34,874 bases of DNA, from the NCBI GenBank assembly GCA_013152355.1, contig JAADGO010000203.1, positions 1 to 34,874 of the forward strand, read 5' to 3'. Of the stretch, positions 1 to 34,874 are shown piece after piece. The stretch is from Chlorobiota bacterium (GTDB lineage Bacteria; Bacteroidota; Bacteroidia; Bacteroidales; Prolixibacteraceae). Position 1 is the first letter of the stretch. Each line of letters opens with the position of its first letter. Made by a program: the position numbers and the translations under genes. A model generated the notes under the pieces. That model was not told the origin of the DNA. It was given only the letters and a program-made list of their open reading frames with translations, and did no database searches.

Positions 1-1649
1 CCGGTATCGCCCAGCCGTTTCTTTTTATTCGCCTCATATTCTGAATAGGAGCCTTCGAAAAATACCACTTTTGAGTCGCCTTCGAATGCCAGGATATGTG
101 TGGCAATACGGTCGAGGAACCAGCGGTCGTGCGAAATAACCACCGCGCACCCTGCAAAGTTCTCCAGCCCCTCTTCAAGTGCCCGGAGGGTATTCACGTC
201 AATGTCGTTGGTTGGCTCATCCAGCAGGATAACGTTCCCTTCTTCTTTTAAAGCCAGTGCCAGGTGCAGGCGGTTTCGTTCGCCACCCGACAGTGTGCCG
301 TATTTTTTTGCCTGGTCGCCACCCGAAAAATTAAACCTGGCCACATAAGCACGTGCATTGACCTGCCTACCTCCCAACATAATAAATTCACTGCCTCCTG
401 AGATTACATCAAAAACCGATTTTTCGGGGCCTATAGCTTTATGGTCCTGGTCGGCATAAGCAATTTTAACGGTCTCCCCGATTTCAAAATGCCCCTTATC
501 TGTATTCTCCAAACTCAGGATCAGCCTGAAAAGGGTTGTCTTCCCTGCACCGTTAGGCCCCACAATACCAACAATCCCGTTAGGGGGTAATACAAAATCG
601 AGCCCATCGAAAAGTAATTTTTCGCCGTACGATTTGGCCACGCCTGTGGCATTGATAACTTTATCTCCCAGCCGTGGCCCGTTGGGGATAAAAATTTCCA
701 GCTTTTCTTCTTTCTGTTTTACATCCTCATTCAGCAGTTTGTCGTATGCCGATAACCTGGCTTTTGATTTGGCATGACGTGCTTTGGGCGACATGCGCAC
801 CCATTCCAACTCCCTTTCGAGTGTACGCTGCCGCCTGGTATTTTGTTTATGCTCCATTGACAGGCGTTTCGATTTTTGTTCCAGCCACGATGAGTAATTC
901 CCTTTCCACGGGATACCTTCGCCCCGGTCAAGTTCCAGTATCCATCCGGCAATATTATCGAGGAAGTAGCGGTCGTGGGTAATACAGATTACCGTGCCTT
1001 TGTATTGTTGTAAGTGTATTTCGAGCCAGTGGATAGATTCCGCATCCAGGTGGTTAGTCGGTTCATCAAGTAGCAGGATGTCAGGCTCTTTTAATAATAA
1101 ACGGCAAAGGGCTACCCGCCTTTTTTCCCCTCCCGAGAGAGTTTTTGTTTTTTGTTGCCCGGGAGGGCAGCGTAGTGCATCCATGGCTCTTTCCAACTTT
1201 GAGTCCAGGTTCCAGGCATCCAGCCTGTCAATGCTTTCCTGAAGGCGGGCTTGTTCTTCGATCAGTTTTTCCATTTTTTCAGGATTCTCCATGACCCCGG
1301 GGTCCATAAAACGGTTGTTCACCTCTTCGTAGGCTTTTAAAATGTCTACGGTTTCCTGAACACCTTCCTGCACAACCTCCAAAACAGTTTTATCAGGATC
1401 CATCAGAGGTTCCTGCGATAAATGCCCTACAGAATAGCCTGGTGCAAAAACCACTTCTCCCTGGTAATTCTTTTCAATACCCGCAATGATTTTCAGGAGC
1501 GTTGATTTACCCGAACCATTCAGCCCGATAATCCCAATTTTCGCGCCTAAGAAAAATGAAAGGGAAATATCTTTAATAACAGGCTTGCCCGGTTCAAATG
1601 ACTTACTCACCTTATACATTGAAAAAATTACCTGTTTATCTTCGCTCAT
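1..1649 (-). CDS. ettA: Energy-dependent translational throttle protein EttA (ABC-F ATPase), 3' end cut off
   Basis: ABC-F family ATPase without membrane segments. EttA binds the ribosomal E site and gates entry into the elongation cycle according to the ADP/ATP ratio. The frame is open from the ATG at 1649-1647 to the window edge, 549 codons. E. coli EttA has about 555 residues, so only a short basic tail is missing (the last visible residues are KKKRLGDTG). Two ABC cassettes are visible: Walker A GLNGSGKST near residue 42 and GPNGAGKTT near 364, signatures LSGGEKRR and LSGGERNR, and Walker B followed by DEPTNHLD and DEPTNDID. The linker between them holds the basic, charged P-site tRNA-interacting region (RRQRTLERELEWVR). 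The gene follows rimO on the same strand after about 110 bp, so the two may be co-transcribed. The assignment to EttA rather than another ABC-F member rests on the linker and the C-terminal sequence and is strong. Confidence 0.93.
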   Translation of the reverse strand, partial: MSEDKQVIFSMYKVSKSFEPGKPVIKDISLSFFLGAKIGIIGLNGSGKSTLLKIIAGIEKNYQGEVVFAPGYSVGHLSQEPLMDPDKTVLEVVQEGVQETVDILKAYEEVNNRFMDPGVMENPEKMEKLIEEQARLQESIDRLDAWNLDSKLERAMDALRCPPGQQKTKTLSGGEKRRVALCRLLLKEPDILLLDEPTNHLDAESIHWLEIHLQQYKGTVICITHDRYFLDNIAGWILELDRGEGIPWKGNYSSWLEQKSKRLSMEHKQNTRRQRTLERELEWVRMSPKARHAKSKARLSAYDKLLNEDVKQKEEKLEIFIPNGPRLGDKVINATGVAKSYGEKLLFDGLDFVLPPNGIVGIVGPNGAGKTTLFRLILSLENTDKGHFEIGETVKIAYADQDHKAIGPEKSVFDVISGGSEFIMLGGRQVNARAYVARFNFSGGDQAKKYGTLSGGERNRLHLALALKEEGNVILLDEPTNDIDVNTLRALEEGLENFAGCAVVISHDRWFLDRIATHILAFEGDSKVVFFEGSYSEYEANKKKRLGDT

Positions 1650-1672
1650 TTTGTTTAATTTTTCAGATTAAT

Positions 1673-1688
1673 AGTTGTTTAAACAACT
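1673..1688. repeat. 16-bp perfect palindrome upstream of ettA
   Basis: AGTTGTTTAAACAACT is a perfect palindrome 24 bp upstream of the ettA start codon. Its right half plus flank (TTTAAACAACTTCAT) is identical to the right end of the 180-bp inverted-repeat element at 20591-20770. It could be an operator, or a solo end or scar of that element. The sequence cannot decide between these. Confidence 0.4.
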
Positions 1689-1761
1689 TCATACAAAATA
1701 TGTCCTCTTCATGTGCATTAAACCGCCATAATAAAAAAAAGGAATATGCCTGGACAGATTA

Positions 1762-3066
1762 TTAATCATCTGTTTCCACCACCCCAAATAAATCGTAATC
1801 GTTTGCTTCGGTAATCCGGGCCTGATAGAATTGCCCGGTTTTCAATTCGCCCTCCGACTTAATCAGCACTTCGCCATCCACTTCAGACGAGTCGGATTCG
1901 GTGCGCCCGACAAAATACCCGCCCTCTTTACGGTCAATGATAACTTTAAAGAGCTTCCCTACTTTTTTGCTGTTTAATTCAGCCGATATCTGTTGCTGTA
2001 GCCCCATGATAGCATCTACTCTTTGCTGCTTCACCTCCTCCGGCACATCATCGGTATATTTTTTAGCCGCGTAGGTCCCATCTTCATGTGAATAAGGGAA
2101 TACCCCAAGCCTGTCGAATTTCACACGTGAAATGAACTCCTTCAGAATGTCAATATCCGCATCTGCCTCGCCGGGGTAGCCAACCAGCATGGTTGTCCGC
2201 AAAGCAATTCCCGGTACTTCATTTTTAATACGGGTGAGCAGGTTGTCAATCTCTTCGCTGGTAACATGCCGTAACATCCGCTTTAACATAGGGTTGCTGT
2301 AATGCTGCAACGGCAGGTCGATATACTTACATACTTTAGGGTTTTCGCGAATGATGGGCAGTATTTCGTACGGGAATTTGGTTGGGTACAAATAGTGTAG
2401 CCTGACCCACTCGATGCCGTCAATTTCGGAAATGGTTGTGATCAACTCTGCCAAACGGGTTTTGCCGTACAGGTCGATCCCATAATACGATAAATCCTGG
2501 GCGATGAGTAAAATTTCCTTTACGCCTCGTTTGGCAAGGTACCTGGTTTCTTTGACCAGGTCTTCCAACGGACGCGAACAGTGTTTGCCGGTCATCATAG
2601 GGATGGCACAAAAGGCACACGACCGGTTGCACCCTTCCGAGACCTTCAGGTAAGCAAAATGCGAAGGGGTCGTTATTTTACGCTCGTAAATATATTCCGG
2701 GTTGTAGGTTACTTTTAACTCATTGGTAAGGGCTTTCAGGTCGAACTTGCCAAAATACCGGTCAACCTCAGGAATCTCTTTCCTAAGGTCGGCTTTGTAA
2801 CGTTCCGATAAGCACCCCATTACAAATAGTTGTCCTATCGCACCCTGCTTTTTTGCATCGGCATATTGTAAAATCGTATCGATCGACTCCTGTTTAGCAT
2901 CCTGGATAAAACCACAGGTATTTATTATTACCACATCAAATCCGGTGTCATTCGAGTCGTGGGTAACTTCAAAACTGCCGTGTTCAAGCTGGCTAAGTAA
3001 AACTTCCGAATCGACCAGGTTTTTAGAGCATCCCATTGTGATGATATTCACCTTCCTCTTTCCCAT
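1762..3066 (-). CDS. rimO: Ribosomal protein uS12 (S12) methylthiotransferase RimO
   Basis: Radical-SAM methylthiotransferase that adds a methylthio group to the conserved Asp of ribosomal protein S12. The N-terminal UPF0004 domain has its three cluster cysteines at C13 (MGCSKN), C51 (NTCGF) and C85 (MGCLSE). The radical SAM CxxxCxxC is C146/C150/C153 (EGCNRSCAFC). The last 65 or so residues form a TRAM domain. I chose the ATG at 3066 (434 residues): the ten residues added by an in-frame upstream ATG at 3096 do not look conserved, and RimO proteins normally begin just before the (I/V)xxxGCxKN motif. No Shine-Dalgarno is visible, as is usual in this phylum. A TTTCTTTG box about 15 bp upstream is one base away from the Bacteroidota -7 element. 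The MGCSKN start favours RimO over the tRNA enzymes MiaB and MtaB. Transcribed toward ettA. Confidence 0.95.
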   Translation of the reverse strand: MGKRKVNIITMGCSKNLVDSEVLLSQLEHGSFEVTHDSNDTGFDVVIINTCGFIQDAKQESIDTILQYADAKKQGAIGQLFVMGCLSERYKADLRKEIPEVDRYFGKFDLKALTNELKVTYNPEYIYERKITTPSHFAYLKVSEGCNRSCAFCAIPMMTGKHCSRPLEDLVKETRYLAKRGVKEILLIAQDLSYYGIDLYGKTRLAELITTISEIDGIEWVRLHYLYPTKFPYEILPIIRENPKVCKYIDLPLQHYSNPMLKRMLRHVTSEEIDNLLTRIKNEVPGIALRTTMLVGYPGEADADIDILKEFISRVKFDRLGVFPYSHEDGTYAAKKYTDDVPEEVKQQRVDAIMGLQQQISAELNSKKVGKLFKVIIDRKEGGYFVGRTESDSSEVDGEVLIKSEGELKTGQFYQARITEANDYDLFGVVETDD

Positions 3067-3212
3067 ATACAATAATATTTCAACGCAAAGAAACAATAAA
3101 TTCTGCGTCTTTTAAAATTGGGCAGGGCACAATTAAATTGAGGCTATGGCAACCCGGACTCCCATTCCTGGCGAAGAGATATCAACAATATTACTTCCCT
3201 GGATTGAATCCC

Positions 3213-4721
3213 TTAGTTTGCAATAATCCCAAAATCATCATCATTTAAATTAAACTGGCTTAAAGTAGAGATACTTTTAGGTGGTAATTGAACTGTAATT
3301 ACTTTACCCTTTAATTGAGAATAAGATTTTATAGGGTTCAGTTTAAAATCCTTCTCTTTAAGAACCGGTTCTGTAACCTGATATAAATATAATTTGGTTT
3401 CATTATTCCCATTGATTTGTAGGTCAACACTAACCTTTTTATCGTTCTTATTAAGAATATAGATTGTTAATTCTCCTGAAGGGCTTTCAATTGTTTGGCA
3501 TAAAATATCCTGGCCACCATTAACCTTTGTTTCAATAACCCTTGAATTTTTTGCATTGAACCGGGTTATTATCCCGTAGCCGTAATAAGCGACTGGTTCG
3601 GCAACTACTTCTTTCAAATATTTTTTATTTTCAATGTCCCATGTACGGATAAGTTGCCATTGCCCATCCAGGTCTCCACGATTGGTAAAACTCCATCGGT
3701 TAAAGGCATGGACTCCAACATCCATCCCTCTCAGAATTGTTTCTAAATTTGAAAGAGCGGCATCAAAGGATTTGGGGCCTGAATTGCTACCTTCCCATCC
3801 TAAATTCATATTACCCATTTCTGATAAAAACATTGGCTTGTTTTTTTCTTTAGCCCATTTAGCCCATTCAGCTAGAATTTTTTGCTTTTCCTGATCCATC
3901 CCATGGTACGAATGAATGTCATAAGCCCCAATATATTCATCGAAGTCAATTTTATTTTTATCAAATATTGGCAAGTCTGTCCAGTCTGGTGCGGAGATAG
4001 GCAATTCAATCCCCCTGTCATTTAAAGCTCCTCTAACAGCTTTTAAAGCAGGTGTTAACGGAGCATCTTCAGGCCCGGTACTCCACCAACTGCCCCAATT
4101 CCCACCTGGGGGCTCATTGGTAATACATATCCATTTTATACAACTGTACTGTTTCTGTTTAAGCAAATAGGAAACTAAAGTGGAAATCCCGGTGGCAAAA
4201 TCATCTATTGATTTTGGGGCACTTAATAATGGCTGAACATCAGGAAAAGAATTCCATTTAACATTACTCCACATTTGTTGAAGAAAAACATCAACATTAT
4301 TTTCCTCGCACCAATCAAGGATATTATATAGGGCTATCATTTCTTCATTATCCCAGTCAAACTGGCCTTTTTCGGGTTCATACATCCTGGCACTTAATTC
4401 AACTCTTATCCAGTTGAGCCCTAGCCATTTAGCATGATCGTAAATTTGACTCCACGCCTCAGTGTCAGATACTGGAGGGTTTCCTCCCCATGCACTACCT
4501 CGTGAATTAACAGACCGTAAGGCCCACTTGTATTCTTTGCTTTCATCAATCTTTGCTTTGCTAATTGCATGCCAGGAGGCACCAATCCCCCCCTCCATTT
4601 GATATTTTACATTATCTCGATTAATTGAAATCGTTAAATTATCCACTGTGTTTTGATTACCATCGCATCCCGGAATTATAAGGATGCTTAATAAAATTAG
4701 TTGAAAGAATATCCTCTTCAT
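3213..4721 (-). CDS. Secreted clan GH-A glycoside hydrolase lipoprotein
   Basis: A 502-residue exported glycosidase. The N terminus is a lipoprotein signal ending ILIIPGC with Cys19 (the Pro two residues before it is atypical but tolerable), so it should be anchored in a membrane and face outward. Residues 45-390 read as a TIM barrel of clan GH-A. The acid/base candidate is E203 in ITNEPPG and the nucleophile is E301 in FLSEMGN, about 100 residues apart as in GH5, GH30 and GH39 enzymes. An aromatic-rich loop follows the first catalytic Glu (GNWGSWW). Residues 400-490 look like a C-terminal beta-sandwich. The exact GH family and substrate cannot be read from the motifs. There are no SusC/SusD or other carbohydrate genes beside it. 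Only 19 bp separate its ATG from the stop of a truncated sigma-factor gene upstream, so it is probably an orphan left from a former polysaccharide-utilization locus. Confidence 0.8.
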   Translation of the reverse strand: MKRIFFQLILLSILIIPGCDGNQNTVDNLTISINRDNVKYQMEGGIGASWHAISKAKIDESKEYKWALRSVNSRGSAWGGNPPVSDTEAWSQIYDHAKWLGLNWIRVELSARMYEPEKGQFDWDNEEMIALYNILDWCEENNVDVFLQQMWSNVKWNSFPDVQPLLSAPKSIDDFATGISTLVSYLLKQKQYSCIKWICITNEPPGGNWGSWWSTGPEDAPLTPALKAVRGALNDRGIELPISAPDWTDLPIFDKNKIDFDEYIGAYDIHSYHGMDQEKQKILAEWAKWAKEKNKPMFLSEMGNMNLGWEGSNSGPKSFDAALSNLETILRGMDVGVHAFNRWSFTNRGDLDGQWQLIRTWDIENKKYLKEVVAEPVAYYGYGIITRFNAKNSRVIETKVNGGQDILCQTIESPSGELTIYILNKNDKKVSVDLQINGNNETKLYLYQVTEPVLKEKDFKLNPIKSYSQLKGKVITVQLPPKSISTLSQFNLNDDDFGIIAN

Positions 4722-4740
4722 AATGTGTTATTTTATGGTT

Positions 4741-4908
4741 TTAAGTAAACACTTCCTGCACAATATTTTTCGATATCTCAATTTCGAAAAGATAATCGTT
4801 GGCAAAACTAACCAGGGGTTCATATAACGATTTGAAGATAATCTCGAATGCAGCTTCATCTCCATTTTTTAATCGTTTCGACAATTTGGTATGAATTTCG
4901 CTATCCAT
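4741..4908 (-). pseudogene. Truncated ECF (FecI-type) RNA polymerase sigma factor, N-terminal stump
   Basis: ATG at 4908, stop at 4743-4741, only 55 codons. The translation starts MDSEIHTKLSKRLKNGDEAA and continues FEIIFKSLYEPL to end IVQEVFT. It matches the start of Bacteroidota ECF sigma factors: the L..GDE.AFE.(I/L)F...Y..L pattern and the end of region 2.2, (I)VQEVF. A full-length gene would continue with ..LWE.R, the rest of region 2, and region 4. Everything after region 2.2 is absent, and 19 bp after the stop the glycosidase gene begins. The promoter and start codon are intact, so a short inactive peptide may still be made. Identification rests on a short motif-rich stretch but is fairly secure. 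Confidence 0.7.
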
Positions 4909-4927
4909 CCCGGATGATTGGTTTATG

Positions 4928-4959
4928 CAAATATAGGATTGTATTGATTATTTTCACAA
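4928..4959 (-). promoter_or_regulatory. Bacteroidota-type promoter upstream of the sigma-factor stump
   Basis: On the minus strand a TTG (-33) at 4959-4957 and TATATTTG (-7, consensus TAnnTTTG) at 4935-4928 are separated by 21 bp. The -7 box ends 19 bp before the ATG at 4908. It is positioned to drive the truncated sigma gene and, by read-through, the glycosidase. Confidence 0.55.
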
Positions 4960-5098
4960 CATGCCTTATTTTAAAATAAACCATCCACCGCAAATAAGGA
5001 ATTTTCAATTGGAGTAAAATATCTAGTTCCCCTTTTCGGCGGATTAAAAAACAAAATTTAGACAGCTTCTAAGGTGGGAATCCCCTATCTATACAATT

Positions 5099-6568
5099 TC
5101 ATTTGATTTTAATCGTATCCAGCCAACCTCTAAAGTCAAAAAATTGAAAATCCTGTCGTTCACCGATTAACTGACCTAGTTTTTCTTTGGTACGGTCAAT
5201 AATAATCTTTTTTTTTCTTTCCGACATCAGGTTCGGATAATTGGAAAAAAAACCTAAAAGTAGCTTCTCAAAAGCCTGAGCCGATTGATTTTTCAAAACA
5301 TCACGTTTAAACGAACGGATTTCATAATCCAGGAAATCGTAATCTTTCATATCGAAATGAACTGCCAGTTTAAACAGACGAATACTGTTCAGCAAGGGCA
5401 AATCCTGAAACGACCGCCTGTTATTGGTAACCGGCAATAAGGCTTTAATTGCCTGCCGGTATTGTTTATTTCCATGATAAACGATTGCCGACTGAAAGCA
5501 AAATTCGGCCAACCCTATCGGCCTGAATTCATCCATTCTTAAATGTTGGTTCAGCTGATAGCCATTCAGATGTTCCAGAGCTTCTTTGTATCTTTTTTGA
5601 TCAGTTAAAATTATACTTTCAAAAAGGAAAACCGGTTGAAGAAAGACAGCTTGCTGTCTGGGATTTGATGTTTTAAGGCTTTTTATACGATTAATAAAAA
5701 ACTTCATTTCATCGTGGCGATTAAACAAACGCAGGTTCGACAAAATGCCCTTCAGATGATATAAATAATATTCAGGCGGATTATCCCACAAGTGACTGTT
5801 TTGCTCAAATAATTCATTCAGCTCATTGTAAAGTATCATACTCGACTTCTGGTTGCCGGTCATCATAAAATAGGCCGACTGGAAAAGCAAATGTATTTTT
5901 TGTCCTTCAAACGACTGGCGAATAAAACCGCTCACAGCCTGCAGTTCATTAAATGCCAGGTTTTTAAGCGACTCCTTATCCGCTTCGTTTTTCACCGCCC
6001 CCTGCTTAACCTGCCTGTGCCGGATGAGGTAGTAAAGTGAACAGTGGTTATCAATCGACCTCAACTGCCGTGAAATTCGTTCAATGTTGCCCTGTTTCTT
6101 TAAAAGTTCGTATTCCGTCATTGCCTGAAAATCAATCTGGCTTGCAAATTTTAATTCAAGGCGGGCCAGTTCCAGATAAATGGAAAACTTTTCATATTGA
6201 AGGGCTTCCTTTTTGAGTTTTTCAATCAGTTTAAAACAGGGGTCATAAAGATTTCGCCTGAATAACAATTTAACCTGCATAATGCCAAAATACAGCTCAT
6301 CTTCCCTGTTAGCTGAAAGGTTCTGATTAATGAGGGACTTAATCAATACATCATACAAATGCTTACAGGCAATGCCAAAACTTGCATTTGGCCTTTGCTT
6401 TAGGAATTCATCTTTAACCGAAATTCCTTCAGCCTTTTTCTGTACCAGCCGGTAAAGCAGCTGATAATCTTTAATTGCCCTATTCTCAGGATTTTGCATT
6501 TGAAAAATCCGTTTCTCAGGTTTACTCATCGAGTTAACCAGCACAATAAGTTGATCGAGCTTTGTCAT
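5099..6568 (-). CDS. Helical-repeat protein of unknown function
   Basis: I do not recognise this 489-residue protein. It has no signal peptide and no membrane segments, so it is probably cytoplasmic. The sequence is almost entirely amphipathic helices rich in Leu, Phe, Tyr, Lys and Arg, with periodic patterns such as LFNRHDEMKFFINRIKSL, EYYLYHLKGILSNLR and FCFQSAIVYHGNKQYRQAIKAL that resemble TPR-like alpha-alpha hairpins, especially from residue 230 to 430. No enzymatic motif or DNA-binding helix-turn-helix is evident. It starts at the ATG at 6568. It is transcribed divergently from the ribokinase operon across a 192-bp AT-rich spacer, which makes a regulatory or scaffolding link to that operon possible but unproven. 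The spacer on its 3' side (4909-5098) holds only the promoter of the sigma stump. Confidence 0.6.
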   Translation of the reverse strand: MTKLDQLIVLVNSMSKPEKRIFQMQNPENRAIKDYQLLYRLVQKKAEGISVKDEFLKQRPNASFGIACKHLYDVLIKSLINQNLSANREDELYFGIMQVKLLFRRNLYDPCFKLIEKLKKEALQYEKFSIYLELARLELKFASQIDFQAMTEYELLKKQGNIERISRQLRSIDNHCSLYYLIRHRQVKQGAVKNEADKESLKNLAFNELQAVSGFIRQSFEGQKIHLLFQSAYFMMTGNQKSSMILYNELNELFEQNSHLWDNPPEYYLYHLKGILSNLRLFNRHDEMKFFINRIKSLKTSNPRQQAVFLQPVFLFESIILTDQKRYKEALEHLNGYQLNQHLRMDEFRPIGLAEFCFQSAIVYHGNKQYRQAIKALLPVTNNRRSFQDLPLLNSIRLFKLAVHFDMKDYDFLDYEIRSFKRDVLKNQSAQAFEKLLLGFFSNYPNLMSERKKKIIIDRTKEKLGQLIGERQDFQFFDFRGWLDTIKIK

Positions 6569-6707
6569 AGGAATGTTTTAGAACATGACCATAAAATTTA
6601 TTAGTTTGAAAATATAATATTTAGAAATATCATTCTCAATATTAAATGCACTTTCATGCTATAATTACCATTAATATTTATTTTGAAATTATAAAAATAG
6701 ATTTAAT

Positions 6708-6730
6708 TTGGAAATATATTACTTTTCCAA
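6708..6730. promoter_or_regulatory. Inverted repeat, possible operator of the ribokinase operon
   Basis: TTGGAAA and TTTCCAA are perfect 7-bp inverted arms separated by 9 bp, 30 bp upstream of the rbsK ATG. The left arm overlaps TTAATTTG (6703-6710), a one-mismatch version of the -7 promoter box. A repressor bound here would block that promoter. A leader hairpin is the alternative reading. Confidence 0.35.
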
Positions 6731-6760
6731 AATGCATACATTCGATAAATATTCAAATTA

Positions 6761-7663
6761 ATGGAAAAGCGCAGAATACTTGTTGTTGGCAGTTCGAATA
6801 CTGATATGGTTATTCAGGTCCAAAAGTTTCCGGTACCCGGTGAAACCATCCTGGGTGGTAAGTTTTTTATGAATCCGGGAGGAAAGGGGGCAAACCAGGC
6901 AGTTGCCGCATCAAGGCTTGGCGGTTTGGTTACCTTTATTGGTAAAATTGGAGATGATATATTTGGCAAACAGGCTGTTCAGCTACTGGAAGATGAAGGA
7001 ATTAATGTCGATTTTGTAGGCGCCGACCGTGAACAACCCAGCGGCGTTGCCATGATCACAGTTGATGCAAGCGGCGAAAACTCCATAGTTGTGGCACCCG
7101 GTTCAAATAGTACTTTATTACCTGCTGATTTTGACCGTTCAGGAGAGGAAATAAATGGGTGTGATATTGTTTTAATGCAACTTGAAATTCCTATTAAAAC
7201 TGTTGAATACATTGCAAAAAAAGTAACAGCACTGGATAAAAAGGTAATTCTTAACCCTGCTCCGGCAGCCCGGTTAAGCGATGATCTTTTAAAAGCATTA
7301 TCGATTATCACCCCTAACGAAACGGAAGCAGAATTGCTTACCGGAATTAAAGTGAGAGATGAAGCCTCTACCAGGCAGGCTGCATTGAAATTAAAGGGTA
7401 AAGGAGTGGATATAGTAATTATTACCTTAGGCAAAAACGGTGCATTTGTGCTGGCTGATGATTTTACCGGGCAAATTCCTGCTCCGGTAGTGAATGCTGT
7501 TGATACCACCGCGGCAGGTGATACCTTTAACGGGGCTCTTGCAGTTGGACTTTCAGAAGGAAATACCATACAGGATGCCGTACAATTTGCCTGTAACGCA
7601 GCTTCTATTTCAGTAATGCGCCTGGGGGCTCAATCATCAATACCATCACGAAATGAGTTGTGA
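6761..7663 (+). CDS. rbsK: Ribokinase (PfkB family)
   Basis: Phosphorylates D-ribose to ribose 5-phosphate with ATP in the cytoplasm, feeding the pentose phosphate pathway and PRPP synthesis. The protein has 300 residues (E. coli RbsK 309). The first PfkB signature is the GG-rich NPGGKGANQAVAASRLGG at residues 38-55. The second is DTTAAGDTFNGAL, with catalytic Asp254 preceded by AAG in the anion-hole position, the same variant as in E. coli RbsK. N14/D15 near the N terminus (GSSNTDMV) fit the sugar-binding site. It is the first gene of a four-gene plus-strand run with gaps of 49, 24 and 16 bp, followed by an ADP-ribosylglycohydrolase, a nucleoside hydrolase and a permease. This supports ribose as the real substrate rather than another PfkB sugar or nucleoside. 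Confidence 0.9.
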   Translation: MEKRRILVVGSSNTDMVIQVQKFPVPGETILGGKFFMNPGGKGANQAVAASRLGGLVTFIGKIGDDIFGKQAVQLLEDEGINVDFVGADREQPSGVAMITVDASGENSIVVAPGSNSTLLPADFDRSGEEINGCDIVLMQLEIPIKTVEYIAKKVTALDKKVILNPAPAARLSDDLLKALSIITPNETEAELLTGIKVRDEASTRQAALKLKGKGVDIVIITLGKNGAFVLADDFTGQIPAPVVNAVDTTAAGDTFNGALAVGLSEGNTIQDAVQFACNAASISVMRLGAQSSIPSRNEL

Positions 7664-7712
7664 TTTAAAAAAGAAATTTAATAACTTAAGTCCACGAATA
7701 ATACCTACTACC

Positions 7713-9278
7713 ATGAAAAAAATAGTTGCCATTCTTTTTACAGTAGTTATATTTATTGCCTGTCAAAACAATCAGGCCACACAACAGGAAGATTTAAAGA
7801 AAGTGATTACCAGGGCTGAACTGAAGGATAAAATCAAGGGAGGCTGGGCCGGACAGGTGATTGGCTGTACTTTTGGAGGGCCAACCGAGTTCCATTATAA
7901 AGGCTCGATGATCCAGGATTACCATCCTATCCCCTGGAATGAATCACTATGCCGGTGGTGGTACGAAAATTTCCCCGGCTTATATGATGATGTGTACATG
8001 GACCTCACTTTTGTAGATATTTTCGAAAAGGAAGGACTGGACGCACCGGCATCGGCTCATGCCCTGGCTTTTGCCAATGCCGAATACCAGCTCTGGCATG
8101 CCAACCAGGCTGCCCGGTACAATATATTAAACGGAATCATGCCGCCTGAATCGGGGCACTGGACCAAAAACCCGCATTCCGAAGATATTGACTTTCAGAT
8201 AGAGGCAGATTTTGCAGGCCTGATGGCACCCGGAATGGTGAATACCTCTTCAGAGATTTGCGATAAGGTCGGGCACATCATGAATTACGGCGATGGTTGG
8301 TACGGTGGGGTTTATGTGGCTGCCATGTATGCTTTGGCTTTTGTTTCCGGTGATATCAATTATGTTGTGGAAGAAGGGCTGAAGAGTATTCCCCGGGAAT
8401 CGGAATTTTACCGCTGCATCAGCGATGTTATTATGTGGCACAAACAATATCCCGATGACTGGAAAGAGGCCTGGTTCGAAGTTGAAAAGAAATGGTCATC
8501 GGACGTGGGCTGCCCCGATGGGGTTTTTTCTGCTTTTAATATCGATGCAAAAATAAATGCAGCCTATATTGTCATAGGGCTTTTATATGGCCAGGGCAAC
8601 TATACAAAAACCCTGGAAATCAGTACCCGCTGCGGCCAGGACTCAGACTGCAACCCGGCTTCTGCGGGAGGAATCCTGGGAACCATGCTGGGCTATTCCA
8701 ATATTCCCGAATACTGGAAAAAACCTGTTTATCCTGTGGAGGATATGGCCTTTAAATACACGGACATGTCGCTAAACGATGTTTACGAAATCGGCACTAA
8801 ACATGCGCTTCAGGTATTGGAAAAGAATGGTGCGGATATTAGCGGCCCGGAAATTGAGATTCCTGTTCAGGAAATAAAACCGGTAGCATTGGAAGTTGGT
8901 TTTAAAGGCCATTATCCGGTGAAAATAGAAAGGATTAGGAAAAACCTTACTGTTGAAAATCCTGAACTCGAATTTGAATTTGAAGGAATTGGTTTTGCTC
9001 TGAAAGGTAGAGTAAACAAATTAAAAGGCTGGGCTGCCGAAGATGCTACTTCTAATATGGAAACATGGATAGATGGCAAGCTGGTTGACTCCTTCGGAAT
9101 GCCTTCTGATAGGCGGGCCAGAAGACACGAGGTGGCATGGGCTTTTGAACTTCCGGAAGGAAAACATAAGGTGAAAATTAAAGTATTAAATCCAAAAGCA
9201 GATTATACTATCAGGGCGGAAGATTTAATTGTATATAGTTCGTCTAAAGTAGCGAATGCCTGGAATACAGGAAATTAG
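7713..9278 (+). CDS. Exported lipoprotein of the ADP-ribosylglycohydrolase family
   Basis: A 521-residue enzyme with the ADP-ribosylglycohydrolase (DraG/ARH, PF03747-type) fold that hydrolyses N- or O-ribosidic bonds using a binuclear metal site. The start is the ATG at 7713: it gives a proper lipoprotein signal (MKKIVAILFTVVIFIAC, lipid Cys17), whereas an upstream ATG at 7653, overlapping rbsK, would add 20 non-signal residues. The family pattern is visible as GGWAGQVIGCTFGGP at 43-57, metal ligands in YDDVYMD (D92, D93), EDIDFQIEAD (157-166), YGDGWYGG (193-199) and GQDSDCNPA (D310, D312, standing for the usual DxDT/N). Residues about 410-520 form an extra beta-rich domain. Family members are usually cytoplasmic, so lipid anchoring and linkage to a nucleoside hydrolase and ribokinase suggest catabolism of external ADP-ribose or ribosides rather than reversal of protein modification. 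The substrate is inferred. Confidence 0.83.
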   Translation: MKKIVAILFTVVIFIACQNNQATQQEDLKKVITRAELKDKIKGGWAGQVIGCTFGGPTEFHYKGSMIQDYHPIPWNESLCRWWYENFPGLYDDVYMDLTFVDIFEKEGLDAPASAHALAFANAEYQLWHANQAARYNILNGIMPPESGHWTKNPHSEDIDFQIEADFAGLMAPGMVNTSSEICDKVGHIMNYGDGWYGGVYVAAMYALAFVSGDINYVVEEGLKSIPRESEFYRCISDVIMWHKQYPDDWKEAWFEVEKKWSSDVGCPDGVFSAFNIDAKINAAYIVIGLLYGQGNYTKTLEISTRCGQDSDCNPASAGGILGTMLGYSNIPEYWKKPVYPVEDMAFKYTDMSLNDVYEIGTKHALQVLEKNGADISGPEIEIPVQEIKPVALEVGFKGHYPVKIERIRKNLTVENPELEFEFEGIGFALKGRVNKLKGWAAEDATSNMETWIDGKLVDSFGMPSDRRARRHEVAWAFELPEGKHKVKIKVLNPKADYTIRAEDLIVYSSSKVANAWNTGN

Positions 9279-9302
9279 ATTGAAATTGTTAAAAATTTAA
9301 TT

Positions 9303-10295
9303 ATGAAGAATATAAAAATCATTACGAGTTGTTGTTTTATTTTTTTATTGCTGTTTGGTTCGTTATGCACATCTGCCCAGAAGTACAAATTTTTGAGCGA
9401 TGCTGAACGATTGCAATTGTTGGAACCGCCACAGGGCAAAGTGGACATTGTTTTTGATACCGATACATACAACGAAATAGACGACCAGTTTGCGCTGGTT
9501 TATGCCCTTCTTTCAAAGGAAAAAATGAATGTGAAAGCTGTTTATGCGGCCCCGTTCCTGAATAACCGTTCGACCAGTGCCGGGGAAGGGATGGAACTCA
9601 GTTACAATGAGATACTTAGAATCCTGAAGATGATGAACCTTTCTTATGAAGGTTTTGCATTTAAGGGAAGCCGCCATTTCCTGGCCGATGGGGAAACACC
9701 ACAGGAAAGTGAGGCTGCCAAACACCTGGTTACATTGGCTGCAAACTACGATAAAGATAATCCATTGTATGTTTTGTCCGTTGGTGCCATTACCAATGTT
9801 GCCAGTGCTATATTGATGGACCCGGGTATAACTGAAAGAATAGTAGTGGTTTGGCTGGGTGGCAATGGCCCGCACTGGCCTCATAATTACGAATTTAATT
9901 TTAAGCAGGATTTGCACGCTTCCCGTTTAATTTTTGACAGTGGCGTTCCTTTTGTGCAAATTACCTGTACACCCGTAACCACACATTTACACACAACTGT
10001 TCCCGAAATGGAAAAAAACCTGGCAGGGAAAGGTGAATTGGCTGAATACCTTTTGAAAATATTCAAAGATTATCGCAAAGATCATTTTGGCTGGTCCAAG
10101 GTATTATGGGATATTTCAACTATTGCGTGGGTGGTGAACAATGAGTGGATTCCAACATATATTCAACATGCTCCTATTATCACTGATAATTACACCTATA
10201 GCTCTGATCCGCGCAGGCACTTGATGAGGTCGGCTTATTTTATCCATCGCGACCCGATTTTCCGGGATTTATTTACAAAAATCAATCATAAATAA
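9303..10295 (+). CDS. Exported nucleoside hydrolase (IUNH family)
   Basis: A 330-residue inosine-uridine-preferring nucleoside hydrolase-like enzyme that splits ribonucleosides into base and ribose. Residues 1-25 form a signal peptide with likely signal peptidase I cleavage after TSA. The cysteine in it lacks a small residue at -1, so I do not call a lipoprotein. The calcium-binding cluster is DTDTYNEIDDQFAL (D52, D54, D60, D61), the longer-spaced variant of the classical DTDPGIDD. Further family marks are SVGAITNVASA (residues about 159-169) and VVVWLGGNGPHW (177-188). It lies 24 bp after the ADP-ribosylglycohydrolase gene and 16 bp before the permease gene. Export to the periplasm is unusual for this mostly cytoplasmic family and fits a scavenging pathway that releases ribose outside the inner membrane. 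The nucleoside preference cannot be read. Confidence 0.85.
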   Translation: MKNIKIITSCCFIFLLLFGSLCTSAQKYKFLSDAERLQLLEPPQGKVDIVFDTDTYNEIDDQFALVYALLSKEKMNVKAVYAAPFLNNRSTSAGEGMELSYNEILRILKMMNLSYEGFAFKGSRHFLADGETPQESEAAKHLVTLAANYDKDNPLYVLSVGAITNVASAILMDPGITERIVVVWLGGNGPHWPHNYEFNFKQDLHASRLIFDSGVPFVQITCTPVTTHLHTTVPEMEKNLAGKGELAEYLLKIFKDYRKDHFGWSKVLWDISTIAWVVNNEWIPTYIQHAPIITDNYTYSSDPRRHLMRSAYFIHRDPIFRDLFTKINHK

Positions 10296-10311
10296 TCAGT
10301 CATAAATCATA

Positions 10312-11307
10312 ATGTTTATTGTATCAACATACACTGCAGCTATAATTATGAGCATAGTAACCATGCTATGCTGGGGTTCGTGGGCGAATACCCAAAAACT
10401 GGCTGAGAAATCATGGCGTTTTGAATTGTTTTACTGGGACTATGTAATCGGCATAGTACTGATGGCACTTGTATTTGCATTTACCCTTGGCAGCAATGGA
10501 ACAGCAGGGCGTTCTTTCCTGACTGACCTGAACCAGGCTGATTGGCAAAACATTGGGAATGCTTTTCTCGGAGGAGTTATTTTTAATGCGGCCAATATTT
10601 TGGTGGTAGCAGCTATTGCTATTGCCGGTATGTCGGTGGCATTCCCAATTGGTATCGGTATTGCCCTTGTTCTGGGTGTTTTGATTAACTACCTGGCTTT
10701 GCCGCAGGGAAACGCGTTTTGGCTGTTCTCCGGTGTTGCTTTAGTTACCCTGGCCATTGTTTTTGATGCTTTTGCCTACAGGAAAAAAGCTATTCAGGTA
10801 CAAAAAGTCCCAGCCAAAGGCATCTTATTATCAGTTATCGGAGGTATTTTAATGGCCATGTTTTACAGGTTTGTAGCCAGTTCTATGATCACCAATTTTG
10901 AGCAGCCCCAGGCCGGATTATTAACGCCATATACTGCGGTTGTCATTTTTGCCATTGGTATTTTAATCAGCAATGTACTATTCAATACCATTTTAATGAA
11001 AAAGCCTGTGGAAGGCGAAGCGGTTTCATACAGGGACTATTTCTCCGGGGCATTAAAAGAACATTTAACAGGTGTTTTAGGTGGAGTGATCTGGTGTGTT
11101 GGTATGTCATTCAGTATTATTGCTGCCGGAAAGGCTGGTTTTGCCATTTCCTATGGTTTAGGACAAGGTGCAACACTGATAGCTGCACTTTGGGGCGTTT
11201 TTATCTGGAAAGAATTTAAAGGGTCACAAGGCACACATGGGCTGATTACGGCCATGTTTATTTGTTTTGTGATTGGCCTTGCTATGATTGTTTATGCCGG
11301 AATGTAA
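10312..11307 (+). CDS. DMT-superfamily sugar permease (GRP/RhaT-like), probable ribose importer
   Basis: An integral membrane protein of 331 residues with about ten hydrophobic segments spread along its length in two five-helix halves, the layout of drug/metabolite-superfamily transporters. The motif MLCWGSWANTQKLA near the N terminus and the late segment SYGLGQGATLIAALWGVFIWKEFKG resemble the GRP glucose/ribose porter and ureide permease branch rather than EamA drug exporters. It is the last gene of the ribokinase operon, 16 bp after the nucleoside hydrolase, and is followed by a gene-free stretch. From that position the most likely cargo is the ribose or base released by the two exported hydrolases. 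The direction and substrate are inferred from context only. Confidence 0.75.
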   Translation: MFIVSTYTAAIIMSIVTMLCWGSWANTQKLAEKSWRFELFYWDYVIGIVLMALVFAFTLGSNGTAGRSFLTDLNQADWQNIGNAFLGGVIFNAANILVVAAIAIAGMSVAFPIGIGIALVLGVLINYLALPQGNAFWLFSGVALVTLAIVFDAFAYRKKAIQVQKVPAKGILLSVIGGILMAMFYRFVASSMITNFEQPQAGLLTPYTAVVIFAIGILISNVLFNTILMKKPVEGEAVSYRDYFSGALKEHLTGVLGGVIWCVGMSFSIIAAGKAGFAISYGLGQGATLIAALWGVFIWKEFKGSQGTHGLITAMFICFVIGLAMIVYAGM

Positions 11308-11374
11308 ATTTGCAGTGGGCTGGGTGCTTTAAACTACGAACTTCAAGTATCGAGTACTTTTTCATCCCATACTT

Positions 11375-11567
11375 AGATACTGTTTAAATTTTATCCCTGC
11401 CAAACAAAAGGCAGGCTTTGGCTTGTTTTTACACCTTAAGCCCTCATGCGGCATTAAAATTTTCTTAATCCCGAGGGTTCGGAGCCACGTCAATTTTGCC
11501 TTGCCTGAGAATTTAATCCATCAACCCCGATTGCCTCGGGGTTAAGAAAACAAATTTTAAAATCTCA
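11375..11567 (+). repeat. MITE-like dispersed repeat, copy A
   Basis: This 193-bp copy fills most of the gene-free stretch 11308-11652. It aligns along its length with copies at 19030-19213 (inverted) and 27991-28179. Shared marks in order are the left end ACTGTTTAAATTTTAT, a hairpin CCTGCC/GGCAGG (11396-11401 and 11410-11415), CTTGTTTTT, TTAAGCCCTCATG, CAATTTTGCCTTGCCTGAG and a right end related to ATAAAATTTAACAGT. This copy has a diverged right end and carries an extra perfect hairpin, AACCCCGA/TCGGGGTT at 11523-11543. No matching target duplication was seen at its flanks. Confidence 0.7.
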
Positions 11568-11595
11568 GAAGTTTTTCCAATTTATTATGTTTTTC

Positions 11596-11617
11596 AGCAC
11601 TTTTGGGAGTGCTTTTT
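11596..11617 (+). terminator. Rho-independent terminator-like hairpin before purH
   Basis: AGCACT / AGTGCT is a perfect 6-bp stem with a 6-nt loop followed by TTTT. It lies 290 bp after the permease stop and immediately before the purH -7 promoter box. It is suited to stopping read-through from the ribokinase operon and the repeat. Confidence 0.5.
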
Positions 11618-11619
11618 AC

Positions 11620-11627
11620 TATCTTTG
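11620..11627 (+). promoter_or_regulatory. -7 promoter box of purH
   Basis: TATCTTTG matches the Bacteroidota TAnnTTTG element and lies 25 bp before the purH ATG. No clear TTTG sits at the expected -33 distance, so only the -7 box is called. Confidence 0.5.
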
Positions 11628-11652
11628 CGCTTTAATAATTATTTAACAATAA

Positions 11653-13242
11653 ATGGCTGGGTTTAAAAAGATTACATCGGCATTAATATCAGTTTACCAT
11701 AAAGAAAAACTGGATAGGATTGTAAAAAAACTGGAAAATCTGGGAGTTGATATTTATTCAACCGGCGGAACGTATAATTTTATCAACGACCTGGGAGTTA
11801 ATGTAAAAGCTGTGGAAAGCCTAACCGGCTACCCCTCTATTTTAGGCGGGCGTGTGAAAACATTGCATCCAAAAGTTTTTGGAGGGATACTGGCAAGGCG
11901 CGAAAATAAAGGAGATTTAGGTCAGTTGTCGGAGTATGGGATTCCGGCTATTGATTTAGTTATTGTCGACCTTTACCCCTTTGAAGAAACTGTTGCAAGC
12001 GGCGCCGGCGAGCAGGACATTATTGAAAAAATAGATATTGGAGGCATTGCATTAATAAGAGCTGCTGCCAAGAATTATAAAGATGTACTGATAGTTTCTT
12101 CCATGGGGCAATATTCAAGGTTGCTTGATTTACTGGAAGAGAAGGATGGGGGGGCATCTATTGAAGACCGGAAGAAATTTGCCGGGGAAGCCTTTGCCGA
12201 GTCATCTAACTATGACACTGCGATTTTCAACTATTTTAATATAAACGGGGAAGGTAAAGCCCGGATTAGCCTCAACGAAGGACAGGAGCTCAGGTACGGT
12301 GAAAATCCACACCAGGGCGCAACTTTTTATAAGTTTAATAATTCCCCGTCAAACGTTACCCTTGCAAATGCAAAGGTCTTACAAGGGAAGGCATTGTCGT
12401 ATAATAATATGCTCGATGCCGATGCAGCCTGGAAATCAGCCAGCGATGCCTATCATTCTGTTTCCCATTTAAAAACGAAAGTTGCAGTTTCGGTTATTAA
12501 ACATTTAAACCCATGTGGGTTGGCGGTTACCAATAATATTTTAAGGTCGCTGGAGCTTGCCTGGGCAGGAGACCCGATAAGTGCATTCGGCAGTATTGTC
12601 TGTTTTACCGAACCGGTGGGCAAAGAAATTGCCGAATGGTTTGCCAAGAAGTTTATTGAAATTATTATTGCCCCTGATTTTACAGCAGATGCATTAGAGG
12701 TACTGGGGAAAAAGAAGAATCTGCGGCTGTTGTCAATCCCTGTCAAAGAAGAGGTTACACGCGAGAAGTTATTCCGTTCGGTTAGTGGTGGGATGCTTGT
12801 GCAGGATGAAGACGAAGGGCTTGAAACAGAATTTCGGAATGTCACTAAAATTAAGTTTGGCGAAAACAAGCTAAACCTCACCAAATTTGGGGTTGTCGCT
12901 TGTAAGCATTTAAAGAGTAATGCTATTGCTCTGGTAACTGAAAACGAGGACGGTTCGTTCTGGTTGACCGGGGCGGGGATGGGGCAGCCCAACCGCCTGG
13001 ATAGTTTGAGGTATTTGACAATCCCACGTTTTAATATGAAAGAAGGGGTTAAGATAGAGGACTCGGTATTAATTTCCGATGCCTTTTTCCCGTTCCGGGA
13101 CAGCATTGAGGCTGCCAATGAATATGGGGTAAAATATATTGTTGAGCCGGGAGGAAGTATCCGCGATAATGAAGTTATTGAAGCTTGTGATGAATTTGGT
13201 ATTGCGATGGTTTTTACCGGCATACGGCATTTTAAACATTAA
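11653..13242 (+). CDS. purH: Bifunctional AICAR formyltransferase / IMP cyclohydrolase
   Basis: Catalyses the last two steps of de novo purine synthesis, AICAR to FAICAR with 10-formyl-THF and then ring closure to IMP. The 529-residue length equals the classical E. coli enzyme. The N-terminal 190 or so residues form the MGS-like IMP cyclohydrolase domain (STGGTY, LGGRVKTLHPKVFGGIL). The C-terminal AICAR transformylase domain shows RYGENPHQ near residue 215 and the catalytic Lys-His pair in KHLNPCGLAV, then DPISAFGSIV. The substitution of Leu after KH (usually Thr or Ala) is mild. Start at the ATG at 11653, 25 bp after a TATCTTTG promoter box. The gap to mreB is only 53 bp, so purH and the cell-shape operon may share transcripts. 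Confidence 0.96.
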   Translation: MAGFKKITSALISVYHKEKLDRIVKKLENLGVDIYSTGGTYNFINDLGVNVKAVESLTGYPSILGGRVKTLHPKVFGGILARRENKGDLGQLSEYGIPAIDLVIVDLYPFEETVASGAGEQDIIEKIDIGGIALIRAAAKNYKDVLIVSSMGQYSRLLDLLEEKDGGASIEDRKKFAGEAFAESSNYDTAIFNYFNINGEGKARISLNEGQELRYGENPHQGATFYKFNNSPSNVTLANAKVLQGKALSYNNMLDADAAWKSASDAYHSVSHLKTKVAVSVIKHLNPCGLAVTNNILRSLELAWAGDPISAFGSIVCFTEPVGKEIAEWFAKKFIEIIIAPDFTADALEVLGKKKNLRLLSIPVKEEVTREKLFRSVSGGMLVQDEDEGLETEFRNVTKIKFGENKLNLTKFGVVACKHLKSNAIALVTENEDGSFWLTGAGMGQPNRLDSLRYLTIPRFNMKEGVKIEDSVLISDAFFPFRDSIEAANEYGVKYIVEPGGSIRDNEVIEACDEFGIAMVFTGIRHFKH

Positions 13243-13295
13243 TAGTGAGTTGAATCGGTCCGGAAGGGTTAAGTATAATTCAGAAAAAATTTGCA

Positions 13296-14318
13296 ATGGG
13301 ATTATTTTCTTTTCTTACACAGGAAATAGCAATCGACCTTGGCACAGCCAATACTATTATCATTCACAATGATAAAATTGTGGTTGACGAACCTTCGATT
13401 GTTGCTATTGACCTGAAAACTGAGAAGTTGGTTGCCATTGGCGAGAAAGCCAGGCAAATGCAGGGAAAGACACACGCCAACCTGAAAACGATCAGGCCTC
13501 TGCGTGATGGGGTTATTGCCGACTTTAATGCAGCAGAGCAAATGATTAGGGGGATGATTAAAATGATCAACCCCAAGTCGAGGCTGTTTTCACCTGCGTT
13601 AAAGATGGTTATTTGCATACCATCGGGTAGTACTGAGGTTGAATTGCGTGCTGTCCGCGACTCATCGGAACATGCCGGCGGGCGAGAGGTTTATATGATT
13701 TATGAGCCACTTGCTGCAGCAATCGGTATAGGGTTGGATGTTGAAGCTCCTGAAGGTAATATGGTGGTCGATATTGGCGGAGGGACTACTGAAATTGCCG
13801 TTATTTCGTTAGGCGGCATTGTTACCAATAAATCAATACGTATTGCAGGAGACGACCTTACCGCTGATATAATGGAGTATATGCGGCATCAACATAATAT
13901 AAAAATTGGGGAGCGTACCGCTGAAGAGATAAAAATACATGTGGGGTCGGCCCTTTCGCAATTGAAAGAACCTCCACCCGACTTTATTGTCCAAGGCCCA
14001 AACCAAATGACCGCTTTGCCAATAGAGGTACCTGTAGCGTACCAGGAGATTGCACACTGCCTTGAAAAATCAATTTCAAAAATTGAAACAGCTATTTTAA
14101 GTGCCCTGGAACAAACCCCCCCCGAGTTATATGCCGATATCGTGAATAAAGGCATTTGGCTTGCCGGTGGCGGGGCATTGCTCAATGGGCTCGACCAACG
14201 GCTGACAGCAAAAATCGGGATACAATTCCATATTGCAGAAGACCCTCTGAGGGCTGTTGTCAGAGGTACGGGCATTGCTTTGAAAAACGTTGACAATTTC
14301 TCTTTCCTGATTCGTTAA
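13296..14318 (+). CDS. mreB: Rod-shape-determining actin homologue MreB
   Basis: A bacterial actin that forms membrane-bound filaments guiding lateral wall synthesis. The 340 residues begin with the short amphipathic membrane-binding helix MGLFSFLTQEI. The actin-fold nucleotide-binding motifs are phosphate-1 DLGTANTI (residues about 14-21), phosphate-2 DIGGGTTEIAV (about 154-164) and the adenosine motif LAGGGALLNGLD (about 289-300). Length and motifs are typical. It starts 53 bp after purH and heads mreB-mreC-mreD-pbp2-rodA, the standard Bacteroidota elongasome operon. MreB links MreC/MreD to the RodA-PBP2 synthase. Confidence 0.97.
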   Translation: MGLFSFLTQEIAIDLGTANTIIIHNDKIVVDEPSIVAIDLKTEKLVAIGEKARQMQGKTHANLKTIRPLRDGVIADFNAAEQMIRGMIKMINPKSRLFSPALKMVICIPSGSTEVELRAVRDSSEHAGGREVYMIYEPLAAAIGIGLDVEAPEGNMVVDIGGGTTEIAVISLGGIVTNKSIRIAGDDLTADIMEYMRHQHNIKIGERTAEEIKIHVGSALSQLKEPPPDFIVQGPNQMTALPIEVPVAYQEIAHCLEKSISKIETAILSALEQTPPELYADIVNKGIWLAGGGALLNGLDQRLTAKIGIQFHIAEDPLRAVVRGTGIALKNVDNFSFLIR

Positions 14319-14352
14319 AGGAAGCCTGGAAGAGGTTGATTATTTTGGTTAA

Positions 14353-15195
14353 ATGAGAAATTTATTCCGGTATTTTGCAAAGAACTATATATTTTTCCTC
14401 TTTCTGATACTTGAAACTATTTCGATGGTGTTGGTGTTTAATTATAACAACTATCAGAAAGTGAGGTTTCTCAATTCTTCAAACCGTGTATCCGGTGCTG
14501 TTTACGAGTTGTTTAATTCTGTATCAGGCTATTTTAACCTGGCTCGGGTGAATGAAGAACTGGCTCTTGAAAATACAAAATTAAGGAATGAAGTGAACCG
14601 GTATAGGGGTATTGAGCAAAAGGCAGGGCTCATTTTGCCGGATAAAAATACTACCGGGCTGACTTATTCGTTTACCTCAGCAAAGGTCATCCATAATTCT
14701 GTTAATAAACAATATAATTATATTACATTAAATAAAGGTGCAAAAGACGGTGTGATGCCCGACAGGGGTATTATTTCGAAGGATGGGGTGGTCGGTATTT
14801 TGACCAATGTTTCGGAAACATATTCGGCAGGCATGTCGATACTGAACAGGAAATCGAATATTTCTGCTAAATTGAAAAGGAATAACTATTTTGGTTCCAT
14901 TACCTGGGATGGGCGTGATTACAGGTATGTACAACTGAAAGAGATCCCTCTTCATGTTGAACTGTACAAAGGAGATACAATTGTAACCAGTGGTTACTCC
15001 TCTTATTTCCCTGAAGGAATTGTTATTGGGGTAATTCATTCATTTGAAAAAAAAGGGGGTGAGTATTTTTATTCAATTTCTGTGAAGTTAGGGGTAGATT
15101 TTAAGTCGATCTCGTATGTTGATATAATTAATAATCTGAAAGTTGGTGAAATTAAGGAACTGGAAAAGTTAAACAGTGATGAGGATATGGATTAA
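14353..15195 (+). CDS. mreC: Rod-shape-determining protein MreC
   Basis: A bitopic inner-membrane protein of the elongasome that binds and activates PBP2. The layout is classical: a short cytoplasmic start, one membrane helix at about residues 12-31 (FFLFLILETISMVLVF), a coiled coil at about 65-85 (NEELALENTKLRNEVNRY), then the two beta-barrel-like periplasmic subdomains with the conserved NKGAKDGV, DGVVGI and SGYSSYFPEGIVIG stretches. It has 280 residues. It starts 34 bp after mreB, and its last 17 bp overlap the start of mreD, which indicates translational coupling. Confidence 0.94.
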   Translation: MRNLFRYFAKNYIFFLFLILETISMVLVFNYNNYQKVRFLNSSNRVSGAVYELFNSVSGYFNLARVNEELALENTKLRNEVNRYRGIEQKAGLILPDKNTTGLTYSFTSAKVIHNSVNKQYNYITLNKGAKDGVMPDRGIISKDGVVGILTNVSETYSAGMSILNRKSNISAKLKRNNYFGSITWDGRDYRYVQLKEIPLHVELYKGDTIVTSGYSSYFPEGIVIGVIHSFEKKGGEYFYSISVKLGVDFKSISYVDIINNLKVGEIKELEKLNSDEDMD

Positions 15196-15679
15196 ATATA
15201 GTGTAATGTTCCTGAGCCTGTTGTTGGTACAGGTACTCCTGTTGAATTATATTCAATTCAATGGATATATAAATCCGTATATTTATATTTTATTTATAAT
15301 GCTTTTACCCATCTCCACTCCCCGTGATATTTTACTCTTACTGGGTTTTTTAATGGGATTATCTGTCGATATTTTTTCCGACACATTGGGTATTCATGCA
15401 GCCTCGGCCGTATTTTTAGCTTTCCTCCGCCCCTATGTAATTGACCTTATTTCTGCACGCGAAACGGATAAAAGCAATTACCCCGGTTTGAAACAATACG
15501 GTTTCAGGTGGTTCTTATATTATACGGTGTTTTTAGTAGTGGCACACCATTTATTCTTTTTTTACCTTGAAGTTTTTACTTTGAAGGGTTTTATTTATAC
15601 TTTCTTTAGAAGTATTTTAAGTTCCGTTTTTTCTATATTTATTATAGTTTTAAGTCAATATCTGGTTTTTAGCGAATAA
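15179..15679 (+). CDS. mreD: Rod-shape-determining protein MreD
   Basis: A small polytopic membrane partner of MreC in the elongasome. It has 166 residues with about five strongly hydrophobic segments (for example SVMFLSLLLVQVLLLNYI, IYILFIMLLPI, LLLLGFLMGLSVDIF) and the family-typical SVDIFSDTLGIHAASAVFLAFLRP pattern around residues 60-85. I use the ATG at 15179; a GTG one codon upstream is possible. The start lies inside the last codons of mreC. Identification rests on hydropathy, that motif and position, all of which agree. Confidence 0.9.
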   Translation: MRIWIKYSVMFLSLLLVQVLLLNYIQFNGYINPYIYILFIMLLPISTPRDILLLLGFLMGLSVDIFSDTLGIHAASAVFLAFLRPYVIDLISARETDKSNYPGLKQYGFRWFLYYTVFLVVAHHLFFFYLEVFTLKGFIYTFFRSILSSVFSIFIIVLSQYLVFSE

Positions 15680-15690
15680 AATTGGTTTAG

Positions 15691-17514
15691 TTGGAAAATC
15701 TAGTCCGTAGGCAATACATTATATCAGGTATTATACTATTAACAGCGATGGTATTTGTGGCGAAACTGTTCCGCCTGCAGGTGCTTTCATCAGCCTATGT
15801 GCAATATGCAACCAATAACGTATTGCGGAAGGTAGTACAATACCCTGCACGTGGTTTGATTTACAGCCGCAATGGGAAACTGTTGGTATACAACAAGGCG
15901 GCATACGATTTATTGGTTACTCCCCGCGAATTAGGGTCTTTCGATACACTTTCATTGTGTAATATGCTGAATATATCTGTTGATTATTTAGCCAGTGAAA
16001 TAAAGGCGGCTAAAAAATATTCGTATTATAAGCCTTCCATTATTGTTACGCAAATATCATCGGAGGATTATGCCTATTTCCAGGAACAACTTTACAAATA
16101 CCCCGGGTTTTATGTGCAACCCCGTACATTGAGGGAATACCCCCGTAGCATTGCTGCCCACATACTTGGCTATATAAGTGAGGCATCGCAGGAACTGATT
16201 AATAAAGATAATTATTATAACCCCGGCGATTATACAGGTGCTACCGGGATTGAAAAAAAATATGAAAGGTACCTAAGGGGGGAGAAAGGTGTTAAATATT
16301 TCCTTGTCGATGTACACAGCAGGCAGAAAGGCAGCTATGAAAACGGGAAGAGAGATGTCCCTGCCATTGTTGGGGAAAATATAATTACAACAATTGATAT
16401 GGGACTGCAGGAATACGCTGAGTCGCTTATGCAGAATAAGAAAGGAAGTATTGTTGCCATTGAGCCATCTACCGGCGAAATATTGGCAATGGTCAGTGCC
16501 CCTTATTACGACCCCAATATGCTGGTAGGAAGGTCACGGGGAGTTAATTATGCACGGTTGAGTACTGATTCGTTAAAGCCCTTGTTTAACAGGGCTTTAA
16601 TGGCAGAGTACCCTCCCGGGTCGACTTTTAAGATTGCAAATTCATTGATTGGCCTCCAGGAAGGGGCAATAAATAATTATACTAGTTTTTCATGTTCGGG
16701 GCCGGCATCGTACCCCATCAGATGTACACACGACCATGTATCCCCACTTAGCATACAATCTGCAATACGCGAGTCATGCAATCCATTCTTCTGGAATAAT
16801 TTCAGGTTAATAATCGGGAATTATTCGACAACAGCCGAAGGTTACAATACCTGGCGCAACCATGTTTTGAGTTTTGGTTTTGGGCATAAGCTCGGAACAG
16901 ACCTGCTTTCAGAAATGGATGGGAATGTTCCGCTGGAATCATTTTATAATAATATATACGGGCGCAGGCATTGGAATGCAATGACAATAAGGTCGATGGC
17001 AATAGGGCAGGGGGAATTGCTGGTTACGCCCCTGCACCTGGCAAACTTTGCTGCAGTAGTAGCCAATAGGGGGTATTATATCGTGCCCCATGTTGTTCGG
17101 TCGGTGCAAGGGTATAACTCAGAAAAGGAGACACTTGGATTTGCAAAGAAAACATCTTCTGTAAAACCCGAATATTTTGAAGTTGTTATAAATGGTATGC
17201 AGGATGTTGTCGAAAAAACTTCTTTGAGGTATACAACCAGGGTGCAGGGGATTGAGGTATGTGGGAAAACGGGTACTGTTCAAAACCCACACGGATCCGA
17301 CCATTCTGTATTTATTGCATTTGCCCCGAAAGATAATCCGAAGATAGCATTATCTGTTTATGTGGAGAATGGGGGTTGGGGGTCAAGGTATGCTGCACCT
17401 ATTGCAAGCCTGGTTATTGAGAAATATATAAATGGGTCGATTGCCAACTCCAGGAAATGGCTGGAGAAGAAAATGCTAGATGCTAATTTATTAGATACAA
17501 TTCAACCGGAATAA
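15691..17514 (+). CDS. mrdA: Penicillin-binding protein 2 (elongasome transpeptidase)
   Basis: The transpeptidase that cross-links new lateral peptidoglycan, working with RodA. It has 607 residues: an N-terminal membrane helix (about 10-27), a dimerization/pedestal region with YPARGLIYSRNGKLL (about 51-65) and TGATGIEKKYERYLRG (182-197), then the transpeptidase domain. The catalytic motifs are intact: S311-TF-K314 (PPGSTFK), S362-C-N364 and K526-T-G528 (CGKTGT). No ATG precedes the membrane helix in frame, so the start is taken as the TTG at 15691, 11 bp after mreD. The next ATG would delete half of the membrane anchor. The stop at 17514 lies one base before the rodA start codon. Beta-lactam target by family. 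Confidence 0.95.
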   Translation: MENLVRRQYIISGIILLTAMVFVAKLFRLQVLSSAYVQYATNNVLRKVVQYPARGLIYSRNGKLLVYNKAAYDLLVTPRELGSFDTLSLCNMLNISVDYLASEIKAAKKYSYYKPSIIVTQISSEDYAYFQEQLYKYPGFYVQPRTLREYPRSIAAHILGYISEASQELINKDNYYNPGDYTGATGIEKKYERYLRGEKGVKYFLVDVHSRQKGSYENGKRDVPAIVGENIITTIDMGLQEYAESLMQNKKGSIVAIEPSTGEILAMVSAPYYDPNMLVGRSRGVNYARLSTDSLKPLFNRALMAEYPPGSTFKIANSLIGLQEGAINNYTSFSCSGPASYPIRCTHDHVSPLSIQSAIRESCNPFFWNNFRLIIGNYSTTAEGYNTWRNHVLSFGFGHKLGTDLLSEMDGNVPLESFYNNIYGRRHWNAMTIRSMAIGQGELLVTPLHLANFAAVVANRGYYIVPHVVRSVQGYNSEKETLGFAKKTSSVKPEYFEVVINGMQDVVEKTSLRYTTRVQGIEVCGKTGTVQNPHGSDHSVFIAFAPKDNPKIALSVYVENGGWGSRYAAPIASLVIEKYINGSIANSRKWLEKKMLDANLLDTIQPE

Positions 17515-17515
17515 G

Positions 17516-18940
17516 ATGGTTAGGAGGAATACAGTAGTAGGGAATATTGACTGGGTTACAGTTGTAATTTATATTATACTTGTTTTCCTGGGGTGGGTAA
17601 ATATTTATTCGGCTGTTTATAATGAAGATAGTCAAGGTATCTTTGATATTAGCCAACGCTACGGGAAGCAACTGGTATGGATTGGGGCAGCATTGGTACT
17701 TGCCTTTTTTATCATAATAATTGAGTCCAGGTTTTATGTGTTTTTTGGTTATTTGATTTATGGGATAATGTTACTCCTGTTGATAAGCGTATTGATTTTT
17801 GGCACCGAGGTAAATGGGGCAAGGTCATGGTTTATTATTGGTGGATTTGGATTTCAACCCGGAGAGTTTACAAAGTTTGCAACAGCACTGGCTCTCGCCA
17901 AATACATAAGTCAATACAATTTTAAAATGTACAGGCTGAAATCACTGGCAATAATCGGCTTTATAATATTCTTCCCGGCTCTCCTCATTTTTTTACAGCA
18001 CGATACAGGGTCAGCATTGGTATACACTGTTTTTATCCTTGTTTTATACCGGGAGGGCCTGACCGGGGTAGTCCTATTCTTTATATTATTAGTCGTTGTA
18101 TTATTTATATTGGCATTGGTAATTAGCAACACGGCTATTTTGGTTTTTATGCTGGTTATCTCATTCCTGTCATTTTATATCATACATCAGAAGTTTAAAG
18201 ACCTTTGGAAGGTTGTAGGTGTTTTTGGTTTAATAGTGGCAATTGTATGGGGAATTGGTGTATTTTTTAATCTCCAGTTTACAAATGTCAGTGTTTTATT
18301 AATAGGTTCGGTAATAAGTGCCCTGGTATTTCTGGGGCTTTCCATAAGAAAACGGTTGCATAAAATCTCATTACTTATTGTTATTTTCTTTGGTTCACTA
18401 CTATTTACCATCTCGGTTGGCCATGTTTTCGAGAATGTGCTCCAGGAACATCAGCAGGCCAGGATTAAAGAGTTATTGGGTATTGAGTCGGACCCCCTGG
18501 GTGCAGGTTACAATGTAAACCAAAGTAAAATAGCAATCGGTTCCGGAGGGTTCCTGGGGAAAGGTTTCTTAAATGGGACTCAGACAAAATTCAACTTTGT
18601 GCCGGAGCAAAGCACCGATTTTATTTTTTGTACCGTTGGCGAAGAGTGGGGGTTTCTCGGGGCATTTACCGTTATAACCCTGTTTATATTTCTTTTTATC
18701 AGGCTAATATGGCTTGCCGAGCGTCAAAGGTCTGTATTTTCACGTGTTTATGGTTATTCGGTAGCAACGATATTATTTTTTCATTTTATGGTAAACATAG
18801 GGATGACTATCGGGTTGATGCCGGTAATTGGCATTCCTTTGCCCTTTTTTAGTTACGGCGGTTCTTCGCTTTGGTCGTTTACTATTTTGCTATTTATTTT
18901 TTTAAGGTTAGATGCCAATAGATTAGACAGAATCTTGTAA
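17516..18940 (+). CDS. rodA: SEDS-family peptidoglycan glycosyltransferase RodA
   Basis: Polymerizes glycan strands from lipid II in the elongasome together with PBP2. A polytopic protein of 474 residues. Family motifs are QPGEFTKFATALALAKYI (about residues 114-131), QHDTGSALVY, ESDPLGAGYNVNQSKIAIGSGG, FVPEQSTDFIF (with the conserved Asp of the extracellular catalytic region) and GLMPVIGIPLPFFSYGGSS at the end. It is roughly 100 residues longer than E. coli RodA. The extra sequence lies between the QHDTG motif and the ESDPLGAG motif and adds several hydrophobic segments. I believe long RodA forms are common in this phylum. The ATG at 17516 follows the mrdA stop by one base. Confidence 0.95.
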   Translation: MVRRNTVVGNIDWVTVVIYIILVFLGWVNIYSAVYNEDSQGIFDISQRYGKQLVWIGAALVLAFFIIIIESRFYVFFGYLIYGIMLLLLISVLIFGTEVNGARSWFIIGGFGFQPGEFTKFATALALAKYISQYNFKMYRLKSLAIIGFIIFFPALLIFLQHDTGSALVYTVFILVLYREGLTGVVLFFILLVVVLFILALVISNTAILVFMLVISFLSFYIIHQKFKDLWKVVGVFGLIVAIVWGIGVFFNLQFTNVSVLLIGSVISALVFLGLSIRKRLHKISLLIVIFFGSLLFTISVGHVFENVLQEHQQARIKELLGIESDPLGAGYNVNQSKIAIGSGGFLGKGFLNGTQTKFNFVPEQSTDFIFCTVGEEWGFLGAFTVITLFIFLFIRLIWLAERQRSVFSRVYGYSVATILFFHFMVNIGMTIGLMPVIGIPLPFFSYGGSSLWSFTILLFIFLRLDANRLDRIL

Positions 18941-18967
18941 TTGCCTATGTAGTAGCTATTTGCGCCA

Positions 18968-18999
18968 TTTGTCATTCTCCTTGTTTTTTATTATCTTTG
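18968..18999 (+). promoter_or_regulatory. Consensus Bacteroidota promoter of the KamA-like gene
   Basis: TTTG (-33, 18968-18971), a 20-bp spacer and TATCTTTG (-7, 18992-18999) match the Bacteroidota consensus fully. Transcription would begin near 19006, at a small hairpin GGCTTT/AAAGCC (19003-19019). It would run through the inverted MITE-like copy B before reaching the ATG at 19296, giving a leader of about 290 nt. Confidence 0.65.
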
Positions 19000-19029
19000 T
19001 GAGGCTTTTGGGGAAAGCCGAAAAATCTT

Positions 19030-19213
19030 AGAAACTGTATAAATTTTATTTTTGTAAATAGTTTTTAGCAGATTAAGCTCTCAGGTAATACGAAATTGGT
19101 ATAGTTCCGGGTATTCGCAGGTTAAAGGAATTTAACATAGCATGAGGGTTTAAGGTGCAAAAACAAACCAAAGCCTGCCTTTCGTTTGGCAGGGATGAAA
19201 ATTGGACAGTCTT
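19030..19213 (-). repeat. MITE-like dispersed repeat, copy B (inverted)
   Basis: This 184-bp copy is in reverse orientation and takes up most of the gene-free stretch 18941-19295. Read on the minus strand it has the left end GACTGTCCAATTTTCATCC, the hairpin CCTGCC/GGCAGG (arms at 19188-19193 and 19174-19179 on the plus strand) and a right end ATAAAATTTATACAGTTTC, which is the inverted repeat of the left end. It aligns with copy A through TGCACCTTAAACCCTCATG and ACCTGAGAGCTTAATC. It lies inside the predicted untranslated leader of the KamA-like gene. Confidence 0.7.
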
Positions 19214-19295
19214 TTTTTGGAGCCGGGGGAATCTCGTTTTTTGTGAAACAAGATCTGATTCAGGTGGGTTAGTTCTTTAAAAAAATTTGATAAAA

Positions 19296-20591
19296 ATGAA
19301 ATACCAATCTTACTCATTACATAATTTTAGGAATATAAAGCAAATAGAAAGGCTTACAGAGGAGCAAAAGTTTGCAATTGAAGTAGTTGGTACAATATTA
19401 CCATTTAAAGCAAGTAATTATGTTATTGACGAATTAATTGACTGGGATAATTTTGAAGACGACCCTTTTTTTATATTGAACTTCCCTCAGCGTGAAATGA
19501 TTAGCTATGAAAGTTACGACAAGGTAGCAAGACTACTCCGTAGAGGTGCTTCAAAGTTTGAAATTCAGGATACAGTTGCAAATATCAGAATGGAGCTGAA
19601 CCCAAACCCTGCCGGGCAGCAGCAAAATGTCCCCATATTTGAAGGCGAGCGTTTGAAAGGGATTCAACATAAGTATCGTGAGACTATGTTGTTTTTCCCA
19701 TCGCAGGGGCAAACCTGCCATGCTTATTGTACATTTTGTTTCCGCTGGCCTCAATTTGCATTGAACGACTTTAAATTCGCCATGAAAGAAGCTGATACCA
19801 TGGTAAGGTATTTGAAGGCAAACCCTGAAGTCACCGATGTCCTTTTTACCGGTGGCGACCCGGCAGTAATGAAAACAAAATTCTTCGAGTATTATTTTAA
19901 TGCTTTATTAGATGCAAATATTCCTCAATTGAAAAATATTCGGATAGGCACAAAGTCATTGGCATATTGGCCCTACCGGTATACCGATGACGATGATGCT
20001 GATGATTTAATCCGCCTTTTTGAGAAAGTAAAAAGCAGGGGGGTAAACATTGCCTTAATGGCTCATTTTAACCATCCTGGTGAATTGAGGACGAAAGCGG
20101 TGAAAGATGCCATAATAAGGCTAACCTCTGCCGGGGTGCAAATTCGTTCGCAGTCGCCCGTGCTGAGGAATATTAATGATAGCTCCACTATTTGGGCACA
20201 AAACTGGAAAGAGCAGGTTAAGCTTGGTGTTATCCCGTATTATATGTTTATTGCCCGCAATACAGGTGCGCGGGACTACTTTGCAGTGCCCCTCGAAAGG
20301 GCGTGGAGGATTTACCGGCGGGCATACAATGGGGTAAGCGGGATATGCCGGACGGTAAAAGGCCCCAGTATGTCGTGTAAACCGGGTAAAATACAGATTG
20401 TGGGGGTTAGCGAGGTATACGGAGAGAAAGTTTTTGTGCTTAATTTCCTGCAAGGGAAGAACCCTGCGTGGGTTGGCAGGCCATTCTTTGCAAAGTACGA
20501 CCCGGGTGCTTTGTGGATGAGCGACCTTGAACCGGCATTTGGCGAAAAAGAATTCTTTTATAAAGCGGAATATTATCAGATGTTTGCATAG
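19296..20591 (+). CDS. KamA-family radical SAM/PLP aminomutase-like enzyme, substrate unknown
   Basis: A 431-residue enzyme of the lysine 2,3-aminomutase family. I use the ATG at 19296; a TTG three codons upstream is less likely. The radical SAM cluster motif is C141-HAY-C145-TF-C148, followed by the SAM-binding FTGGDPAV. The family stretches AHFNHPGELR, VLRNINDSS and YYMFIARNTG align well with lysine 2,3-aminomutase. The PLP lysine seems retained as K362 (MSCKPGK, aligned to the PGGGGK of the clostridial enzyme). The two aspartates that bind substrate lysine there (in CDLS and DAPGGGGK) are replaced by residues of ARNT and KGPSMSCK. It is therefore probably an aminomutase or related PLP/SAM enzyme for another substrate. 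It stands alone, transcribed through MITE-like copy B, and its stop codon touches an inverted-repeat element. Confidence 0.8.
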   Translation: MKYQSYSLHNFRNIKQIERLTEEQKFAIEVVGTILPFKASNYVIDELIDWDNFEDDPFFILNFPQREMISYESYDKVARLLRRGASKFEIQDTVANIRMELNPNPAGQQQNVPIFEGERLKGIQHKYRETMLFFPSQGQTCHAYCTFCFRWPQFALNDFKFAMKEADTMVRYLKANPEVTDVLFTGGDPAVMKTKFFEYYFNALLDANIPQLKNIRIGTKSLAYWPYRYTDDDDADDLIRLFEKVKSRGVNIALMAHFNHPGELRTKAVKDAIIRLTSAGVQIRSQSPVLRNINDSSTIWAQNWKEQVKLGVIPYYMFIARNTGARDYFAVPLERAWRIYRRAYNGVSGICRTVKGPSMSCKPGKIQIVGVSEVYGEKVFVLNFLQGKNPAWVGRPFFAKYDPGALWMSDLEPAFGEKEFFYKAEYYQMFA

Positions 20592-20770
20592 AAGTTGTTT
20601 AAAGTCAAATTGAAAACCTGCGAGTAACATCTTGATTCCATTGGACTTCAGCTAATTTTCCTTCCATCCCGAGTGTTCGGGGATGCAATAAAAACCGAGC
20701 TTCCCCGAGTCCTCGGGGCTGAAAATCAATCTATCACTCTCGAAAATCCACTTTAACTTTAAACAACTTC
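20591..20770. repeat. 180-bp element with 24-bp terminal inverted repeats
   Basis: The ends GAAGTTGTTTAAAG (20591-20604) and CTTTAAACAACTTC (20757-20770) are exact inverted repeats. The match extends to 24 bp with three mismatches. Inside lie two GC-rich hairpins, CATCCCGA/TCGGGGATG (20665-20685, one bulge) and CCCCGA/TCGGGG (20703-20718). The left end begins at the last base of the KamA-like stop codon, and the right end encodes the last three residues and the stop of acpH. The trinucleotide ATA flanks both ends. The hairpins may also serve as a bidirectional terminator for the convergent genes, though they lack T tracts. Confidence 0.6.
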
Positions 20771-21391
20771 ATAAGGTGCCGATATAGGCTGGCCTGAAGG
20801 TTTACTTACTTTTATAGAAAATTCATTCTCAACGTATAGAACAACATCCTTCATAAAACGATAAAAATATTCCTGTAACAGGGTTTCATCTTTTTCCAGT
20901 ACCTGAATAGCAAAGTCTGACTTCGAAGGCAACGATGTATACTTACTCATCAATTCCAGTGTCCTGTGTACCCCCTTCTTTGATGAATACGATGCAAGCC
21001 TGCGGTTTTGAATCAGGAAAGGGAGGAACTGTTTTACCCGCCAGGGTAGTAAACGGAAATTAGACAGGAAAACAGCATGTGCATTATGAATAAAGTCCTG
21101 TAGCAGATGACTGGAGAAACTGTCCCAGTGCTTTGCCAGGAAGTGGTCGAAAATAATGTCAACAACAATTCCTGAATATCTGCCATACTCCGGGCGCAAT
21201 GGTTGCATGGCAGCTTTAACCATCGGGTGTGAATCTGTAAAAGAGTCAATATAACGATGCAGGATAATTCCTTTGCTGATGTTATCAGGGAAATCCAGGT
21301 AGCCTTTACCTTTCACGTAGTCACCAATGAAATTTCCAATCTTAACTCCTTCATCTTCGCCGGATAAGTATATATGAGCTAAAAAATTCAT
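20759..21391 (-). CDS. acpH: Acyl carrier protein phosphodiesterase-like protein AcpH
   Basis: The AcpH family removes the 4'-phosphopantetheine group from holo-ACP. It has 210 residues (E. coli 193). It begins with the family-typical MNFLAHIYLS and carries an HD-like metal site: GNFIGDYVKG (residues about 19-28), HRYIDSFTDSHP (45-56) and DIIFDHFLAKHW (78-89). The last residues, EVV and the stop, are written by the end of the 180-bp inverted-repeat element, so the native C terminus has probably been replaced or shortened slightly. It follows the FucP-like transporter gene on the same strand after 37 bp. No clear functional link is seen. The family is certain; the in vivo role outside Gammaproteobacteria is less so. 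Confidence 0.85.
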   Translation of the reverse strand: MNFLAHIYLSGEDEGVKIGNFIGDYVKGKGYLDFPDNISKGIILHRYIDSFTDSHPMVKAAMQPLRPEYGRYSGIVVDIIFDHFLAKHWDSFSSHLLQDFIHNAHAVFLSNFRLLPWRVKQFLPFLIQNRRLASYSSKKGVHRTLELMSKYTSLPSKSDFAIQVLEKDETLLQEYFYRFMKDVVLYVENEFSIKVSKPSGQPISAPYEVV

Positions 21392-21428
21392 GTATGCTAT
21401 TTGTTGCTTCCCTTCTTTCCAGTATCCT

Positions 21429-22691
21429 TTATGAAGTTCTTTTTAGTAATAAACTCAGTTTTATTGTTTTATTATTGATAAACGGTTTTGCCCAGAAAGC
21501 AATACTAAGGATATAGCCTAATGTAATAAAAATAAACAACATGGCACTTTTCAGGCCAACTATATCACCCAACCAGCCAACGATTAGGGGCACCAGCGCA
21601 CCTCCGAATATTCCCGAACAGAGTATTCCAGATAACGGGCCGTGGTGTTCTTTGACGGAATTTAGTGCAAGTGAGAAAATAATGGAGAACATAACAGAGA
21701 TAAAAAAGCCGGTTAGCGGAAACGCTATAAGTGAAATGTTTACAGCTCCAAACAATGCTGCAGCCAACGTGGCCATGGAGAGGGTAGTGAAAATCTTAAG
21801 GACTAGTTTTGAGTCCAGCAGTTTTAGGAAAAGCAGCCCTGCCAGGCAACCAACCGACATGAGCCCCCAAAACCATGAAATGGCTATTGCACCTTTTCCT
21901 TCGGGGTCGATACCATGGTAGGTTTGCAGGAATTTGCTCATCCAGTTGGCAATACTCTGTTCGGTGCCCACGTATGCCATCATCCCCAGGAAAAAAAGGG
22001 TGACATGCTTATTTTTTAGCAGTTTCCCGTATGTTTCGACAGCACCTGTTTTTTCGTCTTCTTTCAAGTCAACTTTAGGTAGCCGCACCAGCCCGATGAT
22101 GATAATCATAAAAACGAATACCAGTGTAAAAATCCAATATAGTGAGCTCCAGGGCAGTTCCTTGGGAATCAAGCCGCTAAGGGTGTTGATGAATAGGTTG
22201 CCCCCTCCTTCATAGCCGGTAAGTTCGCGTGTGAGGTAGGTAAATACAAACGGGCTGATAAATGAGGCACCGCCAAATACCAACTGCCCCAGTACCGAAT
22301 AAAAAGCGAAATTTTCTTCCCCGCCTGCAACCCGCATTAATGGATTGATAATTACCTGTAACATAGCCATACCAATCCCAATAATAAAAAGTGAACCGAG
22401 CGCCATGCTGTAAACCGGGAACAGGGCAAACAGGAACGACCCGGCAAATGTTAACCCGAATGCAATCAGCATTGATGCTTTTTCGCCAAGCTTCTCAATC
22501 ATAAGCCCTGCCGGGATTGACATAACTCCGTAGGCCAGGAAAAACGAGAAAGGTAAAAAGGCTGCCAGTGTCAGGCTCAATTGGTAGTTTTCAATAATGA
22601 CCGGCATTAACGGGCCAAGTATGTTCGTTACAAATGAGATAACAAACCAGATGACAAGTATTAGGAAGACAATAAATTGATTCCGTTTCAT
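21429..22691 (-). CDS. FucP-like major facilitator sugar transporter
   Basis: A polytopic transporter of 420 residues with about twelve hydrophobic segments, of the FHS/FucP branch of the major facilitator superfamily. Visible marks are the N-terminal QFIVFLILVIWFVISFVTNILGPLMP, the loop GLMIEKLGEKASMLIAFGL between helices 2 and 3, IGIGMAMLQVIINPLMR and YVGTEQSIANWMSKFL, all typical of Bacteroidota sugar:H+ symporters. I start at the ATG at 22691; an in-frame TTG at 22706 would add five residues. The substrate is unknown, and no sugar-catabolic gene is adjacent. The 257-bp stretch between it and gltA shows no further gene or clear promoter. Confidence 0.8.
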   Translation of the reverse strand: MKRNQFIVFLILVIWFVISFVTNILGPLMPVIIENYQLSLTLAAFLPFSFFLAYGVMSIPAGLMIEKLGEKASMLIAFGLTFAGSFLFALFPVYSMALGSLFIIGIGMAMLQVIINPLMRVAGGEENFAFYSVLGQLVFGGASFISPFVFTYLTRELTGYEGGGNLFINTLSGLIPKELPWSSLYWIFTLVFVFMIIIIGLVRLPKVDLKEDEKTGAVETYGKLLKNKHVTLFFLGMMAYVGTEQSIANWMSKFLQTYHGIDPEGKGAIAISWFWGLMSVGCLAGLLFLKLLDSKLVLKIFTTLSMATLAAALFGAVNISLIAFPLTGFFISVMFSIIFSLALNSVKEHHGPLSGILCSGIFGGALVPLIVGWLGDIVGLKSAMLFIFITLGYILSIAFWAKPFINNKTIKLSLLLKRTS

Positions 22692-22948
22692 AAGTTTATT
22701 GTTCAAGCTTATTGTAGTTCATGAGATTTTATCCTGGATATTAGGTGAGATTTTTTTATGCACTTTGCCTTTGCTTATCCTATCTGCCGGATTCAACTAT
22801 GTTACACTTTCTTAACCTGCCTGTACATGAGCATATTCGGCTTACTGCCTGGCTGGGGGATACGCTAATATAAACGGCTTCGCCAAATGTTGTAACTTAA
22901 ATACAAACATTAAAACGGCCTCTAAAATCCAATGTGTTGTTAACAACC

Positions 22949-24259
22949 CTATGCTGTCCCTTCAGCCTGTTTTATATACCACTCAAGTGGATGTGATGTC
23001 GGACGTTCAATAGGCATGCCATACAGCCTGTCGGTTATCAATGATGCTAACACGCCTAATGCCCTTGAAACACCAAAAAGTACTGTATAAAATGTATATT
23101 CTTTAATACCATAGTGGTACAATAGCGAACCACTATATGCGTCTACATTGGGCCATGGATTGTTGACCTTGCCTGTCTCTTTCAGTACTCCGGGCACAAC
23201 CTCATATAATGTATTTACGATATTAATCAGGTTGTCATTTTTAATATACTTCTCGGCAAACTCTTTTTGCGCGGTAAACCGTGGGTCGGTTTTACGTAAT
23301 ACAGCATGGCCATAACCGGGGATTACCCTTCCGTCCTTCAGCGTTTTATGGCAGTAGTCTGCAATTTGCTCTTTTGTGGGGTTTTCGGTATAAAGGGATT
23401 TCTGCATATCGAAAATCCAGTTGATAACTTCCTGGTTGGCGTAGCCGTGTAGTGGGCCTGCCAATCCGAGCATTGCTGCTGAATAAGCATAATACGGATT
23501 ACTCAAAGCCGATCCTACCAGGTGAGCTGTATGTGCCGAGACATTGCCTCCTTCGTGGTCGGCATGGATAACCATATAAAGGCGTAATAACCTTTTTATT
23601 TCTTCGCTGTCGTGCCCCATCATGTGCGCCAGGTTTCCTGCCCAGTCGAGGTGTGGGTTTGGTTCAATATGGTTGCCGTTATGGAATTCGCGCCTGTAAA
23701 TATATGCAGCAATCCGCGGCAGGCGTGCAATCAGGTTCATTACATCCTCATAGGTAGTATCCCAATAATATTTTTTATTGACCCCCGCACGGTATGCTTT
23801 CTGAAAAATTGATTCGGTTGCCATACTTAGGATAGCCATACTGAACTGGGTCATTGGCTTTGAGTTCCTTGGCATTGATTCTATCACATCAAACGTATGC
23901 TGAGGTACATGAGACCTTGTTGCCCAGTCTTTTGATATGTTTAAAACATCATCTCTATCCGGGATCTCACCGACCAACATCAGGTAGAATAGCCCTTCGG
24001 GAAGGGGTTCTCCTTCTTTGTTCAGTCGTGGTAGTTTTTCACGGAGTTCAGGGATCGAATAACCTCTGAACCTAATTCCTTCATTGGCATCAAGTTTGGA
24101 TGTGTCGGTTACCAGGCTCGGGACTCCTTTCATTCCGGTGAGTACCTGTCCAATTGTTACCTGTGCGATTACCTTATCGGAATGGTCTTTTTTTAACCGT
24201 TGGTAATCGACCGTCCACTTACTTGCTTTTTGGTAAAATCTGTTCTTTATATATTCCAT
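22949..24259 (-). CDS. gltA: Citrate synthase, mitochondrial type
   Basis: Condenses oxaloacetate and acetyl-CoA to citrate. It has 436 residues. The catalytic residues sit in NVSAHT, GPLHGYANQEV, GYGHAVLRKTDPR and NVDAYSG (the last with the catalytic Asp). The first domain, with DANEGIRFRGYSIPE and EPLPEGLFYLMLVGEIP, is far closer in pattern to eukaryotic mitochondrial citrate synthase than to E. coli GltA. No E. coli-like NADH allosteric N-terminal domain is recognisable. It is the last gene of the minus-strand set acn-icd-gltA, 99 bp beyond the ancestral icd stop. It starts at the ATG at 24259 and ends close to the FucP-like gene. Confidence 0.95.
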   Translation of the reverse strand: MEYIKNRFYQKASKWTVDYQRLKKDHSDKVIAQVTIGQVLTGMKGVPSLVTDTSKLDANEGIRFRGYSIPELREKLPRLNKEGEPLPEGLFYLMLVGEIPDRDDVLNISKDWATRSHVPQHTFDVIESMPRNSKPMTQFSMAILSMATESIFQKAYRAGVNKKYYWDTTYEDVMNLIARLPRIAAYIYRREFHNGNHIEPNPHLDWAGNLAHMMGHDSEEIKRLLRLYMVIHADHEGGNVSAHTAHLVGSALSNPYYAYSAAMLGLAGPLHGYANQEVINWIFDMQKSLYTENPTKEQIADYCHKTLKDGRVIPGYGHAVLRKTDPRFTAQKEFAEKYIKNDNLINIVNTLYEVVPGVLKETGKVNNPWPNVDAYSGSLLYHYGIKEYTFYTVLFGVSRALGVLASLITDRLYGMPIERPTSHPLEWYIKQAEGTA

Positions 24260-24358
24260 AATTGTTCTAATATAATTTTATTAATTAATTTCAATTACCT
24301 TTTCTGCGTATTTCTGCGCAATCAGCGTGCCATTATTTTCTTGCAGATTCCGCAGGTA

Positions 24359-25593
24359 TTATTTCAGTTTTTTTTGCAGATTCTCCTCCAGCGCAGCCAG
24401 GAATTTCTCTGTTGTCAGGTAATGCTCCTCTGCTCCTCTTTAAGGTTACTTCCGTGGATGATTAATGCCAGGTCTTTTGTCATTTTACCACTTTCTATTG
24501 TTTCTATACAAACCTGTTCCAGTTTATTGGCAAAATCAACTAATTCCGGGGTCTCATCAAGTTCTCCGCGGAAAGCCAAACCCCTTGTCCATGCAAAAAT
24601 TGACGCGATTGGGTTCGTTGAAGTTGGATTCCCTTTTTGGTGCTGCCGGTAGTGCCTTGTAACCGTTCCATGGGCAGCCTCGGCTTCCATTATTTTCCCA
24701 TCGGGCGTTATCAACGTTGAGGTCATCAATCCTAATGAGCCAAAGCCCTGCGCCACTATATCGCTTTGCACATCTCCGTCATAATTTTTACATGCCCATA
24801 CAAATCCACCTTCCCATTTCAAGGCTGCTGCAACCATGTCGTCAATCAGGCGGTGTTCGTATGTGATTCCTGCTGTTGCAAACTGTTCCTTATACTCGGT
24901 TTCAAAAACCTCCTGGAATATGTCTTTAAACCGCCCATCGTATTTCTTCAATATAGTATTTTTAGTTGACAGATACAATGGCCACTTCTTACTTAATGCC
25001 TGATTCATACACGAACGGGCAAAACCACGAATAGATTCATCGGTATTGTACATGGCCATGGCTACCCCGTCTCCCTGATAATCGTACACTTCATGCGTTA
25101 TTGGTTCGCTGCCGTCTTCAGGAGTGAACGTAATAGTTAATTTACCTTTCCCCTTAGTTAAAAAATCGGTAGCCCTGTATTGGTCTCCAAATGCATGGCG
25201 TCCGATACAAATAGGGTATTTCCAGCCCGGTACCAGGCGTGGTACGTTTTTAATTAATATGGGTTCGCGGAATACTGTACCCCCTAATATATTTCGAATC
25301 GTCCCGTTTGGCGATTTCCACATTTGCTTTAACTTAAATTCTTCAACCCGGGCTTCGTCAGGAGTGATGGTGGCACACTTAACCCCAACACCATATTTCT
25401 GAATAGCCAAAGCAGAATCAATCGTGATCTGATCATTTGTTGCTTCCCGGCTTTCAATACTCAGGTCGTAATATTTCAAATCAATATCAAGGTAAGGGAG
25501 GATAAGCCTTTCTTTAATAAATTCCCAGATTACCCGGGTCATTTCATCACCATCCAGTTCTACGACAGGATTTTTAACTTTGATTTTTTGCAT
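24359..25593 (-). pseudogene. icd: NADP-dependent isocitrate dehydrogenase (type II), frameshifted near its 3' end
   Basis: Oxidizes isocitrate to 2-oxoglutarate. The sequence follows the eukaryotic IDH1/IDH2 type almost word for word ([52 protein letters not shown]). As written, the frame from the ATG at 25593 stops at 24415 after 392 residues, ending [10 protein letters not shown]. Just before the end the 8-mer GCTCCTCT (plus strand) is repeated in tandem at 24424-24439. Removing one copy restores 408 residues ending [15 protein letters not shown] followed by LQKKLK, with a stop at 24361-24359. That tail matches the C-terminal helix of human IDH1. So 16 native-length residues and the helix are lost or altered, while all catalytic residues stay. 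It may still be active; a sequencing or assembly error is possible. Lies between acn and gltA. Confidence 0.88.
24424..24439. repeat. 8-bp tandem duplication inside icd
   Basis: GCTCCTCT occurs twice in direct succession (24424-24431, 24432-24439). The unit length is not a multiple of three, so two copies put the last icd codons out of frame and one copy restores a family-like C terminus. Confidence 0.85.
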
Positions 25594-25690
25594 TTTGATT
25601 TTTTTTCTTACTGGTTTCGCTGACCATCGCTAAAATTAATTAACTTTTCGTTCTTTATTGATAATCAGCATATAATTTATTTTACTAATA

Positions 25691-27949
25691 CTATTTCTGT
25701 TTTCTGATTAAATTTAATGCAGATCCGGCCTTAAACCATTCTATTTGCTGTGAATTATAGGTATGGTTTAATTTAATTAAATTTTTAGTGCCATCGGCAT
25801 GTACTACTTCAACTGTTATGGGTTTCCCGGGTTGGAAATCAACCAGGTTTAAGAAATTGAAGGTGTCATCTTCCTGGATCAGGTTATAGTCGTCCTCATT
25901 GGCAAAAGTCAGTGCCAGCATACCCTGCTTTTTCAGGTTTGTTTCGTGGATACGGGCAAATGATTTGACAATAACCGCCTTCACTCCAAGGTGCCGCGGT
26001 TCCATGGCGGCATGTTCGCGTGACGACCCTTCACCATAGTTATGGTCGCCAACTATAACCGTTGGGATATTGAACTTTTTATAATACCGTTGTACTTTAG
26101 GTACTTCGTCATATTCGCCGGTTAATTGGTTTTTGACCTTATTGGTTTCACTGTTGAAGGCATTGACTGCCCCAATCAGCATATTATTTGAAATATTATC
26201 CAGGTGGCCACGGAAACGTAACCATGGCCCGGCCATTGAAATGTGGTCGGTAGTACATTTGCCAAGTGCTTTGATAAGTAGCTTTGCCCCTGTTATATTT
26301 TTCCCGTCCCATGGTTCAAATGGCGAAAGCAGTTGTAGCCTTTTTGATTTAGGGTCGACAGAAATTTCAATTCCTGAGCTATCAGCTGCAGGAGCCTGGA
26401 AGCCACTGTCCTCCACATCAAACCCGTTGGCAGGCAACTCTTCGCCTGACGGAGGTGATAGTTTTACCTTTTCCCCGTTTTTATTGATCAATGTATCGGT
26501 AATAGGGTTAAAATCCAGTTTGCCTGCAATTGCCAGTGCTGTAACTATCTCGGGCGAAGATACAAATGCATGGGTATTGGGGTTTCCGTCAGCACGTTTC
26601 GAAAAGTTCCTGTTAAAGGAATGTATAATGGTATTTTTCTCCTGCTTGTCGGCACCTTCGCGGGCCCACTGCCCAATGCAAGGGCCACAGGCATTGGCAA
26701 ATACTTTTCCACCTATTTCATTGAAGATGGCAATAAATCCATCTCTTTCGATAGTATACCTGACCTGTTCGGACCCTGGGGTAATTGTAAATTCGGCATT
26801 TACTGTTAAGCCTTTTTCAACAGCTTGTTTTGCAATGGATGCAGCCCTTGAGATGTCTTCATAAGAAGAATTGGTACAACTGCCAATCAGCCCTACTGAG
26901 ATTTTTAATGGCCAGCCGTTCTCTTTGGCTGTTTCTGCCATTTTTGAGATGGGGGTTGCACGGTCGGGGGTGAAAGGCCCGTTGATATGCGGCTCCAGCT
27001 CCGAAAGGTTAATCTCTATTACCTGGTCGAAATATAAATCCGGGTTTTCGTATACTTGCGGGTCGGCTTCAAGATGTTCGGCAATCCCATTGGCTAGTTT
27101 TGCAACCTCTTCCCTTCCGGTTGCTTTGAGGTAACGTTCCATACTTGTATCATAAGCAAACAATGAAGTAGTAGCCCCTACTTCAGCGCCCATGTTGCAG
27201 ATAGTCCCTTTCCCTGTTGCCGACAGCGATTCTGCCCCTTCCCCAAAATATTCAATTATTGCCCCTGTTCCTCCTTTTACAGTCAGTATTCCGGCAATTT
27301 TCAGGATAATATCTTTTGGTGCAGCCCAACCATTCAATTTGCCCGTAAGCTTAACTCCAATCAGTTTGGGCATTTTCAATTCCCAGGGCATACCAGCCAT
27401 AACATCAACAGCATCGGCACCGCCAACACCAATAGCGACCATACCAAGCCCACCTGCATTTGGCGTATGTGAGTCTGTACCTATCATCATCCCCCCGGGG
27501 AAGGCATAATTCTCTAAAATTACCTGGTGGATGATCCCTGCACCGGGTTTCCAGAAGCCAATACCATATTTATTTGAAACCGACTCAAGGAAATAGTATA
27601 CTTCTTTGTTGGCATTTTTTGCAACATCCAGGTCGGCCAACCCGTTTACCTGTGCCTGTATCAAGTGGTCGCAATGAACGGTAGCGGGGACCTCAGTAGC
27701 TGGTTTCCCTGAATTTATAAACTGAAGCAATGCCATTTGTGCCGTTGCATCCTGCATGGCAACCCTGTCGGGTGTAAAATCTACATACGCCCCCCCTCGT
27801 TTAAATTTTGTTAACCCCTCAGGATCAAACAGGTGGGAGTATAAAACTTTTTCAGCATAAGTTAGCGGATGCCCAAGCTTACTTTTGGTTTTTTTAATTC
27901 GCTCAGGAAGCCTGGAATAGACTTCTTTTATCAGACTTAAGTCAAACAT
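25691..27949 (-). CDS. acn: Aconitate hydratase, mitochondrial type
   Basis: Isomerizes citrate and isocitrate with a [4Fe-4S] cluster. It has 752 residues, close to mitochondrial aconitase. Cluster cysteines are in GSCTNSS (about residue 355) and ACGPCIGQW (about 419-427). The active-site stretches are visible as [39 protein letters not shown] and, in the C-terminal swivel domain, [15 protein letters not shown]. The N terminus [30 protein letters not shown] resembles mitochondrial aconitase rather than E. coli AcnA or AcnB. First gene of acn-icd-gltA with a 97-bp gap to icd. A MITE-like repeat (copy C) begins 42 bp upstream of its ATG, so its promoter lies either in that short gap, in the repeat or beyond it. 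Confidence 0.96.
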
Positions 27950-27982
27950 ATATTTTTAATTTATAATTTTACTGATTCGATG

Positions 27983-27990
27983 GAATATTT
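27983..27990. repeat. 8-bp target-site duplication, left of MITE-like copy C
   Basis: GAATATTT directly abuts the left end of copy C and is repeated exactly on the right side at 28180-28187, as expected after transposition with 8-bp staggered cuts. Confidence 0.65.
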
Positions 27991-28179
27991 GAGAGGCTGT
28001 TCTAATCTCATCCTTGCCTGCCAGACAAGGCAGGTTTTGATTTGTTTTTGCGTTTTAAGCCCTCATCCTACATTAAAATTTCCTAAACCCTCGAGTATCC
28101 GGGACTGTGTCAATTTTGCCTTGCCTGAGGCCTTAATACATACAATAACCTTTCACAAGAATAAAATTTAACAGTCTCT
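27991..28179 (+). repeat. MITE-like dispersed repeat, copy C, with target duplication
   Basis: This 189-bp non-coding element lies between acn and the broken Crp/Fnr gene. The ends GAGAGGCTGTT and AACAGTCTCT are inverted repeats, and both sides are flanked by GAATATTT. The internal hairpin CCTGCC/GGCAGG (28017-28022, 28029-28034) is kept although its loop is shortened to 6 nt. TTGTTTTTGC, TTTTAAGCCCTCAT and GTGTCAATTTTGCCTTGCCTGAGG match copies A and B. There is no open reading frame of note. The rest of the gene-free stretch (28188-28474) is AT-rich and I see nothing in it beyond a weak TATATTG promoter-like box near 28427. Confidence 0.75.
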
Positions 28180-28187
28180 GAATATTT
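28180..28187. repeat. 8-bp target-site duplication, right of MITE-like copy C
   Basis: GAATATTT, identical to 27983-27990, abuts the right end of the element. Confidence 0.65.
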
Positions 28188-28474
28188 AACACAAAATCAA
28201 GCATAAAAGTTTCAAAATTTTACATGATAGATCCATTAAATATCTACATATTTTAATAAATGGGGAAAATAAGAAGAAAATTGCTAAAAATATAAAAAGA
28301 ATGCTTATTTATAAACGGTCTTTTTAAGCAATATATGTGACTTGCATGGGTAACAGATTAGGTTTCAATTACAACAATCGTATTAATTTTATTTTGCCTT
28401 TTTTGCAGGCTGATTTTATCTTATATTGTAGAAAAAAACAGGTATGCAGATATGTGGATAAAGAATACAAAATT

Positions 28475-28827
28475 ATGATTGGGTTTAAAGAAAAGCTGAT
28501 ACAGCAATTTGGGTTCTCTGAGTCGGATTGGGAAACGACTAAAGAATATTTTTTATTGAGATACTTGAACCTAAAAAATATTTCCTCAAACAGGGCGAGA
28601 TTGCCGATAAATTAGGATTTGTGAAGTCGGGGCTCCTTCGTAGCTACTATTATGATGACCAGGCAAGAGAAGTCACACTCCAGTTTTTTCAGAAAGGTTC
28701 TGTGGTAATTTCAGCGGATAGTTTTAACAACAGAACACCTGCAACCGAAAATATTGTGGCGTATGAAAACACAGAACTCATTACGACCACTTATATTCCT
28801 CTTTTTTTACTAATTTTGGAGGTGTAA
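28475..28827 (+). pseudogene. Crp/Fnr-family regulator, frameshifted and truncated
   Basis: The frame from the ATG at 28475 reads MIGFKEKLIQQFGFSESDW to TTKEYF, then loses sense. From about 28552 the neighbouring frame continues with IEILEPKKYFLKQGEIADKL and then GFVKSGLLRSYYYDDQ and so on up to ENTELITTTY. Together these are the start of a cyclic-nucleotide-binding domain of Bacteroidota Crp/Fnr proteins (KKYFLKQGE, FVKSGLLR, GFxxxSF-like ISADSF). The break is at a run of six T at 28549-28554, where loss of one T or gain of two explains it. After ITTTY the frame ends in unrelated residues at 28827. The last strand of the sensor domain, the long helix and the helix-turn-helix are missing. It therefore cannot be a working DNA-binding regulator. 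The truncation point abuts the bTHX promoter. Confidence 0.75.
28811..28818 (+). promoter_or_regulatory. -7 promoter box of the bTHX gene
   Basis: TAATTTTG fits TAnnTTTG and lies 26 bp before the ATG at 28845, inside the tail of the broken Crp/Fnr frame. No convincing -33 TTTG is seen. Confidence 0.4.
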
Positions 28828-28844
28828 CAAAAAAACAATGAAAA

Positions 28845-28970
28845 ATGGGCAAAGGAGATAAAAAAACAAGAAGAGGTAAAATTTTCATGGGTACTTATGG
28901 AGTAAGAAGGCCAAAGCCAGGTAAACTGAACAATCTAAAAAAGGGGAAGCCGGCAACCCCTAAGGGATAA
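28845..28970 (+). CDS. Small 30S ribosomal protein bTHX
   Basis: A 41-residue very basic protein beginning MGKGDKKTRRGKIFMGTYGV and continuing RRPKPGKLNN. The motif MGKGD(K/R)(K/R)T.RGKI..G.YG..RP is diagnostic of bTHX, the short peptide that sits in the head of the 30S subunit in Thermus and is widespread in Bacteroidota. The remainder is Lys/Pro/Gly-rich, as expected. It falls below usual gene-calling length limits and is easy to miss. It has its own -7 promoter box at 28811-28818. No operon partner is evident. Confidence 0.9.
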   Translation: MGKGDKKTRRGKIFMGTYGVRRPKPGKLNNLKKGKPATPKG

Positions 28971-29090
28971 GGTTTAAAAGTTAGCCCCGGGTACTGGAAG
29001 GTATCGAATTGCACAATAACCATGCATGCAGAATAATTTATATACGATAATTAAATTAATGCCGTTTTAATAAGAAAAATCTATAACGCT

Positions 29091-29690
29091 ATGAAAAAAT
29101 ATTTTGCATTTATTTTACTTTCTGTAATTTCCCTTACGGGATTCGGGCAAGACAAGCTTGACTATGACTGGGGTTTAAAAGGAGGTTTAAACAACTCGAA
29201 GATAACAACAAACAGAGGGGAGTTTTCTTCCGAGACAATTAATAATTTTCACTTTGGCGCCTTTGTGAGGCTTAACCTGGGGCGGCTTTACATCCAGCCC
29301 GAGGCATACCTTATTTCTAAAGGTGGCGATATTAAGGCGATCGCCAGTTATAATCCGTTACAAACAATTAGTTCCTTTAATTATAATTCTTTTGACCTCC
29401 CAATACTTGTGGGTGTAAAGGTAGTTGACCTTAAGGCTTTTAATTTGCGGGTTTTAGCAGGCCCGGCATTTAGCTTTTTAACAAAAAAGAGCATTGATAA
29501 TGACATGTCTACTTTTAGTGTTGAGCATTTTAAGAATAGCCTTTTTGCCTGGCAGTATGGAGTAGGTGTTGATGTACTGTTCTTAACTTTTGATGCCCGG
29601 ATAGAAAGAAGTACCGGGGATATTTATTCCGGGACTGAGATGTCAGGAAAGAATAATACCCTGTTATTGTCATTAGGCATTAAATTTTAA
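29091..29690 (+). CDS. Small outer-membrane beta-barrel protein (PorT-like)
   Basis: A 199-residue exported protein. The signal peptide MKKYFAFILLSVISLTGFG ends before QDKLDYDW (signal peptidase I type). The mature part alternates hydrophobic and polar residues in about eight strands, including YDWGLKGGLNNSKI, NNFHFGAFVRLNLGRLYIQPEAYLIS, FDLPILVGVKV and FNLRVLAGPAFSFL, and ends in an aromatic-terminated strand (LLLSLGIKF), as outer-membrane barrels do. This is the OMP_b-brl_2/PorT-like family of Bacteroidota. Function unknown. It is monocistronic, with its own terminator at 29710-29748 and a 120-bp spacer from bTHX. Confidence 0.82.
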   Translation: MKKYFAFILLSVISLTGFGQDKLDYDWGLKGGLNNSKITTNRGEFSSETINNFHFGAFVRLNLGRLYIQPEAYLISKGGDIKAIASYNPLQTISSFNYNSFDLPILVGVKVVDLKAFNLRVLAGPAFSFLTKKSIDNDMSTFSVEHFKNSLFAWQYGVGVDVLFLTFDARIERSTGDIYSGTEMSGKNNTLLLSLGIKF

Positions 29691-29709
29691 GCAGGGGCAT
29701 AAAGAGAAG

Positions 29710-29748
29710 TAAAGGGTTGGCTTATTACAGCCAACCCTTTACTTTTTT
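29710..29748 (+). terminator. Strong Rho-independent terminator
   Basis: A perfect 13-bp stem, TAAAGGGTTGGCT (29710-29722) with AGCCAACCCTTTA (29729-29741), a 6-nt loop and then CTTTTTT. It serves the outer-membrane barrel gene and may also limit read-through from the convergent dapA. Confidence 0.85.
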
Positions 29749-29766
29749 GTATTCAATACCAATTAA

Positions 29767-30648
29767 TTATCCCATCCTTTTTAAAGCTTCGCTTATAAGC
29801 CTATAGGTTTCATCGCCGACCTTATATAATGGTAGTCGTAATACATTCTCAATAATGCCCTGGCTGTGCAACAGTGCTTTAATTCCCCCGGGGTTCCCTT
29901 CCCTGAAAATAAGCTTAAATAAATCGATCATTTCGAGGTGCAATTTCAGTGCACCTTCAAAATCTTTATTTATTGCATTGTGTATCAATGAACTCAGTTT
30001 GCCGGGAAGCGCATTTGCAATTACTGAGATAATCCCCTTCCCCCCAATTGAAACAATAGGGAGTGCCAAAACATCATCGCCCGAAATCAGTGTAAAGTCT
30101 TCGGGGGTGTACTTTTTAATAGTCGTCAGCTGTGACATAATACCCGATGCTTCCTTTACAGCGACAATTTTTTCCGAACCTTCAGCCAGCCTGATAACAG
30201 TTTCGGCTTCCATATTAGTACCTGTCCTCGATGGCACATTGTATAATATAACAGGGAGCGGGCTTTCTTCTGCAACTGCTTTAAAGTGCCTGTACAGCCC
30301 TTCCTGCGATGGTTTATTGTAGTAAGGGGTGACGATTAACAATCCGGAAGCCCCCTCTAAATTAAAGCTCTTTATGTTGTGTACCACTGCTTGTGTGCTG
30401 TTTCCGCCCATTCCAACCACAACCGGCAGCCTTCCGGCCGATTTTTCAATAATAAACCGCACCACATCGTTTTTTTCTTTGTCAGACAGGGTAGGGGGTT
30501 CTCCTGTTGTCCCCAATGCTACCAAATAATCCATTCCACCAGCTACCTGGTTCTCAATAATTTGCCCAAGTGCATCGTAGTCAATAGAATAATCGTTTTT
30601 AAATGGAGTAATTAAGGCAACTCCGGCACCGGTAAAAAGCTTACTCAT
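29767..30648 (-). CDS. dapA: 4-hydroxy-tetrahydrodipicolinate synthase
   Basis: Condenses pyruvate and aspartate semialdehyde, the first committed step of the diaminopimelate/lysine pathway. It has 293 residues with a TIM-barrel class I aldolase signature. Schiff-base K165 is in VAVKEASG, the catalytic Tyr136 in ILYNVPSRTG and T47/T48 in LGTTGE form the proton relay. Arg141 of SRTG binds the carboxylate. These features distinguish it from N-acetylneuraminate lyase and other DapA-like aldolases. It starts at the ATG at 30648, one base after the stop of the upstream gene of unknown function, so the two are translationally coupled. It ends close to a shared terminator. Confidence 0.95.
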   Translation of the reverse strand: MSKLFTGAGVALITPFKNDYSIDYDALGQIIENQVAGGMDYLVALGTTGEPPTLSDKEKNDVVRFIIEKSAGRLPVVVGMGGNSTQAVVHNIKSFNLEGASGLLIVTPYYNKPSQEGLYRHFKAVAEESPLPVILYNVPSRTGTNMEAETVIRLAEGSEKIVAVKEASGIMSQLTTIKKYTPEDFTLISGDDVLALPIVSIGGKGIISVIANALPGKLSSLIHNAINKDFEGALKLHLEMIDLFKLIFREGNPGGIKALLHSQGIIENVLRLPLYKVGDETYRLISEALKRMG

Positions 30649-30649
30649 C

Positions 30650-31159
30650 CTATTTTGAGTTTATCGTTAATTGTTTAATATAAAATAGTTGCTGTTTTAT
30701 TAAATATACAGAGTCAGTATTTTTGCTGACATCAATCAAAAGGTCGAAATAGTTGTTAGGGCTATTTGTCCACCCGCATTTAAATTTTGCCCTGGATAAA
30801 GCTGTTACCACTTGCAATGGGAAACTGTTTACGGCCGAAATATTCATTAAAAGGCTGAACTCGGTGTTTATAAATGTTTTGGCAATATCTGATTTGGGGA
30901 AGCCAAGCCAGTTCAGGTCTTTGTCGTCAAATTGGTTAAGGCCGCCTTCTTTGTTTTTCCCCGCATAACAAAGGCTGGTAAAATCTAATCCACTGCTTTT
31001 AAAATATTGGGTTATATATGAAAATCCATGTTCATCGTCAATATGCCATAATATGCCAATCTTTTTTGCTTTCGTAAAGTCAAAAAGTTCTACTTTGCGG
31101 CCTACTCGTTGCGCTTTCTTTTCAAGCCGTTTATGTGCATATTTTTCCCTAAAGTTCAT
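30650..31159 (-). CDS. Conserved protein of unknown function coupled to dapA
   Basis: A 169-residue soluble protein without signal peptide. The N terminus is strongly basic (REKYAHKRLEKKAQRVGRKV). It is followed by alternating beta-strands and helices: KKIGILWHIDDEHGFSYITQYF, LDFTSLCYAGK, NWLGFPKS and FINTEFSLLMNISAVNSFPLQVVTALSRAKFKCGW. I recognise the pattern from Bacteroidota proteins encoded beside dapA (probably the family catalogued as DUF6913), but no function is known to me. Its stop lies one base before the dapA start codon. No catalytic motif can be named. Confidence 0.7.
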   Translation of the reverse strand: MNFREKYAHKRLEKKAQRVGRKVELFDFTKAKKIGILWHIDDEHGFSYITQYFKSSGLDFTSLCYAGKNKEGGLNQFDDKDLNWLGFPKSDIAKTFINTEFSLLMNISAVNSFPLQVVTALSRAKFKCGWTNSPNNYFDLLIDVSKNTDSVYLIKQQLFYIKQLTINSK

Positions 31160-31235
31160 AACAGGCAGTAAAAATATAAAAAAGAATCAATTGTGTGGTC
31201 AAAAGCAGAATGCCAGAGAAGAAAATTATGGGCGG

Positions 31236-32642
31236 TTATCCTCCTCCCAGGTCTTCCTCCAGTATTTTTTCAATCTGGTCAACCCCGAGTTTTTTATAGA
31301 TAATTTTTTTGTTCTCGTCTAACAGGTATACGCCTGGTGTTTTCCGGGCATCATAAGTTATCTTAAACCGCGACAGGTCGTGTTCGTCCCAAACATTTAT
31401 CCAATCGTACAAATTATTCTTTTCAACAAAGTCTACCCATTCTTTTTTATTATCCATCGAATATATGGCATAAACCTCAAATCCTTTATCCTTAAATTTC
31501 CGGTATACTTGTTCATGTAGTTTGGGCACAAAGATTTTGCAATGCGAACAGTTGGGCTCATAAATTAGTAACAATGTCCGTTTTGCGTCAACCTGGTGCA
31601 GGCTGAAATATTCTTCACCATTGATGCCTTCTAATTTTAATTCGGGGGCGGTTAGCCCGATAAGGTTCTTTTCTGCAAAAAGGACATTTTCCTTTATTTT
31701 TTCGATGGTGGTTGAGTCAGCCCAAAAAGCTTCGCCCGACAGGTAATACTTTTTGGCTAATTCAACAAACAGTGCATCCATACCCATAATCTTACTATTG
31801 ATGCTACTGTTTAGAATATAAGAGGTAACATATTGGAACATCGGTTTATTGGGGCGCACTTTTTCAATTAGTTCGAGCGACCCGGCATATACCGAATCAA
31901 AAGTTTGCAAAAGTATTTGGGTGAAGTAGGATTCAATTTTAGGCTTTGTCAGAGGAGAATAGAGCATCCGCTCGTCCAGCAGGTCGAAATAGTCGAAATA
32001 ATGCTGTTTCTGGAAATCGAACCTGTAACGTAACAATAACGAGTCGTTTTGCCGGATATCCTCAGGGATACTGTCTAGGTCAGGAGTTGGTACGTAGTTA
32101 GCCAGTAAGAATTTTGACAATAAAGTATTCGGGTACTTTTCGTCTGTTTTTAGCCAGTAGTCGTGCAACTGCCCTGTCAAACCTTCCAGTTCTTTACGGT
32201 ATGCTGCTTTGTCTTCACCGGTAGCTGTTTTCATTTTTTCTGCCAGGTCGCGGCGTTTTTTTTGCAGCGAATTCAGGAACTTCATGTAATCGGCAAATTC
32301 CTGGCTTTGCCGGGCTCCCTCTATTTTAATATTTTCAACACTGAAATCAGGGTTGGTTATTACAAAATCCTGGTCTTCTGCCAGCAGGAAATCGAAGTGC
32401 TTTTTGCTGTTGAGGTAAATTTTATACAGGCCCTGGTGGAGCAATGAGTCGCCTTTGAATTCGCCAACCCCTTTGTCGTCAACGTGAGTGGTGTCGTCAA
32501 TATATAATTTTGAAAGGTAATAATGTGCCAGCGATATCTTTTCATTCGGGGCATCCGGCAGGTTTATTTTAATAGAATACCCTTGTGCACGTAGCCCTGT
32601 TGCTAATATAAACAGGATTCCAATTAAAGATAGTTGCTTCAT
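31236..32642 (-). CDS. Exported thioredoxin-like (TlpA-type) protein
   Basis: A 468-residue exported protein. The signal peptide is MKQLSLIGILFILATGLRAQ. Residues about 22-110 are a beta-rich DUF4369-like domain (IKINLPDAPNEKISLAHYYL), residues about 110-325 a helical middle region of the DUF5106 kind, and residues 330-468 a thioredoxin fold with CxxC at C365-SH-C368 (YEPNCSHCKIF) and the cis-proline in KTPGVYLLDE. In Bacteroidota such proteins act in periplasmic or outer-membrane thiol-disulfide exchange, but individual substrates are unknown. It starts at the ATG at 32642, 23 bp after the glycosyltransferase stop, so the two genes are probably co-transcribed. Confidence 0.85.
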   Translation of the reverse strand: MKQLSLIGILFILATGLRAQGYSIKINLPDAPNEKISLAHYYLSKLYIDDTTHVDDKGVGEFKGDSLLHQGLYKIYLNSKKHFDFLLAEDQDFVITNPDFSVENIKIEGARQSQEFADYMKFLNSLQKKRRDLAEKMKTATGEDKAAYRKELEGLTGQLHDYWLKTDEKYPNTLLSKFLLANYVPTPDLDSIPEDIRQNDSLLLRYRFDFQKQHYFDYFDLLDERMLYSPLTKPKIESYFTQILLQTFDSVYAGSLELIEKVRPNKPMFQYVTSYILNSSINSKIMGMDALFVELAKKYYLSGEAFWADSTTIEKIKENVLFAEKNLIGLTAPELKLEGINGEEYFSLHQVDAKRTLLLIYEPNCSHCKIFVPKLHEQVYRKFKDKGFEVYAIYSMDNKKEWVDFVEKNNLYDWINVWDEHDLSRFKITYDARKTPGVYLLDENKKIIYKKLGVDQIEKILEEDLGGG

Positions 32643-32665
32643 TTTACATTTATTTTTAGATAATA

Positions 32666-33796
32666 TTATACTTCACCTACAAGGTTACATAACCTTTGGG
32701 CATTAAGATTGTTCGAAAAAACTGATTCTAATATATATTTCCTTTTATTCAGGCCTTCTTCACTAAACTTTTCCCCCCAGGTATTTTTTATTGCTGTTTT
32801 CAGTCCTGAAGGCGTATCGGCGACAATACAAAGCCCCTCCAGCCCGGTTTCCTTTACCATTGTTGAATTCACCAGGCAAAACCTACCTGCAAAAAGTGAA
32901 TCAATCAATTTTAGCTTTAAACCGGTTGGTTGAAAGGTTGGCAAGAGACAAATATGTGCGTTCGATATAAGCTCTTCCATTTTTCCTGCTGCCGGGTTTG
33001 CTACAATTTTTATATGCCGGTATTTTTTTATTGCAGCCCTTAGTTTTTTCGGAGGATCCATACCTGCAATAATAGTTGGGTACTTTTCATCGGAAAGTAC
33101 TTGTTGTATCAGGAATAGTACTGATTTTTGGTTTTCTGCCACGCCCAGGTTCCCATGGAATAAGATATAATCTCCTTTGCCTCTTTTGGAAAGTACTTTC
33201 TCATGGCTGTGGAAAGCAGGCATGAAATAAGATTTTGGATGGATTTGTTCAAAATATCTTTGGTCGGATGGCGATATAGCCAACAACAAATCAGCTTTCT
33301 TTAGTGCCTCTGACTCAAATTGCTTTAATTTTGTGGCTTCCCTCCTGAAATATACCTTCCTGAATATATTGCTTTCGGCCCTGGCAAGTCCATTATAATA
33401 ATCATGCTCAATATTATGCATCCTGATTATTTTTGTATAATCTTCCAGCAATGGGTGCCCTAAAAAGTAACAGGTGTGTAGCCCTTCAAATATAATTGGG
33501 GCTTTAACGGCACAAAGGTTTTCAAGCAATTCTGGGTTATTCCTTGTCGCAACAATATAAGGGCTGCTTTTAAATGCATGCCTAACCCCTCTCCCCCTTT
33601 TGTAGTAATATACTTTCTCGCAATATTTATCCAATATGGGCTGCTTACCCCTTCCGTATTGGAAACAATGTAGGTGTATTTTTGCTCCTGCCTTCCATAA
33701 TGCTTTTACCTTGAAGAAGATATCTATCACACCACCGTAGTTTGCCGGGTAGGGGACATTAAATGCAACAATATGTAATTTTATTTTTGCCGTCAT
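32666..33796 (-). CDS. GT-B fold glycosyltransferase (GT4-like)
   Basis: A 376-residue cytoplasmic glycosyltransferase with two Rossmann domains. The N-terminal half carries the acceptor loop VPYPANYGGVIDIFFK (residues about 14-29) and the MHNIEHDYY stretch typical of GT4-like family enzymes. The C-terminal half carries the donor-site pattern ILFHGNLGVAENQKSVLFLI and the late PTFQPTGLKLKLIDSLFAGRFCLVN, where Gly-Leu-Lys-Leu-Lys replaces the usual E-x7-E-like region. The donor and acceptor sugars are unknown, and no polysaccharide or O-antigen cluster is present around it. It starts at the ATG at 33796 and precedes the thioredoxin-like gene by 23 bp. Upstream, a terminator at 33821-33855 separates it from the DUF4097-like gene. 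Confidence 0.83.
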   Translation of the reverse strand: MTAKIKLHIVAFNVPYPANYGGVIDIFFKVKALWKAGAKIHLHCFQYGRGKQPILDKYCEKVYYYKRGRGVRHAFKSSPYIVATRNNPELLENLCAVKAPIIFEGLHTCYFLGHPLLEDYTKIIRMHNIEHDYYNGLARAESNIFRKVYFRREATKLKQFESEALKKADLLLAISPSDQRYFEQIHPKSYFMPAFHSHEKVLSKRGKGDYILFHGNLGVAENQKSVLFLIQQVLSDEKYPTIIAGMDPPKKLRAAIKKYRHIKIVANPAAGKMEELISNAHICLLPTFQPTGLKLKLIDSLFAGRFCLVNSTMVKETGLEGLCIVADTPSGLKTAIKNTWGEKFSEEGLNKRKYILESVFSNNLNAQRLCNLVGEV

Positions 33797-33820
33797 CTGG
33801 TAACTGCAAATTTATAAAAT

Positions 33821-33855
33821 AAAAAAAACCGTAAGCTATTCCGGCCTACGGTTTT
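33821..33855 (-). terminator. Rho-independent terminator of the DUF4097-like gene
   Basis: A 9-bp stem AAAACCGTA (33825-33833) / TACGGTTTT (33847-33855). On the minus strand it is followed by a run of eight T (plus-strand A tract 33821-33828). It lies 24 bp after the stop codon of the gene at 33879. Confidence 0.8.
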
Positions 33856-33878
33856 GTTAATGGTATGTTAAATGTGTA

Positions 33879-34874
33879 CTAATCGTATAGTTTTACGCCT
33901 CCATAGCGGCTGTTTATAACAACCTTACCTGACGGTTCGCCGCTTCCCATTTTCCCTTTTATGGATTTGGTGTGATTTTCCGATTGTTTATTGCCCGCGA
34001 ACCTGTCCGCATCATAAGAGATGCTGCAATATTCACAAGTTACATCAACATCGTACGATGCCTGGCTGCCCATCCCCAGTGTTATGCCTCCATAACTGTT
34101 GTTTATGCTTATTAACTCAAAATCGGAAGCAACTTCACCTACCTTAATACTGCCATAGCCGTTTTCAATCTTTATTGCTTTTTTTAGCTCATCAATTTTA
34201 AAGTTTGAATATTTTGTGCCTCCTTCTATCGAGCCGGCTTTTTCAAAATTGAACGTGTCGTACCTCGAGTCCAGTGTGATGGACCTTAGGTCTTCAATAT
34301 TTAAAACAGAGTATTTTGATGTTAATTCCAGGTCATTGGCCTTTCCCAGGAATATCTTTGAATATTTGACAGTTATAATGGCAGAGGAGATAGTTTCTAT
34401 GGTTGCCTTGCCATATTCCAGGGTAATGTTGATATCTTCAGGATTTACCCCATTTAGTTTATATGCTGAAAAAAGGCCATATTTGACGATGAAATCCCCC
34501 TTGGCATTTAATTCGTTTACCACAACATTCCCGAATTTATTCTCAATAATCAGGTTTTTATCCGTTGGGATATTAACTGTGTAGTCAATTGTAAAGTTCT
34601 TGCGGCTTTTAAAATCATTATCGATACTGGTTTCAGCTTTTACTTTATTCCCGCTTTTGGAAAAATTAATATCGATAAATTGCAGCATTTTATTTGCCCG
34701 GCTTTCGCTGGAAGCCTCAACCGTTACAATTACATCCACAGTGACTTCGCTGCCTCCGTTGTTGTTCACCCTGACCTCGCCGTATTTATTGACAATTTGC
34801 ATTGTTTGGATACTGTTTGCAGGCCACGATTCGTGGTACTCTTTTACGGCGTCAATGTTTACTGCATTCGCAAT
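33879..34874 (-). CDS. DUF4097-like beta-helical protein, 5' end cut off
   Basis: The frame stays open to the window edge, so the start codon and probable signal peptide lie outside. 331 codons are visible, including 24 (IANAVNIDAVKEYHE and so on) before the first internal Met. The visible part is a regular succession of short beta-strands with the repeated pattern N-K-Y-G-x-V / S-K-Y-S / NxYGxI (NKYGEVRVNN, NKFGNVVVNE, LEYGKATIE, VKYSKIFL, SKYSVLNIE, NSYGGITLG, SRYGGVKLYD), characteristic of DUF4097/DUF2807-type single-stranded beta-helix proteins. In Bacteroidota these are usually exported and often follow sigma/anti-sigma genes. Their role (putative adhesin or envelope sensor) is unknown. 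A strong terminator follows. Confidence 0.75.
   Translation of the reverse strand: MANAVNIDAVKEYHESWPANSIQTMQIVNKYGEVRVNNNGGSEVTVDVIVTVEASSESRANKMLQFIDINFSKSGNKVKAETSIDNDFKSRKNFTIDYTVNIPTDKNLIIENKFGNVVVNELNAKGDFIVKYGLFSAYKLNGVNPEDINITLEYGKATIETISSAIITVKYSKIFLGKANDLELTSKYSVLNIEDLRSITLDSRYDTFNFEKAGSIEGGTKYSNFKIDELKKAIKIENGYGSIKVGEVASDFELISINNSYGGITLGMGSQASYDVDVTCEYCSISYDADRFAGNKQSENHTKSIKGKMGSGEPSGKVVINSRYGGVKLYD

Follow-up and report, generated by a model that had tools for sequence, protein, structure and literature searches.

A probable compact ribose-utilization operon with an exported ARH-fold hydrolase and no SusC/SusD of its own in a Prolixibacteraceae genome

Introduction

Glowacki et al. 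(2020) are said to have described several variants of the ribose-utilization system (RUS) across Bacteroidetes and to have identified the ribokinases as the part required for colonization. In Bacteroides thetaiotaomicron, the Rus PUL (BT2803-2809) is needed for ribose utilization, and its permease RusT is proposed to import free ribose, according to the accessible part of the source (PMC12596196). The accessible parts of two further reports state that this PUL is activated by ribose (PMC12548429) and that the RUS enabled the use of nucleotides and nucleosides as carbon sources (PMC11699363). The genes listed for the B. thetaiotaomicron RUS in the accessible text of a fourth source comprise a ribokinase, a nucleoside hydrolase, a DMT-type permease and a DUF4969 protein; the same text mentions a heme-uptake locus of Prevotella intermedia that includes a member of the ADP-ribosylglycohydrolase family, and names no ribose genes there (PMC10434189). 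In Escherichia coli, a transporter, an ARH-fold protein and a sugar kinase adjoin one another in yegTUV, and YegT is a predicted nucleoside:H+ symporter in the accessible part of its source (PMC10819704).

Here, we analysed 34,874 nucleotides of contig JAADGO010000203.1 from a Chlorobiota bacterium of the Prolixibacteraceae, which we refer to as the window. We conclude that an operon in this window is very probably a compact RUS without its own SusC/SusD that combines exported ribose release, import and phosphorylation with a switch of the BT2802 family. Like the B. thetaiotaomicron RUS, it holds a ribokinase, a nucleoside hydrolase (NH) and a DMT-type permease with a BT2802-family gene beside it; unlike the locus described in the accessible text, it has a single ribokinase, a lipoprotein with the ARH fold (ARGH) and no SusC/SusD, and a DUF4969 protein is listed for the B. 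thetaiotaomicron locus.

Results

Four plus-strand ORFs separated by gaps of 49, 24 and 16 bp occupy positions 6761-11307, and together with their profile matches they bear out the four tightly spaced genes, and the families, of the original prediction. The first gene (6761-7663) encodes a ribokinase that scores 374 bits against TIGR02152 (cut-off 299.65), matches solved ribokinases with E-values down to 2.9e-76 and is 60 and 69% identical to the ribokinases of the related loci L155 and L033, respectively. It is followed by the ARGH gene (7713-9278; PF03747 ADP_ribosyl_GH, 8.1e-40), for which we used the ATG at 7713, the longest ORF starting at 7653 and overlapping the ribokinase stop; the predicted lipoprotein signal with Cys17 is present. 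The third gene (9303-10295) encodes an exported protein of the NH family with the DTDTYNEIDDQ subtype motif (PF01156 IU_nuc_hydro, 6.1e-20). This is the only PF01156 match in the genome, and the hydrophobic N-terminus agrees with the signal peptide expected for it.

The fourth gene (10312-11307) encodes an inner-membrane permease that resembles those of RUS loci and is a probable ribose importer. Its top Pfam match is the ureide permease family (PF07168, 3e-21), above Sugar_transport (PF06800, 2.3e-09), and its score against TIGR00776 is far under the cut-off. This ranking is consistent with a permease that carries nucleosides, bases or another sugar, in which case the exported hydrolases would serve base salvage and ribose would be a by-product. 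We regard that explanation as improbable: a ribokinase is encoded in the operon, the permease shares 55-74% identity with those of L033 (74%), L155 (61%), L162 and L163, all of which are ribokinase-adjacent, and the accessible part of PMC12596196 proposes RusT of B. thetaiotaomicron as a free-ribose carrier. The 60-61% identity to the BT2802-anchored permeases of L155 and L162, which served as the reference in place of B. thetaiotaomicron RusT itself, places the protein with RusT-kind permeases.

On the minus strand at 5099-6568, divergent from the operon and overlooked in the original prediction, lies a gene whose product is a nearly full-length relative of NF058569 (E 1.7e-114), its 383.6 bits being under the curated cut-off of 550 bits for this NCBIfam model ('BT2802 family ribose utilization protein'). 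BT2802 itself we take to be the regulator RusR, and the RusR-like gene at 5099-6568, the sole NF058569 match in the genome, is a probable regulator of the operon. Relatives stand at the equivalent place in L025 (45% identity), L033 (45%) and L155 (31%), the last of which scores 677 bits, above the cut-off. The 192-bp intergenic region between the divergent genes (6569-6760) presumably contains the promoter and operator. A promoter scan of 6400-11700 yielded 14 candidates compared to a shuffle mean of 13.7, none beyond chance, and the pattern TAnnTTTGY has zero matches within the intergenic region. Terminator-like sites numbered 11, with 6.0 expected.

Gene calls and Pfam searches revealed no SusC/SusD pair between 5099 and 11307. 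Because the operons of L155 and L163 likewise lack SusC/SusD, we did not treat the pair as RUS-defining.

The original prediction was to fall if the gene order lacked conservation in relatives. The order, with a divergent BT2802-family gene followed by ribokinase, ARGH, NH and permease, is kept in L155 (genome G252, same taxonomic order) and L033 (Prolixibacteraceae MAG JAIBEY010000093.1), and in L025 as far as the contig end. For a broader comparison, we used the loci of the best 80 of at least 383 ARGH relatives, picked by similarity to the window ARGH and therefore biased in favour of close relatives; at 30 of these loci, less than 2.5 kb of sequence is available on one side. Within 2.5 kb of ARGH in these best 80 of at least 383, a ribokinase occurs at 46 loci, the permease at 38 and both at 36, 34 loci being without a ribokinase; at 18 of the 50 loci whose flanks are complete, both genes are missing. 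L038 and L040, from Spirosoma strains, are examples of loci that combine ARGH with ribokinase and permease. An NH-cluster gene lies within the same distance at 19 of the 80 loci and ribokinase, permease and NH together at 10, counts that are based on a linkage-built cluster (cluster 3) that also contains proteins of 574-961 aa and whose PF01156 check was partial (4 proteins; five members or near members). A BT2802-like gene is located within 3.5 kb at 12 of these best 80 loci, with matches of 81 to 407 bits that may include paralogues. The ARGH neighbourhood is thus conserved well above chance.

We also inspected places anchored on the other genes. At the nine best BT2802-family places, the window's own excluded, a ribokinase is found in all nine and ARGH in five, and at four of the BT2802-anchored loci (L156-L159) SusC/SusD are followed by ARGH genes. 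Among the permease-anchored places, ARGH is present in one of four, and L164 is without any of the gene set. Of 148 genomes from the phylum, 3 have the close ARGH type and 5 have the permease. Of the two close ARGHs in the 147 other genomes, that of L003 has no other operon genes in its 4.5 kb, and that of L004 is accompanied by ribokinase and permease, with no NH. The arrangement had been called uncommon, which holds for the rarity of the ARGH type in the phylum but not for its company, given the 36 loci with both ribokinase and permease. ARGH relatives were also found, among the matches listed, in bins whose titles name Aminicenantes, Acidobacteriota and Neomarinimicrobiota.

The metal-binding motifs, which had been described as intact in both hydrolases, are intact in NH, whose calcium-site residues D52, D54, D60, D61 and D270 are invariant in all six aligned sequences. 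The NH proteins of the nearest relatives carry DTDLGPDYDD (L155) or DTDMGPDYDD (L033) in place of the DTDTYNEIDD of the window and show no significant similarity to it: the best E-values were 0.059 for L025 and 0.33 for L155, and L033 gave no match at E 10. Judged by these comparisons, the window NH is non-orthologous to the NH of its nearest relatives, and therefore its substrate range may differ from theirs.

In ARGH, the acidic positions are kept and two threonines are not. Its predicted structure (pLDDT 92) consists of an ARH domain at about residues 31-370 and a C-terminal beta-sandwich at about residues 400-510. The model matches ARH3 (6g1p) with Z 32.6 and an rmsd of 2.5 over 298 residues, which together with the PF03747 match identifies the ARH fold, and E59, D92, D93, D310 and D312 are invariant in all 71 aligned sequences of the subfamily. 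Fold and acidic metal ligands are thus shared with human and fish ARH3, DraG and ARH1, whereas export, the Tyr91/Cys313 metal site, the missing N-G-x-A-M-R loop and the added beta-sandwich set ARGH apart from them. Every one of the 71 sequences has an export signal by a crude pattern test (45 lipobox-like, 26 with a hydrophobic N-terminus only, none with neither), a count that includes at least one sequence without its true N-terminus (L036, which starts at a contig edge).

The motifs [ST]-D-D and D-x-D-[ST], which we take to define the metal site of ADP-ribosyl hydrolases, are both replaced in the 71 sequences. All 71 have Y91-D-D and D-x-D-C313 instead, which align with T-D-D-T and D-T-D-T of YegU and with D-T-D-T of ARH3, which also has T-D-D-T; both canonical proteins thus have Thr where the subfamily has Tyr91 and Cys313, residues that may still bind metal. 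The N-G-x-A-M-R loop, presumably the ADP-contacting element, is present in YegU and ARH3 and appears as G-A-A-M-R in MJ1187. In the subfamily it is replaced by I-D-[FY]-Q-I-E-[AS]-D, in which Q162, E164 and D166 are invariant in 71 of 71 sequences and E164 takes the position of the canonical Arg. This placement comes from a 12-sequence MAFFT alignment and is sequence-based rather than a residue superposition of structures; a profile comparison between ARGH and two canonical sequences aligned both metal motifs, but not the middle loop.

These features bear on the substrates proposed originally, among them ADP-ribose and ADP-ribosylated material, from which ARGH would strip ribose outside the inner membrane for import. 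The clear ARH fold and the five conserved acidic residues speak for such a role. Characterised ARGHs, however, release ADP-ribose and leave it intact, without releasing ribose, so that further ribose-releasing enzymes would be needed, and none is encoded in the operon. Together with the exchange of both metal-site threonines and of the loop, this makes the ADP-ribose reading very unlikely, and the active-site comparison with YegU and ARH3 also weakens ADP-ribose or NAD breakdown as the main substrate. It is more likely that ARGH is an exported ribosidase of an uncharacterised kind. We also considered E. coli yegTUV as a precedent. Its logic is similar, but YegU (334 aa) begins in the ARH domain, has no C-terminal sandwich and retains TDDT, NGAAMR and GGDTDT; it is of the canonical ARH type and hence a different enzyme.

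The C-terminal domain and some of the neighbourhoods allow a second alternative, in which ARGH would in effect be a glycoside hydrolase whose tail binds carbohydrate, namely a ribofuranosidase that acts on ribose-bearing glycans or other O-ribosides and not on nucleosides. The beta-sandwich is similar to that of CE2 esterases (Z 9.6 to 2waa, with an rmsd of 2.7 across 99 residues) and has a weaker resemblance to CBM36 and CBM35, although jelly-roll domains are widespread and no proof of a ligand. ARGH lies beside a sulfatase and an alpha-L-rhamnosidase in L048 and beside an apiosidase-like protein in L039, L056 contains members of the same gene clusters, and the order SusC/SusD then ARGH in L156-L159 would fit as well. 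The window operon has no such glycan enzymes and no SusC/SusD, and its ARGH is paired with a nucleoside hydrolase; we therefore consider the ribofuranosidase possible but rather doubtful here.

Discussion

There is good support for the scheme of exported ribose release, import and phosphorylation by a kinase, and systems of this kind are already known. In the compact RUS that we favour, nucleosides and other small ribosides would arrive in the periplasm, where the exported NH and the membrane-anchored ARGH would each liberate D-ribose from its own class of riboside. The permease would move the ribose over the inner membrane, the ribokinase would convert it to ribose 5-phosphate, and the divergent BT2802-family protein would detect ribose or a derivative and switch the operon. 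Release of ribose outside the inner membrane, followed by import and phosphorylation, had been proposed before and fits the known RUS. Because the RUS has already been described, the operon does not define a new small salvage pathway, as had been suggested.

Among the papers listed from a limited open-access literature, we found none that links an exported ADP-ribosylglycohydrolase to ribose catabolism, which does not prove that no such report exists. We tentatively suggest, with a confidence that falls somewhat short of even, that the ARGH subfamily forms a new class of enzymes, namely exported ribosidases of the ARH fold with a Y-D-D/D-x-D-C metal site and a replaced loop. These enzymes would have switched from ADP-ribose to simple ribosides or ribofuranosyl glycans, and their genes would be kept next to those for ribose import and phosphorylation at many loci of Bacteroidota. 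Because their family is named 'ADP-ribosylglycohydrolase', genes of this kind are probably annotated with the wrong substrate.

The operon adds a RUS-type ribose-scavenging system without its own SusC/SusD, outside gut Bacteroides. It also draws attention to the cleavage specificity of the exported ARH-fold enzyme, whose gene lies beside a ribokinase at 46 of the 80 loci of its best relatives (of at least 383).

The operon and its surroundings

All four operon genes lie on the plus strand where the original prediction had placed them, with gaps of 49, 24 and 16 bp. The first encodes a ribokinase (6761-7663) that scores above the curated cut-off of its family. The second product, 521 residues long, is a lipoprotein that carries an ADP-ribosylglycohydrolase-fold domain (ARGH; PF03747; 7713-9278). 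It is followed by an exported protein matching the inosine-uridine nucleoside hydrolase family (NH; 9303-10295) and a permease (10312-11307) whose family matches are to ureide permeases and sugar transporters. Searching the genome, which is 98.4% complete, at E <= 0.001 returned one match each for PF03747 and PF01156, both inside the operon.

Divergent from the operon, on the minus strand, we found a BT2802-family gene (5099-6568) that was absent from the original prediction. Its match to NF058569 ('BT2802 family ribose utilization protein') spans the length of the gene and scores 383.6 bits (E = 1.7e-114), short of the cut-off of 550; NF058569 has no second match anywhere in the genome. The gene adjoins a minus-strand glycoside hydrolase gene (3213-4721) whose product starts like a lipoprotein, with GH5-type matches in its catalytic part and GH30-type matches at the C-terminus. 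We take BT2802 to be RusR. According to published work, ribose use by Bacteroides thetaiotaomicron depends on the Rus locus, BT2803-2809, whose regulator is given as RusR and whose proposed ribose importer is RusT (PMC12596196); the locus is switched on by ribose (PMC12548429), and the genes listed for the region include a ribokinase, SusC/SusD-type genes, a DUF4969 protein, a nucleoside hydrolase and a DMT permease (PMC10434189). The operon belongs to this already-known kind of ribose-utilization system, and its novelty had been overstated.

The pathway logic of the original prediction was right. In our best reading, both exported hydrolases would liberate ribose, the permease would bring it in and ribokinase would convert it to ribose 5-phosphate, with the BT2802-family protein as putative regulator. 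Because the operon is without the outer-membrane pair SusC/SusD, its substrates are presumably small and would enter by general porins.

Directly downstream of the permease lies one copy of an intergenic repeat that measures up to about 150 bp and is dispersed over 15 places in the genome (E <= 0.001, query included). Three copies are in the window, at 11380-11530 (+), 28017-28141 (+) and 19071-19209 (-); the other copies are 75-94% identical, some partial. No Rfam family reached its gathering score within the window. Adjacent citrate synthase, isocitrate/isopropylmalate dehydrogenase family and aconitase genes occupy 22952-27949 (-).

Conservation of the gene neighbourhood

Relatives were sought with three ARGH sequences, and the best 80 of at least 383 matches were taken as loci; the closest among the matches listed come from Mariniphaga/Prolixibacteraceae-type bins (identity up to 70%). 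On the same strand within 2.5 kb, these 80 loci carry a ribokinase in 46 cases, the permease in 38, both in 36, an NH-cluster gene in 19 and all three in 10, with a BT2802-like gene within 3.5 kb in 12 and SusC within 6 kb in 12. Of the 50 loci whose flanks are complete, ribokinase accompanies ARGH in 32 and ribokinase together with the permease in 25; 18 lack both.

NF058569 matches occur in 27 of 247 genomes of the order (above the cut-off in 6). We compared the nine best of 33 places besides the window's own, seven above the cut-off (in six genomes) and two below. Ribokinase is present at all nine, ARGH at five (L155-L159), SusC at five (L156-L159, L162), the permease at five (L155, L160-L163) and NH at four (L155, L160, L162, L163); several stretches stop within the cluster, making absences soft. 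The gene order of L155 is identical to that of the window. At L156-L159, two or more ARGH paralogues stand in a row 3′ of SusC/SusD, the first about 660-670 aa long and scoring just 358-377 bits against the ARGH profile.

Across 148 genomes of the phylum, the permease occurs in 5, including the window's own; ribokinase lies beside three of the other four, ARGH and NH are each found at one, and L164 has none of the set. ARGH matches of any degree occur in 18 of the 148, and close-type ARGH (>50% identity, nearly full length) in 3, again including the window's own. Of the other two, L004 has the ARGH between ribokinase and permease; none of the other genes occurs in the 4.5 kb of L003. From these locus and phylum counts, we conclude that the gene set recurs where this type of ARGH occurs and that few genomes of the phylum carry this type.

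Identity to the counterparts in L025, L033 and L155 is 55-74% for the ribokinase, ARGH and permease (the L025 contig has no permease). For the window NH, comparison with the NH in the corresponding position of these three loci gave nothing significant. The best matches of the window NH are just 24-27% identical, and its aspartates are kept in five distant relatives. NH motifs across the window and related loci include DTDTYNEIDD, DTDLGPDYDD, DCDLGDDIDD and ETDIGNDVDD. Judged by sequence, the slot has been refilled with differing, non-orthologous NH types, a turnover that would fit selection for freeing ribose from nucleosides with varying specificity.

Active site and predicted substrate of ARGH

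The AlphaFold2 model of ARGH, built on 71 sequences, has a mean pLDDT of 92 and a pTM of 0.90. Residues 31-370 superpose on ARH3 (6g1p; Z 32.6, rmsd 2.5, 298 residues) and residues 399-510 on the N-terminal sandwich of the CE2 esterase 2waa (Z 9.6, rmsd 2.7, 99 residues). E59, D92, D93, D310 and D312 are invariant in the subfamily (71/71). All 71 sequences also have Tyr91-Asp-Asp, at the position of a Thr-Asp-Asp motif found in YegU and common to ARH3, and Asp-x-Asp-Cys313, which corresponds to Asp-Thr-Asp-Thr in ARH3 and YegU. In place of the N-G-x-A-M-R loop that YegU and ARH3 share (G-A-A-M-R in MJ1187), the subfamily has I-D-[FY]-Q-I-E-[AS]-D, in which Q162, E164 and D166 are invariant. 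ARH3 uses the N-G-x-A-M-R loop and the Thr residues to bind ADP-ribose and metal. Because intermediate motifs occur in distant PF03747 proteins of the phylum, the active-site change is a trait of a wider branch, not decay of the window's copy.

The original prediction had proposed ADP-ribose as a substrate, and the fold is that of ADP-ribosylglycohydrolases. Because the two Thr of the metal site and the loop are replaced, and because known enzymes of this family free ADP-ribose, not ribose, this substrate is unlikely; ARGH is likelier to be an exported ribosidase. For this predicted ribosidase, nucleoside-like ribosides and ribofuranosyl glycans are both candidate substrates. Two features point to the glycans: the C-terminal sandwich, and the presence of sulfatase, rhamnosidase or apiosidase-like genes at some ARGH loci (L048, L039).
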